A stretch of DNA of 64,000 nucleotides from Woeseiaceae bacterium (lineage in GTDB: Bacteria; Pseudomonadota; Gammaproteobacteria; Steroidobacterales; Woeseiaceae). Both the position numbers and the translations under genes were made by a program. The stretch covers positions 1 to 64,000 of the forward strand of contig JAPKEL010000001.1 of the NCBI GenBank assembly GCA_028822065.1, written 5' to 3'. The notes below the pieces were generated by a model. That model did no database searches. It had not been told where the DNA came from and was given only the letters and a program-made list of their open reading frames with translations. Position 1 is the stretch's first letter; every line of letters begins with the position of its first letter. Shown in pieces: positions 1 through 64,000 of the stretch.

Positions 1-186
1 GGCCTGTTTTTGTATAGCACTTCTTTCTTGAATTATCTCCACTGGGATTATTTGGTTAGTGATTTTACCAGGCCCATCATGCTTACCTAGCCAACCATAA
101 GCGAGTGCGAAAAATAAGCTTATTAGCAATGAGGATAGAGCAATTAAACTAAAAAGAATTTTCTTTATTGGTGAAGAGAGAGCCAT
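1..186 (-). CDS. Partial membrane-anchored protein (N-terminus only)
   Basis: The reading frame starts at the ATG complementary to 184-186 and runs off the left edge, giving 62 residues. An AAGGA ribosome-binding site lies about 7 bases upstream. The N-terminus has a short basic stretch (PIKK), one hydrophobic segment at about residues 10-31, and a predicted periplasmic part beginning GWLGKHDGPGK. This layout would suit an endolytic transglycosylase of the MltG/YceG type or another single-pass envelope protein, but no diagnostic motif lies inside the window. It is the likely downstream member of the def/kinase operon, about 46 bases after the kinase stop. Confidence 0.5.
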   Translation of the reverse strand, partial: MALSSPIKKILFSLIALSSLLISLFFALAYGWLGKHDGPGKITNQIIPVEIIQERSAIQKQA

Positions 187-232
187 GTTTATCCTTATTT
201 TATTTTCTAATAATTTAGTTTGAATCTAAGGA

Positions 233-1153
233 TCACTTATATAGAGCTTCAAAGCAATTGTGTTTTTTATTCAGATTAAAAATAATGTCTGCTTTTTTTG
301 GCATTTTAAGTAAATTATCTTTTGTCCATCGCTCAAAGTGCTGCATGAAAAATGTTAAACTTTTTCCATGCATTAGATTGGTTTTATATTTTTTATTTTT
401 ACTAACAAGTTTCGATTCTTGTTTGGCTCGCCAGGTATTTAAAATCTCCATATTGGGTGGATTAAGGAAAAGTAAGGTATTAATTAGGCCGGATAGGTCT
501 CGATAATTACCAGCTAATTGCTGATTCACATAGTTTCTCCATATACCTTCACTGTCCATGGATTGCTCCAGTTGATTTATAGATTCTTTGAGAAAATTGG
601 GTTTTATCGGGGTATTACTCAAACACCACCCCTCAATAACAATTAAATCTATGGGTCCAGTCACTTGTCGCCATTCCGAGCTAGGTTCGCGATCGTCTTT
701 CGCTTTATTAAATTGTGGAAGCATGATTTCTCTGCCCAGTGTAAGATTTTTGAGTCGATTAATGTAATCTAACAGCATGCTTATATCATGAGTTCCTGGA
801 ACGCCTCTCGTGATTAGTAAAGGATGTATAGTTTTGCTTAAGTGCACCCTTTCTTTCTTAGTGAAATAGAAGTCATCGAGCGATAGTACAGCAACCCCTC
901 CATTTAAATGAGGCTGTATCGATGATTTTATAAAATCCGCCAGAGTTGATTTACCAGACCCTATTGGGCCATTTATTCCAAAAATATAAGGTGAGTAATT
1001 ATTCACTCTTTCGCTTATCCAGGAAATTAAAGGAATGTAATAATTGAGGATCAGCTTTTCGAAATCTTCTGGTAATTGATGCTTTTGAATAAAATAATTG
1101 ATCGATTTTTGTGAAATTAATTGAGAATAATCTGACTTATTTTTATTCATCAT
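233..1153 (-). CDS. P-loop kinase, D-glycerate 3-kinase (GLYK/YggC-like) family
   Basis: The protein has 306 residues. A Walker A motif NGPIGSGKST sits at residues 61-70, followed by SLDDFY at 91-96 and TRGVPGTHD at 115-123. That combination is typical of the plant/cyanobacterial type D-glycerate 3-kinase family and its bacterial relatives, within the uridine-kinase/phosphoribulokinase superfamily. Glycerate kinases convert D-glycerate to 3-phosphoglycerate with ATP. The substrate is inferred from family only. No signal peptide is seen, so it is cytoplasmic. The start ATG directly abuts the stop codon of def, so the two are almost certainly co-transcribed. Two consecutive ATGs exist and either could be used. 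Confidence 0.8.
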   Translation of the reverse strand: MMNKNKSDYSQLISQKSINYFIQKHQLPEDFEKLILNYYIPLISWISERVNNYSPYIFGINGPIGSGKSTLADFIKSSIQPHLNGGVAVLSLDDFYFTKKERVHLSKTIHPLLITRGVPGTHDISMLLDYINRLKNLTLGREIMLPQFNKAKDDREPSSEWRQVTGPIDLIVIEGWCLSNTPIKPNFLKESINQLEQSMDSEGIWRNYVNQQLAGNYRDLSGLINTLLFLNPPNMEILNTWRAKQESKLVSKNKKYKTNLMHGKSLTFFMQHFERWTKDNLLKMPKKADIIFNLNKKHNCFEALYK

Positions 1154-1678
1154 CTAATAAGCATTGGCTAATTCTAGTTCTTGAGTAAACCCAAAGTTTG
1201 CATGATCTTCTATTTTATCCACATACAAAAGGCCATCTAAGTGATCCAATTCATGCTGGACAACTCGTGCGTGGAAATCAGAGACCTCTCTTGTGATTTT
1301 TTTACCTAAAACATCATAACCTGAATATTGGATTTTTTTGAAGCGTGGTACCAAGCCACGCATTCCGGGAACACTAAGACAACCTTCCCATCCAGATTCA
1401 ATTTCATTATCTAAAGAAGTGTATTGAGGATTGATTAATACTGTTAAAGGGATGGCAGGGCTTTGAGGGTACCTTGGATTTTGTTTAAATCCGAATATTA
1501 TGACGCGCTTTAGAATACCAATTTGGATTGCAGCCAAACCGGCTCCATCATTTGCTACCATGGTATCTTTCATATCTTCAATTAATTGATATAGTTCGGG
1601 TGTATTGAAATTTTTAATAGGCTTAGCTATCTCACGTAAGATTGGATTACCCATTTTTAATAATTTTTTTTCAGTCAT
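1154..1678 (-). CDS. def: Peptide deformylase
   Basis: This cytoplasmic metalloenzyme removes the formyl group from the N-terminal methionine of new proteins. All three family motifs are present in 174 residues: GAGLAAIQIG (45-54), EGCLS (98-102, metal-ligand Cys100) and HELDH (142-146, two His ligands and the catalytic Glu). The length is normal. It is not followed by fmt, as it often is elsewhere, but by a glycerate-kinase-like gene with no spacer. The gene is probably transcribed from the 134-base region shared with the divergent sugar transporter. Confidence 0.95.
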   Translation of the reverse strand: MTEKKLLKMGNPILREIAKPIKNFNTPELYQLIEDMKDTMVANDGAGLAAIQIGILKRVIIFGFKQNPRYPQSPAIPLTVLINPQYTSLDNEIESGWEGCLSVPGMRGLVPRFKKIQYSGYDVLGKKITREVSDFHARVVQHELDHLDGLLYVDKIEDHANFGFTQELELANAY

Positions 1679-1812
1679 AAATTTTTACCAGTTTCCTCCA
1701 GAATAATACTGCTGAGATGAGTTTAAGATAATGAATATTCCAAATTAAGTTCAATAAGCATACAAGAATGTTAAATTAATTTATAAATTTATTTTTTCTG
1801 GAAACTTAGTAT

Positions 1813-3120
1813 ATGAATAATATTTTATATTGGTCTATTGCAGTCGCGGTTGGCGGCTTTCTTTTTGGTTTTGATACGGCGGTTATATCTGGAGCTGATC
1901 AACCTTTACAAGAATTATGGCGCTCCAGTGATCTGCTTCACGGAGCAATGGTTATGTCATCGGCCTTATGGGGAACTGTTCTAGGAGCACTCCTGGGGGG
2001 AATATTATGTGAGCGCTATGGGCGAAAGAATATTTTAATTACAGTGGCAATACTGTATCTGATATCTGCACTGGGTTCAGCGTTAGCGGGCGATCCATAT
2101 TTCTTTGCTTTGATGAGACTATTAGGTGGATTTGGAGTTGGTTTGTCTTCCATTGTAGTACCGGCCTATATTGCTGAGATTGCTCCTGCTGATCGGAGAG
2201 GGGGATTGGTTGCTCTTTATCAATTTCAGATTGTTTTAGGAATCTTAGTGGCATTTTTGTCTAATTTTATCTTATCTGAATTCCTTGCTTTAAACTGGAG
2301 GTGGATGCTCGGCATTGAAATTTTACCTGCGATGATATTCTTAGCCATGGTGATGAAAGTCCCTGAAAGTCCTAGATGGCTTCTTTTAAGAAGAAATAAT
2401 GAGGTCGAATGTAGTCGAATCTTACATATTATTGACCCCAAGACTGCTGCAGGAACTATTATGAATATCAAGAATTCGCAACACCAGTCTAATCAGGATC
2501 ATCTATTTTCAAAGCTATATGCGACTCCAATCGCTTTAGCTTTTTTCATAGCTCTATTCAATCAACTCTCGGGGATAAATTTTATTATTTATTTTGCTCC
2601 ACGCGTTTTTTCTTTAGCAGGTTTGAGTGATTCGATTGCTTTGTTATCATCGGCAGGAGTGGGAATGGTTAATCTGGTATTTACATTATTTGGTTTGTTA
2701 TTGATCGATCGCTTTGGTCGAAGACTCTTGATGATAATAGGTTCTTTGGGCTATATTTTTTCATTAACGACTATTTCAATGGCTTTTTATACTGGTGTTG
2801 ATGGATTGATTGTGGTGTTTCTTGTATTTTTTTTTATTGGCTCACATGCCATTGGTCAGGGCGCTGTTATTTGGGTGTTTTTCGCAGAAATATTTCCGAA
2901 TAATGTTCGCACCAAAGGTCAATCACTAGGCAGTGGAGTACATTGGGTCTTGGCTGCGTTAATTGCTTTGCTTATGCCTTATTTTCTGGGTCAATATGAA
3001 GCTTATGTAATATTTGGATTTTTTGCCATTATGATGTTATTGCAATTAATCTTCGTTATTTTTTATATGCCAGAGACCAGAAATAAAACTCTAGAAGCTC
3101 TATCTGAGAAATACAAATAA
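1813..3120 (+). CDS. MFS sugar transporter (sugar porter family)
   Basis: A 435-residue, 12-helix inner-membrane carrier of the XylE/GalP-like sugar porter family. Visible signatures are GFDTAVISG in helix 1, ERYGRKN after helix 2, PADRRG in the loop after helix 4, VPESPRWL at the end of helix 6, DRFGRR in the second half, and PETRNKTLE at the C-terminus. These proteins usually import hexoses or pentoses with protons. The sequence does not reveal the exact sugar. The length is slightly short for the family because the termini are trimmed. It is divergent from def. Confidence 0.9.
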   Translation: MNNILYWSIAVAVGGFLFGFDTAVISGADQPLQELWRSSDLLHGAMVMSSALWGTVLGALLGGILCERYGRKNILITVAILYLISALGSALAGDPYFFALMRLLGGFGVGLSSIVVPAYIAEIAPADRRGGLVALYQFQIVLGILVAFLSNFILSEFLALNWRWMLGIEILPAMIFLAMVMKVPESPRWLLLRRNNEVECSRILHIIDPKTAAGTIMNIKNSQHQSNQDHLFSKLYATPIALAFFIALFNQLSGINFIIYFAPRVFSLAGLSDSIALLSSAGVGMVNLVFTLFGLLLIDRFGRRLLMIIGSLGYIFSLTTISMAFYTGVDGLIVVFLVFFFIGSHAIGQGAVIWVFFAEIFPNNVRTKGQSLGSGVHWVLAALIALLMPYFLGQYEAYVIFGFFAIMMLLQLIFVIFYMPETRNKTLEALSEKYK

Positions 3121-3257
3121 ACCAAATTTGGTAATTATAATTTTATTTGGATGCAATTCTTGTTTTCAGATCTTAACAAAACTTACATAGACACTTGTGC
3201 GAAGATAAATGTAGACTCATAGAGGATAATGATGAATAACTAATGGAGTTTATGAAA

Positions 3258-4841
3258 ATGAGTTTTGCAAAAAATACTAAATTATTAATTGTATTATTGA
3301 TGGGTAGTTTTTTAATGGCTTGCTCTCAATCGACAAATACTAATGTACCTAGCTTTGGCAATATCAGTTTTGTAAATTCAGGCTCTCCTGAAGCTCAAGC
3401 CGCCTTTTTGTCGGGTGTTAAGGCGTTGCACAGCTTTCAGTTTGATGGAGCGCGTATCGCTTTTGAGGAAGCGCAATCAATAGACCCATCATTTGCGATG
3501 GCTTATTGGGGGCAAGCGATGAGTGATAATCATCCTCTTTGGGCTCAGCAAGATAAGAAAGCCGCTGCAAAAGCTTTAAATCGATTGGCGCCAACCTTTG
3601 AGCAGCGTTTAGCGAAATCAGGTAGTGAGAAAGAACAGGCATACATGACTGCGATAGAAGCTCTGTATTTCTCTTCCGATGATAAACTTGAAAGAGATTT
3701 TGCATACTCATCTGCGTTGGCTCGGATGCATGAGAAATGGCCTACTGATCATGAAATTTCAATTTTTTATGCACTTTCATTATTGGGAACAATGCGACCT
3801 GGTGATGACGGTTATCGACGTCAAGCACTAGCCGCATCAATTGCTATGTCTGTTTTCAAAGAAAACGAAAATCATCCTGGTGCTGCGCATTTTACAATCC
3901 ATTCCTTAGATGATCCTGAGCACGCAATTCTTGCACTGCCTGCAGCCACGGTATATGCAAATATTGCACCATCGTCAGCACATGCATTGCATATGCCATC
4001 GCATATCTTCCTACAATTGGGAATGTGGAATCGTGTGGTGAATTCAAATATCGAAGCTTATGCGGCTGCTGTCAGTAATAATAAGATGTTAGGCTTGAAA
4101 GAAGGCAGAGAGGATTTCCATACGCTTTCTTGGTTAGCTTATGCCAATTTAATGCTTGGTCATTTTGACCGAGCTGAAGAGAATGTAGCAATGGCCCTTG
4201 CAGCTGTTGAAAGGAATCCAGATGATGCCCGTATTTACTATGGTTACCTGAATATGCGAGCTCGACATGTAATTGAAACTGGTGATTGTGGTGAGACTGA
4301 ACTTAAAAATGCTGACTCAAATGAAGGTCAGCATATAGCTTGGGTCACAGCTGTAGGTATGTGTGCAGCAAAAGATCTTGATATAAACACAGCCACAGCT
4401 GCATTAAATCGTTTGTCTATGATGCGTGAGAAAACTGAACTTTCAGGCAAAACCTATAACGCACTACAAATTCAAGTTTATGAAAAAGAATTAGGGGCGT
4501 TAATCAAAGCAATGCAAGGTGAATTTGATGGGGCTGTGGCTCTAGCAAAAGAAGCTTCCATAATTGAGTTGGAGAATATGTCAGCACCTTCTGGCCCGCC
4601 GGTTCCAATGAAACCAGCTGCAGAGATGTATGGAGAAATACTTGCAGCTGCTGGTCGATATGATGAGGCTGTTTATGCTTATAAAACGTCCTTAAATTGG
4701 GTTCCTAACAGAACCCCTTCAATTTTAGGTCTTTCCTTAGTTGCCACCAAAAGTGGTAATGTAGAATTGGCTGAAGAGATGCAAACAAAACTTCAATCAA
4801 CACCGGGTATGAATTCAGATCGGTTTAGCGCTTCACTTTAA
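3258..4841 (+). CDS. TPR-repeat lipoprotein
   Basis: A signal peptide ends in a lipobox (LMAC, Cys about residue 22), so this is an envelope lipoprotein. The body is alpha-helical with tetratricopeptide-like units, for example FDGARIAFEEAQSIDPSFAMAYWG near the start, AYANLMLGHFDRAEEN in the middle, and AAGRYDEAVYAYKTSLNWVPN near the end. A His-rich conserved stretch (HMPSHIFLQLG, about residue 255) is typical of a widespread uncharacterised TPR family. I chose the ATG at 3258 because GGAG at 3245-3248 is 9 bases upstream. An in-frame ATG at 3243 has no ribosome-binding site. It probably acts as a scaffold for the exported proteins encoded next. Function unknown. Confidence 0.8.
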   Translation: MSFAKNTKLLIVLLMGSFLMACSQSTNTNVPSFGNISFVNSGSPEAQAAFLSGVKALHSFQFDGARIAFEEAQSIDPSFAMAYWGQAMSDNHPLWAQQDKKAAAKALNRLAPTFEQRLAKSGSEKEQAYMTAIEALYFSSDDKLERDFAYSSALARMHEKWPTDHEISIFYALSLLGTMRPGDDGYRRQALAASIAMSVFKENENHPGAAHFTIHSLDDPEHAILALPAATVYANIAPSSAHALHMPSHIFLQLGMWNRVVNSNIEAYAAAVSNNKMLGLKEGREDFHTLSWLAYANLMLGHFDRAEENVAMALAAVERNPDDARIYYGYLNMRARHVIETGDCGETELKNADSNEGQHIAWVTAVGMCAAKDLDINTATAALNRLSMMREKTELSGKTYNALQIQVYEKELGALIKAMQGEFDGAVALAKEASIIELENMSAPSGPPVPMKPAAEMYGEILAAAGRYDEAVYAYKTSLNWVPNRTPSILGLSLVATKSGNVELAEEMQTKLQSTPGMNSDRFSASL

Positions 4842-4882
4842 AATAAAAAAATGAGGCAATCAGTGAAATTTTTTAATGGGTA

Positions 4883-6808
4883 ATTACAATAAAAGATTCT
4901 TCTAAAAATAAAAATTCAAAAAAAGGGGTTACCCGGCGAGTATTTCTTGGCACCTCAGCTAGTGCTGCGGCATTAATTGGGAGTACCTCCAATGCCAATT
5001 CACAAACTACTGCAAAAAAGAACCCAGTTGTTAGTGTCCCAGCACCTTCCGAATCTCAATTAGATCGAGATGTTGGAACTCTAAAACCACCAGTCTCAAT
5101 CGAGAGGGCAGCGCAGCGTCCCGGATCTGATTTGATGGTACAGGTATTAAAAGATCTCAATATTGAATTTATTGCAGCAAATCCCGCTTCAAGCTTCGAA
5201 GGCTTGCAAGAATCAATCGTAAATTATGGGAAAGCACCAAATACAATGCCTGAGCTCATCACTGCGCTTCATGAGGAGTCAGCCGTTGATATGGCACATG
5301 GTTACGCTAAGTGCGAAGGCGCGCCCATGGCGGTAATGCTGCATGGAACAGTTGGCTTGCAGCACGCCTCCATGGCTATTTATCAAGCATACCATGACAA
5401 AACTCCAATTATTATTATCGTTGGTAGGGATGATAAATTTTTTCGTCAAGAGCAAACTGCTAATGATATTGCTGGCCTCACTAGGGCATTTACGAAATGG
5501 GATGCTCAGCCAAAATCACTCAGAGATTCACTTGCCGCAATTCAACGTGCTTATAAAGAAGCTATAACCCCACCAATGGGTCCAACTGTAATTGTAATTG
5601 ATACAGAGTTTCAGAAAGAAGAGGCGGGTGAACTTAAAATACCAACTTACACTCCTCCTGTTTTTGAAACTATAAATAAAAAACAAGCAAAACAAATAGC
5701 AGAGGACCTTTTAGAGGCAAATAATCCAAGAATACAGGTGGGAAAACTAAGGACACCAGAAGGGATTATTGATGCGATTGAATTAGCGGAATTATCTGGG
5801 TGTTCTGTAAGGACAGCTGCCGCCAATTTATCAATGAGCTTTCCGGAACGACACCCGCAAACTGGTAATGGTCATGACACGAATTATGATTATGTGTTGG
5901 GACTGGAATCAGATGGGTCGGATGTTTCAATTCAAGGGCCGAACTTATTATCAAATGCTGAAAACAGAGACCTTGCAGATATTGGTTTTGGCTTTATCAG
6001 AGATCCAGTTATTCCTCCAAGACGCGATCTTTCTGGAAGAAATGATATTACAGCAGATGCTCAAGCCAGCATCCCTATGATCATAGAGCAATATAAACGA
6101 CTTCAAACTAAAGAAGCGCTCGAAATTGTATCAGTAAGAGCCATGCAACATGCAACTACGAATACTGAAAATTACCAGAAAGAACTAAAGAATACACTTG
6201 AGAAAAAAAGAAAAGGATGGAGCTCAAGCCCGGTAAGTCTTGCAAGATTGTATTCAGAATTATGGCCTCTGATTAGAGAGCTTGATTGGTGTCTTTCTTC
6301 ACCTACTGTATTTTCCAGCCGCCATCACGTTGGCCTCTGGGATCATAATAAACCCTATAGTTATCTAGGTATGCATGGGGCTGGCGGTATTGGATATTGT
6401 ATTGGTGCATCTGCAGGGGCAGGACTTGCCGCAAAAGACCGAGACCGAATAGTGATCAATATTCAATGTGATGGAGATTTGAATTATACGCCAGGGTCTT
6501 TATGGACGGCGGCACATCACAAATTGCCTTTATTAACAATCATGCACAATAATCGAGGCTATCATCAAGAGGTAATGTACCTTCATTATATGGCTGGGGT
6601 ACGAGGCAGAGGAAGCGATCGGATGCATATTGGCACTACGTTGAGGGAGCCGTTTATTGATTATGCTAAACTTGCTGAAGCATATGGCGTTCAAAGTGAA
6701 GGACCTATTGAGGACCCGGAGAAACTTGCCGCTGCCTATAAAAGAGGCATCAAGACAGTGTTATCTGGCGAGCCTTATCTTATTGATGTTATTACTGAGC
6801 CAAGATGA
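4883..6808 (+). CDS. Tat-exported thiamine-diphosphate-dependent enzyme (start unresolved)
   Basis: A TPP-dependent enzyme of the acetolactate synthase/benzoylformate decarboxylase superfamily. The conserved glutamate is in ALHEES (about residue 131, counted from 4883). The Mg-TPP motif is CDGD at about 529-532 with the distal NN at 556-557; Cys replaces the usual first Gly. Upstream of the first TTG/ATG pair (5132/5135) the same frame continues with a clear twin-arginine signal, TRRVFLGTSASAAALIG, back to a stop at 4874. No ATG, GTG or TTG occurs in that stretch, so the true start is uncertain (ATT at 4883 is a placeholder, or there is a frameshift after the ATG at 4876). The stop overlaps the cytochrome start as ATGA. 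Substrate unknown; 2-oxo-acid decarboxylation is the family norm. Confidence 0.85.
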   Translation: MTIKDSSKNKNSKKGVTRRVFLGTSASAAALIGSTSNANSQTTAKKNPVVSVPAPSESQLDRDVGTLKPPVSIERAAQRPGSDLMVQVLKDLNIEFIAANPASSFEGLQESIVNYGKAPNTMPELITALHEESAVDMAHGYAKCEGAPMAVMLHGTVGLQHASMAIYQAYHDKTPIIIIVGRDDKFFRQEQTANDIAGLTRAFTKWDAQPKSLRDSLAAIQRAYKEAITPPMGPTVIVIDTEFQKEEAGELKIPTYTPPVFETINKKQAKQIAEDLLEANNPRIQVGKLRTPEGIIDAIELAELSGCSVRTAAANLSMSFPERHPQTGNGHDTNYDYVLGLESDGSDVSIQGPNLLSNAENRDLADIGFGFIRDPVIPPRRDLSGRNDITADAQASIPMIIEQYKRLQTKEALEIVSVRAMQHATTNTENYQKELKNTLEKKRKGWSSSPVSLARLYSELWPLIRELDWCLSSPTVFSSRHHVGLWDHNKPYSYLGMHGAGGIGYCIGASAGAGLAAKDRDRIVINIQCDGDLNYTPGSLWTAAHHKLPLLTIMHNNRGYHQEVMYLHYMAGVRGRGSDRMHIGTTLREPFIDYAKLAEAYGVQSEGPIEDPEKLAAAYKRGIKTVLSGEPYLIDVITEPR

Positions 6809-7212
6809 ATAAACTGATCTCATATATACTTTTATTGGCTTTATTTTTATATGGTCCCATCATTAATTCAGCCGCTAATAATCAGAGCGGTGCTTCTCTT
6901 TATTTGGATCATGGTTGTTACGCTTGTCATGGCTATAATGGTACAGGCAGATACCCAATTGCCAATAATGTGAGTGGTATTATGTCCAGTGAGGCACTGT
7001 TTATTATGTTTTTGCGTTTGCGAGCAGACCTTAATCCTCTGACTCCAGCAAACAGCATGCCAAATTACAGCGAAGCTGTAATTAATGACAAACAAGCCCA
7101 AGATTTGTATGCTTACATAAACACTCTGACAGATAACCCGCCTCAAATTGAAAACATACCCACCCTTAAAGATATACTTGATAACGCTACTAGGAAAAAC
7201 GAATATGAATAA
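6805..7212 (+). CDS. Small class I cytochrome c
   Basis: A 135-residue secreted monohaem cytochrome c. It has a signal peptide (residues 1 to about 23), a haem-binding CYACH motif (Cys38, Cys41, His42) and a probable axial Met85 in SMPNY. The start overlaps the TPP-enzyme stop as ATGA, which implies translational coupling and a shared function. This makes it the likely electron acceptor for that exported enzyme, although this is inferred from context. It ends 8 bases inside the next gene. The C-terminal tail after the haem fold (KDILDNATRKNEYE) is short and polar. Confidence 0.9.
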   Translation: MNKLISYILLLALFLYGPIINSAANNQSGASLYLDHGCYACHGYNGTGRYPIANNVSGIMSSEALFIMFLRLRADLNPLTPANSMPNYSEAVINDKQAQDLYAYINTLTDNPPQIENIPTLKDILDNATRKNEYE

Positions 7213-8452
7213 GCTCACCCGAAGTATTAAATTATTTACCTTCTCTCTTCTCTTGATATTTACTCAGCAAGGGCTAATGGCACATCATTCAGCAATCGCG
7301 TTTGATAAAACAAAATCAATCACGGTCTCGGGTAAAATTATTCGCTCTGTGTGGCGTAATCCGCATATGGCGATTAACATAGAAGTTCCTGGAAATACAG
7401 ATAGCTCAGTGCTTTGGAAGATTGAAGGTCCTGGAACTACAATTCTTGCTGGTAAGGGCTTTAATAAGAAAATGCTTATGGATGCAACTAAATCCAGTGA
7501 AAATATCACGGTAGTAATGCATCCGCTTCGATCTGGAAAGCCCGGTGGTTTATTGCAAAGAATTACCCTTGCCAGTGGAGATTCCTATCAAGTTGGAGAA
7601 GAGTATCAAGATTCAGCTGCAGGGGAACAAGAACGAATAATCCCCTCTCTCGTGGAATGGACGCCTCCGCCAAAAGGGGAAACATGGCAGGAGCGAGAAT
7701 CAAAAACTCGGCCAAAAATATTACCTTTAGTCGGTAGTGATGCAAGACAAACAGGATTAGGTGCATTGGATCCTGCAAATCTAAATAAAAAAAGATCTCC
7801 AGCACCATTTGATTTAACAGGTATATGGTCTTTTAGAGGGGAAGATAGGGGCGATCAAAATTATACGTCTATGTACGGCTCTTATGAATTTAAACCTCAT
7901 CCTAAATTTACAAAAAAAGGACAAGCAACATTGGATGAATATCACAGTTATGCTCGTGCTGGTAAGCGATATTATGAACCAACGGCGAGATGTTATCCTG
8001 CTGGAATGCCACGCGTGATGACTCGTTATGGCGCATTGATGATGCTTCAACACCCAACAGCAATTTTTATGGTATCAAGATTAAATAATGAATACAGGGC
8101 AATTTGGCTAGATGGTAGGGTTCGTGAACCAATTGAGAGTAGGGATAATAATTGGAATGGTGAGTCTATCGGGCACTGGGAAGGCGATACATTGGTAGTG
8201 GAAACACTTGGCTTTACCGATGAAAATCACTTAATTCAACAAGGAATTTTTACTGGCGATCAGTTGAAAATTATCGAGCACATTACGATGCTTAACGATG
8301 GCAACACCTTAAAAATAGATTTTACCATGACCGATCCTGAGCATTGGGAAGGAGAATGGAAACATACTAAATTTCGTGATCGAACATTACGTGCAGACAT
8401 TAGAGAGGCTAATTGTTTTGCCGCTGATAATGAGCTTCTGCCAGGCATGTAA
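7205..8452 (+). CDS. Exported DUF6152 protein fused to a 'TGIW' domain
   Basis: A 415-residue secreted protein with two parts. After the signal peptide, the mature protein begins AHHSAIAFD, the hallmark of DUF6152, continuing as a small beta domain with RNPHM and a pattern like LRSGKPGG to about residue 135. The second part starts FDLTGIWSF and contains the CYPAGMPR, WLDGR and GHWEGDTLVVET motifs that recur in several neighbours. The start ATG at 7205 overlaps the cytochrome gene; an in-frame codon at 7148 would lie deep inside it. No enzyme function is known. The paired His residues at the mature N-terminus would suit metal binding, which is inference. Confidence 0.82.
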   Translation: MNKLTRSIKLFTFSLLLIFTQQGLMAHHSAIAFDKTKSITVSGKIIRSVWRNPHMAINIEVPGNTDSSVLWKIEGPGTTILAGKGFNKKMLMDATKSSENITVVMHPLRSGKPGGLLQRITLASGDSYQVGEEYQDSAAGEQERIIPSLVEWTPPPKGETWQERESKTRPKILPLVGSDARQTGLGALDPANLNKKRSPAPFDLTGIWSFRGEDRGDQNYTSMYGSYEFKPHPKFTKKGQATLDEYHSYARAGKRYYEPTARCYPAGMPRVMTRYGALMMLQHPTAIFMVSRLNNEYRAIWLDGRVREPIESRDNNWNGESIGHWEGDTLVVETLGFTDENHLIQQGIFTGDQLKIIEHITMLNDGNTLKIDFTMTDPEHWEGEWKHTKFRDRTLRADIREANCFAADNELLPGM

Positions 8453-8469
8453 TAATCACAAGGTAAATT

Positions 8470-9498
8470 ATGAAAATAATAAAACAGTTATCATGCCAAG
8501 TTTTGCTATCAAGCATCCTTATATTCAGCAGCAATGCTGCTCAATCTCATCACTCTCATGCTAACTTAAATCGCGATGACATAAGAACCTATAGCGGCAT
8601 AGTGGTGAGGTACAGTTGGACTATGCCACATGTATTTCTTAAGGTTCAAGCACCTGATAAGACCGGTAAAGTAGTTGAATATAGTATAGAGATGCAACAC
8701 CCACCTGCAATGGCAAAACGAGGTTGGGAAAAGAGAAGCTTTGTTAAAGGCGATTCAATTACCTGGGAAGGCCCACATGATTATAATGAATCGAGGCATT
8801 ACACAGGATTGAATTGGGCTGAGCGGCAAGATGGCTCGAGATTATCAATGACCGAAAAAGAAGATGGAATTATTGTTCCCTCAACAGACTTTTCGGGTTT
8901 ATGGAAAAGATCAGATTTTGATCCAAAAACAGGAAAAGCAAAATTTAACCCGCACTATAAGCCACCAATAAATTGGCCACTGACTGAGCTTGGCCAAGAA
9001 TTGGTAGATAATTTTCATGAAGATCAAAATCCCATGGTTAATTGTGGTAATCCGGGCCCCCCAAAAGCAATGATTGTCCCTTACCCAGTTATGATCACTA
9101 GACCTAATGATAAGACCATTATATTTGAAAGGGAGTTAATGTCTGATGTAAGGGTGATTAATTTAGATCACTCTGTGAAGAGAGGAACTCCATCTAAGCT
9201 TGGGCATTCTCTTGGTTGGTTTGACGATGAGAGTTTAATCGTCTTAACGGATAATTTTATCGATGATCCTTGGGGTTCTCATACTGGCATAAATTCAAGT
9301 AATCAAAAGCAGTTAACTGAAAAATTCACCTTATCTGGCAATGGTACTTATTTGATTGCAGAGATTACGATTGATGATCCAGTGTATTTGACAGAAGCGC
9401 ATACTTTTTTCCATCGGTGGAAGAAAATTGCTGACCGGGACGTAATACAAGCACCATGTACAATGGAGAGTGCAAAACTATATTTACAAGGAGGTTAA
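8470..9498 (+). CDS. Second exported DUF6152/'SGLW' two-domain protein
   Basis: 342 residues with a signal peptide ending SNAAQS and a mature start HHSHANLN. It is a DUF6152-type domain (TMPHVFLKV, KRGWEKRSFVKGD) followed by a C-terminal domain starting DFSGLWKR with the cysteine-containing NCGNPGPP and a GHSLGWFDDESLIV block. Its architecture matches the preceding gene, but the sequence has diverged, so the pair are ancient paralogs. The gene follows after 17 bases with AAGG before the ATG, so the same operon is likely. Function unknown. Confidence 0.8.
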   Translation: MKIIKQLSCQVLLSSILIFSSNAAQSHHSHANLNRDDIRTYSGIVVRYSWTMPHVFLKVQAPDKTGKVVEYSIEMQHPPAMAKRGWEKRSFVKGDSITWEGPHDYNESRHYTGLNWAERQDGSRLSMTEKEDGIIVPSTDFSGLWKRSDFDPKTGKAKFNPHYKPPINWPLTELGQELVDNFHEDQNPMVNCGNPGPPKAMIVPYPVMITRPNDKTIIFERELMSDVRVINLDHSVKRGTPSKLGHSLGWFDDESLIVLTDNFIDDPWGSHTGINSSNQKQLTEKFTLSGNGTYLIAEITIDDPVYLTEAHTFFHRWKKIADRDVIQAPCTMESAKLYLQGG

Positions 9499-9499
9499 A

Positions 9500-9522
9500 A
9501 AATAAAAAGGTTTACTTAACCT
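9500..9522 (-). terminator. Weak intrinsic terminator of the LigB-like gene
   Basis: Read on the minus strand, the stop codon region forms a 5-bp hairpin AGGTT/AACCT with loop AAGTA, followed at once by TTTTTATTTTTT. The stem is short, so termination would be weak. It lies in the 13-base gap between the convergent genes ending at 9498 and 9512. Confidence 0.3.
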
Positions 9523-10330
9523 GCATTGAAGCAACCAGACAGCCGCAAGCAAATTCAGGTATTGGTTCATAAAAATATACATCGCCCTTACCGCCAGCAG
9601 CTCCAGCAATAGCGATCGATGTCCTGATTTCAAATGCACCTTGGCCAGCAGATGTTAAAATTTCATTATCTTTATAGGCTGTCATAGCGGTACGATTATT
9701 TTCTTGCCAGTAACCTAGAAACTCCCTATCCCAAACCTCATTTATTTTCCCGCTATCTGGTGTACAAGGCCAATGGGACGTACCGCCCGTTCCAATTATT
9801 GCTATTCTTTCTGGTACATTATCAAAAGCCTTTCTCAGTGCCCTGCCAAACTCATAACTTCTTGATAAGGGTGTGAAGGGAGGCGATTGGCAATTTATAT
9901 TTGATGGTATGACCGGAATATCATAATCGGGCGTAAGGTGATGCAAAGGTACCATCATCCCGTGATCAAATTTCCATTCTTCGACATATGACACGTCGAT
10001 ATCATGCAAAAGTAATGAAATGAGTTTTTTTGATAAATCCAGGTCACCTGGAATATTAACTCTATCAATACCAAGCCACTCAGGATCCTCGATAGGCCCT
10101 TCATAATGATTCGCCATTCCAACCGCATAGGTAGGCATATTGTTGTTGAAAAAATTTGCATAGTGCTCAGCTGAAATTAGAAAAATAGCATCTGGGCGTG
10201 ACGTTTTAATTTCATCTCTCAAGCGATCAAATTGACTTAGTAATGAGGCAAGATCCTTTTGATTCGCTATTTCTGGGCGACTTGTAATGCCAGGTGCGTG
10301 GCAACATATACCCGCATATACCATACTCAT
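9512..10330 (-). CDS. Class III extradiol ring-cleavage dioxygenase-like protein (LigB superfamily)
   Basis: 272 residues of the LigB/class III extradiol dioxygenase superfamily, which uses non-haem Fe(II) to open catechol-type rings. Characteristic pieces are CHAPG near the N-terminus (metal-ligand His), SAEHYANFF around residue 55, FDHGMMVPL about residue 122 and IGTGGTSHWP about residue 178. No signal peptide is present, so it is cytoplasmic, unlike most neighbours. With the adjacent GST gene it may form a small aromatic-degradation unit on the opposite strand, inserted between the fused and split DUF6152 gene sets. The substrate is not deducible. Confidence 0.85.
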   Translation of the reverse strand: MSMVYAGICCHAPGITSRPEIANQKDLASLLSQFDRLRDEIKTSRPDAIFLISAEHYANFFNNNMPTYAVGMANHYEGPIEDPEWLGIDRVNIPGDLDLSKKLISLLLHDIDVSYVEEWKFDHGMMVPLHHLTPDYDIPVIPSNINCQSPPFTPLSRSYEFGRALRKAFDNVPERIAIIGTGGTSHWPCTPDSGKINEVWDREFLGYWQENNRTAMTAYKDNEILTSAGQGAFEIRTSIAIAGAAGGKGDVYFYEPIPEFACGCLVASMQVK

Positions 10331-10372
10331 AAGTTTAGCTTCTTCTTGATTGCAATCAGTATGATGAGATTT

Positions 10373-11026
10373 TTATTTATCAGTAATATTTTGAGCATTG
10401 ATACCTTCCTTAATGAAAACTTTTTTTGTCGCTTCACGAGCTTCTATTCGTTTTCTGTGTGCCATCCAATTTGGCATATCAGCAACATGCTCAATAATAT
10501 CATCTCGTTGACTCCAGATATGAAATACCAATAGATAGGGATCGCAGATGCTATAAGCATCGCCTAATGCCCATTGTTTCCCTGTCAGGCGTCGCTCTAT
10601 TTCTAAAAGCGTTTTTTTAAGATTTGGGATACCTGTTTTTCTTAGTTCAGCGTGCAAGTCTTCACGATCTAGTAATAAATTTGGTCTAAATAGAGGCCGA
10701 AATGCAATGTGAACCGTGCTGGATAAGAAATTCAACCACTCATGCGCACGCGCTCTGGCAAGGGGATTTTTTTTTGGAATTAAATCCACAGAAGACAAGT
10801 CTGCAATATAAGATAAAATAGCATGTGTTTCAGTGAGAATTTCTCCGTTGATTGAAAGTATTGGTATTTTCCCCCAAGGATTTAATGCTTGATATGCAGC
10901 AGTTTTATGTTCATTCATTCTGATCTTAGTTGAGATCGAGTTATAAGCTAATCCAGACTCTTCGAGTGCAATATGACAAGCCAGTGAACAAGCCCTTGGA
11001 CTAAAAAAGAGGTTTAATTTATCCAC
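10373..11026 (-). CDS. Glutathione S-transferase (beta-like)
   Basis: 217 residues with an N-terminal thioredoxin-like domain (FFSPRACSLACHIALEE; the Cys and Ser of the bacterial beta-class active site) and the glutathione-binding NPWGKIPIL and LTETHAILSYI segments, then an all-helical C-terminal domain. Bacterial GSTs of this type conjugate or dehalogenate electrophiles or open ether and thioether bonds in aromatic pathways. It lies 42 bases upstream of the dioxygenase-like gene in the same direction, which fits joint use in aromatic breakdown. The substrate is unknown. Confidence 0.9.
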   Translation of the reverse strand: MDKLNLFFSPRACSLACHIALEESGLAYNSISTKIRMNEHKTAAYQALNPWGKIPILSINGEILTETHAILSYIADLSSVDLIPKKNPLARARAHEWLNFLSSTVHIAFRPLFRPNLLLDREDLHAELRKTGIPNLKKTLLEIERRLTGKQWALGDAYSICDPYLLVFHIWSQRDDIIEHVADMPNWMAHRKRIEAREATKKVFIKEGINAQNITDK

Positions 11027-11173
11027 ATTATTTCTCCATGCATTAGAAGTAATTAATAATTTTATGTTCGACTCATCATAGCGTTATTTTTTTAATTGTA
11101 AGTTAAAATAATTCATTTTTGATCAATTGAACACATACCGTTAATATTTATTATTAAATAAACGGAATTAAAT

Positions 11174-12001
11174 ATGGAAATAAAAAAATTTATTCTTTTT
11201 TTACCGACTCATTTCTTGGTGAAATGCCTTGCGATATTCATATGCAGTGCTGCTATAGCCCAAGAAATAAAAATACTTCCTGATTGGAGTGGTATTTGGG
11301 AGCGCTATGAAGGTAATGGAGGTATGTTTGATATTGCAACGACGCAACCTCCAGATGGTCGAGCAGGAAATCCAGGTGTTAGGCAATTCCCACCATTGAC
11401 CGAGCTTTGGGAACAAAAATATATACAAAATCTAGAGTTGGTTGCGCTTGATAGATTGCCTGATCCAATATCAATTTGTGGAACGCCTGCTGGATATCCA
11501 AGATTACTGGCTTTACCAGATGTTTATGAGTTTATAGTTAGAGAAGAAAAAACATGGATTATCACAGAAAATGGTCCCAATATTATGAGAATTTATACTG
11601 ACGGAAGAACCCTCCCAGAAATAAATGAGCGATGGCCAACATACACAGGTGAATCTGCAGGTGCTTGGGATCAAGGAGTTTTAGTTTTCACCACAGTCAG
11701 TATGATTGGTGAAAAAAATACCGTTCTTGATCGCAGCGGCCTGACTCTTAGTGATCAAGCTGAAATTTCTACTCGTTTGTTTCAGAATGAAGAGGGATTA
11801 TTACGCGCAGAACTATCCATCATTGATCCTATTGCATTGACTGAACCTTGGAGAGTCATTCGCCATTTCAGAAAATTACCACCGGGCACAAGAATATTTG
11901 ATTATGCTTGTGCTGAAAATAATCGTAATCCAGTGACTAGCTCAGGAAAGACATTAACACTTGGGCCTGATGGCAATCCTATTGATGTAAATTTTGATTA
12001 A
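11174..12001 (+). CDS. Exported stand-alone 'SGIW' domain protein
   Basis: 275 residues with a signal peptide (cleavage near AIAQ) and a single domain that starts DWSGIWERY and carries ICGTPAGYPR, YTDGR and GESAGAWDQGVLVFTT. These are the same landmarks as the C-terminal halves of the proteins encoded at 7205 and 8470. Here the domain is a separate protein, directly followed after 12 bases by a stand-alone DUF6152 gene. The fused/split relationship implies that the two domains work together. No catalytic motif is recognised. Confidence 0.78.
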   Translation: MEIKKFILFLPTHFLVKCLAIFICSAAIAQEIKILPDWSGIWERYEGNGGMFDIATTQPPDGRAGNPGVRQFPPLTELWEQKYIQNLELVALDRLPDPISICGTPAGYPRLLALPDVYEFIVREEKTWIITENGPNIMRIYTDGRTLPEINERWPTYTGESAGAWDQGVLVFTTVSMIGEKNTVLDRSGLTLSDQAEISTRLFQNEEGLLRAELSIIDPIALTEPWRVIRHFRKLPPGTRIFDYACAENNRNPVTSSGKTLTLGPDGNPIDVNFD

Positions 12002-12013
12002 GAGGCGACTATT

Positions 12014-12418
12014 ATGAGTTGTAATTCACCTTCCATAAGAAACACTGTATTAGTTTATCTATTATTAAGTTACTTTCAATTCGCTGTTGCCCATCATTCT
12101 AGTGCGATGTTTGATAAAACTGACATTCGCACATTAAATGCAACAGTTAAGGAGTTTCAATGGGCTAACCCACATGTCTGGATTCAGATATACATTTTAA
12201 ATTCCGATCAAGAGCGAGAAGAATGGAGTATTGAGGGTATCGGGATCAATACTTTATTCAGAAGAGGGTGGCGACCAAATTCTTTTGTTGCTGGAGATTC
12301 AATTCAAATTAGTTTTAATCCAATGTTAGATGGGACAAATGCAGGAGCATTTATTGGTGCTAAATTTGAAGATGGAAAAATACTGGGAAAGTGGAGCATG
12401 TTAAAAACGAAGGATTAA
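12014..12418 (+). CDS. Exported stand-alone DUF6152 protein
   Basis: 134 residues with a signal peptide and a mature start AHHSSAMFDK, then VKEFQWANPHVWIQI and FRRGWRPNSFVAGDSI, the standard DUF6152 pattern. It is the single-domain counterpart of the N-terminal halves at 7205 and 8470, and shares an operon with the single-domain gene before it. It ends in a 4-base convergent overlap with the Mpo1-like gene. Biochemical role unknown. Confidence 0.85.
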   Translation: MSCNSPSIRNTVLVYLLLSYFQFAVAHHSSAMFDKTDIRTLNATVKEFQWANPHVWIQIYILNSDQEREEWSIEGIGINTLFRRGWRPNSFVAGDSIQISFNPMLDGTNAGAFIGAKFEDGKILGKWSMLKTKD

Positions 12419-12942
12419 TTTAGACGGTTGTCTTTTTCTCTATGCTGATCAACGAGTGTATTTATCTCTTCAAATAAGGCTTTTCTTAAACGCAGGATTC
12501 CAAAAATTTCGACGATGACAAAAAAAGGTGCGGCTAGATTTGCTTGAATCGGATGCTTGATTAAAACAGGCATTGATTTCTCAATGGCATGACCCACGAA
12601 TTGTAATGCGTATCCTCCAAAGAACGCCAATGCTGCGATACTTAATGCCGATGGGTGCACGCTCAATAATATTGCGTACTCTGCGATGATCAGTCCCATT
12701 ATCAAGAAGACGACAGAGAATGCCGTATCCAATGTCAGATAGAATAGAAATAACCCCACGGTGATGATGTGCGCGGCAGTAATGGTATAACCCAAAATAT
12801 CAAAGTTGATCCAACTGAGCGGTATATTGATACCGAGCATAATTGTAGGAATTCCGATTAAATGAAAGAGGATATTAATGTTATTTTGATGCGCCGATGC
12901 ATAATTAACCAGCATATCCATGAATTTATTTTTTTCAGTCAA
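12415..12942 (-). CDS. Mpo1-like/DUF962 membrane protein
   Basis: 175 residues with four or five hydrophobic helices. It has the DUF962 (YGL010w/Mpo1) pattern: YASAHQNNINILFHLIGIP at the N-terminus and GHAIEKSMPVL near residue 120, which supply conserved His residues. Yeast Mpo1 is an Fe(II)-dependent dioxygenase that shortens 2-hydroxy fatty acids, so a lipid alpha-oxidation role is possible. The bacterial members are uncharacterised. It is located in the inner membrane. Confidence 0.8.
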   Translation of the reverse strand: MTEKNKFMDMLVNYASAHQNNINILFHLIGIPTIMLGINIPLSWINFDILGYTITAAHIITVGLFLFYLTLDTAFSVVFLIMGLIIAEYAILLSVHPSALSIAALAFFGGYALQFVGHAIEKSMPVLIKHPIQANLAAPFFVIVEIFGILRLRKALFEEINTLVDQHREKDNRLN

Positions 12943-13011
12943 TATTATTCCAGATCATGTTTGATATTCTATTAATTTAGCATGACAAAGGAAAAAAATC
13001 TTGATTGCCAA

Positions 13012-13215
13012 TTAATTTTTCTCGCCGCGGTTCTTAAATGCGGATAAAGTACGCTCTCTGGATAACTTAAGATCAACAATTGGCAATGGGTAGTCTTTGT
13101 CTAAAGTAATACCTGCCTTTAGTAAAATATCTTCAGGTGCCTCCCAAGGCTTATGAATAAATTTTATTGGTATCTCAGATATTTCAGGGATATATTCTCG
13201 GATATAATGCTCCAT
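13012..13215 (-). pseudogene. Remnant of a DNA photolyase (C-terminal fragment)
   Basis: This 67-codon frame matches the extreme C-terminus of CPD photolyases/cryptochromes: YIREYIPEI, then FIHKPWEAP, AGITLDKDYPLPIV and SRERTLSAF. These correspond to the family's YIRxWxPEL, HxPW, AGxxLgxxYPxPIV and ARxxxLxAf blocks. Intact photolyases have about 450-500 residues. Everything N-terminal of this block, including the rest of the FAD-binding domain, is absent, because the frame upstream runs into the end of the neighbouring outer-membrane protein gene. It is most likely a deletion remnant and not functional. Confidence 0.75.
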
Positions 13216-13270
13216 TCGTTCCTTGGTTGCTGAGACGCAATGAAGTAATGATTGAAATAAATTGGAGTAA

Positions 13271-15688
13271 TTAGGAGCCGAATCGGTAGCGTAATTTTAG
13301 GATGATTTGATCACTCATCGGGTTATCCATAGTGTCTTCATATAATTCATTAAATGAGGTAAGCATATTCCTGCTTGAACCTGTTTTAGTAACGACAATA
13401 AAAAGATCTGAAAGAGGAGCTATTTGCCAACGATAACGAAATTGGATATTCAATTGAGAAATACTAAAATTGTCAGAATCACCGGTTGGTTTAGTTGTTT
13501 CTACTAAATTATAACTGTCATTATTGATGAGATAGAATTTATCTTCATGAGCTTGAATTCCTACCCACTGAAGATTGAGACTGAGTTGTTGTTTCGCAGT
13601 GACAAAGTAATTTATCTTGAATTCAGGCTGCCATTTTTGAGCATGAAAGGTTGTAAAATTCTTATCTTCTTGATGCAATAACCAGCCGCTTGCATCTACA
13701 TATTGTATTTCTGCATCGATACTTAAGTTGCTTTTTAGGTACCATAATAATTCTAATTTAGAGGTCAATTTCTCACCATATAAACTTTCATCTTGATAAG
13801 TTATTTTGCCTGTAACTGAAATCTTTTTTGACTTATTTGTTGAATACTCAAATTCAAATCGATTGCGTTGTTTAATTTTATAGGTTCCATTACCAAAACT
13901 ATTCCTATCTTCGTAACGTGCTGGAAAATAGGCAAAACCAGTCTTAATTCCATGTAAGTTATTCATTAGCAACTCAATTCCAGAACCGAAGCCCCCAGTG
14001 ATTTGCTCACCATGAAGGTTTTCTCCATATCTTAACCAATTTCTGATGATTCTATTTTTAAATTTCCCTGTATTTGAGTTAATGAAATTATTATTATATT
14101 GAAGATCGCGAATGTTACTTCTTTGATTGAAGCCAAAATCATTGACTTGAAGGTGTTTATCGAAAACTGTGAGTTTTAAATCGTGTTTTTGCCCTCGTTT
14201 TGGCGTGAATGAGATATCTGTATACCCGCCATTTCCAGTACCTTCATTCGCCGTATTAGTATTGATGTATTGACCATCAAACTTCCACGCGCCAGATCCT
14301 GATAAGTAATGGAAGTCCATTGCATGCACGATCGAGTCACTGATCGGCTTAGTTACTATGGTTGATAACAAACCAAGACTCTTGACGTCTGCTTGGTCAC
14401 TGTCTTCATAAAGTAAGCGCACTGCCCCGAAATCTCGTCCAATTTGATTATATATATTATTGTCATCCGCTCGAAAATTAGTATTTTCTTCAAAGGCAGC
14501 CAGGACGCCATAACGCAGTTTTTTGTATTGACCTGTGGTTTTAATCGCACCGATTAGATTGGCTTTTGTGGTTTTCTGATCTCGAGTTGAAATACTCACA
14601 TTTTCAGGTAATGTTGGCAGTGATGGCTTACTGCCTATACGCCGCGTATTGATGACAGTAAAACGGTTTCGACCACCATAGTGACTTGACCTAGGTGTAG
14701 CGCTAAAGATCTCATTGCCTTCTTGAAAAAACAATCTTTTCTCAGGAAAAAATGTCTCGTTTGCTGTTAAGTTGACAACTACATTATCTGACTCCACGGC
14801 ACCAAAATCAGGCTTTATCGTGGCTGTAATTTGGGCATTCGTTGAAGGCCGCCAAAAGAAATCAGCACCAGCTTGATAGTCTGTTTCATTATCAATACGG
14901 TCGCGAGTAACTGACATGTAAGGGAAAACACTCCATTGTTGCTTGAGATTGACGTTATTCATTCTTGTGGGTTGGAAAAGGCTCAAAAATTGAGGCATTG
15001 AGTCTGGGAGTGTCGGCCAAGACCACTCTTCATTAAGATGAGCCACGTGGCGGTGAGTTACAATATTAATAATTCGATCATCGGTTTCTTTTGGCATTGC
15101 CATCTGTGACCAAGGGATATAGAACTCAGCAGACCAACCGTTCTCTGTTTCAGCTGTGGCTCCATACCAAGCACCGTCCCAATCCATGCTGTACCTTCTT
15201 TCTGGAAGTAAAGTTCCATCCCCTTCTGAATCACCCAAAGACAAAGCCATCCAATACGCATATTTTGCTTCACCGGAGGTGTCTAAACTGATTGATACTT
15301 TGTCTGATTGAGTTCTCCAGTCATCTCTATTGGTGAAGCGTTTTACTAGCGTATTTTTCGGTTGCTCCATGTCTATGGAAAAATACAATCCATCAACTGT
15401 ATAAAAAAAACGAACAACACTTTTATAGATAGGATCTTCAAACGTGTCTGGTTGCGATACTTTCATTCGTTCAAAGGGAGTAATATCCCGCCAGGCGACT
15501 TCATCAATCTTGCCATCAATTTTTATTTCAATATTGATATCTCGTTGTTGAACATCAATAATTTCGCTTTTATTGAGAGAGAGTTTGATTGATTCAGAGC
15601 TATCCTGAGCGAATACAAGAGTGGGATTTATTGCGATTAAGCAAAGTGCAAGTAGGCCCTTCAGCCGATTAAGTTTGTCATAGAACAT
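13271..15688 (-). CDS. DUF5916 outer-membrane protein with CBM9-like domain (copy B)
   Basis: 805 residues with a signal peptide (ending VFAQ), an N-terminal carbohydrate-binding family 9-like domain (IKIDGKIDEVAW at about residue 55, NGWSAEFYIPWSQM at about 185), then a DUF5916 beta-barrel region with repeated aromatic strands ending KLRYRFGS, a typical barrel C-terminus. It probably sits in the outer membrane. Members often lie near peptidases and TonB receptors, but the role is unproven. It is the downstream copy of a tandem pair with the gene at 15713; the two proteins are collinear throughout. Only 24 bases separate them, so they are co-transcribed. Confidence 0.85.
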   Translation of the reverse strand: MFYDKLNRLKGLLALCLIAINPTLVFAQDSSESIKLSLNKSEIIDVQQRDINIEIKIDGKIDEVAWRDITPFERMKVSQPDTFEDPIYKSVVRFFYTVDGLYFSIDMEQPKNTLVKRFTNRDDWRTQSDKVSISLDTSGEAKYAYWMALSLGDSEGDGTLLPERRYSMDWDGAWYGATAETENGWSAEFYIPWSQMAMPKETDDRIINIVTHRHVAHLNEEWSWPTLPDSMPQFLSLFQPTRMNNVNLKQQWSVFPYMSVTRDRIDNETDYQAGADFFWRPSTNAQITATIKPDFGAVESDNVVVNLTANETFFPEKRLFFQEGNEIFSATPRSSHYGGRNRFTVINTRRIGSKPSLPTLPENVSISTRDQKTTKANLIGAIKTTGQYKKLRYGVLAAFEENTNFRADDNNIYNQIGRDFGAVRLLYEDSDQADVKSLGLLSTIVTKPISDSIVHAMDFHYLSGSGAWKFDGQYINTNTANEGTGNGGYTDISFTPKRGQKHDLKLTVFDKHLQVNDFGFNQRSNIRDLQYNNNFINSNTGKFKNRIIRNWLRYGENLHGEQITGGFGSGIELLMNNLHGIKTGFAYFPARYEDRNSFGNGTYKIKQRNRFEFEYSTNKSKKISVTGKITYQDESLYGEKLTSKLELLWYLKSNLSIDAEIQYVDASGWLLHQEDKNFTTFHAQKWQPEFKINYFVTAKQQLSLNLQWVGIQAHEDKFYLINNDSYNLVETTKPTGDSDNFSISQLNIQFRYRWQIAPLSDLFIVVTKTGSSRNMLTSFNELYEDTMDNPMSDQIILKLRYRFGS

Positions 15689-15712
15689 GGCGGGGATTAT
15701 ATAGTGTATGGA

Positions 15713-18136
15713 CTAGGAACCAAACCTATAACGTACTTTTAAAATGATTTGATCACTTAATGGGTTGTCCATGGTGTCCTCTAAAAGGTCATTAAAGGCA
15801 GTTAGGCTATTTTTACTCGATCCTGATTTGGTTGCTACCAAATAGATATCTGATAATGGCGCTATTTGCCAGCGATATCGTAATTGAATACTTAGGTCAG
15901 ATATACTGAAATTATCCGATTCTTCATCTGCTTTTTTTACTTCATTTAAGTTATAACTATCGGATTTAAGAAGATAGAATTTGTTTTCATTTGCTTGGAT
16001 ACCAACCCATTGTAGGTTAATACTGAATTGTTGTTTTGCAGTAATAAAATAATTAAATTTAAATTCCTGCTCCCATTTCTGATGGTAAAATGAAGTAAAG
16101 TTCTTATCTTCTTGATGAAGTAACCAGCCACCACTGCCATGGACATATTTTGACTTTAATTCAAAGCTTATGTTGCTTTTTGGGTACCATGTGAATTCAA
16201 ACTCACCTTCACGTTTTTTACCGTACATATCTTCTTCTTGATAAGTAAAGGTAGTGCCGTAAGCTATTTTCTTGGCTGAATTGGTGCGCAGCTCGAGCCT
16301 TAGTCTAGTTCGCCCTGGCATTTTATAGGTCCCATTACCAAAGCTATTTCTATCTTCAAAGCGATTTGGCCAATGCGCAAAGGATCCTTTGATTTTTTTT
16401 AAATTATTGAGAGTTAAGTCAAGGCTACCACCTATGGCATTTTTGACTCGATGACCATCAAAATTTTCCGCGTAATGGATATACATATTCATCTTAGAAT
16501 CTCTGAAGCGTTTCAAATTTGAATTAATGGCTTCGTAGCTGTATTGCAAATTGCGAATATTATTTCGTTGATTGTAACCAAAATCGTTTATTTCTAGTTG
16601 TTTATCAAAAACTGTCAGTTTTAATTCACTTTTTCTGCCTTGTCTTGGTGCATATTCCAGATCAATAAAACCTCCAAGTCCAGATCCATTTTCAGCGGTT
16701 TCAGAGCGCATGAACTGACCATCTGCTTTCCAAATACCTGATCCAGTTAAATAGTGGAAGTCGGCCGCAGTGACAACAGAGTCAGTTATCGGTTTTGTAA
16801 CGATGGTTGATAATAAACCAAATCCTTTGGTATCGCCCTGTTCTGTGTCTTCATAAAGTAAACGGATTGCACCAAAGTCTCGGCCAATTTGATTATAAAA
16901 CTGTTTATCGTCTGCTCTAAAATCTGTGTCTTCTTCAGAGGCGGCAAGAATTCCATAACGAAATTTTTTATATTGACCTGTTGCTTTGAGCGCACCCATT
17001 AAATCTGCTTTGGTAGTCTGCTTCACGCGTTTTGAGAAGTTGGCGCCATCTGGTAACGAAGGCACTGTTGGGGAACTGCCAATGCGTCTGGTATTTATAA
17101 CAGAGACTCTATTTCCACCCCAGGCGTACTCACTTGCTCTGGGTGTAGCTGAAAATACCTCATTTCCTTCCTGAAAGAACAATCTTTTTTCAGGGAGAAA
17201 TGTCTCGTTTGCCGATAAATTGACAACCACATTATCGGATTCCACGGCACCAAAGTCAGGATTTATAGTAGCTGTAATTTGAGCATTTGTTGACGGTCGC
17301 CAAAAAAAATCTGCACCTCCTCGATACGAGGATACATTATCTATCTGATCATAAGTTGTCGAAACATAGGGAAAGATGCTCCATTGTTGCTTGAGATTAA
17401 CGTTATTCATCTTCATGGGCTGGAAAAGGCTTAAGAATTGAGGGGATGATTCTGGCAATGCTGGCCATGACCATTCTTCTTCTAAGTGAGCAACTTCACG
17501 AAAAAAAAACATTCTAATAATTCGATCACCGATCTTTTTTGGCATCGCCATTTGTGACCAGGGAATATAGAACTCAGCAGACCAACCATTATCTGTTTCT
17601 GCGGTAGAGCCATACCATGCTCCATCCCAATCTCCTGCGTAAATTTTTTCTGGCATGAGCGTGCCATCAGCTTCTGAATCACCTAGAGACTTAGAGAACC
17701 AGTAACCATACTTAGCTTCTCCTGAGGTATCTATTGAGAATCCAGTCTTATCAGATTTTGTTTGCCAATCATCTCGCGATTTAAATCTTTTTACTAAGGT
17801 GTCTTTGGGTTGTTCCATATCCATTGAAATATAGAAACCATCTGCTGTATAAAAGAATTTTAGCAGTGTTTTATAAGGAGTTGTTTCTAGAGTATCTGGT
17901 TTGATAACTCGGAAAGAGCCATAGGCAGCAATATCATCCCATAAAGCCTCATCAATCTTACCGTCAATTTTAATATCAATATCAAGTGGTTTCTTTTGGA
18001 CGTTAATTATTTCATTATTATCTAAAGACAGTTGTAATGCGTTAATTTCATTTTGAGCAACTACCAAACTTTGAAATATTACAGTGAGTATCAAGGCAAT
18101 AAAGGTTTTTGCTATAAATTGATGTTTGATAATCAC
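15713..18136 (-). CDS. DUF5916 outer-membrane protein with CBM9-like domain (copy A)
   Basis: 807 residues, the upstream member of the tandem pair. It has a signal peptide (SLVVAQ), a CBM9-like domain (IKIDGKIDEALWDDI; NGWSAEFYIPWSQM), the shared block DFFWRPSTNAQITAT, NETFLPEKRLFFQEGNEVFSA, and barrel strands to a final RYRFGS. The near-identical lengths and shared order of all blocks point to local gene duplication followed by divergence. The 266-base region upstream (18137-18402) is shared with a divergent small gene and should hold the promoter. Confidence 0.85.
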   Translation of the reverse strand: MIIKHQFIAKTFIALILTVIFQSLVVAQNEINALQLSLDNNEIINVQKKPLDIDIKIDGKIDEALWDDIAAYGSFRVIKPDTLETTPYKTLLKFFYTADGFYISMDMEQPKDTLVKRFKSRDDWQTKSDKTGFSIDTSGEAKYGYWFSKSLGDSEADGTLMPEKIYAGDWDGAWYGSTAETDNGWSAEFYIPWSQMAMPKKIGDRIIRMFFFREVAHLEEEWSWPALPESSPQFLSLFQPMKMNNVNLKQQWSIFPYVSTTYDQIDNVSSYRGGADFFWRPSTNAQITATINPDFGAVESDNVVVNLSANETFLPEKRLFFQEGNEVFSATPRASEYAWGGNRVSVINTRRIGSSPTVPSLPDGANFSKRVKQTTKADLMGALKATGQYKKFRYGILAASEEDTDFRADDKQFYNQIGRDFGAIRLLYEDTEQGDTKGFGLLSTIVTKPITDSVVTAADFHYLTGSGIWKADGQFMRSETAENGSGLGGFIDLEYAPRQGRKSELKLTVFDKQLEINDFGYNQRNNIRNLQYSYEAINSNLKRFRDSKMNMYIHYAENFDGHRVKNAIGGSLDLTLNNLKKIKGSFAHWPNRFEDRNSFGNGTYKMPGRTRLRLELRTNSAKKIAYGTTFTYQEEDMYGKKREGEFEFTWYPKSNISFELKSKYVHGSGGWLLHQEDKNFTSFYHQKWEQEFKFNYFITAKQQFSINLQWVGIQANENKFYLLKSDSYNLNEVKKADEESDNFSISDLSIQLRYRWQIAPLSDIYLVATKSGSSKNSLTAFNDLLEDTMDNPLSDQIILKVRYRFGS

Positions 18137-18402
18137 TAGAATTTCCTATAACAATGATTCTTCTTTTACTAATTTACAGGATGAATTGCCCATTTAAAAA
18201 TAGATAATTGTTAATTTTTGTTAAAAACTTCGATGTTTTCTCTTTACTGCTATTTTCCATAATTTGAATAAACAAAAGATTGATTTATTATCTTTAGCTA
18301 GAGAAGATACAAATATATCTTATGCGCACAGTATAGGGATTTTTAATGAGAAATGCGTGAATATAAGAAACGCTTTCACGAGATGAAACAGGTGGACTAA
18401 TT

Positions 18403-18795
18403 ATGAAAAAAAATAATCCTTTTTGGACTCTAATACCCTTCTATTTTTTGGCATGTTCTCAATCAGTGAGTGCTGAAGTGTTAATTCGTGAATTTAAAGG
18501 CGATAAATCGATCACAACTGCAGAATTTGCAGTCAAGGAGCCATGGATTCTTGATTATCGAGTCAATAGTAACTTTAAAGAGAGTATGGGCCTGGAGGTA
18601 TCTTTGGTTGATGCAAAAACTGGTTTTCTTATTGGTAGAATTTTAAAAACAAAATACGCAGGTAATGGCGTTAAGATGTTTGATAAGGGCGGACGCTATC
18701 GACTTCGTATTAGTTCCTCGTTAACTAGCTGGAATTTTAAAATTAAAGAATTATCAGCCAGTGAAGCTGAATTGTACTCAATTAAAGGACAGTGA
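18403..18795 (+). CDS. Small secreted protein of unknown function
   Basis: 130 residues. The signal peptide reads FYFLACSQSVSA, so either a Sec cleavage after SVSA or a lipobox-like LAC. The mature part is predicted to be beta-rich, with GDKSITTAEFAVKEPW, a central LVDAKTGFLIGRIL and a GGRYRLRISSSL block, like the small ligand-binding beta-sandwich proteins often secreted by proteobacteria. I do not recognise a family. AGGTGG about 8 bases before the ATG is a good ribosome-binding site. It ends one base before the convergent aminotransferase gene. Confidence 0.7.
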   Translation: MKKNNPFWTLIPFYFLACSQSVSAEVLIREFKGDKSITTAEFAVKEPWILDYRVNSNFKESMGLEVSLVDAKTGFLIGRILKTKYAGNGVKMFDKGGRYRLRISSSLTSWNFKIKELSASEAELYSIKGQ

Positions 18796-18796
18796 G

Positions 18797-19894
18797 TTAG
18801 CTGGTATAAACTTTTTTAAATGCATCGGCAAATATCTGCAGGTCTTCCATCTTTCCCATGCTCACTCGCAAATGATTTGGGTATAGGGAGTATTCACGGT
18901 GAACGAGGACATTTTCTTGCCGCATTTTTATCTCGAAATTTTTAACATTTCTGCCGATATCAGCAAAGACAAAATTGGTTTCAGATGGTAATGGTTTGAT
19001 GCCATGTTCTATAAATACTTTATTCACCAAGGCTCTTCCTTGGTTGATTTTATTAAGTGAGAATTTAATGAAATCATTCTCGTTATAGCAAGCATGTGCA
19101 GCAGCAAGACCCACAATATTTGGCCAAGCCATAACATGATTACGAACTTTAGTTATCAGGTCTTCTCTCCCCATTGCGTAACCTATACGCATTCCAGCCA
19201 TGCCGTATAGTTTTGAAAAAGTTCGCATGACAATGACATTTTCACCTTCTCGGATAAGATCGACCATCGAGGTATATTCAGGATTGTCAGTCAATTCATT
19301 GTATGCTTCGTCCACCAAAACAGTGACTTTTTTCCCAACAACACGACAGAAATTTCTTAATGTATCACCATCGATTGTTTTTCCAGTTGGGTTATTTGGG
19401 TTACACAGATAGATCATACTAACCGATTTATCTACGGCCGCATGCATGGCATCGAGGTCAATCGACATGTCATTATCAAGTGGGACGCGAAGTACCTTAG
19501 TTCCTATTCTTTGTGCATAACCTAGATGCAAGTCATATGTAAGTGAGGGAGAAATAATTTTACCGCTTTTACCCCAACCCACAACAGCAGCTGAAAGTGC
19601 CTCATTAGAGCCAGAGCTGATTGCTATTTGATTAATCTCTAATTTATTTTTATCTGCAATCATTTGCATGAGTTCAGCGGCAATTCTGCCTGGATAGTAT
19701 GCTCCTTTGGCACTGGCTTTAGCCGCAGCTTTAAGGGCTTTGCTACTAGGACCATATGGATTCTCATTGGAACTAAGGCGAATGATACTTGGGCCGGGCC
19801 CTACCATGGAAAATACAGTGGGACTCAAGGTCATACTTGCTGTGCTTGCTAGTATCCCGTTTAATAAAGAACGTCTCGTGATTTCCATGGTCAT
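18797..19894 (-). CDS. Tat-exported HisC-like aminotransferase
   Basis: 365 residues. The N-terminus is a twin-arginine signal (EITRRSLLNGILASTASM). The rest is a class I/II PLP aminotransferase of the histidinol-phosphate aminotransferase (HisC) subgroup: LSSNENPYGPS, SSGSNEAL, NPNNPTGK, VDEAYNE, and the PLP-binding Lys228 in RTFSKLYGMAGMRIGY. HisC is cytoplasmic, so a Tat signal argues against histidine biosynthesis and for a periplasmic transamination. PLP is added in the cytoplasm, which explains use of Tat. The amino donor is unknown. It lies 49 bases downstream of alaX and may share its transcript. Confidence 0.88.
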   Translation of the reverse strand: MTMEITRRSLLNGILASTASMTLSPTVFSMVGPGPSIIRLSSNENPYGPSSKALKAAAKASAKGAYYPGRIAAELMQMIADKNKLEINQIAISSGSNEALSAAVVGWGKSGKIISPSLTYDLHLGYAQRIGTKVLRVPLDNDMSIDLDAMHAAVDKSVSMIYLCNPNNPTGKTIDGDTLRNFCRVVGKKVTVLVDEAYNELTDNPEYTSMVDLIREGENVIVMRTFSKLYGMAGMRIGYAMGREDLITKVRNHVMAWPNIVGLAAAHACYNENDFIKFSLNKINQGRALVNKVFIEHGIKPLPSETNFVFADIGRNVKNFEIKMRQENVLVHREYSLYPNHLRVSMGKMEDLQIFADAFKKVYTS

Positions 19895-19943
19895 CTATAT
19901 CTCCTTGCATTTCATTATTTAAGCTTACACTTGGTGGAAAGAG

Positions 19944-20645
19944 TTAATCAATTAATTCAATATAAACACGGCGATTGCGTTTTCCCTTTTTTTCAACTTT
20001 ACCTATGCGTATCTGACCCACTTCACCAGTTGATTTGAGATGAGTACCTCCACAAGGTTGTAGATCAACATCTTCTATTTCTAGCAATCTAATATCTTGA
20101 TCTGTTGTTGGAGGCTTGACAGACATAGTTCGGATTAATTCAGGCTGCTCCCCAAGAGTTTTTTGACTGATCCATTTTGAATGGATTGCATGATTATCTG
20201 CAACTAATTTTTGTAATTGATGAGTAACACTTTCTTTATCCACAGGCTCTTCCATGTCAAAATCTAAACGACTTTTTGAAGTAGATATATTTCCACCCGT
20301 TACTCCATACTGCAAAACTGAACCCAATAAATGAAGAGCAGTATGCATGCGCATATGTAGGTAACGTCTATCCCAGTCTATTTCAGCTGATAAGGTTTCT
20401 CCGATTATAGGAATGGGGCTTTCATCGGACAAGATATGCTCAATTTCACCTGTCTCATTTATTATAGTATCAATGACTTTAGCAACTTGATTGCCCCAAG
20501 AAAGAGTGCCTGTATCACCAGGTTGACCACCACCTCGAGGGTAAAAAACACTACTTTCAAGGATGACCACATTATTAATACATGCGATTACTTTAGATGT
20601 ATTGATCTTAAGATAGGCATCTTTCTTGTATAAGTTTTGTGTCAC
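19944..20645 (-). CDS. alaX: Alanyl-tRNA editing protein (AlaX type)
   Basis: A 233-residue free-standing relative of the editing domain of alanyl-tRNA synthetase. It hydrolyses Ser- or Gly-mischarged tRNA-Ala in the cytoplasm. Zinc ligands are visible as HTALH (His101, His105) and CGGTH (Cys198, His202); PRGGGQPGDTG at 37-47 is the N-terminal signature. The length suits the AlaX-M/short class. It is divergent from dapF across 94 bases. Confidence 0.88.
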   Translation of the reverse strand: MTQNLYKKDAYLKINTSKVIACINNVVILESSVFYPRGGGQPGDTGTLSWGNQVAKVIDTIINETGEIEHILSDESPIPIIGETLSAEIDWDRRYLHMRMHTALHLLGSVLQYGVTGGNISTSKSRLDFDMEEPVDKESVTHQLQKLVADNHAIHSKWISQKTLGEQPELIRTMSVKPPTTDQDIRLLEIEDVDLQPCGGTHLKSTGEVGQIRIGKVEKKGKRNRRVYIELID

Positions 20646-20686
20646 ACTCTTACCTCGACCAACTAAGTTATGTTTAAATCAGTTGT

Positions 20687-20695
20687 TGATATAAT
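20687..20695 (+). promoter_or_regulatory. Extended -10 promoter for dapF
   Basis: TGATATAAT matches the extended -10 consensus (TGnTATAAT) exactly, 44 bases before the dapF ATG. No good -35 box is seen, as expected for extended -10 promoters. Confidence 0.45.
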
Positions 20696-20739
20696 AACTT
20701 ACAGCAATTAAATAAATAATGATCTAATTCTGGATAAAA

Positions 20740-21627
20740 ATGACTCTAATTAAGAACATCCATAAACATTTCTTTTCTAATGTACATCCAACGGGGCGTT
20801 ATTTTATAAAGATGCATGGCTTAGAGAACCATTTTGTGATTTTTGATGGACGTGATGAGCCTTTTTCGCCTAATCGCTCTGAAATTTCTAGAATCTGTAA
20901 TACGAAAACAGGGATTGGCGCAGATCAGCTGATCATATTAAATCAACCAAGTATTGATGGAGTAAAATCTGGTGCAAAAGTATTTATGAAATTACTTAAT
21001 ATCGATGGACGTGAGGTAGAGGCATGTGGCAATGCAACTAGGTGTGTGGCGGGGTTGCTGATGGATCATGAAGGTGCAGCGACAATTAAAATTGAAACAC
21101 TTGCCGGTATTTTGGAGTGTCATAAACTGGAAGATTGTCGAGTGCAATGCAATATGGGAATAGCCACTTTAGATTCCAAAAATATACCCTTATCAATTGA
21201 TATTGATACTCTTAACGTAGAATTAGAGTCTGGACCATTATCTAATCCAGTTATTTCAAATATTGGAAATCCGCATGCCACATTTTTTGTCGATAATATC
21301 GAGAATGTTGATATTGAAAAATGGGCACCAGCTGTACAAAAAAATTCTTTATTTCCAGAGGAGGTTAATGTTGGTGTGGCTGAAATAATTGATCAGCATA
21401 CGCTTAAACTTGAAGTCTATGAAAGAGGTGCTGGTTTAACAACGGCTTGTGGATCAGGTGCTTGTGCAGCCGTTTATGCAGCCAATAAAAGAAAACTCGA
21501 TGTTTCAAATAAAATGCAAGTGATTATGCCAGCCGGTTATGTTGATATTGAACTGCTTAATGATGATTCGCTTACTATGAGTGGCCCAATTACTTATGTC
21601 TACAGCGGATTATTACCAAAGACTTAA
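20740..21627 (+). CDS. dapF: Diaminopimelate epimerase
   Basis: This cytoplasmic, cofactor-independent enzyme interconverts LL- and meso-diaminopimelate for lysine and peptidoglycan synthesis. Both catalytic cysteines are present: Cys96 in ACGNATRC and Cys237 in ACGSGACA. FIKMHGLEN and GIGADQL near the N-terminus are also typical. The protein (295 residues) has a leader of about 20 residues before the usual first residues; an internal ATG at FIKM could be an alternative start. The Asn-Ala-Thr in the first active-site loop, instead of Asn-Gly-x, marks a divergent subgroup. It is not next to lysA. The 3' end overlaps the convergent carrier gene by 15 bases. Confidence 0.92.
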   Translation: MTLIKNIHKHFFSNVHPTGRYFIKMHGLENHFVIFDGRDEPFSPNRSEISRICNTKTGIGADQLIILNQPSIDGVKSGAKVFMKLLNIDGREVEACGNATRCVAGLLMDHEGAATIKIETLAGILECHKLEDCRVQCNMGIATLDSKNIPLSIDIDTLNVELESGPLSNPVISNIGNPHATFFVDNIENVDIEKWAPAVQKNSLFPEEVNVGVAEIIDQHTLKLEVYERGAGLTTACGSGACAAVYAANKRKLDVSNKMQVIMPAGYVDIELLNDDSLTMSGPITYVYSGLLPKT

Positions 21628-23028
21628 TAAGGTGAAGCCAATAATTGAGATTAGACCTGCTGTCACAGCGTATGGCAATTGAGTTCTGACATGTTCGATA
21701 TGATCAGTACCCGCCGCCATTGATGCAACGACCGTGGTATCACTGATCGGAGAAGCATGATCACCAAAAATTCCACCAGAAAGAGCCGCACCTAAGAGCA
21801 TTGGCACTGAGAGGTCTAAGGTTGTGGCAATGGATATGGCAATGGGAATCATGATCGCAAAAGTACCCCAACTCGAACCCACTGAAAATGCGATAAAACC
21901 GGATACTAGAAATACCAAAGGAGCTAAGAAAACAGCAGGCACATTTGCTCCTGCAATACCTGCCACATAGGGTCCAGTACCTAGAGATTTTGCGACATCA
22001 CCTAAAGCTAATGCCAGCAAGAGTATGGCAGCAATTGGAAGTAATGTTCCGGCTCCTTCCATAAAGAATTGCATTAATTCAGACATATTGTGTTTCTTTT
22101 TAATCAACAACATGGTCCAACAAACAAATAAGGCAGCACATATGGACCAAAAAATCGCGGTAGGACCGTTGCCTTTCATGATATCTCCACCACCAGTTAG
22201 ATAAAGACCTGCAGGCATTGCAAAAGTCATCGTCATTATGGGAAGAACCATAAACATGGCATTGCTTTCTTTGGTGGGTGATTGTTCTTTGTTTGTATTT
22301 TCAGACAGTTCTGTCGGATGATTGCTACTTTGCCAGCTGATTTGACCATTTTTTGTTCTAAGTTCGGCAGCTGCCATTGGCCCGAGATTAATATTTTTCC
22401 AAACTACAATTATTGCCAAGATAATCGCGCTGATAGCATATAAATTATAAGGTATAGATTGTATGAATACCCCAAAAGCATTTTCCATGCCGGTGGAAGC
22501 TACCAATCCAATAATTACAGCCGTCCATGCATTTAAGGGGACCATCACACAAACTGGAGCTGATGTTGCATCAATGAGGTACGCTAATTTTTCTCTGGAG
22601 ATTTTATAGCGATCAAATAATGGTCTACTTACAGAACCAGCAACCAATAAGGTAATATTCGATTCAATAAATATTACAATACCAGTCACCCACGCTAGAA
22701 TTTGTGCCCTTAGACCAGTATGTACCCATTTTCGATTCTCTAAAAAAGCAACAAACCCACTTACACCTCCAGATTTTTCAATGGTTGTAATTAAGGCGCC
22801 AATAAGGAGAGTGAAAATCAAAACACGGGTATCTCCAGGATCGCTGAAAACATTAATGATACTGTCAAAACTATTTGCTAGGCCAATAATTGGATTAAAA
22901 TTATAAAGTAATGTGCATCCGATCCAAATACCCGCAAATAAAGACGGGATAACTTGTTTTGTTTTTATCGCTAAAATAATGGCAATGATTGGTGGTAAAA
23001 CAGAATACCATTGAGGTTCGTTTAACAT
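21613..23028 (-). CDS. NhaC-family carrier (candidate polyamine-linked)
   Basis: A 471-residue inner-membrane protein with about 11-12 helices, of the NhaC antiporter family. The two repeat halves carry SAPVCVMVP and GSSWGTFAIMIPIAI, followed by GDHASPISDTTVVAS, a strongly conserved NhaC-type block. A hydrophilic insertion rich in Asn, Thr and Ser occurs near residue 235. Family members exchange Na+ for H+ or, as in MleN, organic acids. The gene starts 3 bases after the acetylpolyamine amidohydrolase stop, so it is in one operon with it, and an organic substrate is likely. Confidence 0.88.
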   Translation of the reverse strand: MLNEPQWYSVLPPIIAIILAIKTKQVIPSLFAGIWIGCTLLYNFNPIIGLANSFDSIINVFSDPGDTRVLIFTLLIGALITTIEKSGGVSGFVAFLENRKWVHTGLRAQILAWVTGIVIFIESNITLLVAGSVSRPLFDRYKISREKLAYLIDATSAPVCVMVPLNAWTAVIIGLVASTGMENAFGVFIQSIPYNLYAISAIILAIIVVWKNINLGPMAAAELRTKNGQISWQSSNHPTELSENTNKEQSPTKESNAMFMVLPIMTMTFAMPAGLYLTGGGDIMKGNGPTAIFWSICAALFVCWTMLLIKKKHNMSELMQFFMEGAGTLLPIAAILLLALALGDVAKSLGTGPYVAGIAGANVPAVFLAPLVFLVSGFIAFSVGSSWGTFAIMIPIAISIATTLDLSVPMLLGAALSGGIFGDHASPISDTTVVASMAAGTDHIEHVRTQLPYAVTAGLISIIGFTLLSLW

Positions 23029-23031
23029 GTC

Positions 23032-24063
23032 TTATATTTTCCTTCCAATAATGAATCCCTCAAGAAAAGAAGAAAGATTAACTCCTAATTCAGGGCAGAC
23101 ATATCCGCCTTCTTGAACAATGACTGTCGGTAACATTGTACCACCTATTTCTCGGCCAATTTTTTTGAACCCTCCAGTGGTGATTGAGAAGCCTTGTAAT
23201 GGGTCTTTTTCATAGGCATCAAGACCCAGGGCGACCACCAATGCATCAGGTGAAAATTTTTCAATACAATCGAGAGCATGCTGCAATGTAATTAAATATT
23301 CTTTGTCTTTCGTGTCACGCGTTAGAGGAAGATTTAGGTTGTAACCTTGTCCTTTATTTTTACCAGTTTCATTCGCGTGACCCCAACAGAATGGATAAAA
23401 GCGAACTGGGTCGGCATGGATTGAAACGGTGAATACATCATCACGTTCATAGAAAATATCTTGCGTGCCATTACCGTGGTGTACATCTATATCCAGTATG
23501 GCGATTTTTTTAAATTTTTCTCTTAAAGTTTGTGCTGCAATTGCAGTATTGCCTAAATAACAAAAACCGGCGGCGTAATCTTTGGCTGCATGATGTCCTG
23601 GAGGCCTTGATAAGGCATAACAAGCTTCCTCTCCATTTTTTACCAGCATGGCTGCATGAGTGGCAGAATGCGCACTCCAGGATGCAGCCTCCCAAGTATA
23701 CGGACCAACTGGACTGGATAAATCAGCATGGTGAAAGCCACTTTGACCTTCTGCAGAGTCTGGATACCCACAATCCCTGCGATCCGGGTGAATGTCAGGA
23801 AATACTTCCTCTGATGTATTTTTTTTCCGATCCCACCTTTTAAAAATAGTCTGTAAATAGTGTATGTACCTTTCAGTGTGTATTTTATTTATGTAACTTA
23901 ATTGATAATCTTTTGGTTGTTCCGGTGTAAGGCCAAATTCTTTTGCGGCATTCATCAGTATTTCGGCACGTTCAGGCACTTCAGGGTGAGGGTGAAATTT
24001 ACCGGCGGCCATAAATTGTTTGGGTGCGTGGATTAATTGTTTTTTTGTATGAATAACCTTCAT
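23032..24063 (-). CDS. Acetylpolyamine amidohydrolase-like deacetylase (HDAC superfamily)
   Basis: 343 residues of the class II HDAC/acetylpolyamine amidohydrolase superfamily. Active-site motifs are RPPGHHA (His157/His158), DIDVHHGNGTQ (zinc ligands Asp193 and His195) and LGLDAYEKDPL (third ligand Asp). The IHADP...YPF...GHANETG stretch is diagnostic of acetylpolyamine amidohydrolases rather than AcuC. These enzymes release polyamines from N-acetyl forms in the cytoplasm. It is followed 3 bases later by an NhaC-like carrier, pointing to uptake plus deacetylation of acetylated polyamines or similar amides. The 290-base divergent region upstream separates it from the M28 peptidase. Confidence 0.88.
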   Translation of the reverse strand: MKVIHTKKQLIHAPKQFMAAGKFHPHPEVPERAEILMNAAKEFGLTPEQPKDYQLSYINKIHTERYIHYLQTIFKRWDRKKNTSEEVFPDIHPDRRDCGYPDSAEGQSGFHHADLSSPVGPYTWEAASWSAHSATHAAMLVKNGEEACYALSRPPGHHAAKDYAAGFCYLGNTAIAAQTLREKFKKIAILDIDVHHGNGTQDIFYERDDVFTVSIHADPVRFYPFCWGHANETGKNKGQGYNLNLPLTRDTKDKEYLITLQHALDCIEKFSPDALVVALGLDAYEKDPLQGFSITTGGFKKIGREIGGTMLPTVIVQEGGYVCPELGVNLSSFLEGFIIGRKI

Positions 24064-24353
24064 GCGTGTTCTCCAGATAGCATAATAAGTTTATTGGTAT
24101 TAATCAGATAAGCGTGCTTTTCGGGCTTTATTAAACACCCACTCTACGTAAAAATATTATCCTGCCATATTGGTTTCATTTGCTATTAAGCGAATATGTT
24201 TTATTTCTCTATTTTAGTTTAATTGAATTATCTCTTGCAGTGATCTTATGCCACCCTTCGATCATGATAGTTTTTCATTTAATGATTAATTGATATTTAC
24301 TTACTATCGAATATATATTGTTGAGTAATTGAGAGCAAAGTTAAGGAAGAAAT

Positions 24354-26012
24354 ATGTTTAAACGTTTCATTATTGGGTTATTTCTGATTTCGTTGGTGGC
24401 TTGCAGTAAGCCCGCCCCTAATAAATTGGATTACTTAGAAAATATTGATTCTATAGTTATGGGATTGAAGGGCACAAATGTGCGGCAACATATGAATATT
24501 TTAGCGAGCGATGAGATGCAAGGTCGCGAAGCTGGTACTGAGAATTACGATAAAGCGGCACAATATCTCATTCAAAATTTTAGTGATCTTGGGCTTCAGC
24601 CTCTTGGAAGCGGAGGTAGTTTTAAGCAGCCGATACGTTTCATTGAATCAAGGCTTGATACTGAATCAACTGCCATGAGAATTTATAATGATGATCGTTC
24701 CGTTGATCTTATCTTTAAAGATGATTATATCCGCTCTGGTGGTTTTGGTAATGTGAGCGAGAAAATTACTGCCCCATTGGTATTTGTTGGTTACGGAATT
24801 ATCGCGCCAGAATACAATCATGATGATTTTGAGGGCGTAAATGTTAAAGATAAAATTTTGGTGGTACTAAGTGGTGCACCACCAAATTTCAATACTGATC
24901 AGCGTGCGTTTTATTCTTCGAGTCGAACCAAAGCAGAAATCGCCATTGCTAAAGGTGTCTCTGGGATCATTTCTTTGCGTACCCCTGTGGATCAGAAAAG
25001 AAGGCCTTGGGCAAGATATTTGCCTGGAGTGGGGTCACCAGGAATGCGTTGGCTAAACAAAGATAATGAACCTCATAATGGCTATATTCAATTGCAAGGA
25101 AGTGCAACTATTAGCCAAACTGGAGCAAAAAAGATATTTGAATTATCTGGTCATGATCTAGACCAAATTTTTAATCTTCATGCTGATGGTTTGACCAATA
25201 GTTTTGATATGGGGATTACCGCTACCCTTGAGCGGTCGTCTAATCAAAGAGAGGTCTTATCTTCTAATATTGTCGGATTTATTGAAGGTTCAGATCCCAT
25301 TCTTCGCAGTCAATATGTAATTTATACAGCACATCTTGATCATATCGGTATTAGAACTGGCAAAGGTAATGATCATATTCATAATGGGGCTTATGATAAT
25401 GCCGCGGGTATAGGCTCTATCATAGAAATAGCCAGCAGCATTCTTTCTATGGATGAGCGACCACGGCGATCCATTATTTTTGCCGCACTAACAGCTGAAG
25501 AGAAAGGGCTACAAGGCTCATCCTATTTCGTAAAAAATCCTACAGTTCCAATTGAAAGTCTTGTTGCTAATATAAATATTGATATGCCTTATCTTGGTTT
25601 CCCTGTGGCTGATATACATGCTTTTGGGGCAGAGCATAGCTCACTCTATGGGGCTATGGAGAGAGCCACTCAATACATAGGAATGCAATTTACACCTGAT
25701 CCTCTTCCTGAAGAAGTTCGGTTTGTTAGATCGGACCAATTTTCTTTTGTTAAAGAAGGAATTCCAGCTTTGGCGCTTAAAGCGGGAACAATATCTTCAG
25801 ATATAAACATTGATGGCGATAAAGAGTTAGATAATTTTCTAAAAAATCACTATCACCAGCCAACGGATGACTTGAATTTGCCATTTAGTATTGAAGGCAC
25901 TGAACGTTTTGTTCGTACTGGGCTGGTATTAGGTCTTATCATTGCAAATGATGAGCAAAAACCAAGCTGGAATACGGATGATTTTTTCGGCGATAAATTT
26001 GCGCCTAAATGA
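24354..26012 (+). CDS. M28 zinc aminopeptidase lipoprotein with PA domain
   Basis: 552 residues with a lipobox (SLVAC, Cys17). A protease-associated domain lies at about 110-230 (VFVGYGI, KDKILVVLSG). The M28 metallopeptidase core carries zinc ligands His327 (AHLDH), Asp348 (GAYDNAAG), the Glu pair at 382-383 (TAEEKG), Asp in NIDM and a final His in HYHQPTDD. It is predicted to be an aminopeptidase facing the periplasm, trimming peptides for uptake. The metal site is complete. AAGGAAGAA precedes the ATG. It overlaps the convergent matB 3' end by 8 bases. Confidence 0.9.
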   Translation: MFKRFIIGLFLISLVACSKPAPNKLDYLENIDSIVMGLKGTNVRQHMNILASDEMQGREAGTENYDKAAQYLIQNFSDLGLQPLGSGGSFKQPIRFIESRLDTESTAMRIYNDDRSVDLIFKDDYIRSGGFGNVSEKITAPLVFVGYGIIAPEYNHDDFEGVNVKDKILVVLSGAPPNFNTDQRAFYSSSRTKAEIAIAKGVSGIISLRTPVDQKRRPWARYLPGVGSPGMRWLNKDNEPHNGYIQLQGSATISQTGAKKIFELSGHDLDQIFNLHADGLTNSFDMGITATLERSSNQREVLSSNIVGFIEGSDPILRSQYVIYTAHLDHIGIRTGKGNDHIHNGAYDNAAGIGSIIEIASSILSMDERPRRSIIFAALTAEEKGLQGSSYFVKNPTVPIESLVANINIDMPYLGFPVADIHAFGAEHSSLYGAMERATQYIGMQFTPDPLPEEVRFVRSDQFSFVKEGIPALALKAGTISSDINIDGDKELDNFLKNHYHQPTDDLNLPFSIEGTERFVRTGLVLGLIIANDEQKPSWNTDDFFGDKFAPK

Positions 26013-27528
26013 ATAAATTTTTGTAATTTTCACGCAATATATTTTTTTGTACTTTTGCCATTGAGTTTCTTGGCAGTGCCTTAGCGAAGATAATTTTTTT
26101 TGGTATTTTATAACCAGCGAGTTGTTGTTTGCATAGTTTAATGATGTCTTTTTCTTCAAGCACAATAGATGCAGACTCGATTACGATAGCAACTACACCT
26201 TCACCAAGATCTTGGTGCTCCACCCCTATAACTGCAGATTCCATGACGCCATCAATATCATCTAAAATTAATTCTACTTCTTTTGGATAGACGTTAAGTC
26301 CTCCGGAGATAATCATGTCTTTTGATCGACCTACAATTGAAACATAACCATCTCTATCAATCTTCGCTTTGTCACCTGTTTTGAAGTAACCATCTTTAGT
26401 AAAATCTTCTGCAGTTTTTTCGGGCATTTTCCAATAACCTTTAAATACATTGGGGCCTTTTACTTGAAGATTGCCAATGGTATCGTTTTCCAAACAATGA
26501 CCCTCATCATCCATGACACGCAATTCAATCCCGGGTAGTGGCGGTCCTACTGTACCGGGCTTTCTTTTACCTTTGATTGGATTGGAGGTATTCATATTAG
26601 TTTCAGTCATACCATAGCGTTCTAGAATCTCATGCCCTGTTTTAGTTGCGAAATTGTGAAATGTTTCTTCCAATAAAGGCGCTGACCCAGAGATAAAAAT
26701 ACGTATATTATTACAATTTTTATGCGTAATATTTTCTGTTGCTAATAATCTCGTATAATAAGTAGGCACTCCCATAAGAACCGAGCATTGACTTAAATGC
26801 CGAAGAATTTTTGTTTCATCAAATTTTGATAACCAATACATACTCGCGCCACTGGATAATGCACATCCTATAGCGACAAACAGACCATGCACATGAAAGA
26901 TTGGCAGTGCATGCAGCAATACATCTTGCTCTGTGAATTGCCAAGTATCGACCAATGTTTGAGTATTACTTATTAAATTATGATGGGTCAGCATGATCCC
27001 TTTAGGTCTGCCGGTAGTTCCAGATGAATAGAGAAGCGCCGCTACATGATCTTTGGGAGTATTATAAGTTTGAAATACCTTTTTTTCTGATGCTGATGCT
27101 GTAATTAAAGTACCTTGTCCATCCGCACCAAGCGTAAAAACATGATTGATATTATTTTTTTTAGCTAATTTATTAAAGATGGAGAAGTTTTTTGGATCGC
27201 AGATAATTACAGTTGGTTCAGCATTGCTTATGAAGAATTCCAGCTCATTTTCAGTGTAACCTGGGTTTAGTGGGTGATAAATAAGGCCCGCCCTTAAACA
27301 TGCGAGATATAGAAAAAGTGATTCTGGACTTTTTTCTATCTGAATAGAAATTCTCTCTCCAGGAGATACTTTTAGATTGATTAATAAGGAGGCAATCTGA
27401 GCAGATTTATTCTGTATTGCCTCATAATCATAAGTTGTTCCGTCATCAAGGATTAATATCGGTTTATTACCTATTTTCTCTAGAGATGCATCAAAGTGAG
27501 AAAAAAGATTGCAGTTTTTTAATGTCAT
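26005..27528 (-). CDS. matB: Malonyl-CoA synthetase
   Basis: A 507-residue acyl-adenylating enzyme. The P-loop is SSGTTGRPKG (about residue 170), then HALPIFHVHGL, ERYGMTETNMNTSNP (about 305), the YFKTGDKAKI and GRSKDMIISGG hinge blocks, and a C-terminal catalytic Lys in SMAKVQK. The TETNM..SNP..GKRKPGTVGPPLPG pattern is that of MatB-type malonyl-CoA synthetases. The neighbouring divergent madLM genes, encoding a malonate carrier, support malonate as substrate. It turns malonate, CoA and ATP into malonyl-CoA in the cytoplasm. Confidence 0.88.
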   Translation of the reverse strand: MTLKNCNLFSHFDASLEKIGNKPILILDDGTTYDYEAIQNKSAQIASLLINLKVSPGERISIQIEKSPESLFLYLACLRAGLIYHPLNPGYTENELEFFISNAEPTVIICDPKNFSIFNKLAKKNNINHVFTLGADGQGTLITASASEKKVFQTYNTPKDHVAALLYSSGTTGRPKGIMLTHHNLISNTQTLVDTWQFTEQDVLLHALPIFHVHGLFVAIGCALSSGASMYWLSKFDETKILRHLSQCSVLMGVPTYYTRLLATENITHKNCNNIRIFISGSAPLLEETFHNFATKTGHEILERYGMTETNMNTSNPIKGKRKPGTVGPPLPGIELRVMDDEGHCLENDTIGNLQVKGPNVFKGYWKMPEKTAEDFTKDGYFKTGDKAKIDRDGYVSIVGRSKDMIISGGLNVYPKEVELILDDIDGVMESAVIGVEHQDLGEGVVAIVIESASIVLEEKDIIKLCKQQLAGYKIPKKIIFAKALPRNSMAKVQKNILRENYKNLFI

Positions 27529-27612
27529 TCTTTTCCTGAATAAAGATAAATGTTAAAACAATATATAAATAATAAACAATAATCTGTAGTAAGCATAATT
27601 TGGAGTATATCA

Positions 27613-27987
27613 ATGGTAGTTTATGGGGTTGCCTTATTGGCTTTTTGTATGCTGACTGGCATTTTCTTAGGTGATTTACTCGGTCAATTAATTGGTGTGG
27701 ATGCCAATGTAGGCGGTATTGGCATTGCCATGTTATTACTAATTTTTATTGCCAATGTAAGAACTAATCGATTTGAGATCAATACATTAACAAAATCTGG
27801 CGTGAATTTCTGGAGTGCCATGTATATTCCAATTGTTGTGGCTATGGCGGCTAAACAAAATGTTCTGGCTGCCATATCTGGCGGCTGGATGGCTATTATT
27901 GCAGGAGTTATGACGGTAATTATCAGTTTTTTGATGATCCCTGTTTTATATAAGCTATTAAGAAGAGATTCTAACGATGATTTTTGA
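27613..27987 (+). CDS. madL: Malonate transporter subunit MadL
   Basis: 124 residues and four hydrophobic helices, matching the small subunit of the two-component malonate:Na+ symporter first described in Malonomonas rubra. The MLTGIFLGDLLGQLIGV and NVGGIGIAMLLLI stretches are typical. TTTGGAG about 9 bases before the ATG is the ribosome-binding site. The last 11 bases overlap madM, which implies coupled translation. It is divergent from matB across 84 bases, where a shared regulatory region must lie. Confidence 0.92.
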   Translation: MVVYGVALLAFCMLTGIFLGDLLGQLIGVDANVGGIGIAMLLLIFIANVRTNRFEINTLTKSGVNFWSAMYIPIVVAMAAKQNVLAAISGGWMAIIAGVMTVIISFLMIPVLYKLLRRDSNDDF

Positions 27988-28744
27988 AACTTTATTTAAT
28001 GCGTTGACTAATAATGCAATTATAACAGCCTTCTTTTTTGTAGGTTTGGTTACAGCAATTTCTTATTGGATCTCAACTAATCTGACGAATGGATACATAC
28101 ATGGCTCAGCGATTGCCATTGCTTCGGGTTTGTTATTGGCTTACTTCGGGGGTTATCTAACGGGTGGTGATAAGGGCCTAGCTGATATCCCACTTTTTGC
28201 TGGGGTTGGTATTTTAGGTGGGGCTATGTTCCGTGATTTTGCCATAGTTGCCACGGCATTTGGAGTCGATTTAAAACATCTAAAAAATGCAGGGTTAATT
28301 GGTGCTATTTCGGTTATTTTTGGTGTGGTACTTTCTTTTTTTATTGGGGCAATTATTGCCATTATGTTCGGCTATAATGATGCAGTCTCAATCACCACTA
28401 TCGGTGCAGGAGCAGCAACTTATATTGTTGGTCCTGTTACGGGAACGGCTTTGTCAGCCAGTACTGAAGTGATTGCCCTTAGTGTTGCGGTTGGTTTAAT
28501 CAAATCAATTTTGGTCATGATTGTCACTCCATTTATCGCACCATACATAAAATTGAATAATGCAGAATCAGCAATGATCTTTGGTGGTTTGATGGGTACC
28601 ACGAGTGGCGTGGCGGGTGGTTTAGCTGCTACTGATCCAAGATTGGTTCCATATGGAGCAATGACTGCTACATTTTATACTGGTGTGGGTTGTTTATTAG
28701 CCCCTTCCGTATTATTTTTAATCGTTCGTGCATTGGTTTCGTAA
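27977..28744 (+). CDS. madM: Malonate transporter subunit MadM
   Basis: A 255-residue inner-membrane protein with about eight helices, the large subunit of the MadLM malonate symporter. FGGYLTGGDKGLADIPLFAGVG and MFGGLMGTTSGVAGGLAATDPRL are strongly conserved MadM blocks. Together with MadL it imports malonate with sodium; MatB would then activate it. No malonate decarboxylase subunits (mdcA-E) are seen in the window, so malonyl-CoA must be handled by genes elsewhere. Confidence 0.92.
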   Translation: MIFETLFNALTNNAIITAFFFVGLVTAISYWISTNLTNGYIHGSAIAIASGLLLAYFGGYLTGGDKGLADIPLFAGVGILGGAMFRDFAIVATAFGVDLKHLKNAGLIGAISVIFGVVLSFFIGAIIAIMFGYNDAVSITTIGAGAATYIVGPVTGTALSASTEVIALSVAVGLIKSILVMIVTPFIAPYIKLNNAESAMIFGGLMGTTSGVAGGLAATDPRLVPYGAMTATFYTGVGCLLAPSVLFLIVRALVS

Positions 28745-28756
28745 TTAGGAGAATAT

Positions 28757-30484
28757 TTAATAAACAGCTGCACCACTATCCTCAGCACGAGAATCAGCTG
28801 CCCCAGAAATTACTCCAGTTTTAGGATCGCGATAAACTCCCATAGCACTCCCTATTGAATTTCTTGTTCGCACTTCGTGACCAAAAGACTCATAGGTGGC
28901 TTGTGTATCAGCTGAAATACCTCGTTTCTCAAAGGTGGTGATATCAGGCAGCCATTGATGATGAATTCTTGGCGCTTCAATGGCCTCGGCAATAGTCATG
29001 CCATGATCAACGATATTAAGTATGGTTTGCATAGTGGTATTAATGATGGTTTTCCCACCCGGAGTGCCTGTAGCAAAAAGAGGAATTCCATCTTTGGCTA
29101 CTATAGTGGGAGTCATGCTGGATAACATTCTTTGTTCTGGTCTTATTTGATTGGGAGGTGTGCCAATTTCTCCTTTTATATTGGTTACTCCAGGTTGCTC
29201 ATTAAAGTCACCCATTTCATTATTTAATAGGAAGCCCGCACCCTCTACGACAATGTGTGAACCATAACCAAATTCTAGAGTGTAGGTCAAAGAAACCATA
29301 TTGCCTGCTTTATCTACCACTGAGAAATGAGTGGTTTCATCGCTCTCATAGATCTCCGCAAATAGCGCTGGATCACTGGTGGATTTTTTACTCAGATTAA
29401 TTGTCTTTCTTAAGTCTTCAGCATGTTCCTTTGATAGCAATCGCTCAAGGGGCATGTCTTCATTAAAGTCTGGATCTCCTAAATAATTAGCCCGATCGGC
29501 ATAACCGCGACGCATTGCTTCAGTCAAGATATGTAGATATTGAGCTGAATTATGACCAATTTTTTCGAGGTCATAATGCTCCAGAATATTTAGCATCTCA
29601 GATATGATGATGCCCCCAGAACTTGGTGGTGGCATACTTACAATTTCATAATCACGATAGCTGCTCTTAATTGGTTTGCGTTCGATAGCCCGGTATTTTC
29701 TTAGATCTTCAAGTGTAATAAGACCACCATTAGTAGCCATAAAATCAGTAATCAATTGGGCAGTTATACCACCATAAAAACCATTTCTACCCTCTGACTG
29801 AATGCGCTCGAGTGTATCTGCCAGATCATTTTGTTTCCATAAATCTCCAGGTAAATAAGGCTTTCCATTATCCTTGTAAAAGATCTTTTGTGAGCTAGGA
29901 TAATTTCCAAACCAGGATTTTCTTCTTGGGTTATTAAAATCATCATGTAATTTAAAGGTGATTGGTATTCCTTGACGTGCTAATTCTACCGAAGGGGTCA
30001 GTAATTTTGACCAGTCGAGAGAGCCAAGACGTTGGTGTGCTAATTCTAAACCAGCAACAGTTCCTGGTACGCCCACTGCCTTGATACTAAAATGATCTAT
30101 AGGTCCCATTTCATTATTGATGACCTTGCCATCGGCGTCGAGGTACATGTCTTTTGTTGAAGCAAGAGGAGCTTTTTCGCGAAAATCAAATGTTGTAGTT
30201 TCCCCATTTACTCCATGATAGACAAGAAAGCCTCCCCCACCAATATTTCCGGCAGATGGATGCGTGACAGCCATCGCAAAAGCAGTGGCTACAGCCGCAT
30301 CGATGGCATTTCCGCCGTCTTGTAATATCTGGATACCAACTTCTGAGGCTATTGCAGAAGAAGAGGCTACAGCACCATTGTTGCCTCGAATCGCAGTTCG
30401 GCCAGCAGCATTTAAGTTGGTCGATACAATGAATAACAAAACACCGATCGATATAAAGAGTCGTGAGAATTTTATGTTAAGCAA
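28757..30484 (-). CDS. ggt: Gamma-glutamyltransferase
   Basis: A 575-residue periplasmic N-terminal nucleophile hydrolase made as a proenzyme. The signal peptide is at residues 1-26. The self-processing site and nucleophile Thr384 are in TTHFSVVD, giving predicted subunits of about 358 and 192 residues. Other family blocks are GNIGGGGF, DFREKAP, MPPPSSGG and SSMTPTIV. It cleaves gamma-glutamyl bonds of glutathione and conjugates. Adjacent to it, divergently, is an exported glutathione peroxidase, which suggests joint handling of extracytoplasmic glutathione or peroxides. Confidence 0.93.
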   Translation of the reverse strand: MLNIKFSRLFISIGVLLFIVSTNLNAAGRTAIRGNNGAVASSSAIASEVGIQILQDGGNAIDAAVATAFAMAVTHPSAGNIGGGGFLVYHGVNGETTTFDFREKAPLASTKDMYLDADGKVINNEMGPIDHFSIKAVGVPGTVAGLELAHQRLGSLDWSKLLTPSVELARQGIPITFKLHDDFNNPRRKSWFGNYPSSQKIFYKDNGKPYLPGDLWKQNDLADTLERIQSEGRNGFYGGITAQLITDFMATNGGLITLEDLRKYRAIERKPIKSSYRDYEIVSMPPPSSGGIIISEMLNILEHYDLEKIGHNSAQYLHILTEAMRRGYADRANYLGDPDFNEDMPLERLLSKEHAEDLRKTINLSKKSTSDPALFAEIYESDETTHFSVVDKAGNMVSLTYTLEFGYGSHIVVEGAGFLLNNEMGDFNEQPGVTNIKGEIGTPPNQIRPEQRMLSSMTPTIVAKDGIPLFATGTPGGKTIINTTMQTILNIVDHGMTIAEAIEAPRIHHQWLPDITTFEKRGISADTQATYESFGHEVRTRNSIGSAMGVYRDPKTGVISGAADSRAEDSGAAVY

Positions 30485-30658
30485 GATGTCACCTGTTTTA
30501 TAATGGTTTAAATTTCAATTAATGATCTATTATTAATAAGGTTCGCACAATGTAAATAAATATAAAGATTGGTTATGCTAATATTAGATACAAATACATT
30601 CAAACTTGAATCGGAATTTGAGTATTATATATCTTTAAAAGAAAAAATTATTGTAAAA

Positions 30659-30664
30659 TATAAT
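30659..30664 (+). promoter_or_regulatory. Candidate -10 box for the glutathione peroxidase gene
   Basis: A perfect TATAAT lies 41 bases before the ATG at 30706, in the 221-base divergent region shared with ggt. No convincing -35 element at 16-18 bases is visible. Confidence 0.3.
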
Positions 30665-30705
30665 TGAGAAAAAAAATATCTGACACACGATACTAAGGAA
30701 AATTT

Positions 30706-31251
30706 ATGAGAAGTCTGACTACGATTATATTGTGCTTATTTAGCATCTCCGCTTTAGCCTGCAAGGGCACTCTTTTGGATCACAACTTCAGAAAATTAGC
30801 TTCAAGTGAGGAAGTAAATTTATGCGAAACATATTCGGGTAAAGTTATCCTAGTTGTCAATACAGCATCTAAATGTGGGTTTACTTATCAGTATGAAGGC
30901 TTGGAGAAGCTTCATAAAGAATATGGCAATGAAGGATTGGTAGTGCTTGGCTTTCCCTCCAATGATTTTCGCGGGCAAGAGCCTGGAACCGAAGAGGAGA
31001 TCCAAGATTTTTGCCGACTTACTTATGGTGTAAAGTTTCCAATGTTTGAAAAAACAACTGTTAAAAAAAGTAATGCCCATCCCTTCTATCACGGTTTAGC
31101 TGATTCGGCTGGAGGCTATCCACAGTGGAATTTTCATAAGTATTTAATTGGTAGAGATGGCGAGCTCATCACTGATTTTAGCACCCGAACAAAACCATAC
31201 GATGATGAAATAATTGGTGCATTAGAAAAGGCGCTTCAAGAGAATACCTAA
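30706..31251 (+). CDS. Exported glutathione peroxidase (Cys type)
   Basis: 181 residues with a signal peptide (ISALAC), so periplasmic. It has the thioredoxin-fold glutathione peroxidase pattern: NTASKCGFT with the peroxidatic Cys replacing selenocysteine, LGFPSNDF, and WNFHKYLIGRDG with the catalytic Trp-Asn. These enzymes reduce hydroperoxides, often with thioredoxin rather than glutathione. An AAGGA site is 6-8 bases upstream. It is followed 9 bases later by an NhaC-like carrier. Confidence 0.92.
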   Translation: MRSLTTIILCLFSISALACKGTLLDHNFRKLASSEEVNLCETYSGKVILVVNTASKCGFTYQYEGLEKLHKEYGNEGLVVLGFPSNDFRGQEPGTEEEIQDFCRLTYGVKFPMFEKTTVKKSNAHPFYHGLADSAGGYPQWNFHKYLIGRDGELITDFSTRTKPYDDEIIGALEKALQENT

Positions 31252-31260
31252 TAATTTGCT

Positions 31261-32718
31261 TTGAGTGAAATGAGCTTCATATCTCTTTTACCTGTAATTG
31301 TGACATTGTGTGTGTCGTTAAGCTCAAAAAATGTTCTCTTAGGATTATTTTCAGGAGTGACTGTAGGTGTTTTTCTTCTACATTCAATTTCACCACTTTT
31401 ATTTTTTCCCTTAGTTATTAACGAATATTTAGTTCCTGAAATTGCTGATAGTTATAACGCGAGTATTCTTATACTGCTCGGTTTTATTGGCGGATTTGTA
31501 AAGTTAATCCAATATTCGGGCGGCGGCATCGCATTTGCCAGAATAACGATGAAATACATTATCAATAAAGCATCAGCTCAGATTAGCGCCTGGTTTAGCG
31601 GTATTTTAATTTTCTTTTCTGATCTGGGGACACCATTGATAGTGGGGCCAGTATTTCAACCTTTGTTTGATCGTTATGGTATCTCAAGGCAGAAACTAGC
31701 TTTTATAATTGATTCAACTTCATCACCGATTGCAATATTAATTCCTTTTATTGGATGGGGTGTATTTACCATGAGTGTGATTAAAGGGAGCTTTGAAGTT
31801 AATCAGATTCAGATCCCTGAATGGGACGCTTTTATTTCTGCTATCCCATATCAATTCTATGCTTGGCTGGCCATTAGCATTGTTCCAATATTATCGATAT
31901 TGGGCTTTGATTACGGAGAAATGCGACTCGCGGAGAGTGCAACAAAAATTACAAAAGAATCACCTCATGATCAATCAAAAAATATCGCCGCTAGTTTTGT
32001 TTGGTTACCTCTGTTAGTTCTTGGTATTACTTTATTTTCTGTCCTTAATAGCTATGGCTTCCCAGAAAAACAAGTACCTGGCTCTGATTTTAGAGCCGCA
32101 CTTGCATCAGCGTATTTCCTCGCTACAGTGACTCTCATTTCTCTGGTTTTATATAAAAAGGCAAAGAAACTCAGTGATTTATTTTTGGTATACATAGAGG
32201 GTATGTCTGGAATGTTGCCTATTGCAGCTACACTGATCCTTGCTTGGGCTTTAGGCCAAGTTAGTGAGGAGCTTGGGACGGGCCAATATGTTGGTAATTT
32301 GGCCAAAGAGATAGTAAACCCAAGTTTTTTGCCTTTAGTAATTTTTTTGATATCGGCGCTTATTTCTTTTGCCATTGGTTCTTCTTGGGGAACCATCATC
32401 ATAATGATGCCATTAGCAATTCCATCTGCTTTTACTACAGGGAATGAGTTTTCGATAATTATTGGAGGAGTATTATCTGGTGCTTTATTTGGTGATCACT
32501 CGTCACCCATATCTGAAACCACTATTCTCTCCTCAATTGGTGCAGGCATAGAGCCATTGTCACATTTTCGCACACAAATTCCTTATGCTTTGACTAATGG
32601 TATAATAGCATCGATAGGTTTTTTGATAGCTGGATTTACTTCAATAACATGGATTGTTTTGTGTCTGCTCTTACTGCAAATATTATTCTTATTTATCCTT
32701 AAATACCGACATCATTAA
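31261..32718 (+). CDS. NhaC-family carrier (second)
   Basis: A 485-residue polytopic inner-membrane protein. The NhaC-type blocks GSSWGTIIIMMPLAIP and GDHSSPISETTILSS are present, together with SSPIAILIPFIGWG in the first repeat. Compared with the 21613 carrier, the key Asp of ISDTT is Glu (ISETT). The start is TTG at 31261 or ATG at 31270. It follows the glutathione peroxidase gene by 9 bases, so the two are co-transcribed. The substrate is unknown; Na+/H+ exchange or an organic ion are both possible for this family. Confidence 0.86.
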   Translation: MSEMSFISLLPVIVTLCVSLSSKNVLLGLFSGVTVGVFLLHSISPLLFFPLVINEYLVPEIADSYNASILILLGFIGGFVKLIQYSGGGIAFARITMKYIINKASAQISAWFSGILIFFSDLGTPLIVGPVFQPLFDRYGISRQKLAFIIDSTSSPIAILIPFIGWGVFTMSVIKGSFEVNQIQIPEWDAFISAIPYQFYAWLAISIVPILSILGFDYGEMRLAESATKITKESPHDQSKNIAASFVWLPLLVLGITLFSVLNSYGFPEKQVPGSDFRAALASAYFLATVTLISLVLYKKAKKLSDLFLVYIEGMSGMLPIAATLILAWALGQVSEELGTGQYVGNLAKEIVNPSFLPLVIFLISALISFAIGSSWGTIIIMMPLAIPSAFTTGNEFSIIIGGVLSGALFGDHSSPISETTILSSIGAGIEPLSHFRTQIPYALTNGIIASIGFLIAGFTSITWIVLCLLLLQILFLFILKYRHH

Positions 32719-32802
32719 ATTCCTTCAGAAGGCTGGCAAAAAAGGATATTATTCTTTATTAAAGAAATTACTGATTAATAAAAATTGGAGAATTTAAGTA
32801 AA

Positions 32803-33351
32803 ATGAACAGAAGATTATTTTTTGAAATGATGGGTACAGCGGCAGTTGCCATGGGCGTGTCTAAAAGTGCAAACTCTGAGTCAATGCATGGAGCTGAAGC
32901 TAAAATAAAGCAATTAGGTTTCATCTTGCCAGAGGCAGCGAGACCAGTTGCAGTTTATGTTCCTTATAGATTATCAGGTAATCAGGTATTTATAGCTGGT
33001 CAGATTCCTCCAAATGATTTGCCTACTCCCACTTATGGGAAAGTAGGGAAAGATCTCACGGTTGAAGAGGGTTATATCGCTGCGCAACAGGTTGGATTAA
33101 GAATACTGGCTCAACTTAAAGCGGCTTGTGATGGTGATCTTGATCGAGTTGTAAAATGTATACAAATTCGAGGATTTGTAAATTGCACGGATAATTTTAC
33201 TAAACAATCAAATGTTATAAATGGTGTTTCTGAGATATTGCGTGATGTCTTCGGTGAAGCAGGGATGGGTGCCAGGGCAGCTCTTGGCGTTAATTCATTA
33301 CCATTAAATGCCGCCGTTGAGATTGAATCAATCTTTGAAATAAGAACATAA
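32803..33351 (+). CDS. RidA family protein with Tat signal
   Basis: 182 residues. A twin-arginine leader (MNRRLFFEMMGTAAVAMG) precedes a RidA/YjgF/YER057c domain, with VFIAGQIPPND, the conserved substrate-binding Arg in GARAALGVNSLP, and a C-terminal VEIESIFE. RidA proteins hydrolyse reactive enamine/imine intermediates released by PLP enzymes, normally in the cytoplasm. I chose ATG 32803, with TTGGAG about 10 bases upstream; a TTG at 32785 overlaps that site and is unlikely. Export fits the other Tat-exported PLP-type enzymes in this window. Confidence 0.85.
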   Translation: MNRRLFFEMMGTAAVAMGVSKSANSESMHGAEAKIKQLGFILPEAARPVAVYVPYRLSGNQVFIAGQIPPNDLPTPTYGKVGKDLTVEEGYIAAQQVGLRILAQLKAACDGDLDRVVKCIQIRGFVNCTDNFTKQSNVINGVSEILRDVFGEAGMGARAALGVNSLPLNAAVEIESIFEIRT

Positions 33352-33389
33352 AGAAAGTTATAAATTAATACAGTTATGAGGCACAAACA

Positions 33390-34496
33390 ATGAGAACAAT
33401 TTTATATACCTATCTATTAATTTTTTCTATGGGATCTGCGGTAAGTCAGAATTCACTCCCTTTTGAAATTGAAAGAATTGCTAGTTTTAATGGTCCATGG
33501 GCCATGACTTTTTTGCCAGATGGAGATATTTTAGTTACTGAAAAATCAGGGCGTCTCTTAATGATGGATCATGATGGTAGCAACATGATTGAAGTTACAG
33601 GTGTTCCCTCTGTGGCATATGATGGTCAGGGTGGATTGGGCGATGTCACTCTTCATCCAGATTACGCGAAAAATAAAATGCTTTACTTGAGTTTTGCAGA
33701 AGCAGAGGAAGGTGATAAAGATAAAAAAGGTGCTGCTGTTATCAGGGCAAAATTAAATATAAAAAATAATACGGCCGAACTTTCTGAAGTAAAATATATC
33801 TGGAGGCAGATACCAAAAGTCACTGGAAGCGGTCATTATGGCCATCGAATAGAATTTTCAAGCGACGGTTTTTTGTATATTTCATCGGGTGATCGTCAGA
33901 AATTTGATCCAGCGCAAGATATGGCAATGAATTTGGGTAAGATTCTTCGTTTGTATGACGATGGAACAATTCCTGAGGATAACCCTTTTTTTGCAGATGG
34001 CGGAGTTGCCGCGCAGGTATGGTCTTTGGGTCATCGTAATCCATTGGGTTTTGATTTTGATGCCAATGGACAATTATGGGAAACAGAAATGGGGCCAAAA
34101 GGTGGAGATGAGTTGAATCGAGTAATAAAAGGGAAAAATTACGGTTACCCTCTCGTTTCAAATGGCAGACATTATAATATGGGAGAGATTCCAGATCATC
34201 ACACAAGACCTGAATTCGAAGCGCCTAAAGAATGGTGGACTCCAGTTATTTCTCCAAGTTCATTTGTGATCTATCACGGTGATTTATTTTCTGACTGGAA
34301 GGGCGATGGTTTTATATCAGGATTATCCTCAAAATCATTGGTGCATGTCAGATTTTCCGGATCATCGGCTGAAGAAATAGAGCGTTTTGATATGGGAAAA
34401 CGTATTCGTTCAGTTGAAGAGGGTCCTAATGGCGCCCTGTGGTTACTGGAGGACAAGAAAGGCGCTCGATTGTTAAAATTAACACCAAAGCCCTAA
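33390..34496 (+). CDS. PQQ-type soluble aldose (sugar) dehydrogenase-like protein
   Basis: 368 residues with a signal peptide and a six-bladed beta-propeller of the GSDH/YliI type. Landmarks are GPWAMTFLPDGDILVTEKSGRL, GGLGDVTLHPDY, ISSGDRQKF, WSLGHRNPLGFDFD and EMGPKGGDELN. Homologues oxidise aldose sugars in the periplasm using pyrroloquinoline quinone, or act as Asd-like dehydrogenases with cytochrome acceptors. The active-site His in GHYGHRIEF and Arg in HRNP are retained. No PQQ biosynthesis gene is in the window. It is in the same direction as RidA, 38 bases after it. Confidence 0.86.
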   Translation: MRTILYTYLLIFSMGSAVSQNSLPFEIERIASFNGPWAMTFLPDGDILVTEKSGRLLMMDHDGSNMIEVTGVPSVAYDGQGGLGDVTLHPDYAKNKMLYLSFAEAEEGDKDKKGAAVIRAKLNIKNNTAELSEVKYIWRQIPKVTGSGHYGHRIEFSSDGFLYISSGDRQKFDPAQDMAMNLGKILRLYDDGTIPEDNPFFADGGVAAQVWSLGHRNPLGFDFDANGQLWETEMGPKGGDELNRVIKGKNYGYPLVSNGRHYNMGEIPDHHTRPEFEAPKEWWTPVISPSSFVIYHGDLFSDWKGDGFISGLSSKSLVHVRFSGSSAEEIERFDMGKRIRSVEEGPNGALWLLEDKKGARLLKLTPKP

Positions 34497-34518
34497 CTAA
34501 GATAGGATCAATCATTAA

Positions 34519-35895
34519 ATGAACCATGCATTAAAAAAGAAAATGCTTTTAAGATCTTGCTTGATGTTGGGTTTTTTCTCTTATTCTTTAGTATTTGCTG
34601 AACATTCTGGAGATATAAGAGAGGTTTTGCCAGACCGAGTATCCAGTCAACGAATTGAGGCTGATATAAGAAAGTTAGTCAGTTTTGGTACGCGGCATAC
34701 TTTATCAGAAACCAGCTCAAATAAGAGAGGGATTGGTGCAGCTCGTCGATGGATCGAAAAAGAGTTTAATAAAATATCCACAGAGTGTGGAAATTGTCTC
34801 GAAATTATTCGAGTCAGTGATATTGTTTCTGGAGAAAATCGTGTGCCGCGAGCCACAGAAATTGTTAATATTCTTGCTATTCAAAGAGGCAGTATAGACC
34901 CATATCGAATGGTGATGATGAGCGGCGATATAGATTCTCGAGTAAGTGATCCATTGGATTATGTTTCGGACTCACCTGGTGCGAATGACAATGCCAGTGG
35001 CATGGCAGGGGTTCTTGAGGCAGCTAGGGTCTTATCCAGGTCAGAATTTCCCGGTACCATTATTTATGCTGGACTATCTGGTGAAGAACAAGGCTTATTT
35101 GGAGGAGAGATAGTGGCACGCCATGCCTTAGAAAATGGCTGGCAAATAAAAGCTGTTTTAAATAATGACATGATCGGTAATATTACTGGTATTGATGGAG
35201 TTACAGATAATTCATCAGCCAGAGTCTTTTCAGAAGGCACTCGTTATCTCGAAACTAAAGATGAAGCTTTGAAAAGACGTTATAGAGGCGGGGAAGTGGA
35301 TTCACCATCAAGAAATATTGCTCGTTATATAGATAAAATGGCTGATCAATTCATAACTAATCTTGATGTGATGATGATTTATCGTCTTGATCGTTTTGGT
35401 AGAGGTGGTCACCATCGCCCATTTAATGAGCTTGGCATTCCCGGCGTTAGAATTATGGAAACGCATGAACATTATCATCGTCAACATCAAGATATCAGAG
35501 TTGAAAATGGCATTGAATATGGCGATGTGATTAGTGGTGTGGATTTTGAGTATGCGAAAAAATTAACCTCATTAAATGCAGTTTCACTGGCCGGCATGGC
35601 ATCAGCACCACCATTTCCTTCTAATGTAGAGATCAAAGGAGCCGTAAGCGCCGATACCAGTCTTAAATGGACTCTCCCGGAAAGTGCTGTTGCAAAAAAC
35701 CTTAAAGGGTATAAGATTTATTGGCGACTCACTTCTAGCTCTCAATGGACTAATAGTCGGTATGTTGGTTTAGTGGATAATTACACATTAAAAAATGTTG
35801 TAATTGATAATTATTTATTTGGTGTAGCAAGTGTCTCTATTGATGGATACGAATCTCCAGTTGTATTTCCAGGAATAATGGGATCTTTTGATTGA
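34519..35895 (+). CDS. M28 family peptidase with C-terminal FN3-like domain
   Basis: 458 residues with a signal peptide. The core is M28-like: GANDNASG (Asp157), SGEEQGLFGG and NNDMIGN. The first zinc-ligand position, usually His in HxDS, is Asp here (SGDIDSR, Asp137). I believe this occurs in a recognised subgroup of exported M28 proteins, but it should be checked. A His-rich HEHYHRQHQD segment may supply the last ligand. The last 90 residues (PPFPSNVEIK to the end) look like a fibronectin type III domain. It is probably a periplasmic exopeptidase supplying amino acids to the carrier encoded next. Confidence 0.82.
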   Translation: MNHALKKKMLLRSCLMLGFFSYSLVFAEHSGDIREVLPDRVSSQRIEADIRKLVSFGTRHTLSETSSNKRGIGAARRWIEKEFNKISTECGNCLEIIRVSDIVSGENRVPRATEIVNILAIQRGSIDPYRMVMMSGDIDSRVSDPLDYVSDSPGANDNASGMAGVLEAARVLSRSEFPGTIIYAGLSGEEQGLFGGEIVARHALENGWQIKAVLNNDMIGNITGIDGVTDNSSARVFSEGTRYLETKDEALKRRYRGGEVDSPSRNIARYIDKMADQFITNLDVMMIYRLDRFGRGGHHRPFNELGIPGVRIMETHEHYHRQHQDIRVENGIEYGDVISGVDFEYAKKLTSLNAVSLAGMASAPPFPSNVEIKGAVSADTSLKWTLPESAVAKNLKGYKIYWRLTSSSQWTNSRYVGLVDNYTLKNVVIDNYLFGVASVSIDGYESPVVFPGIMGSFD

Positions 35896-35933
35896 AATTA
35901 AAATTTCTGAGAATGTATAAATGAGAAAAATTA

Positions 35934-37382
35934 ATGAGTGAACCACGCGAAGCTTCTTTAGTAGATTCATTGCTACCAATTCTCTCTCTTGTGATTATGC
36001 TGGGGTTTTCAGTATTTCTTTTCGGATCTGACTCATCATATGGACCAAATCAAATTGCTCTAATTATTGGTGCGTCTATTGCAAGTATTGTAGCTATTAA
36101 AAATGGCCACAGATGGCAAAATATACTGGAATCTATTGTTGCTAGTATCAGTACTGCGATGGGCGCTCTATTGATTTTTCTTTGTGTAGGCGCCTTGATT
36201 GGAACTTGGTTAATCTCAGGTACTGTTCCAACTCTTATTTTTTATGGTCTTGAATTACTTAATCCAAAGATATTTTATCCCGCAGCATGTCTTATTTGTG
36301 CAATTGCCGCTTTGGCTACCGGAAGCTCATGGACCGTTGCAGGGACTTTAGGTGTGGCATTGATAGCGGTCTCGATCGGCTTGAATTTATCGCCAGCTAT
36401 TGCGGCAGGCGCTATAATATCAGGAGCTTATTTTGGCGATAAAATGTCTCCACTTTCAGATACCACCAATTTGGCTCCTGCAGTTACCGGCACTGATTTA
36501 TTTACACATATAAAGCACATGGTCTGGACAACAACACCATCATTTTTGTTGGCGTTAATGATTTTTATGATATTAGGTTTTGGGGTGAATTCAGATATAG
36601 AAGATTCCACAATAACTTTACTCACTGAGACATTGGATGCCACTTTTAATATTACTTTGTTAGCATTAGTTCCGTTATTGGTAGTTTTTCTCATGGCTAT
36701 GCGAAAGATTCCAGCATTACCTACGATTTTATTCGGCGCCATATTGGGTGGGATAATGGCATTTTTTCTTCAGCCACAAGCGGTGATGATTTTTGCAGAT
36801 TCGTATGATTTGCCTCCGTCTTTATCTCTCATTAAGGGTATTTGGCTTGCTTTGGCAACCGGTTATACTTCAGCTACAGGTGTTCCAGAGATTGATAGTT
36901 TGCTTTCACGTGGCGGCATGGAATCTATGCTTAATACGATGTGGCTTGTCATTAGTGCAATGTCATTTGGCGCTGTCCTTGAGCATGCCGGCATGTTGAA
37001 AAGAATAATCAGCTCAGCTCTTAAGGCGGCGAAATCAACCGGTTCATTGATTATGACCGTGGTCCTAAGTTGTATCAGCATCAATATAGTATGTGCTGAT
37101 CAGTATATTTCGATTGTTTTGTCAGGAAAAATGTTCAAGGCTGAATTCAAAAAACGTAATCTTGACCCGAAGAATCTTTCAAGGGTAATTGAGGATTCTG
37201 GAACATTAACTTCTCCTTTAGTGCCTTGGAATACTTGTGGTGCTTATATGTCGGCTACCCTTGGCGTACCAACCCTTACTTATTTGCCGTATGTCTTTTT
37301 TAATTTAATCAATCCAGTTATTTCAATGATTTATGGGTTTACAGGTTTTACTATTGAAAAACTGGATAAGAATAAAGGATAA
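35934..37382 (+). CDS. nhaC: NhaC-family Na+/H+ antiporter (third)
   Basis: 482 residues, about 12 helices, and the closest of the three in this window to classical NhaC. It has ATGSSWTVAGTLGVALIAVS, YFGDKMSPLSDTTNLAP (the family hallmark) and DSGTLTSPLVPWNTCGAYM near the C-terminus. It is expected to extrude Na+ for H+ in the inner membrane, although amino-acid transport cannot be excluded. It lies 38 bases after the M28 peptidase in the same direction. Confidence 0.9.
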   Translation: MSEPREASLVDSLLPILSLVIMLGFSVFLFGSDSSYGPNQIALIIGASIASIVAIKNGHRWQNILESIVASISTAMGALLIFLCVGALIGTWLISGTVPTLIFYGLELLNPKIFYPAACLICAIAALATGSSWTVAGTLGVALIAVSIGLNLSPAIAAGAIISGAYFGDKMSPLSDTTNLAPAVTGTDLFTHIKHMVWTTTPSFLLALMIFMILGFGVNSDIEDSTITLLTETLDATFNITLLALVPLLVVFLMAMRKIPALPTILFGAILGGIMAFFLQPQAVMIFADSYDLPPSLSLIKGIWLALATGYTSATGVPEIDSLLSRGGMESMLNTMWLVISAMSFGAVLEHAGMLKRIISSALKAAKSTGSLIMTVVLSCISINIVCADQYISIVLSGKMFKAEFKKRNLDPKNLSRVIEDSGTLTSPLVPWNTCGAYMSATLGVPTLTYLPYVFFNLINPVISMIYGFTGFTIEKLDKNKG

Positions 37383-37391
37383 ACCTTTTTT
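37374..37391 (+). terminator. Weak intrinsic terminator after nhaC
   Basis: AAAGG/CCTTT forms a 5-bp stem with a five-base loop containing most of the nhaC stop codon, and ends in six consecutive T residues (37386-37391). The short stem makes it a weak candidate. It is placed well at the end of the 30.7-37.4 kb plus-strand run. Confidence 0.35.
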
Positions 37392-37483
37392 AGATTTATA
37401 TTTTTATTTGAACGATTAGGTTTGTCACAAAACTTTACAATTAATAAGTACGTTCATTCCTTAATTTTCGATTAAGATACATT

Positions 37484-38062
37484 ATGACAAAAAATAATAA
37501 TTTGTCGGTGATGTTGATTCTAATGAGTTGGGCATCAAATTGTTTAGCGGGCGGCGGTGTTTTATTGTCTGATGACAGCTGCATTATGACCATTGGATTT
37601 TATGAGGCTCATTTCACTGCTTACCAACCAGATTCATCCGGCGATAAACAATTTTGTGAGGATCTTGAAGAAATGGGTAATACTATTTTTGTTTTGGATT
37701 ATTTGCATAAAAGTTTAAGTGAGGTGCCCGTAGATTTTCGCATTATTAAGAATGTGACCAACAAAGGTGAGTTTGTCCAAATGGGTGACATAATGGAAAT
37801 TCAAGATCTTGATCGTTTTACGGTTTTTTATCAGGAGCCAATTATTAAAACTAACGCATCCTATACAGTGAGTCATGATTTCATAGAGAAAGGTGAGTAT
37901 GTAGGCATTGTCACGGCTGGCCATCCGACTAACAATAATATCTATTCATCAGTTTTTCCATTTAGTGTTGGGGCAAGTGATTTGTCATGGTCAATTATCG
38001 TCTTTTTGGGACTTATTCTGATATTTGGTGCTTATTTATTTCGCATGACGCGATCGGAATAG
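37484..38062 (+). CDS. Membrane-anchored periplasmic protein of the copper-oxidase operon (unknown family)
   Basis: 192 residues: a signal peptide (residues 1-22), a glycine-rich AGGGVLLSDDSC start, a beta-rich periplasmic domain with two early Cys (CIMTIGF, FCEDLEE), and a C-terminal membrane helix (SWSIIVFLGLILIFGAYLF) with a short basic tail. The single-pass, periplasm-facing topology matches the two copper proteins encoded directly after it. I do not recognise the family. An accessory or assembly subunit of the oxidase is the likeliest role. Confidence 0.75.
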   Translation: MTKNNNLSVMLILMSWASNCLAGGGVLLSDDSCIMTIGFYEAHFTAYQPDSSGDKQFCEDLEEMGNTIFVLDYLHKSLSEVPVDFRIIKNVTNKGEFVQMGDIMEIQDLDRFTVFYQEPIIKTNASYTVSHDFIEKGEYVGIVTAGHPTNNNIYSSVFPFSVGASDLSWSIIVFLGLILIFGAYLFRMTRSE

Positions 38063-38066
38063 ATTG

Positions 38067-39758
38067 ATGCAAATAAAAAACCTCAAAAAACATTACCTAT
38101 TATTGTTTGTAACGCTGCTTGCTATGTTTTTGGTGTACCCATCTCAATGGTATCCTTTTGATATGCGTTTGACGCTTACTTCATGGTTTGGTGCGGAAAA
38201 TTATCGAGCTTTACCGCAATCAACAATCACTCCAAATTCACAGTCTGAATTGGCGTGCCCTAATGATCCTTCGGGTTGGCGTGCTTCGCAAATTATCGAT
38301 GGAGTTAGTATTGAAGAATCGTTACCTTGTTTAGCGGACAATCCATATGGTGTGGCAGCATTTGTATTGGGTACGAATAATGTTAGTAAAGAAACATTAC
38401 AACGCAGTGGATTAACCTCAGATGCAATTGTAAAAGGCAGAGATCTTGATGGTGATGGTGATCCTGATGAGATTCATATTCGCCTTGAAGTTGCCGAGCT
38501 TAATGGCAGTTCTCCAATTTCCAAAAGACCCGTTACAACTTATGATATCGCTCCAGGTATACAACCTGGAATATGGGTATTCGCTCCAAAGTTAATTGGT
38601 ATGGCTGTTGAAAATTTTGAGACGCAAGAAGCCAGATACTCATTAAAGCTCCCTTCACCAGCAATTCGTGTTGAGCAAGGAGATGTCGTTAAAATTACCC
38701 TTGAGAATACACATTACATGCCTCATACATTGCATCTACATGGCGCAGATCACGGCTTCATCGATAATACAGGGGAAGGCAATGACGGTGTCCCTTTGAC
38801 AAGTGAATTACCTATTCTTCCTGGACAATCTCGAACTTATAATCTAACACCGAGAAAGGCTGGAACAATGTTTTATCACTGCCATGTTCAGCCGCATGTA
38901 CATGTTCAAATGGGTTTGCAAGGCTTATTCATAATAGAAGAAAATAGACCAAATAATAATCTACAGACAATGAACTTAGGGGCAGGTAAAGTCAGAGCTC
39001 CTTCGCAATCCTTAAAAGAATCATACGATAGTGAATATGATTTACATTATCTTGATCTTGATAAAGAACTTGGAGCTAGAATCCAAGATAATAATGATCC
39101 AAGATTGATTACACAATCCATGCATCGTGATTACGATATCACCGATGCGAATGTTGATTTTTTTACTTTAAATGGACGTTCTTTTCCTTATACATTTAGA
39201 GAGTCTTTGATTGTTTCTCGTGAAGGTGAAAAGGCAAAATTACGTGTCGTAAATGGAGGTAGTAAAGGAATTGCATTGCATACTCATGGGCATAAATTTA
39301 CTGTTATTGAAAGAGATGGTGTTAAGTTACCTAAATCCAACCAAACTCCACAGGATGTGCTTTGGATGGCTACATCACAGCGTTATGACTTGGATCTTTC
39401 TTTTATAAATGACGGCACTCGGACTTATGGGCCTGGCATTTGGTTGTATCACGATCATCAAAATAAGGGCACGACAACCGATGGTATTGGTCCTGGAGGT
39501 AATATAAGTGCCATAGTTGATAAAGAATACCTAGATGAATCAGGTTGGCCAATGACACGTGGGGTTGGGTATAGTCAATATTTTAGCGCTGATTATTATA
39601 AAAAGAAGATTCCAATTTGGGAGAGTTATATCCCATCATTTTATGCTGAACCAGCAAAAGACAATATTTTATTGTTTAGGATTCTCTTACTGATGCTATT
39701 TTTTGGGAGCTTTCTAGCAATATTACGGTCTTTGTATACTCAAAGAAAAAAAGGATGA
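38067..39758 (+). CDS. Membrane-anchored multicopper oxidase
   Basis: 563 residues with a hydrophobic N-terminal segment and a C-terminal helix (about 533-552), so it is held in the inner membrane facing the periplasm. Copper motifs: HLHG (His223, His225), YHCHVQPHVHVQMG (His271, Cys272, His273, His277, Met282; type 1 plus type 2/3), HTHGH (His405, 407, 409) and YHDH (His462, Asp463, His464). Type 1 copper is thus in the first cupredoxin domain, while the second has Asp where Cys would be. It probably oxidises Cu(I) or another small reductant with O2. TTG 38064/ATG 38067 are adjacent; the ATG is preferred. Confidence 0.88.
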   Translation: MQIKNLKKHYLLLFVTLLAMFLVYPSQWYPFDMRLTLTSWFGAENYRALPQSTITPNSQSELACPNDPSGWRASQIIDGVSIEESLPCLADNPYGVAAFVLGTNNVSKETLQRSGLTSDAIVKGRDLDGDGDPDEIHIRLEVAELNGSSPISKRPVTTYDIAPGIQPGIWVFAPKLIGMAVENFETQEARYSLKLPSPAIRVEQGDVVKITLENTHYMPHTLHLHGADHGFIDNTGEGNDGVPLTSELPILPGQSRTYNLTPRKAGTMFYHCHVQPHVHVQMGLQGLFIIEENRPNNNLQTMNLGAGKVRAPSQSLKESYDSEYDLHYLDLDKELGARIQDNNDPRLITQSMHRDYDITDANVDFFTLNGRSFPYTFRESLIVSREGEKAKLRVVNGGSKGIALHTHGHKFTVIERDGVKLPKSNQTPQDVLWMATSQRYDLDLSFINDGTRTYGPGIWLYHDHQNKGTTTDGIGPGGNISAIVDKEYLDESGWPMTRGVGYSQYFSADYYKKKIPIWESYIPSFYAEPAKDNILLFRILLLMLFFGSFLAILRSLYTQRKKG

Positions 39759-40396
39759 TTATGATCAATCAGAAATTATGGGTGATCTTATTAAGTCTAA
39801 TTTTTATGCATCAATCGCATGGATTGCAACATTCAATGAGTGAGGATTATGGCAGCATGGTTATGAGCAGTAATCACAATAATTTACCGTTGGGCTGCGA
39901 AAGAATCTCCGGCGAAGAGAATATTATTGTAAGTGCTGGGCAACGATATGCGAAAGATATTCCCGGAACAATTTATGGCATGAATCAGCATGAATGGGAT
40001 GTTGATCCTTGCACCAGAGTGACGGTCACATTTATCAATGAGGACGATGTCCGTCATCAATGGATGGTGCATGGCTTACCAAAATATTTATATCCCGCTG
40101 GAATGTTCTATATAGAAGCGATGGGGGGCAAAACCGCAACTGGAACATTTATTGTTCCAAGTGAGGATCGTAATTATCTAGTTCATTGTGATATGACTCA
40201 ACATATGGAAATGGGGATGCGAGGCCAACTCGTTGTGGGTGAAGGGAGCGGTGATTTATGGGCTGTTACTGGAATCACTGATCCTTTTTATCGGGCTTCT
40301 TACTTACCAGATAATTTAATTTATTTGTCCCTCGTGGTACTGTTTTTAGGATATTCTGTAACATCATGGCTTGTGCGCATGCGTCAGAAACGTTAA
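39755..40396 (+). CDS. Membrane-anchored cupredoxin (type 1 copper protein)
   Basis: 213 residues with a signal peptide, a plastocyanin/nitrosocyanin-like cupredoxin fold and a C-terminal membrane helix (LIYLSLVVLFLGYSV). Type 1 copper ligands are visible: His in DVRHQWMVHG, then Cys, His and Met in HCDMTQHMEMGM. The N-terminus is His/Met-rich (HQSHGLQHSMSEDYGSMVM), a common feature of copper-handling proteins. The start overlaps the oxidase stop as ATGA, so the two are translationally coupled. The cupredoxin probably exchanges electrons or copper with the oxidase. Confidence 0.87.
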   Translation: MIMINQKLWVILLSLIFMHQSHGLQHSMSEDYGSMVMSSNHNNLPLGCERISGEENIIVSAGQRYAKDIPGTIYGMNQHEWDVDPCTRVTVTFINEDDVRHQWMVHGLPKYLYPAGMFYIEAMGGKTATGTFIVPSEDRNYLVHCDMTQHMEMGMRGQLVVGEGSGDLWAVTGITDPFYRASYLPDNLIYLSLVVLFLGYSVTSWLVRMRQKR

Positions 40397-40432
40397 ATTT
40401 GAATTACTAAATTAAAATAAAGGCCAACGGCA

Positions 40433-41485
40433 ATGAAGCAAATTGAAAGTAAAAATTCTTCAATCCTTATCAGTTTAGCGGCCTTATTTGTTATTGTTTA
40501 TTCTTTGCAAGCAGCTGCGCCACTAATCATTCCTTTTTTATTAGCAATTTTTCTTGCTCTAATTACGTTAAGACCATTGTTTTGGCTGCAAAGTAAAAAA
40601 GTGCCCGCATTCCTCGCGGCTTTGATTATTGTGGCAGTTATAATGCTTCTCCTGTTGCTTATTGGCAGTGTATTGGGAACATCGATTGCAGAATTTACAG
40701 CTGCTTTACCAGAATACCAAGAAAGGTTGGATGTGATACTAGAGAGCCTAATGGGTGCTGCACCTAATTACTTATCAAGCAATCAAACTTCTCTTAATTT
40801 TAGTCAGCTTCTTGATCCAGGTTGGGCGATGAGTCTCGCGGCATCTCTATTGAATGCATTACGAGAGGTACTGACAAATGCGTTTTTGATCATGGTTACC
40901 ATGATTTTTATCTTACTGGAGGCTTCAGCCTTTGAAGTTAAATTACTTGCTGCTTTCAAGCGTAAACGTGATTCATTTGTGAGCCAAAAAATATTTGTGA
41001 CTAATTTAGGTCGTTATTTAGGAATTAAGACCATTATGAGCATTGCCACTGGTGCTTCTGTAGCTATAGCAACTTCATGGATTGGTCTTGATTTCCCCTT
41101 ATTATGGGGCATGTTTGCTTTTCTTTTGAACTATGTACCTACTATAGGTTCAATTATTGCAGCCGTGCCAGCGGTATTGATGGCGCTGGTTCAATTGGGA
41201 ATTGGTGATGCTGTTACTACAGCAATCGCATTTTTTACTATCAATCTTGTATACGGAAATATTATTGAACCTAGATTGCTCGGTTATGGGGTTGGATTGT
41301 CCCCTTTAATTGTCTTTATTAGTTTATTTTTCTGGGGTTGGGTTTTCGGTCCGGTGGGTATGATTCTGTCTGTACCATTAACCATGGCATTAAAAATGGC
41401 CCTAGAGAGTGATGAACAAACTCAGTGGTTAGCAATAATTATGGGCTCAGAAGACGATGCTCAGCATGAGATCGGTACGAAATAA
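40433..41485 (+). CDS. AI-2E family transporter (PerM-like)
   Basis: A 350-residue inner-membrane protein with the seven-to-eight-helix layout of the AI-2E/PerM (TqsA) family. The N-terminal APLIIPFLLAIFLA pair, a periplasmic segment rich in Leu and Asn, LRYLG-like GRYLGIKTIMSIATG, NYVPTIGSIIAAVPAVLMAL and NIIEPRLLGYGVGLSPLIV are all characteristic. Some members export autoinducer-2, others act as Na+/H+ antiporters, so the function is not resolved. It lies 36 bases after the cupredoxin gene and may share its transcript. Confidence 0.9.
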   Translation: MKQIESKNSSILISLAALFVIVYSLQAAAPLIIPFLLAIFLALITLRPLFWLQSKKVPAFLAALIIVAVIMLLLLLIGSVLGTSIAEFTAALPEYQERLDVILESLMGAAPNYLSSNQTSLNFSQLLDPGWAMSLAASLLNALREVLTNAFLIMVTMIFILLEASAFEVKLLAAFKRKRDSFVSQKIFVTNLGRYLGIKTIMSIATGASVAIATSWIGLDFPLLWGMFAFLLNYVPTIGSIIAAVPAVLMALVQLGIGDAVTTAIAFFTINLVYGNIIEPRLLGYGVGLSPLIVFISLFFWGWVFGPVGMILSVPLTMALKMALESDEQTQWLAIIMGSEDDAQHEIGTK

Positions 41486-41499
41486 TTATCACGGCTTAA

Positions 41500-42738
41500 C
41501 TACCCCAATAATTTTCTAGATTTGTTGATTGCTCTTACCACACGGTCAACATGATCGAGTGTGTTATATATGTGAGGCGAAAGTCTAAGGCCACCAGTAC
41601 CCGCTAGAATAACACCTCCATCCTTAAGAACATTATCGAGTAGTTGACGTCTATTCTCTTGAGGTGCTTTTAGAATAATAACATTGCTGGTGAAATTAGA
41701 ATGATGTGAGGAGACAAAATTTACATCGATATCTATCAATGATTGTCGAAGATGATTGGCAATTTTTGTGGCTCTTTTTTCAATACCCAAAGGGGTGATT
41801 GAGGCATGAAAATTAACTGTTTCAGAAAGTGCGGCAAGTGCGGCATCATTTCGCTGACCAAATGCTTCAAATTTTCTCGCGCCCTTAGCATTGGTTTCAG
41901 CAGAATTACCCCAACCGATACTGACGATTCCCGGCCAGATACGATTTATATTTTCCTGGCGCACAACTAATAAGCCTATTTCTCTTGGCCCCATATACCA
42001 TTTATGAGAACTCCCACTAAAAGAATCACACCCTATCGCATCAAGGTCTACATCCATTAGACCCCAAGTCTGAGCGCCATCCACATGAATGTGTACTTGT
42101 CCGTGCCTAGCTTTTATTGCTTGACATATTTCTTGTGCGGGCAGTCGAAATCCAGTGATATTTGAAATATGAGTAAAGGAGACTACCTTGGTTTTTGGGG
42201 TAATTTGCTCGAGAAATAAATCCACCACCTTATCGATATCTTGAGTGTTAACCGGAACATTAATATGTTTGATTTTGCAGTTACTGCGTTTTGCCCTTAC
42301 GGACCATGAAACATTATTGGAAGGATGATTTTGATTCCATAGTAAAATTTCATCATCAGCTTGAAGTGATATACCTTGTGCCACAATATTGTTGGCTTCG
42401 GAAGTATTGCGAACAATAGCGACATCATCAGGACTTATATTGAGTTGTTTTCCAATTCCATTTCGGGCAACTTCTTTAATCGCCATGATACGCGTTCTAT
42501 TCTGACCGCTCATGTCAAAATCTAAATCATCGCTAAAAGAATCTATTGATTTATTGATGGCAGTTGGCATCGGGCATAAATTAGCTGCATTCATAGGTAC
42601 TTTATTATCAGAGAACCCAAAGGCTTTTTCTGGAGAAATACTTGTTATGTCTGCGGCAGCAATTTTGTATCCAATAAGACTCCCTGCTAGTGGAGCAGCA
42701 CTTATGGCTTTGATAAAGTGTCGACGCTTGATGTCCAT
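41500..42738 (-). CDS. Tat-exported class V aminotransferase-like PLP enzyme
   Basis: 412 residues. A twin-arginine leader (DIKRRHFIKAISAAPLAGS) is followed by a class V (cysteine desulfurase/isopenicillin N epimerase-like) fold: VRNTSEANN, LLWNQNHPSNN, HISNITG, HVDGAQTWG, the PLP-binding Lys246 in SGSSHKWYMGP, and GGLRLSPHIYN near the end. Members of this exported subgroup are often annotated as isopenicillin N epimerase-like, but the reaction is unknown. Together with the HisC-like and RidA proteins it points to PLP chemistry in the periplasm. Confidence 0.86.
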   Translation of the reverse strand: MDIKRRHFIKAISAAPLAGSLIGYKIAAADITSISPEKAFGFSDNKVPMNAANLCPMPTAINKSIDSFSDDLDFDMSGQNRTRIMAIKEVARNGIGKQLNISPDDVAIVRNTSEANNIVAQGISLQADDEILLWNQNHPSNNVSWSVRAKRSNCKIKHINVPVNTQDIDKVVDLFLEQITPKTKVVSFTHISNITGFRLPAQEICQAIKARHGQVHIHVDGAQTWGLMDVDLDAIGCDSFSGSSHKWYMGPREIGLLVVRQENINRIWPGIVSIGWGNSAETNAKGARKFEAFGQRNDAALAALSETVNFHASITPLGIEKRATKIANHLRQSLIDIDVNFVSSHHSNFTSNVIILKAPQENRRQLLDNVLKDGGVILAGTGGLRLSPHIYNTLDHVDRVVRAINKSRKLLG

Positions 42739-42906
42739 TGTGAATCCTTCAGGTAATTATAGTTTTAAATTAGGTATTTATCTTTTAATAAAAACATAAT
42801 ATTTTTTTTCAGTCAAAGTGAAATATCCATCAACTCATGTCCATGGTATCGTATTACAAAATAAAAAATTACGTATTTATTAAATTTTTTAATTGGAGTA
42901 TTAGAA

Positions 42907-44646
42907 GTGAAAAAAATGAATAAGAGTATTTTATTATTATTGAGTTTTTTTTTAACAGCCTGTACTCAAGAAGATGATCGTCAACTTGGTGCTGATATTA
43001 TCCTTACTAATGCCCGAGTATATTCAATGCGATGGGATGAACCAGATTTAGATGGCACATTATCTTCTGAGGCACCTAATAATGGAGAGTGGCAACCCGA
43101 TGCGAATGCGGTAGTTATTCGTAACAGTAAAATTGTTTTTGTTGGCAAAACTACAAAAGCTCTTACTTATCAAGGAGAAAATACTCAGATTATTGATCTT
43201 GCTGGTGCAACAGTTTTACCCGGATTAGTTGATTCTCATACGCATGTGTTTGGCGTCGGCGCCGCACTTGAGAGAGTTGATTTAATTGGCGTATTGACTG
43301 AAGAAGAAATGGTAGCAAAAGTTGTTGAAAGAGCAAAAACTACCCCTAAAGGAGAATGGATTATCGGCCGTGGATGGGATGAAGGAGTTTGGGCAAATCA
43401 ATATCCAGATAAGATTTTACTGAGTAAATCTGTTCCTGATCATCCTGTATTCTTATCAAGTTTGCATAGCTTTGGAGGCCTTGCTAATCAAAAAGCATTA
43501 GATGTTGTTGGTATTAATTCAACAACAAAAGTTCCTGTCGGAGGAGACATTAAGCTAGGGCTTGATGGCGAACCTAATGGTTTATTTTTAAATCGAGCGG
43601 TCCCTGTGATAAGAGATGCTATTCCGTCTCTAACGCAAGAAGCTTTGATGGCTCGTGCTTTAGCTGGCCTCAACCAAATGGCCGAGGATGGATTTGTTGC
43701 AGTACATGATGCTGGACTGAATACGTCTATGATGGCTGCTTTAGAGCAACTGGAGGCGGAAAATTTATTGCCGATTAGAGTTTATGCGATGTTATCTTTG
43801 AGGGATGAACCACTGATGGAAAAATGGATTGAAAAAGGCCCCGATAACGATATGGATAGTATGTTGGTTACTAGAGCAGTGAAGGCTTATTATGATGGAG
43901 CTTTAGGGTCAAGAGGGGCAAGATTGCTGTATGACTATTCTGATCTACCTGGGCATCGAGGAATTAGTGGTGATGGTTATGGCTTTAATGAAACATTGAT
44001 GGCTCGGGCCATGAAGAAAGGATTTCAAGTTGCAATTCATGCTATTGGAGATGCTGGCAATCGTGAGGCCTTAGATATCTTAGAAAGAGTGTTCGATGAA
44101 GCTCCTTTCACCAGATTTAACCGTCACAGAATTGAACATGCCCAAATTCTTCATCCTGATGATTTACCTCGATTAGGACAGCTTGGCATTATTGCATCAA
44201 TGGAACCGCAACATGCTGTTGAAGATAAAACATGGGCAGAGATTCGTTTGGGATCCGAACGCATTAAAGGTGCGTATGCCTGGAGATCGTTAAGAGAGAG
44301 CAAAGCTCGTTTGACATTTAATTCTGATAATCCAGGTTCCGATCATAATATTTTTTATGGTTTACACTCCGCTATTACTCGTCAAGATAAGGATTCTCAG
44401 CCTGAAGGGGGTTGGTATATTGAGGAGTCAGTTAATGTGGACGAAGCAATTCGAAGTTATACTTCATGGTCAGCTTTTGCCAGTTTTAAAGAAAATGAGA
44501 CTGGCATCATTGATGTTGGTAGATGGGCTGATCTAAGCGTTATGAATCTTGATCCTTTCTTACTATCAGACGATAGCCCCGTTGACCTATTGGATGGGCA
44601 AATTCTCATGACCATTGTCAATGGATCGATTGTATATGAAAGATAA
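42907..44646 (+). CDS. Amidohydrolase lipoprotein (YtcJ-like)
   Basis: 579 residues with a lipoprotein signal (SFFLTAC, Cys about 19) and an amidohydrolase family 3 domain. Metal-site blocks are LVDSHTHVFG, the carboxylysine-region TRAVKAYYDGALGSRGA, VAIHAIGDAGN, HRIEHAQ and FNSDNPGSD. The best-known relatives (NfdA/YtcJ) hydrolyse N-substituted formamides or other amides. Start: GTG at 42907, because GGAG sits 8 bases upstream; an in-frame ATG follows at 42916. The 3' end is 25 bases before the cupin lipoprotein gene, so co-transcription is likely. Confidence 0.87.
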   Translation: MKKMNKSILLLLSFFLTACTQEDDRQLGADIILTNARVYSMRWDEPDLDGTLSSEAPNNGEWQPDANAVVIRNSKIVFVGKTTKALTYQGENTQIIDLAGATVLPGLVDSHTHVFGVGAALERVDLIGVLTEEEMVAKVVERAKTTPKGEWIIGRGWDEGVWANQYPDKILLSKSVPDHPVFLSSLHSFGGLANQKALDVVGINSTTKVPVGGDIKLGLDGEPNGLFLNRAVPVIRDAIPSLTQEALMARALAGLNQMAEDGFVAVHDAGLNTSMMAALEQLEAENLLPIRVYAMLSLRDEPLMEKWIEKGPDNDMDSMLVTRAVKAYYDGALGSRGARLLYDYSDLPGHRGISGDGYGFNETLMARAMKKGFQVAIHAIGDAGNREALDILERVFDEAPFTRFNRHRIEHAQILHPDDLPRLGQLGIIASMEPQHAVEDKTWAEIRLGSERIKGAYAWRSLRESKARLTFNSDNPGSDHNIFYGLHSAITRQDKDSQPEGGWYIEESVNVDEAIRSYTSWSAFASFKENETGIIDVGRWADLSVMNLDPFLLSDDSPVDLLDGQILMTIVNGSIVYER

Positions 44647-44671
44647 ATTTACTCAAAAATACAGAGGTAAT

Positions 44672-45169
44672 ATGGAATTCACTATAAGAAAAAATCGTTT
44701 ATTTTTTATTAGCCTAATCTTTTTATCATTGATTGCTTGTTCTAAATCTGAAGAAATTCAAGTAACTGAGTTTTCAGATTACAAATTTCAATCATCTGGT
44801 ACAAGACAGTTTGAGTGGGATGATGAAGGCGGTATTGGCTGGGTGAAAATTTTGCTTGAGAAGGCTAATTTTAAAGATGCAGAGATTGAGATAGCTGAAA
44901 TGTATTTTCCTCCAGGGTATCAGGACATCGCTCATATGCATGAGTTGGAATTGCTTTTCGTTCTTGAAGGGAGGCTTGATCATATTGTAAATGGCGAGTC
45001 GCATATACTAAGGCCGGGTATGTTAGGTGTTGTACGTGAACCAGATTTAGTTGTTCATCGTGCAGACTCAGATGTTGGTGTACGTGTACTTGTCATATGG
45101 CCTTATGGGAAGGAAGTGCAAGTCTTAGAGGACGAGCAATTACGTGAAATTTCCTTGATCATCAATTGA
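44672..45169 (+). CDS. Cupin-domain lipoprotein
   Basis: 165 residues with a lipobox (SLIAC, Cys23) and one cupin barrel: HMHELELLFVLEGRLDHIV forms motif 1 with His, His and Glu metal ligands, and LRPGMLGVV/PDLVVHRADSD forms motif 2. The start ATG 44672 has AGAGG 5 bases upstream; an in-frame ATG at 44615 lies inside the preceding gene and has no site. The reaction is unknown. It may be a metal-dependent sensor or enzyme working on the product of the adjacent amidohydrolase. Confidence 0.8.
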   Translation: MEFTIRKNRLFFISLIFLSLIACSKSEEIQVTEFSDYKFQSSGTRQFEWDDEGGIGWVKILLEKANFKDAEIEIAEMYFPPGYQDIAHMHELELLFVLEGRLDHIVNGESHILRPGMLGVVREPDLVVHRADSDVGVRVLVIWPYGKEVQVLEDEQLREISLIIN

Positions 45170-45242
45170 TGATTTTTTCATGGGTTGCTAAAAGAAACAT
45201 AAGAGAAATTAAGGAATATTAACTAATTCATTAGATAAGAAT

Positions 45243-46061
45243 ATGAAAAAAGATAACAATGATGCTGAGACATTATTAAGAGAAGAGTTAGACGCAGGGA
45301 TCTTACGCGTGACGATGAATGATCCCCGCCGCCGTAATGCTCTCTCCTTGGAAATGATAAGGCAATTAAGTGACGCAATTTATAATGCTTCACTTAATCA
45401 AAAAATAAACGTTATTATTATTGCAGCTTCTGCACCTACGTTCTGCGCGGGTCATGATTTAAAAGAAATGACAATAGCACGAGAACGCGCCGATGGAGGA
45501 AATGCATTCTATGCTAAATTATTTTCTAATTGTTCGGCATTGATGCAATTAATTATCGATAACTCCAAACCTGTAATTGCAGAGGTTTCTGGTATAGCCA
45601 CTGCTGCTGGCTGTCAATTAGTGGCCAGTTGTGATTTGGCAATAGCTTCAGACCAAGCGGCATTTGCAACACCAGGAGTAAATATTGGACTTTTTTGTTC
45701 GACACCCATGGTTGCTTTATCCAGAAATGTAGCCAATAAACATGCTATGGAGATGTTATTAACAGGCGAAATGATTGACGCGAATAAAGCGAAAGAAATT
45801 GGCTTGGTAAATCATGTTGTTAATGAGGTTGATTTGTTGGAAAGAACAATGAAATTAGCTGCTTTGATTGCAAGCAAATCATCAGTTACGGTTTCACGTG
45901 GAAAAAAAACATTTTATCGTCAGTTAGACCAACCGCTAAAAGAAGCTTATAAATTATGCTCTGAAGTGATGGTTAATAATATGTTAGAAAACGAGGCAAA
46001 AGAAGGTATAGACGCATTTATAAATAAACGTCTACCCAATTGGAATATTGAAGATGATTGA
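45243..46061 (+). CDS. Enoyl-CoA hydratase/isomerase family protein, ECHDC3-like
   Basis: A 272-residue crotonase-fold protein with the CoA-binding FCAGHDLKEM loop. The oxyanion hole region GIATAAGCQL is conserved, but both catalytic glutamates of true enoyl-CoA hydratases are replaced: Gln125 and Gly145 occupy the E144/E164 positions, in AAGCQLVASCD and FATPGVNIGL. This combination is typical of ECHDC3-like proteins. Canonical hydration is therefore unlikely and the reaction is unknown. It is cytoplasmic. Confidence 0.88.
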   Translation: MKKDNNDAETLLREELDAGILRVTMNDPRRRNALSLEMIRQLSDAIYNASLNQKINVIIIAASAPTFCAGHDLKEMTIARERADGGNAFYAKLFSNCSALMQLIIDNSKPVIAEVSGIATAAGCQLVASCDLAIASDQAAFATPGVNIGLFCSTPMVALSRNVANKHAMEMLLTGEMIDANKAKEIGLVNHVVNEVDLLERTMKLAALIASKSSVTVSRGKKTFYRQLDQPLKEAYKLCSEVMVNNMLENEAKEGIDAFINKRLPNWNIEDD

Positions 46062-46118
46062 TCAGGTATAAATTAATATATATTAAAATTTCTCCTAAGT
46101 ATTTGGGTGTTATAAACG

Positions 46119-46127
46119 TGATATAAT
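46119..46127 (+). promoter_or_regulatory. Extended -10 promoter for the pssA operon
   Basis: TGATATAAT matches the extended -10 consensus, identical to the element before dapF, and sits 43 bases before the GTG start of pssA. A -35 box is not obvious. It probably drives pssA and the tightly spaced downstream genes up to about 50.5 kb. Confidence 0.5.
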
Positions 46128-46170
46128 TCATAATTAAGCGATAACCTGACAATGAGTAAGGTAATGTAAA

Positions 46171-46908
46171 GTGAAAAATATCGTACGTTATAGCATTCCA
46201 AATATGTTCACAGCAGCAAGTCTTTTGCTAGGCTTTGCCTCAATTATTACAAGTCAAACTGGTAATATAGAACAAGCAGCATGGATGATTGTATGGTGTG
46301 GCATTCTGGATGTAATGGATGGTCTTTCGGCAAGATTATTAAATGCAACATCTCCTTTTGGTGCTGAGTTTGACTCTATGGCAGATCTAGTCTCTTTTGG
46401 TGTCGCACCTGCCATATTAATGCTCAATGCAGTAATGTACCTTAATGATATAGATCGTCATTCAATTGAATTCTGGGTTCTTTCAGTTTCTGTAAGTGCT
46501 TTTGTTCTCGCAGGTGCACTTCGACTAGCAAGATATAATTTATCATCTGATAAACCAATGAAGGGCTGGTTTTCAGGTATTCCGATTACGGCAGCTGGTG
46601 CGGGCTTAACCGCTACAGCTGTAATTCTATTATTACGTCATAATGCTATTTTGGATGCGGAATGGATTAATTTGTATGTACCGATCTTTATGTTTATTTT
46701 GGCCATATGCATGGTGTCAACATTTAAGTTTCCAAAAATGATGAAACGTGACGGGCTTTATATCAATCTGTTTCAAGCATTTAACTTTTCTGTTTCATGC
46801 TACTGTGCTGTAACTCGAAGTTATCCAGAGTTTCTATTTTTTATGGGTATCTTTCTTTTGATTGCTGGTACCGTAGCAGGTCTTTTTGCAAAAACCGAAG
46901 TAAGATAG
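46171..46908 (+). CDS. pssA: CDP-diacylglycerol--serine O-phosphatidyltransferase
   Basis: 245 residues and about seven to eight helices. The CDP-alcohol phosphatidyltransferase signature is intact: Asp47, Asp50-Gly51, Ala54-Arg55, Gly64, Asp68 and Asp72 (DVMDGLSAR...GAEFDSMAD). It makes phosphatidylserine, the precursor of phosphatidylethanolamine, in the inner membrane. It is the Bacillus/eukaryote-type enzyme rather than the E. coli peripheral type. The start is GTG at 46171. A phospho-lyase that may act on phosphoethanolamine follows after 45 bases. Confidence 0.93.
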   Translation: MKNIVRYSIPNMFTAASLLLGFASIITSQTGNIEQAAWMIVWCGILDVMDGLSARLLNATSPFGAEFDSMADLVSFGVAPAILMLNAVMYLNDIDRHSIEFWVLSVSVSAFVLAGALRLARYNLSSDKPMKGWFSGIPITAAGAGLTATAVILLLRHNAILDAEWINLYVPIFMFILAICMVSTFKFPKMMKRDGLYINLFQAFNFSVSCYCAVTRSYPEFLFFMGIFLLIAGTVAGLFAKTEVR

Positions 46909-46953
46909 TATTACATTCAGTAATAAGTGAATTATAAGAAATATAATTAAAAA

Positions 46954-48255
46954 TTGAATTCTGAAGAAACAAAATTTCCCCTTGATAATATGCTCGAAAG
47001 ACGCAAGAGATTTCTTGGCCCGGCTTATCGTCTATTTTATGATCGCCCATTAAATATAGTAAGAGGCGACGGTGTTTGGCTTTTTGATAATGATAACAAG
47101 CGTTATTTGGATATGTATAATAATGTGGCGCATGTCGGGCATTGTCATCCACATGTTGTAGAAGCCATCAGAAAACAAGTCGGAATACTGAATACACATA
47201 CTCGCTATCTCCATAGTAATGTCTTAAATTATGCAGAAAGACTTTTGGATAAAATGCCTGATGAACTCGATGTAACAATGTTTAGTTGCACGGGTACAGA
47301 GGCGAATGAACTCGCACTCAGAATTGCGCGGACTTATACAGAAGGCACTGGAATTATTGTCACTGAAGACGCTTATCATGGGAACTCGGAAGCGATTGCT
47401 GAGATATCTACCGAGGATAATGAGCCCGAAGATCGATCCGAATATGTTGTGACCGTTCCAGCTCCTGATACATATCGTGGTTTATATTCTAATAAGGATG
47501 CCGCAGAAAAATATGCTGAACATATTAAATCTGCGTTGCAAAAACTTAAACAGAGGAACATCAAGGTTGCCGCATTTATTATTGATACGATTATTTCTAG
47601 TAGCGGCGTTGTAGGACCACCACCTGGTTATTTAAGAAAAGCCGCAGAAATTGTGCGTGAGGCTGGCGGATTATTCATAGCAGATGAAGTTCAACCTGGA
47701 TTTGGAAGAATCGGTAAAACTTTTTGGGGTTACGAGTCTGATGATTTTGTTCCAGATATTGTTACCATGGGCAAACCCATGGGAAATGGTCACCCCATTG
47801 CTGCAACGGTTATACAACGCCCTTTAGTTGAAAAATTTTCGAATAAAACTGGTTACTTTAATACCTTTGGCGGCAATCCAGTATCTTGTGCAGCCGCGAT
47901 GGCTGTCATGGATGTGATCGAGATGGAAGATCTTCAAAAAAACGCATTGGAAGTGGGTGCGTTTTTGAAAGAAGGTATTAAGTCCATTGCGTTAAAATTT
48001 CCGCTTATCGGCGATGTCCGTGGCAGTGGATTTTTTCTTGCAATAGAAATGGTAGAGGACAGTAAAAAAAACCCGGCAACTAAAGCGGCTTATAAAATAG
48101 TTCAGGAATTAAAAGAGCGTGGTATTTTAACAAACACCATTGGACCTGATGAGAATATTTTAAAGCTTAGACCGCCCATGGTGTTTACTAAGGAGAATGC
48201 CAACTTCTTCCTCGATCAACTGGAGATAGTGGTAAAAAAATTCAGTTATAATTGA
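46954..48255 (+). CDS. Class III aminotransferase-fold phospho-lyase (ETNPPL/PHYKPL-like)
   Basis: A 433-residue PLP enzyme. DMYNNVAHVGHCHPHVV, LNTHTRYLH, SCTGTEANELALRIAR, FIADEVQPGFGR, PLP-Lys274 in MGKPMGNGHP and YFNTFGGNPVSCA match the AGXT2L1/AGXT2L2 subgroup closely. These are ethanolamine-phosphate phospho-lyase and 5-phosphohydroxylysine phospho-lyase rather than ordinary transaminases. They release phosphate and ammonia to give acetaldehyde or aminoadipate semialdehyde. The TTG start at 46954 gives the N-terminal length seen in those homologues; an ATG at 46990 is the alternative. pssA upstream favours phosphoethanolamine; this is inferred. Confidence 0.86.
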   Translation: MNSEETKFPLDNMLERRKRFLGPAYRLFYDRPLNIVRGDGVWLFDNDNKRYLDMYNNVAHVGHCHPHVVEAIRKQVGILNTHTRYLHSNVLNYAERLLDKMPDELDVTMFSCTGTEANELALRIARTYTEGTGIIVTEDAYHGNSEAIAEISTEDNEPEDRSEYVVTVPAPDTYRGLYSNKDAAEKYAEHIKSALQKLKQRNIKVAAFIIDTIISSSGVVGPPPGYLRKAAEIVREAGGLFIADEVQPGFGRIGKTFWGYESDDFVPDIVTMGKPMGNGHPIAATVIQRPLVEKFSNKTGYFNTFGGNPVSCAAAMAVMDVIEMEDLQKNALEVGAFLKEGIKSIALKFPLIGDVRGSGFFLAIEMVEDSKKNPATKAAYKIVQELKERGILTNTIGPDENILKLRPPMVFTKENANFFLDQLEIVVKKFSYN

Positions 48256-48294
48256 ATGAATAAAGTCTATATTTAATTTCATTTAAAGGACAGT

Positions 48295-48429
48295 ATGATG
48301 TTTGGATTACCTTGGGAAACAACTATTTGGGTTTTTGGATCCCCTGTATTTTGGATTCTCTATACATTAATTTTCCTTTTTCGGACTCGCTCTTGGCCTA
48401 AAGATTCTAATAATGAGGATCTTCATTGA
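48295..48429 (+). CDS. 44-residue membrane peptide, putative small subunit of the SSS symporter
   Basis: A short frame of 44 codons with a good ribosome-binding site (AAAGGA about 5 bases upstream). It has one hydrophobic segment rich in Trp, Phe and Leu (TTIWVFGSPVFWILYTLIFLF) and a charged tail RTRSWPKDSNNEDLH. Its stop overlaps the start of the sodium:solute symporter as TTGA, so the two are translationally coupled. Small membrane proteins next to SSS carriers are known (DUF3311, DUF997/YhdT, DUF4212), and this looks like a shorter analogue. Coding status is inferred from position, start signal and composition. Confidence 0.7.
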   Translation: MMFGLPWETTIWVFGSPVFWILYTLIFLFRTRSWPKDSNNEDLH

Positions 48430-49991
48430 ATACCACAGTAATTCTCTTTTTAGTGATCTATTACATAGTAGTTTTAGGGATAGGTTATTGGGCTTTACGC
48501 AATGGTGGCAGTAAAGATCTAGAAGGTTATTTACTCGGCGGTCGAAAAATTGGTCCTGCAACAACGGCCCTAACTCTTCAAACCACTTCAATGAGCGGCT
48601 TTATGTTTCTTGGTGCAGGAGGGCTTGGTTATATTCAAGGATATTGGGCTCTATGGTATGCCTTAGGGGATATTGGAGGAGGAGTATTAAATTTTTCAAT
48701 CATCGGACGAAGAATGCGAAAATTATCGCAGTTATTTGGGGCACTTACGGCTATTGAGTACTTAGAAAAACGTTACCCTTCTGGAGTTCTTAGGCTAATT
48801 TCAGGCTCACTTGCTGTCTTTTTACTTGGTTTTTATGTGCTGGCACAATTTATTGCAGGCGGAAAAGGTATGGCATTAGTGACTGGTATACCTTACCCAA
48901 TTGCACTTGCTATTGCTGTTTCCGTGATTGTTCTTTATACATTTATGGGAGGCTATTTGGCAGTGGCTTATACGGATTTCTTCCAAAGTTTAATAATGTT
49001 GTTTGGAGTACTATGGATTTTTATAGCAGTTTTATATGAATTAGGAGGCTTTACTGCAGCAAATAATGCGCTTCATGATCTTGATCCTACTCTACTCTCT
49101 ATGTGGGGAAAAGATTTGGGTTTTGAAGGGCAATGGGGCGTAGTCGCAGGAGCAATTTTGATATTTTCGGTCGGCTATCTCGGGTGGCCACATGTTGTCA
49201 CCCGACATATGGCTATGAAATCTCCTGTCACAGCTAGAGAAGCCGGAGCATGGGCCACAGTTTGGAATTTATTTTTTGTACCTACGCCATATTTGATTGG
49301 AATATTTGCAATATTAATCCTTCCGGACATGAATGATCCAGAGATGGCCATTTTCCAAGTTGCAAATAAATTATTACCAGCAGCAGCAACTGGATTAGTT
49401 ATGGCAGCGATTATGGCGGCCATTATGTCAACAGCTGATTCTCTGTTATTGCAAACGGGCACAATCGCGGCTCGCGATTTGTATGAGCGATTCATTAATC
49501 CAGAAGCATCAGAAAAACAAATGATCTGGGTTTCAAGAGGATTGATAATAACAATAGCTATAATTGGTTATTTCATTGCATTGATAGAGCCACCATCAGT
49601 CTTTAATGTGGTGATATTTACAACATCAGTTCTAGGCAGTGCATTTCTCCCTGCTTACGTGTGTGCAGTATGGTGGAAGAAAGCCAATATGCCAGGAGCG
49701 TTATGTTCGATTATTTTGGGGGCATTAACGGCGTTTTGTTGGCAGTTTTTTGGAGTTACGGAGATGACAACAATTGCACCTATGGTGGTGGGCGTTATTT
49801 CTTCAACGTCTACTATGATAATTGTTAGTCTGTTGACGCAATCAAAGTATCCTGTACCTGAAAATGTGCTGGAATTAATTGAGGAATCTTCACTTGTTAG
49901 ATTAATTCCAAACAATATCAGCTCGGCATCTAATAATTCTATAGCAATCCAAGCACTGGAGATTAAAAAATTTCTAGGAAAGAATGAATGA
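48426..49991 (+). CDS. Sodium:solute symporter (SSS family)
   Basis: A 521-residue inner-membrane carrier with about 13 helices and the LeuT-type fold of the solute:sodium symporter family. GGRKIGPATTALTLQTTSMSGFMFLG in the first core helices and AAIMAAIMSTADSLLLQTGTIAARDLY in helix 8 contain the Na+-site Ser/Thr/Asp pattern. It starts with TTG overlapping the micro-subunit stop. The substrate is unknown; family members take up proline, pantothenate, acetate and other small organic molecules. It is encoded with a phospho-lyase, so amino-alcohols or amino acids are reasonable candidates. Confidence 0.9.
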   Translation: MNTTVILFLVIYYIVVLGIGYWALRNGGSKDLEGYLLGGRKIGPATTALTLQTTSMSGFMFLGAGGLGYIQGYWALWYALGDIGGGVLNFSIIGRRMRKLSQLFGALTAIEYLEKRYPSGVLRLISGSLAVFLLGFYVLAQFIAGGKGMALVTGIPYPIALAIAVSVIVLYTFMGGYLAVAYTDFFQSLIMLFGVLWIFIAVLYELGGFTAANNALHDLDPTLLSMWGKDLGFEGQWGVVAGAILIFSVGYLGWPHVVTRHMAMKSPVTAREAGAWATVWNLFFVPTPYLIGIFAILILPDMNDPEMAIFQVANKLLPAAATGLVMAAIMAAIMSTADSLLLQTGTIAARDLYERFINPEASEKQMIWVSRGLIITIAIIGYFIALIEPPSVFNVVIFTTSVLGSAFLPAYVCAVWWKKANMPGALCSIILGALTAFCWQFFGVTEMTTIAPMVVGVISSTSTMIIVSLLTQSKYPVPENVLELIEESSLVRLIPNNISSASNNSIAIQALEIKKFLGKNE

Positions 49992-50485
49992 ATCAAGGTA
50001 ATCTAATTTCAGTGATTGAGCATGATATATGTCAAAAGCAAGCCAAAGAGATTGCTTCTAATCTAGTAATGACTGATGAGCTATTCAGTATGAGGTATTT
50101 TTATTATCCTTATTTTTATTTTAAAGCTGAATGCAGAATGCCTTTTTTGTATGGCCGAAAGAAGTTTACGGTTAATTCTATGGTGGATGCTTGTAGTGGT
50201 CATGCCGCAACAGCCGATTTATTTGGTACTGAAAGAAAAATTGTTCATCAGCAAGAGTTACTCACTAAGAAAATAAAAATTGAGGCAGCTCAAATTCAAG
50301 CAAAACATTATGTTATTGATCATTTGAATCGTAAATTTAAAGCGCTGAATAATTATAATATTTCCATGGAAGCTAAAGGAGAGACATACAAATTATTTTG
50401 GGTGCTAGAATATACAAATCAATCGATTGTAATTGATTCTATTACGGGGGATTTTGAGGCTTTAAATATAAATAAAAGTGCTTAG
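49988..50485 (+). CDS. Unrecognised 165-residue protein of the SSS operon
   Basis: 165 residues with no signal peptide or membrane helix, so cytoplasmic or membrane-associated. Its start overlaps the symporter stop as ATGA. Visible features are an aromatic block FSMRYFYYPYFYFKAEC, RMPFLYGRKKF, a motif DACSGHAATAD, and a Lys-rich helical part followed by beta strands (YKLFWVLEYTNQSIVID) that resemble a small ligand-binding or cone-like domain. I do not recognise the family. Coupled translation suggests a partner or regulator of the carrier. Confidence 0.7.
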   Translation: MNQGNLISVIEHDICQKQAKEIASNLVMTDELFSMRYFYYPYFYFKAECRMPFLYGRKKFTVNSMVDACSGHAATADLFGTERKIVHQQELLTKKIKIEAAQIQAKHYVIDHLNRKFKALNNYNISMEAKGETYKLFWVLEYTNQSIVIDSITGDFEALNINKSA

Positions 50486-50503
50486 TAAATTATATCAGCA
50501 CTT
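50476..50503 (+). terminator. Inverted repeat at the end of the SSS operon
   Basis: AAGTGCT/AGCACTT is a perfect 7-bp inverted repeat with a 14-base loop that spans the stop codon of the 165-residue gene. There is no T-run after it, so it may be a 3'-end stem rather than a true intrinsic terminator. Confidence 0.3.
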
Positions 50504-50555
50504 ACCTTAAGCTAATAAATTAATGGCCTCATACATTTTAATCTAGGAAGAAGTC

Positions 50556-52244
50556 ATGAGTAAATTCTCAAGAAGAAATTTTTTAAGCTCCACAGCTGCC
50601 ACAATACCATTGGGTTTTGGTGTGTCTTCAATACCCCATCAATTAAGTGCAGCCTATGTAACTGGGCAAGCTGATATTCTGGTGACGGGAAAGATTCTTA
50701 CTATGGATTCATATTTACCAGTTGCTCAAGCAATGGCAATTAAAGATGATCGTATATTAGCAATCGGCGATCTTGAGGAGGTTTTACCTTTCGCTGGAGC
50801 CAGCACAGAAAGAATTGATGCAAGAGGTCATGTCGTAACTCCTGGATTTATTGATGCTCACAGTCATCCTTTATTTGCTGAGGAGGCGATCGGAGTTAAT
50901 GTTAATTTACCAACTATTGACGAAGTAAAAAAAGCATTGGCATGGAAAGCCTCACAAACTCCACCTGGACACTGGGTGAGAGGGGTGATGTATGACGATA
51001 CAAAATTCTCAGATGAGCGACCTTTAAATCTTAATGATATTGATCAGGTAGTAAAAGATCACCCTGTTTATGTAGCTCATCGGGGTGGACATACGGGTGT
51101 TGTCAATTCTAAAGCGTTAGAGATTGCTAGTATCACAATGGAGACGCCTGATCCTATAGGCGGAAAATTTTATCGTGAAAATGGAGAATTTACCGGTAAG
51201 GTTGCAGAGCACGCAGTTGATGTGTTTTTTAAAGTGGGTACTTGGCCAATTATGGATCGAAGTGTTCGCCAAGAAGCTGCCCGTATTAGCTCTCAAAATA
51301 TGGCAGCTGCAGGCTTGACTTCAACCACTGATGCCAGTGGAAATCGTAATGATTTACTTGCCTATCAAGACGCTAGAAGAAATGATGAATTATATTTTAG
51401 AGTGGCATTTATGCCCAGTGGAGGAAGTCAGGTATACAGAGGTCTAAAGGAAGCTGGAATTGGCTCGGGTTATGGTGACGATATGATTCGTATAGGAGCG
51501 GTAAAGTTTTCAGCAGATGGCTCAGCATCAGAAAGAACCATGAGTATGAGTACGTCTTATCAAGGAAAACCAGATGATTTCGGAATTTTAACCATGACTC
51601 AAGATGAAATTTATAGTGCTGTTGATGATGCTGTTGCACATGATTTTAGAGTTGGAATTCATGCGAACGGCGATGTTGCAATTAACATGGTTTTAAATGC
51701 ATATGAAAAAGTACTTAAAGGTCATAAAGGCATTAATCCGAGGCATCGAATAGAGCATTGCTCGTTAGTTAATGACGAGCTTTTAGGGCGAATAAAAGCG
51801 GCAGGTGTAATTCCAACTCCATTTTATACATATGCTTATTATCATGGCAATAAATGGGTTGATTACGGTTATGAAAAAATGCAGAGCATGTTTGCTCATC
51901 GCAGTTTTTTGGATGCCGGTATCCCGGTTGCGCCAGCTTCGGATTTTACCCCAGGCCCGTTTGAACCGATGATGGCTATTCAAAGTATGGTAACAAGAAA
52001 AGATGTGCGTGGAAGAGTTTGGGGTCCTGATCAAAGAATTTCAGTTTCAGAAGCGATGCGTATTTGTACCATGCATGGAGCTTATGCTTCATTTGAAGAA
52101 AATAGCAAAGGGTCATTGGTGGCAGGGAAATTGGCTGATTTTGTGATTCTTGAAAAAGACCCCCATGAGGTTAATCCAGACGAAATTATAGATATAAATA
52201 TACTCAGAACCGTTCTAGGAGGAAGGACGACTTTTGAAGCATGA
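50556..52244 (+). CDS. Tat-exported amidohydrolase (YtcJ-like)
   Basis: 562 residues. A clear Tat leader (KFSRRNFLSSTAATIPLGFG) precedes an amidohydrolase family 3 enzyme: TPGFIDAHSHPLF, AVKFSADGSASERTM, VGIHANGDVAIN, HRIEHCS and PASDFTPGPFEPM. It is a distant paralog of the lipoprotein enzyme at 42907 but uses Tat rather than a lipid anchor. It probably hydrolyses an amide or formamide in the periplasm; the substrate is unknown. GGAAGAAG precedes the ATG. Confidence 0.87.
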   Translation: MSKFSRRNFLSSTAATIPLGFGVSSIPHQLSAAYVTGQADILVTGKILTMDSYLPVAQAMAIKDDRILAIGDLEEVLPFAGASTERIDARGHVVTPGFIDAHSHPLFAEEAIGVNVNLPTIDEVKKALAWKASQTPPGHWVRGVMYDDTKFSDERPLNLNDIDQVVKDHPVYVAHRGGHTGVVNSKALEIASITMETPDPIGGKFYRENGEFTGKVAEHAVDVFFKVGTWPIMDRSVRQEAARISSQNMAAAGLTSTTDASGNRNDLLAYQDARRNDELYFRVAFMPSGGSQVYRGLKEAGIGSGYGDDMIRIGAVKFSADGSASERTMSMSTSYQGKPDDFGILTMTQDEIYSAVDDAVAHDFRVGIHANGDVAINMVLNAYEKVLKGHKGINPRHRIEHCSLVNDELLGRIKAAGVIPTPFYTYAYYHGNKWVDYGYEKMQSMFAHRSFLDAGIPVAPASDFTPGPFEPMMAIQSMVTRKDVRGRVWGPDQRISVSEAMRICTMHGAYASFEENSKGSLVAGKLADFVILEKDPHEVNPDEIIDINILRTVLGGRTTFEA

Positions 52245-52593
52245 TTAACATAATTGAGAATTTTTTATCGATGATTACCGTGTCAAAATAAACCATATTT
52301 GTTTTCATAATGTAACGAATATTTTTGAGGTATGGAAATCATTTTATGAATACATTATATTTCGCAGTAACTTAGATATTTAAGGGGGGGAGAGACATTT
52401 ATTTAGAAAATAATGAAATATTTAAGAATATAATAAGTTATTGATAAATATAATATTTTTCCTATCTAAAAAAGTTTAAGTACATGATGTTTTGACAATT
52501 ATTTAAATTGTGAGAATAAATAATTGCGCAGTAATGAAATAAGTAAAGCAGCAATTATGATTTTTGATAAAATAATTTAAGGATTTATCGGGT
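52245..52593. other. 349-base AT-rich intergenic region before the oxidase operon
   Basis: No coding frame with a plausible start and ribosome-binding site is seen. The only notable items are a run of seven G residues at about 52384-52390, odd in such AT-rich DNA, an 8-base direct repeat CGCAGTAA (about 52363 and 52527), and the promoter candidate annotated at 52492-52520. No tRNA or riboswitch-like fold is recognised. Confidence 0.6.
52492..52520 (+). promoter_or_regulatory. Candidate sigma-70 promoter of the cytochrome oxidase operon
   Basis: A perfect -35 box TTGACA (52492-52497) is followed at 17 bases by AATAAA (52515-52520, four of six matches to TATAAT). It lies 73 bases upstream of the subunit II start. 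Confidence 0.45.
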
Positions 52594-53952
52594 ATGCCTA
52601 TAGCAGTTGTCGTAATATTTTTGGTTGTTGGTTCAGTTGTATTCCATTTTGTAAGTCCATGGACATTTACCCCATTGGCATCAAATTGGAGTCAGATTGA
52701 CGATACAATTGATCTTACATTCTGGGTGACAGGATTTGTCTTTGTCGCAATTAACCTCTTTATGGCTTATGCAGTCATTAAATACAGAGCGGCACCAGGG
52801 AAACGTGCTGCATACGATCCAGAGAATACCAAATTAGAAACTTGGCTTACAGTATTTACAACTGTTGGTATTGTCGCGATGTTGGCGCCGGGACTCTTAG
52901 TATGGGGTCGTTTTGTCGATGTTCCTGATAATGCGATGCAGATCGAAGTATTGGGTCAGCAATGGCATTGGAGTTATCGTCTACCTGGTGCTGATGGAGA
53001 ATTTGGTGATGTAAGCGCTAAATTAATCACAAAAGAAAATCCTTTTGGTATGGATTATGACGATCCTGTTGGGCAAGATGATGTTCTTATCAGTAGCCCG
53101 GAACTCCATTTACCTATTAATGTGCCGGTCAATTTGAATTTACGCTCAAAGGATGTGCTGCATAACTTCACAGTTGCACAGTTTAGGGTAAAAATGGATA
53201 TGGTTCCTGGAATGGTCACCAGCTTGTGGTTTACACCAACAAAAGCCGGACGTTATGATTTATTGTGTGAAGAATTGTGCGGTATTGCTCATCATACAAT
53301 GCGTGGAGCAGTAATCGTAGAAGAACCAGAAGACTTTGATAACTGGGTAGCCTCTAATCCGACTTTTTCTGATACACAAGTTCGACTCGCTTATAACCCG
53401 GAGCCAAATTCTGCCGCTGCCCAATATGCAGTTTGTGCTGCGTGCCATGGACATCAAGGTGAAGGCATGGTGGTTTTAAATGCTCCAAAAATTTCAGGTC
53501 AAAGTGAGTGGTATTTAAGAAAACAACTTGAAAATTATAAAGGCGGACTTCGTGGTTCTCATAAAGATGATATTTATGGCCAACAGATGGCACCAATGTC
53601 AATGGTTCTTTTTAATGATACTGCTATAGATAATGTGATTGCTCATATCCAGACATTTCCTGACAATCCTGCCCCAAAAACAATTGAAGGCGATATAGAA
53701 AGCGGGAAAAAGACCTATGCGGTTTGTGCCTATTGTCATGGCGGTAATGCCCAAGGTACTAAGGCAATGAATGCACCAAGAATGGCTGGTATGACGGATT
53801 GGTATCTGCAGAGGCAACTACAAAATTTCAAACATGGAATACGTGGTCAGCATCCTCAAGATTATTATGGTAAGCAGATGAGTTTTATGGCAAGAATCTT
53901 GCAAGATGATAAGAAAATAGATGATCTTGTGGCTTATATAAATACATTGTAA
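52594..53952 (+). CDS. ctaC: Cytochrome c oxidase subunit II fused to two cytochrome c domains (caa3 type)
   Basis: 452 residues: two N-terminal helices, the cupredoxin domain with CuA ligands His190, Cys225, Cys229, His233 and Met236 (CEELCGIAHHTM), then two tandem cytochrome c domains with CAACH (281-285) and CAYCH (378-382). The two haem domains are internal repeats; both contain APK/APR-x-(S/A)G, WYL and QLxNxKxGxRG blocks. No lipobox or cleaved signal is apparent. It brings electrons to the CuA centre. The fused dihaem tail shows electrons can enter without a separate cytochrome. Confidence 0.93.
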   Translation: MPIAVVVIFLVVGSVVFHFVSPWTFTPLASNWSQIDDTIDLTFWVTGFVFVAINLFMAYAVIKYRAAPGKRAAYDPENTKLETWLTVFTTVGIVAMLAPGLLVWGRFVDVPDNAMQIEVLGQQWHWSYRLPGADGEFGDVSAKLITKENPFGMDYDDPVGQDDVLISSPELHLPINVPVNLNLRSKDVLHNFTVAQFRVKMDMVPGMVTSLWFTPTKAGRYDLLCEELCGIAHHTMRGAVIVEEPEDFDNWVASNPTFSDTQVRLAYNPEPNSAAAQYAVCAACHGHQGEGMVVLNAPKISGQSEWYLRKQLENYKGGLRGSHKDDIYGQQMAPMSMVLFNDTAIDNVIAHIQTFPDNPAPKTIEGDIESGKKTYAVCAYCHGGNAQGTKAMNAPRMAGMTDWYLQRQLQNFKHGIRGQHPQDYYGKQMSFMARILQDDKKIDDLVAYINTL

Positions 53953-54009
53953 AAGAAGTTTAAAAATTAAAATTCAATTTCAAACAGAAAGAAAAGTAAG
54001 GGGAGAAGA

Positions 54010-55803
54010 ATGGCCTTTGTAGCAATAGCTGATCGTGATCATGAGCAAGAGCATCATGATCCTCAAACATTTCTAACAAAATATGTATGGAGTCAAGACC
54101 ATAAAGTGATCGCTATTCAGTACGGCGGTATAGCTATTTTTGTTGGTCTGATCGCTTTAGGTTTATCAATTCTAATGCGATTGCAGTTAGGATTTCCAAA
54201 TACATTCTCGGTGATAAACCCTGAAAGTTATTATCAGTTTGTGACGATGCATGGCATGATCATGGTGGTATATCTCTTAACTGCCCTTTTTCTTGGTGGT
54301 TTTGGAAATTATCTAATACCGTTGATGTGCGGTTCACGCGATATGGTGTTTCCGTTTTTAAATATGCTCAGTGTTTGGGTATATTTACTTTCTGTTCTGA
54401 TCCTCTTAGCAAGTTTTTTTGTTCCTGGAGGTACAACTGGTGCAGGGTGGACACTTTATCCTCCGCAAGCTATTTCAGCTGGTACGCCTGGTGTTGGAAT
54501 GGGTATTATATTGATGCTTGTTTCATTGGCGGTATTTATCGTGGCATTTACTATGGGCGGGCTGAATTATGTGACTACGGTGCTTCAAGCTAGATGCAAA
54601 GGTATGACATTGATGCGAATGCCTTTATCTGTATGGGGCATATTTATGGCGACTGTCCTCGGTTTATTGGCTTTTCCTGCATTACTAGTTAGTGCAATCA
54701 TGATGATTTTAGATAAAACAATCTTAACTAGTTTCTTCATGCCGGCAATGATTTCAGCCGGTGAGCAACTTAGTTATAATGATGGCAGTCCGATATTATT
54801 CCAGCATTTATTTTGGTTCTTTGGTCATCCCGAAGTATATATAGTTGCCCTTCCTGCGTTTGGTCTAGTATCAGATGTATTGGCCACGCATGCTAGAAAA
54901 AATATATTTGGTTACAGGATGATGGTTTGGGCAATCCTTGCGATTGGAGGCCTCAGTTTTGTAGTTTGGGCTCACCATATGTATGTTAGTGGTATGAATC
55001 CATATTTTGGATTTTTCTTTGCTACCACCACACTAATTATTGCTGTACCCACGGCTTTAAAAGTTTATAACTGGGTGTTAACACTTTGGCAAGGAAATAT
55101 TCACCTTAGAGTCCCTATGTTATTTGCTATTGCGTTTATTTTTACCTTTATACATGGAGGTTTGACAGGAATATTCTTAGGGAATGTTGTAGTTGATTTA
55201 CCGCTATCAGATACGTATTTTGTGGTAGCCCATTTTCACATGGTGATGGGGGTTTCGCCGGTGTTGGTTGTATTTGCAGCAATTTATCATTGGTTCCCAT
55301 TAATGTCAGGTAAGATGTTTAATGAAACTCTTGGTAAATGGCATTTTTGGCTAACTTTTTTAGGCGCTTACTCGGTTTACTTGCCAATGCATTATTTGGG
55401 TTTTCAGGGCGTACCGCGTCGTTATTTTTCAATGGGTACTACAGACTTTCTGCCTGAATCAGCTCAAATGTTAAATGCCAGTATCACAGTTTCTGCAATT
55501 ATATTGGCTGCTGCCCAATCACTCTTTTTTATAAATATATTTATGAGTTTATGGAAAGGTAAGAAGGCGGAAAAAAATTGTTGGGGAGCTACTTCACTTG
55601 AATGGCTTACGCCTGACCAACCACCAAAACATGGAAACTGGGGTCACGACTTACCCGTGGTTCATCGATGGGCTTATGATTATAGTGTTCCAGGGCAAGA
55701 GCAAGATTTTACACCACAAACCGTACCAGCAAGTGAGGTTCCTGTAGGTCGAGATCATGGAGTAACTCATGAGAGTATGCTTGAGGAATTTCAAGAGAAA
55801 TGA
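54010..55803 (+). CDS. ctaD: Cytochrome c oxidase subunit I
   Basis: The 597-residue catalytic subunit. Haem a ligand His81 (TMHGMIM), CuB ligands His273 (cross-linked to Tyr277 in GHPEVY) and His322-His323 (WAHHMYVSG), and haem ligands His408 and His410 (AHFHM) are all present. The Glu275 of GHPEVY marks an A1-type haem-copper oxidase with a standard D-channel. It is an inner-membrane proton pump that reduces O2 to water. AAGGGGAGAAGA before the ATG is a strong ribosome-binding site. The stop overlaps the next gene as ATGA. Confidence 0.96.
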   Translation: MAFVAIADRDHEQEHHDPQTFLTKYVWSQDHKVIAIQYGGIAIFVGLIALGLSILMRLQLGFPNTFSVINPESYYQFVTMHGMIMVVYLLTALFLGGFGNYLIPLMCGSRDMVFPFLNMLSVWVYLLSVLILLASFFVPGGTTGAGWTLYPPQAISAGTPGVGMGIILMLVSLAVFIVAFTMGGLNYVTTVLQARCKGMTLMRMPLSVWGIFMATVLGLLAFPALLVSAIMMILDKTILTSFFMPAMISAGEQLSYNDGSPILFQHLFWFFGHPEVYIVALPAFGLVSDVLATHARKNIFGYRMMVWAILAIGGLSFVVWAHHMYVSGMNPYFGFFFATTTLIIAVPTALKVYNWVLTLWQGNIHLRVPMLFAIAFIFTFIHGGLTGIFLGNVVVDLPLSDTYFVVAHFHMVMGVSPVLVVFAAIYHWFPLMSGKMFNETLGKWHFWLTFLGAYSVYLPMHYLGFQGVPRRYFSMGTTDFLPESAQMLNASITVSAIILAAAQSLFFINIFMSLWKGKKAEKNCWGATSLEWLTPDQPPKHGNWGHDLPVVHRWAYDYSVPGQEQDFTPQTVPASEVPVGRDHGVTHESMLEEFQEK

Positions 55804-56462
55804 CCATAACACTTATATTCTTGGCTTGTATTATGGCAACTTTAATTTTTTGGTTGCTAAAGCAGACACTCAATACACAACCTTGGGTGTCGGATGCTGA
55901 GGCGGATGCGGTTTCAGGAATGTCTCTTAATACAAACCCACAGACAATTGGGCTCACCACTTTTCTAGCGGTTGCCACATCAATGTTTGCATTGTTTGCC
56001 AGTGCCTATACATTGAGGATGACAATGCCAGATTGGAGTCCAATGGATGAGCCAGTGGTACTTTGGATTAACACAGGCTTTTTGATATTAGCCAGTGTTT
56101 CTTATCAGTGGACCACTTCAGTAGCATTAAAAAGTCATGCTCAAAAGATTAAATTGGGACTTATTACTTCAGGAATTTTCTCGATATTTTTTCTTATAGG
56201 ACAGTTTACTGCTTGGCAGCAACTTATTGAGAAAGGGATGTATGCCTCTTCTAATCCTTCCATCGCATTTTTCTATGTATTGACTGCAATGCATGGATTG
56301 CATCTTTTAGGAGGGCTCTATGTTTGGGCTCGATCTGTAATTAGGGTATCAAGAGATGCAGATGCTGAATCCATTCGTTTGAGTGTAGAGTTATGTACCG
56401 TTTATTGGCATTTTCTGTTGCTTGTTTGGGCGTTGCTATTTAGTTTAATGATTTCAACTTAA
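55800..56462 (+). CDS. Cytochrome c oxidase subunit III (first of two)
   Basis: 220 residues and about six helices, of the COX3/CyoE-like haem-copper oxidase subunit III family. Conserved parts are the central helices with LTAMHGLHLLGGLYVW and the C-terminal VYWHFLLLVWALLF. The start overlaps ctaD by ATGA. A second, clearly paralogous subunit III gene follows 18 bases later. It is smaller and less typical at the N-terminus than that copy. It stabilises subunit I and proton uptake in known oxidases. Confidence 0.88.
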   Translation: MTITLIFLACIMATLIFWLLKQTLNTQPWVSDAEADAVSGMSLNTNPQTIGLTTFLAVATSMFALFASAYTLRMTMPDWSPMDEPVVLWINTGFLILASVSYQWTTSVALKSHAQKIKLGLITSGIFSIFFLIGQFTAWQQLIEKGMYASSNPSIAFFYVLTAMHGLHLLGGLYVWARSVIRVSRDADAESIRLSVELCTVYWHFLLLVWALLFSLMIST

Positions 56463-56480
56463 TATAGAAGGATTAGATAT

Positions 56481-57173
56481 ATGTCAGAGGCATTTATGAC
56501 AGAAATAGAAGAGCCATTGCAAGAAGGATTAACTGGGGTAGTTGCTGATTATTCTGTTGATAAACAAGCATTTCAAGTGCCTTGGGGCAAGGCAATGATG
56601 TGGATTTTCTTGTTAAGTGATACATTTATATTTAGTTCTTTTTTGATTAGTTATATGACAGTAAGAATGTCTGCACTAGATCCATGGCCTCTTCCCAGTG
56701 AAGTATTTGCCTTGAGTTTTGGTGGTGATCCAATTCCACTGGTTCTGATCGCGATAATGACTTTTATTTTGATTACCTCAAGTGGAACCATGGCCATGGC
56801 CGTGAACATGGGTTATCGCAAAGATAAACAAAAAACTTTCTATTTAATGTTAGCAACGGCATTATTGGGCGCATCATTTGTTGGAATGCAAATGTTTGAG
56901 TGGACTAAATTAATTGTAGATGAAGGCGTGAGGCCTTGGTTTAACCCAATGGGTGCGGCTCAATTTGGGTCTAGTTTCTTTATGATTACTGGTTTTCATG
57001 GATTGCATGTATCAGCAGGTGTTGTTTATTTGCTCGTCGTGGCCTTTAGGGTTAAAAATGGCTTTTACGAGCGGCGTGGCAATAATTATGAAATTGTTGA
57101 AATAGCGGGCCTTTATTGGCACTTTGTCGATCTTGTATGGGTATTTATTTTTGCACTTTTCTACCTATGGTAA
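56481..57173 (+). CDS. Cytochrome c oxidase subunit III (second copy)
   Basis: 230 residues with the same fold: PWGKAMMWIFLLSDTFIFSSF, FFMITGFHGLHVSAGVVYLL and a C-terminal GLYWHFVDLVWVFIFALFYLW, the usual COX3 ending. The N-terminal 30 residues are hydrophilic. Two subunit III genes in a row occur in some proteobacterial A1 oxidase operons; whether both join the same complex is not known. It is probably co-transcribed with the rest of the operon. Confidence 0.9.
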   Translation: MSEAFMTEIEEPLQEGLTGVVADYSVDKQAFQVPWGKAMMWIFLLSDTFIFSSFLISYMTVRMSALDPWPLPSEVFALSFGGDPIPLVLIAIMTFILITSSGTMAMAVNMGYRKDKQKTFYLMLATALLGASFVGMQMFEWTKLIVDEGVRPWFNPMGAAQFGSSFFMITGFHGLHVSAGVVYLLVVAFRVKNGFYERRGNNYEIVEIAGLYWHFVDLVWVFIFALFYLW

Positions 57174-57191
57174 TAATGGGAGTATTTTTAT

Positions 57192-57545
57192 ATGTCTGAA
57201 GGACAACAACATCCATTAAGTATTTATTATTCGATATGGATATTATTATTTGTAGTCAGTGGATTTTCATATGCGGTTGATTATTTCCAACTCCAAGGTA
57301 TGTTGAGATGGACATTAATTTTAATTTTTATGTTTATTAAAGCCGGTTTCATTGTAGCTATCTTTATGCATATGACATGGGAAAGATTGGCATTGAAAAT
57401 GGCTATCTTGCTGCCACCAATATTTTTAATGATATTTATCGGTATTATGTCTATAGAAAGTGATTATACTTTTCTAACAAGAATAGAATTTTTTACTGAA
57501 AGCGATTTCGTTCCTGTCTATCATAACAGTGGTGCAGAGCACTAA
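57192..57545 (+). CDS. Cytochrome c oxidase subunit IV (prokaryotic type)
   Basis: 117 residues with three hydrophobic helices, of the bacterial COX4 family (COX4_pro). The conserved pattern FMFIKAGFIVAIFMHMTWE is present. It is a small accessory inner-membrane subunit that helps assembly of the CuB site in homologous oxidases. It is the last gene of the oxidase operon and ends 1 base before the convergent deaminase-like gene. Confidence 0.85.
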   Translation: MSEGQQHPLSIYYSIWILLFVVSGFSYAVDYFQLQGMLRWTLILIFMFIKAGFIVAIFMHMTWERLALKMAILLPPIFLMIFIGIMSIESDYTFLTRIEFFTESDFVPVYHNSGAEH

Positions 57546-57546
57546 T

Positions 57547-58959
57547 CTATTTGATGGAGTTCGCTATTTTGGTTGCCATGGCAGCTACTTCTTCGGATAT
57601 TTTTTTGGTATCTAAAGTAAAAAATTGACCCTCATGCATCAGCAATTTTCCGTTTACAATAACGGTCACGACATCTTGCTCATCGGTTACATAGACTAAA
57701 TGGGACGGAATATCATAGTTTGGCTGATGGTGTACATCATCGAATGCCACTTGAATTATGTCAGCATCCATACCAATTTCGAGTTTCCCTATTTTTTCCC
57801 CTAAGCCGATTATATTTGCGCCATTTGTCGTAGCCATTCTCAATACCGTTGTGGCGGGCAGAACCTCAGGATTCATTTGTGTAACTTTTTGAAGAAGGGC
57901 AGCTAACCGCATTTCTTCCCACATATCTAGGTCATTATTGCTGGCCGCTCCATCCGTGCCTAAGCCGATCAGAATACCAGCGTCCAACATATCGGCGATT
58001 GGTGCTATACCGCTGGCTAATTTCATGTTGGATGTGGGATTATGAATTACTCCTACATTTCGTTCAGCTAAAATTGCAATTTCTTTTTTAGTTGGCCAAA
58101 CCACATGAGCTGCGATGGTTCTTCCATTGAAGAAATCTATTGAATCAAGTGCTTCAATGCTTGTCATTCCATAGGTTTGTTTTGAGTATTGTAATTCATA
58201 CTCTGATTCAGATAAATGAATACTGATTGGAGTATCGGTGAGCGCAGCAATTCGACGCGTCTCTTTTAATTGAGCAAGATTTAAAGAATAGATTGCATGG
58301 GGCCCTAGGATAGGTGTAATGGTAGGGGTTTTCTGCGCCCAGCGATTAATATATTCTTCTCCGCCGTTAATGGCATCTTCTGCATTCTGCGCATTGGGGG
58401 TTTGATTATCGCTAATAGTTGATGAAATTAAGCCTCTAAGCCCACATTTAGTAACAACTTTAGAAATTACGTCAGGATAGAAATACATATCGACAAAAGT
58501 GGTTGTGCCACCTCGAATCATTTCCCAGCAAGCAAGTTCAGTACCAATTCTTACGAAATCAGCATTTACAAATTGCTGTTCTAAGGGAAATATATAATTA
58601 TTTAGCCAGTCAATGAGAGAGCGATCATCAGCAATCCCTCGAAGTAAAGTCATCGCTGCGTGTGAATGGCCATTAATCAGTCCTGGAAGGGCAATTTTAT
58701 GTTTCCCTGAGATGCGATTATCGGTTTGATATTTTGCGTTTATATTTTTTATATTATCTATATCTAGTATTAACCCACCATCAATGGCGATAGCAGAATT
58801 TTTTAGAATTGTGTTAGACGAATTCATTGTGAGAATATGATCTGCTTCCATAATGATATCTACATGGAGTTTTTCATTTTTGTATTCCTCAGCATAAGAA
58901 TTGGATGACAGAATTAAAAAGAAGAGCAGAAAAGACGGTAAATTTATTTTTTTATACAT
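57547..58959 (-). CDS. Exported MTA/SAH deaminase-like amidohydrolase
   Basis: 470 residues. A Sec signal peptide (LLFFLILSSNSYAEE) precedes an Atz/Trz-type amidohydrolase with GLINGHSHAAMTLLRG (His-x-His), SIHLSESEYE, the metal-ligand His in AAHVVW, VIHNPTSNMKLASG and GLGTDGAASNNDLDM. This is the 5'-methylthioadenosine/S-adenosylhomocysteine deaminase (MtaD) pattern. Such enzymes deaminate adenosine-type purines to inosine-type products. The known ones are cytoplasmic, so export is unusual. It is the first gene of a nucleoside salvage neighbourhood. Confidence 0.87.
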   Translation of the reverse strand: MYKKINLPSFLLFFLILSSNSYAEEYKNEKLHVDIIMEADHILTMNSSNTILKNSAIAIDGGLILDIDNIKNINAKYQTDNRISGKHKIALPGLINGHSHAAMTLLRGIADDRSLIDWLNNYIFPLEQQFVNADFVRIGTELACWEMIRGGTTTFVDMYFYPDVISKVVTKCGLRGLISSTISDNQTPNAQNAEDAINGGEEYINRWAQKTPTITPILGPHAIYSLNLAQLKETRRIAALTDTPISIHLSESEYELQYSKQTYGMTSIEALDSIDFFNGRTIAAHVVWPTKKEIAILAERNVGVIHNPTSNMKLASGIAPIADMLDAGILIGLGTDGAASNNDLDMWEEMRLAALLQKVTQMNPEVLPATTVLRMATTNGANIIGLGEKIGKLEIGMDADIIQVAFDDVHHQPNYDIPSHLVYVTDEQDVVTVIVNGKLLMHEGQFFTLDTKKISEEVAAMATKIANSIK

Positions 58960-59001
58960 GATTTCTTGATGAGTGTTTTAAATTAATAAGTTAACCTATA
59001 G

Positions 59002-59007
59002 TATAAT
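59002..59007 (+). promoter_or_regulatory. Candidate -10 box for the nucleoside carrier gene
   Basis: TATAAT lies 54 bases before the proposed ATT start at 59061, in the region divergent from the deaminase gene. No clear -35 element is present. Confidence 0.3.
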
Positions 59008-59060
59008 TCTTTTAAAAGCCATCGCCCCGTTTTTAATAATGAGTTAAATGGAGAACATTT

Positions 59061-60266
59061 ATTATTAGTCTATTAGGCATCACAGCGATTCTTGTTATTG
59101 CGTGGATCTTTTCGGAAAATCGTAAAGCCATTAATATCAAAATAATTTTAATGGCGTTTATATTGCAATTTTTAATTGCTTATTTTTTACTAACTCTTGA
59201 TTTTGGGAAACTGATAATCCAAAAACTCAGTAATGGTGCTCGTTATATTATTGATTTTTCTCAAGAAGGGATTTCATTTGTATTTGGACCATTAGCAAAT
59301 GAATGGAGTTTTGCAATTAATGCTCTTCCGGTAATCATTTTTTTATCTGCTTTAACGGCAGTGCTCTACCACCTTAGAATAATGCAATATTTTGTTTCTA
59401 TCATTGGTGGTGCCCTTAAGAAAATATTAGGCACGGATATCATTGAATCCATGAATGCTGCAGCAAATATATTTTTAGGTATGGACAGCTCACCATTAGC
59501 GGTTAGACCCTATTTGAATAAAATAACTGACGCACAAATGTTTGCAATTATGGTTTCGGGTTTGGCGTCTGTGGCTGGGACAGTACTTTTAGCTTATGCA
59601 CAAATGGGAGCGCAATTGGAGTATCTTCTGGCGGCATGTTTTATGTCTGCACCGGGTGGTTTACTGATGGCAAAAATAATAATGCCCGATGAACCTAGTA
59701 AGAATTCTGTAAATCAAGAAGTCAATATACATGCCACTAAAAGTCCCCATACAAATATCATTATGGCAGCTGCCGTTGGTGCCGGTGATGGAGTTAAATT
59801 AGCGGTAAGCATTGGCGCTATGTTGATTGCTTTCATTGCATTGATTGCCATGATGAACAGTTTATTCGTAAATATTGGATCTTTATTTGGTATAGAAGGC
59901 TTAACGATGCAAAAAATACTTGGTTGGGTTTTTTCGCCAATCATGTATCTGCTCAGTATTCCATGGGATGAGGCGCAAGCAGCAGGTGCGTTGTTTGGTG
60001 AAAAATTGGTTTTAAATGAATTTGTTGCTTTTAGTCACTTGACTGAATATTTGTCTGGTATGAGTGAGAAAACAATTGTTATTGTCACATTTTCTTTATG
60101 TGGTTTTGCTAACTTTGCTTCAATTGCAATATTAATGGGATCAATGGGTATATTGCTTCCTGATAGAAAAGAATTTATTGCACGTTTTGGTATTAAAGCT
60201 GTACTGGCAGGATCTTTGGCAAATTTAATGAGTGCAGCATTCGCTGGTTTATTGTTTATTTCGTAA
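59061..60266 (+). CDS. nupC: Concentrative nucleoside transporter-like carrier (CNT/NupC), proposed ATT start
   Basis: A CNT-family inner-membrane carrier. The first ATG in frame is at 59151, but the same frame upstream encodes IISLLGITAILVIAWIFSEN, matching the usual first helix of NupC proteins. The frame opens after a stop at 59040 and contains no ATG, GTG or TTG before 59151. GGAG at 59050-59053 is 7 bases before an ATT at 59061, which I take as the likely start. In the core, ribose-site residues are kept (NEFVAF and GFANFAS), but the base-binding GQTE motif of CNTs reads GMDS (59478-59489). The substrate may therefore differ from ordinary nucleosides. Nucleoside hydrolase follows. Confidence 0.82.
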   Translation: MISLLGITAILVIAWIFSENRKAINIKIILMAFILQFLIAYFLLTLDFGKLIIQKLSNGARYIIDFSQEGISFVFGPLANEWSFAINALPVIIFLSALTAVLYHLRIMQYFVSIIGGALKKILGTDIIESMNAAANIFLGMDSSPLAVRPYLNKITDAQMFAIMVSGLASVAGTVLLAYAQMGAQLEYLLAACFMSAPGGLLMAKIIMPDEPSKNSVNQEVNIHATKSPHTNIIMAAAVGAGDGVKLAVSIGAMLIAFIALIAMMNSLFVNIGSLFGIEGLTMQKILGWVFSPIMYLLSIPWDEAQAAGALFGEKLVLNEFVAFSHLTEYLSGMSEKTIVIVTFSLCGFANFASIAILMGSMGILLPDRKEFIARFGIKAVLAGSLANLMSAAFAGLLFIS

Positions 60267-60282
60267 AGGAGTGATTCGGAAT

Positions 60283-61224
60283 ATGCATGAAAAAATAATA
60301 ATTGATTGCGACCCAGGTCAAGATGATGCGGTTGCACTTTTTTTAGCAATGGCCTCGCCTGATGAATTGGATATTCTTGGCATCACCACTGTTGCAGGTA
60401 ATGTTCCGTTGGAGCTTACACAAAGGAATGCGCGTATTATTTGTGACATAGCGGGCAATCATGACTTGTCGGTTTATGCGGGTTGTTCAAGGCCTATGTT
60501 ACTGGATTTGGTGACGGCCGAAAATGTTCATGGAATGTCAGGTCTAGATGGAGTTGATATTTATGAACCAATTAGGACAATTAAAAAGACTCATGCGATT
60601 GATTTCATTGTTGAAACATTGAAAGCCGCATCAGATAATTCAATTACTCTTGTCCCTACAGGACCATTGACTAATATAGCCATGGCTATGATTAAAGAAC
60701 CATCGATATCAAAAAATATTAAACAAATTGTTTTGATGGGAGGAGCTATGCAAGAAGGCGGCAATCTTTCACCTTCTGCTGAATTTAATATTTTGGTTGA
60801 TCCACACGCTGCTCATGTGGTTTTTGATTCTGGACTGCCGATCATTGTGATGAGCTTAGATGTGACTCATCAAGTACTCACAACAAAAGAAAGAGTAGCT
60901 AAGATTAGAAAAATAAATAATCCAGTTGCTCAAGCGACAGTTGGAATGCTTCAATTTTTTGCACGATACGACTCTGCAAAATATGGTTTTGATGGCGCTC
61001 CACTTCATGATCCTTGCACTATTGCTTGGCTTTTGAAGCCTGATTTATTTCAAGGAAAGCCATGCCATGTAAGTATCGAAACTGGATCAAAATTAACTAT
61101 GGGACATACTGCCGTTGATTTCTGGGGTGTGACGAATGCTATGCCTAATGTTACCTGGATGCATACCGTCGATGCAGACGGATTTTATGTTTTATTGACA
61201 GATCGCTTGCGAAATTTTAGTTAA
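60283..61224 (+). CDS. Inosine-uridine preferring nucleoside hydrolase
   Basis: 313 residues from the ATG at 60283, which has AAAGGAG about 11 bases upstream. The calcium-binding signature DCDPGQDDA gives Asp8, Asp10, Asp14 and Asp15; GITTVAGN, LVPTGPLTN, IVLMGGAM, EFNILVDPHAA and LHDPC follow. It splits ribonucleosides into base and ribose in the cytoplasm. It lies 16 bases after the CNT carrier, hence one operon: import, then hydrolysis. Confidence 0.93.
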   Translation: MHEKIIIDCDPGQDDAVALFLAMASPDELDILGITTVAGNVPLELTQRNARIICDIAGNHDLSVYAGCSRPMLLDLVTAENVHGMSGLDGVDIYEPIRTIKKTHAIDFIVETLKAASDNSITLVPTGPLTNIAMAMIKEPSISKNIKQIVLMGGAMQEGGNLSPSAEFNILVDPHAAHVVFDSGLPIIVMSLDVTHQVLTTKERVAKIRKINNPVAQATVGMLQFFARYDSAKYGFDGAPLHDPCTIAWLLKPDLFQGKPCHVSIETGSKLTMGHTAVDFWGVTNAMPNVTWMHTVDADGFYVLLTDRLRNFS

Positions 61225-61231
61225 AGAATCG

Positions 61232-62215
61232 TTACATTTTATATTCTTGCGTGATGGTTTTATCGATTCTTGCGCCTACTTGCTGAATGACCTTGGAGGC
61301 TGCCCATGAGCCTAATTGAGCGCATTCTTGGTGTGATTTTCTTTGGGTCAAACCATACAAGAATCCTGCCGTATAAGTATCGCCAGCACCAGTAGTGTCA
61401 ATTACATTATTGGTAACAATAGCCTTCTGTTTTATAGTATTGCTTTCATCAATAATTAACGAACCTTTATCTCCTTGGGTGATAACAAACAATGCTTGTG
61501 TGTGAGAAGAAGCTTTTGCGATCATTTCTTCTTCAGAATTTGCTTCAGTTAAAGCCATTACTTCGTCTTCATTACCAAAAACAATATCGACTCCTTGGCT
61601 AATGATATGTTTAAAAGCTTGATGATGTCGCTCTACACAGAATGCATCAGAAAGTGATAATGCGATCTTGGCTTGTGAATTATGTTTTGATTTTACTGTT
61701 TCTTCAGCAATAGCTTTTCCATCCTTAATATCCCAGAGGTAGCCTTCAAGTAAGATAATTTCTGACTGCCCAATCGTGTTTTGATTGACATCAAGAGCAG
61801 AAAGTTCTGTGCAGGCACCCAAATAGGTTTGCATAGTTCTTTGACCATCATTGGTGATTAATACATGACTCCTAGCGGTGGGTGATCCACCCTCTGCAGG
61901 AGTTAATCTTATATCAACGCCTAATGACAGCATATCATCGATAAATATCTTACCTAATGAGTCATTTTTTACTTGACCAATATAGCCAGCCTGACCTCCA
62001 AAATTAGCAAAACAGGCAACTGTATTGGCTACAGAGCCGCCAGACATTTCTTTTTTTACTGACATTTTTTTGTATAAATCGGATGCAGCTGATTCATCGA
62101 TAAGCATCATTGAGCCTGGCTGAGCGTTAATTTCGTGTAGAAAATCATCGGATACCTGTGCCAGAATATCGACAATTGCATTACTTATTCCTAAGAGCTC
62201 AACTTTATTTGGCAT
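61232..62215 (-). CDS. PfkB-family kinase, adenosine kinase-like
   Basis: 327 residues of the PfkB/ribokinase family. GGSVANTVACFANFGG binds substrate, VFGNEDEVMAL is present, and the anion-hole motif DTTGAGDTYTAGFLYGL carries the catalytic Asp. The overall pattern (GISNAIVDILA at the N-terminus, YLGACTEL) is that of adenosine kinase-like bacterial enzymes. It would phosphorylate a nucleoside or sugar with ATP. It converges on the nucleoside hydrolase gene 7 bases away, completing a salvage set. Adenosine is the likeliest substrate. Confidence 0.88.
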   Translation of the reverse strand: MPNKVELLGISNAIVDILAQVSDDFLHEINAQPGSMMLIDESAASDLYKKMSVKKEMSGGSVANTVACFANFGGQAGYIGQVKNDSLGKIFIDDMLSLGVDIRLTPAEGGSPTARSHVLITNDGQRTMQTYLGACTELSALDVNQNTIGQSEIILLEGYLWDIKDGKAIAEETVKSKHNSQAKIALSLSDAFCVERHHQAFKHIISQGVDIVFGNEDEVMALTEANSEEEMIAKASSHTQALFVITQGDKGSLIIDESNTIKQKAIVTNNVIDTTGAGDTYTAGFLYGLTQRKSHQECAQLGSWAASKVIQQVGARIDKTITQEYKM

Positions 62216-62323
62216 AAAAATTTTTCCTATTCTTTAATTGTATAAACTGTCTTAATTTATATTTTAAGTCTCTATTATAGGTGTATTATTTGAGTTAGAT
62301 ATTAATTTATAGCGATATATACA

Positions 62324-62866
62324 ATGAAAAAAATTATTCTTACGGCGCAAGAATTATTAGACGATTCTTATCGTCTTGGCATGCAAGTGATCGAGAGTAA
62401 ATATGAGCCCACTTTTTTAGTAGCTCTCTGGCGAGGTGGGGGACCAATTGGAATAGCTATTCATGAGCTATTAAGTTTTTATAAATTTAAAGTCAACCAT
62501 GCGGTATTGAAAACATCATCATATAAAAATTTCGAGCAATCAAATCAGATTTATATCGATGACATGAGTAACTTGATTAAAAATATTTCACAACAAGATA
62601 GAGTGCTTTTCATTGATGATATTTTTGATACGGGGCGAACCTATGCTGCTATTATTGATGCTCTAGTTGATAATTGTGGCGCAAATCTGCCAAGTGATAT
62701 CCGTTTAGCTGTTCCTTGGTATAAACCAGAAAAAAATAAAACAAAATATACCCCTGATTATTTTTTGCATACAACTGATAAATGGATTGTTTTTCCACAT
62801 GAGTTAGATGTTTTGAATGATAAAGAGTTAGCGATTCATCGCCCGGGCATTAAAAAATTAGAATAA
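62324..62866 (+). CDS. Purine phosphoribosyltransferase (HPRT/XGPRT-like)
   Basis: 180 residues with the type I PRTase motif VLFIDDIFDTGRTYAAI (about residues 98-114) binding PRPP, and ALWRGGGPIGIAI at about 32-44. It salvages a free purine base, most likely hypoxanthine, guanine or xanthine, to its nucleotide. The neighbours provide the base: deaminase, carrier, hydrolase and kinase. The base specificity cannot be settled from this sequence. Confidence 0.87.
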   Translation: MKKIILTAQELLDDSYRLGMQVIESKYEPTFLVALWRGGGPIGIAIHELLSFYKFKVNHAVLKTSSYKNFEQSNQIYIDDMSNLIKNISQQDRVLFIDDIFDTGRTYAAIIDALVDNCGANLPSDIRLAVPWYKPEKNKTKYTPDYFLHTTDKWIVFPHELDVLNDKELAIHRPGIKKLE

Positions 62867-62956
62867 ATCATAATGGATAAAGGTTTATCTATCTAAGTAA
62901 CCAATAGTAAAATAACGAAGAATCTTATTGAGGTTATATTTAAGGATGAAATATCG

Positions 62957-64000
62957 ATGCATTTGAATCAAAAGAATCCGCTTGATATTATTGTATCTGA
63001 AACTCCTAATTTTTCAGATGCTGAAGCTATTGATATAGTTAAGATAAATTATGGGTTAGACGTAACAGTAAAAAAATTGGTGAGCGAGAGAGATCAGAAT
63101 TTCCTCATTAGTACTAAACTAGGAAAAAAATACGTTTTAAAAATAGCAAATTGTGAAGAAGATCCAGTTGTCACTGATTTTCAAATTAAAGGCTTAATGC
63201 ACATCATGCTTAAGTATGATAATTCTATTATTACGCCAAAAATAAAGAATTCAATACTGGATTCTGATTCGATTCAAATCAAAAAAGATGACAGTAAATT
63301 CAATGCAAGAGTGGTCACTTATCTTGAGGGTGAACCATTATGGACTTCAGAGAATTCAATACCAGATGCTTACCTAGCTAGAGATATGGGCAGATATTTG
63401 GCTCGTCTTGGAAAAGCGTTGAAAGATTTTACTCACCCCGGATCCAATCAAAGTTTGTTATGGGATATAAAGCAAGCATTGTTCTTGCGTGAGATAACCG
63501 GGTATATTTCAGATAGCTCATCCAAAGGGATGGTCGATGAAGTATTAACCGCTTTTGAGGGGTATGCATTACCAGTATTTGATTCTTTACCTTGGCAAGT
63601 TATTCATAATGATATGAATCCAGATAACGTATTGATTGACATTAAGGGAATGAGACGAGTCTGCGGCATTATAGATTTTGGTGATATGGTTTATTCTCCT
63701 TTAATTATTGATCTTGCTGTGGCGGCTGCTTATTTGGATACCGATGATGGCAATCCATTGTATTTAATAAATAATTTTATTACGGGATACAATAGCGAAA
63801 GAAAGCTTACTTTAGATGAGATAAATGTTTTATTTGATTTAATAAAAGTCCGTCTTGCGACGACGATAGCTATTGCAGAATGGCGCAAGTCATTTCGCGA
63901 AGCAGATGATCCATATTTAATGCTTAATTCTGATGACAGCTCCGTTAAATTTCTCGAAAGATTGATTGAGATTCCTCGTGAGCATGCAATTCAGACATTC
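62957..64000 (+). CDS. Partial: hydroxylysine-kinase-like phosphotransferase (APH fold)
   Basis: 348 codons from the ATG at 62957 (AAGGA about 10 bases upstream) to the right edge, with no stop. LVSERDQNFLIS and YVLKIAN form the N-lobe; the catalytic loop is HNDMNPDN (His217, Asp219, Asn224) with IIDFGD (Asp240, Asp243) after it, so this is an APH/choline kinase-like phosphotransferase. The pattern is that of 5-hydroxylysine kinase (HYKK/AGPHD1) and of bacterial proteins where this kinase domain is fused to a class III aminotransferase. Whether a fusion follows lies outside the window. Confidence 0.85.
   Translation, partial: MHLNQKNPLDIIVSETPNFSDAEAIDIVKINYGLDVTVKKLVSERDQNFLISTKLGKKYVLKIANCEEDPVVTDFQIKGLMHIMLKYDNSIITPKIKNSILDSDSIQIKKDDSKFNARVVTYLEGEPLWTSENSIPDAYLARDMGRYLARLGKALKDFTHPGSNQSLLWDIKQALFLREITGYISDSSSKGMVDEVLTAFEGYALPVFDSLPWQVIHNDMNPDNVLIDIKGMRRVCGIIDFGDMVYSPLIIDLAVAAAYLDTDDGNPLYLINNFITGYNSERKLTLDEINVLFDLIKVRLATTIAIAEWRKSFREADDPYLMLNSDDSSVKFLERLIEIPREHAIQTF

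Follow-up and report, generated by a model that had tools for sequence, protein, structure and literature searches.

Why would a thiamine diphosphate (ThDP) enzyme carry a leader for protein export and overlap the gene of a secreted cytochrome c? To our knowledge, ThDP enzymes are regarded as cytoplasmic. The window analysed here, 64,000 nucleotides of a contig from a Woeseiaceae bacterium, encodes such a pair close to one end. A preliminary description had read the pair as oxidising a 2-oxo acid or aldehyde in the periplasm and passing the electrons to the respiratory chain, and had stated that, as far as its author knew, no such system is described. We likewise found none in the open-licence papers searched, nor any description there of an exported ThDP enzyme. 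The combination of a twin-arginine (Tat) leader, a ThDP enzyme and a cytochrome points to a putative, undescribed route for keto-acid breakdown outside the inner membrane.

A ThDP enzyme with a twin-arginine leader

The ThDP gene lies on the forward strand in a frame that is open from 4877, directly after a TAA codon at 4874–4876, and that ends with a TGA at 6806–6808. The preliminary description began the feature at 4877, which holds as the opening of the frame but not as a start codon. Read from an ATT at 4883, the gene (4883–6808) encodes a benzoylformate-decarboxylase-like protein of 641 residues, with the twin arginines at residues 18–19 within KKGVTRRVFLGTSASAAALIG, close to the N-terminus. 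Ahead of this motif the sole possible initiation codons are the ATT at 4883 and an ATA at 4889, and ATG, GTG and TTG are all absent upstream of the Tat motif in the window's genus. The ATA and a purine-rich stretch 5′ of it are common to five species of the genus (window positions 4877–4940 and loci L007, L008, L009 and L010, equivalent to L034, L029, L093 and L030), a pattern that suggests AUA (or AUU) as the probable start codon of the gene in these species. A frameshift introduced by assembly was rejected as the cause of the missing ATG because the same arrangement recurs in all five. In several other genera the corresponding place is occupied by an ATG.

The leader spans 4919–5008 on the forward strand, with the arginines encoded at 4934–4939 and followed by a hydrophobic h-region rich in Ala and Ser; a variable linker joins it to the enzyme core, which begins at about 5120. 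R18, R19 and F21 are nearly invariant in the family alignment. The twin-arginine leader named in the preliminary description is present, and no member of the family was found to lack it, which would have spoken against export: RRxF[LI] or a close variant occurs in all 109 members whose 5′ end is intact. In the narrower set of members with full context (duplicates removed, 5′ end intact, enough downstream DNA) the count is 104 of 104, including one, L026, overlooked by the script and scored by eye. The genome encodes both TatC and CcmH. From the RR motif, the hydrophobic stretch that follows it and the presence of TatC, we infer that the enzyme is exported.

Domain organisation and fold of the enzyme

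Pfam matches to TPP_enzyme_N (6.8e-17) and TPP_enzyme_C (6.1e-21) place the PYR domain at 5123–5437 and the PP domain at 6338–6790, both on the forward strand. The former contains H130 and E131 (5270–5275), the second of which is the aligned counterpart of catalytic Glu47 in benzoylformate decarboxylase (BFDC); the latter contains D530-G-D (from 6470) and N557 (6551–6553), which together form the GDG...N motif for Mg/diphosphate binding. Across an alignment of 64 sequences, H130, E131, D530, G531 and N557 are invariant. The two TPP domains, the catalytic Glu and the GDG...N motif assign the protein to the ThDP decarboxylase/POX/AHAS superfamily.

An AlphaFold2 model of the enzyme (pLDDT 86.7) finds its best PDB matches among BFDCs (Foldseek; VIA-align Z 40.7 over 486 residues, 24% identity). 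Acetohydroxyacid synthases (AHAS) and benzaldehyde lyase come next at Z 38–39.6, and because they rank so close behind BFDC the fold alone does not identify the reaction. With BFDC (1bfd, 4q9d, 6qsi) the window enzyme shares the whole-chain ThDP fold (Z about 40), the catalytic Glu, GDG...N and the order of domains. In contrast to BFDC, which is cytoplasmic and has no leader, it belongs to a family in which every intact member has one; it also differs in its low identity, in a longer loop after the NNR motif, in having a cytochrome partner instead of an aldehyde dehydrogenase and in scoring far below the curated cut-off. The position of BFDC His70 is His in most family members and Gln or Ser in some, and the region of BFDC His281 gives no sequence alignment to the window enzyme.

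Scores against curated NCBIfam models were 158.5 bits for NF005485 (BFDC equivalog; cut-off 493) and 100.9 bits for TIGR00118 (acetolactate synthase; cut-off 538). No curated equivalog threshold was reached, and an ordinary acetolactate synthase, glyoxylate carboligase or BFDC was rejected on scores far below the cut-offs. Pfam reports no central TPP_enzyme_M domain in the window enzyme, and the ThDP family alignment has no invariant Cys; for these two reasons FAD or an FeS cluster is not indicated by the sequence, although the enzyme may bind FAD.

The partner cytochrome c

As the preliminary description had it, the two genes are joined by a stop/start overlap (ATGA), the cytochrome ATG at 6805–6807 overlapping the TGA of the ThDP gene. 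The downstream gene (6805–7212, forward strand) encodes 135 residues, and its reading as a secreted monohaem cytochrome c is borne out by an N-terminal hydrophobic segment, a CYACH motif at 6916–6930 and a match to Pfam Cytochrom_C (1.3e-9). C38, C41, H42, M85 and P86 are invariant among 40 sequences. Having a CxxCH haem site, a distal Met (Met85) and a secretion signal, the partner is, by prediction, a class I His/Met cytochrome, and its haem makes it necessarily periplasmic. A hydrophobic segment precedes the haem motif in 108 of 109 partner cytochromes. The structure model of the cytochrome gave weak PDB matches only, 1dii and 2d0w among them, with c-type cytochromes near the top. Nine of the 109 cytochromes, a subgroup comprising L128, L130–L136 and L144, have two haem motifs rather than one.

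Conservation of the gene pair

A homologue of the ThDP enzyme occurs in 18 of 60 relatives, and in this sample a CxxCH protein lies downstream of every homologue for which downstream DNA is available, to 39% identity. A plasmid copy from Caballeronia zhejiangensis, 35% identical, still has a c-type cytochrome downstream. Scanning named genomes yielded 79 loci, neither partner being absent from any locus of complete sequence, and their titles include Woeseiaceae, Pseudohongiella, Pseudomonadales, Caulobacterales, a beta proteobacterium and several groups of Acidobacteriota. Overall the family comprises Woeseiaceae, other Gammaproteobacteria, Betaproteobacteria, Caulobacterales and Acidobacteriota, and thus spans two phyla or more. 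The family is carried by 39 of 246 sampled genomes of the window's order; a plasmid collection gave one match, and class- and phylum-wide sampling gave few besides distant ones. Contigs titled Klebsiella pneumoniae or Bordetella parapertussis (L050, L082, L054) also carry the family and are probably misnamed environmental metagenome bins.

Within the set of 104, the cytochrome gene directly follows the ThDP gene in 97, a figure that equals the script's own after removal of one false match (L156) and addition of an N-masked copy recovered by profile (L065). Adding two TPP-TPP-cyt tandems and two TPP-cyt-cyt-TPP arrangements brings the members in cytochrome operons to 101, so that genomes with adjacent homologues are the rule and the pair withstands the objection, raised in advance, that it might not be conserved. 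These duplicated modules (L058, L091, L103 and L105) are found in Acidobacteriota and may perhaps encode hetero-oligomeric enzymes. They and L065 had appeared as exceptions and were rejected as such, being tandem modules or, in one case, an N-masked cytochrome gene. Three orphans without an adjacent cytochrome (L154, L156, L161) belong to Acidobacteriota genomes that hold other copies too; the candidate beside L156 was rejected, as it proved to be a CSFCH protein that is unrelated and goes unmatched by the cytochrome profile. Among 31 other, more distant ThDP homologues, a cytochrome directly downstream was found in none.

The distance between the two genes is at most 15 nt in 80 of 94 cases. 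As background, 2 of 528 other open reading frames flanking homologous loci are followed by a short CxxCH frame, as against 97 of 104 for the ThDP gene, and a chance overlap of two genes was rejected on this comparison. The flank script drops frames below 110 residues and many overlapping ones, recovering the ThDP–cytochrome pairing itself in 49 of 89, and was for that reason used for the background alone. Pairwise divergences of enzyme and cytochrome correlate closely (Spearman 0.86 over 90 pairs; permutation null maximum 0.18). Such co-divergence shows that the two are inherited or transferred together, not that they make physical contact.

Phylogeny of the Tat-bearing clade

A quickly built tree of 93 sequences, with SH-aLRT as its sole support measure and some long branches, gathers the Tat-bearing enzymes into a single clade of 74 rows (SH-aLRT 99). 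Four enzymes without a Tat leader form the sister group (SH-aLRT 98), and beside these four lie genes for aldehyde dehydrogenases (L190, L192), LigXa-type Rieske oxygenases (L190, L191) and an amidohydrolase.

Well apart stands another ThDP clade, whose N-terminal pattern is ISRRxFxxxLxAxGxxxxxA (L155, L160, L169, L170, L172, L173, L180, L185 and L111; larger regions in L194 and L196–L200) and which is possibly Tat-exported as well. It resembles the present family in joining a ThDP enzyme to a Tat-like N-terminus but forms a separate clade, scores about 200 bits against the profile and has no cytochrome c directly downstream. One member, L196, does have a central TPP_enzyme_M domain. Neighbours in this group include a PQQ dehydrogenase (L197) and a GMC oxidoreductase with a haem protein (L198). 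RR matches in L109, L110, L113, L171 and L175 were discarded as upstream frame extensions or as lacking a Tat-like context.

Genomic neighbourhood

The cytochrome gene is itself overlapped at its end by the ATG of a gene for a secreted DUF6152 protein (7205–8452, forward strand), which in this genus stands third in the operon but is not universal in the family. A second DUF6152 protein follows on the same strand (8470–9498) and a third, also secreted, at 12014–12418. DUF6152, which the open-licence literature searched does not mention, is the commonest neighbour besides the pair itself, at 18 of 75 loci, and no other family exceeds that count.

On the opposite strand, a LigB-type extradiol dioxygenase (9512–10330; PF02900, 2.6e-36) represents families that recur at 7 and 4 of 75 related loci. 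Elsewhere the neighbours include P450, MFS, MarR, FAA-hydrolase and protocatechuate-type genes, and at one locus PrpF, an RraA-like aldolase and an amidohydrolase. These neighbours, found at a minority of loci and mostly in close relatives, hint weakly at an aromatic substrate, as do the LigXa-type Rieske oxygenases next to the sister enzymes; because the neighbouring pathway genes vary, context does not fix it.

A possible periplasmic oxidative module

We propose, at about even confidence, that the pair acts as a periplasmic 2-oxo-acid-oxidising module in which a cytochrome stands in place of an aldehyde dehydrogenase. The BFDC-fold enzyme would fold in the cytoplasm before export by Tat, and its dedicated class I cytochrome c would depend on the Ccm system for maturation in the periplasm. 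Attack on a 2-oxo acid, the presumed substrate, or on a related ketone or aldehyde would release CO2 and leave the ThDP enamine (Breslow) intermediate or an aldehyde. The cytochrome would then receive two electrons, one at a time and presumably straight from the ThDP enzyme, and hand them on to a terminal oxidase; the carbon would therefore leave as an acid. One-electron acceptors such as ferricyanide can oxidise ThDP enamine intermediates.

The cytochrome would in this way substitute for the NAD-dependent aldehyde dehydrogenase found beside some of the cytoplasmic sister enzymes; we assign it the oxidative step because sister loci have aldehyde dehydrogenases where the exported clade constantly has a cytochrome. 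Pseudomonas bzf clusters likewise combine genes for benzoylformate catabolism with an enzyme that turns aromatic aldehydes into acids by oxidation (PMC7760541). Families other than the pair reach at most 18 of 75 loci, so that no other dehydrogenase recurs regularly enough to account for the cytochrome.

Several observations count against this oxidative module: the enzyme sequence shows no evident redox cofactor besides ThDP, three Acidobacteriota copies are orphans, neighbouring genes vary and the cytochrome model matches PDB entries weakly. The ThDP oxidoreductases known so far rely on FAD, FeS or lipoate. ThDP is normally bound at a dimer interface, so Tat would need to carry a dimer of ~140 kDa or the cofactor would need to bind in the periplasm. 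In its bolder form, which we advance tentatively and with some doubt, the proposal is that an enzyme free of FAD and FeS passes enamine electrons straight to haem; this would make it a periplasmic 2-oxo-acid:cytochrome c oxidoreductase and, among ThDP enzymes, the first to be exported.

A different reading, unlikely in our view, makes the exported enzyme a non-oxidative decarboxylase or lyase whose aldehyde product is oxidised by a separate periplasmic dehydrogenase of the PQQ or flavin type, with the cytochrome serving the latter. The closest fold is indeed that of a non-oxidative BFDC, a PQQ-type protein lies near a few loci (a cluster of four, including L085), and dehydrogenases occur near the distant RR-bearing group (L197, L198). 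However, none of the dehydrogenase families is conserved along with the pair, and the cytochrome tracks the ThDP enzyme in both spacing and divergence. Improbable, too, is an exported carboligase or C–C lyase acting on periplasmic aldehydes or diketones by acetolactate-synthase or benzaldehyde-lyase chemistry, with a redox-sensing or protective cytochrome. The fold ranking of AHAS and benzaldehyde lyase is compatible with such an enzyme, but a soluble class I cytochrome with His/Met ligands is made to transfer electrons and the acetolactate synthase equivalog score is far under its cut-off.

Transcriptional reasons alone can make overlapping genes adjacent, and the two might be co-transcribed neighbours with no direct functional contact; this is very improbable for a pair that is kept across phyla, to 35% identity, while its flanks change, and that is duplicated as TPP-cyt-cyt-TPP or TPP-TPP-cyt. 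Scarcely credible is a non-working Tat signal that leaves the enzyme inside, for although the leader was judged by motif only, the RR and hydrophobic stretch occur in 109 of 109 members and not in the sister clade, and the partner's haem puts it in the periplasm.

If the oxidative module holds, it would resemble pyruvate oxidase/PoxB and other FAD-linked ThDP oxidoreductases in oxidising a ThDP intermediate and feeding electrons to respiration. Those enzymes are cytoplasmic or sit on the inner face of the membrane, PoxB delivering its electrons to quinone, and we know of none that is exported or linked to a cytochrome. p-Cresol methylhydroxylase and PQQ dehydrogenases (1dii and 2d0w among the weak matches of the cytochrome model) offer the parallel of a periplasmic catalytic subunit with its own small cytochrome c, but there catalysis falls to flavin or PQQ proteins rather than to ThDP enzymes. 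The module, if real, would bring decarboxylation chemistry into the periplasm and open an additional electron entry point into the respiratory chain with as few as two genes, and straight ThDP-to-haem transfer would constitute an undescribed class of ThDP oxidoreductase. Its hosts, for the most part uncultured bacteria of sea and soil (Woeseiaceae, Bryobacteraceae and their relatives), include the window's genus with its small genomes of about 1–2 Mb, so that a real part of the organic-acid turnover in such bacteria may pass through it.

Other redox genes in the window

COX2 and COX1, subunits II and I of a cytochrome oxidase, are encoded at 52594–55803 on the forward strand, subunit II having two cytochrome c domains at its C-terminal end. 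This oxidase at 52.6 kb, which the preliminary description had named as an example of an electron sink, is present as stated and is a possible but unspecific electron acceptor for the pair. A gene for a multicopper-oxidase-domain protein (38064–39758) runs into one for a cupredoxin-like protein (39755–40396), and the two likely form another periplasmic redox pair.
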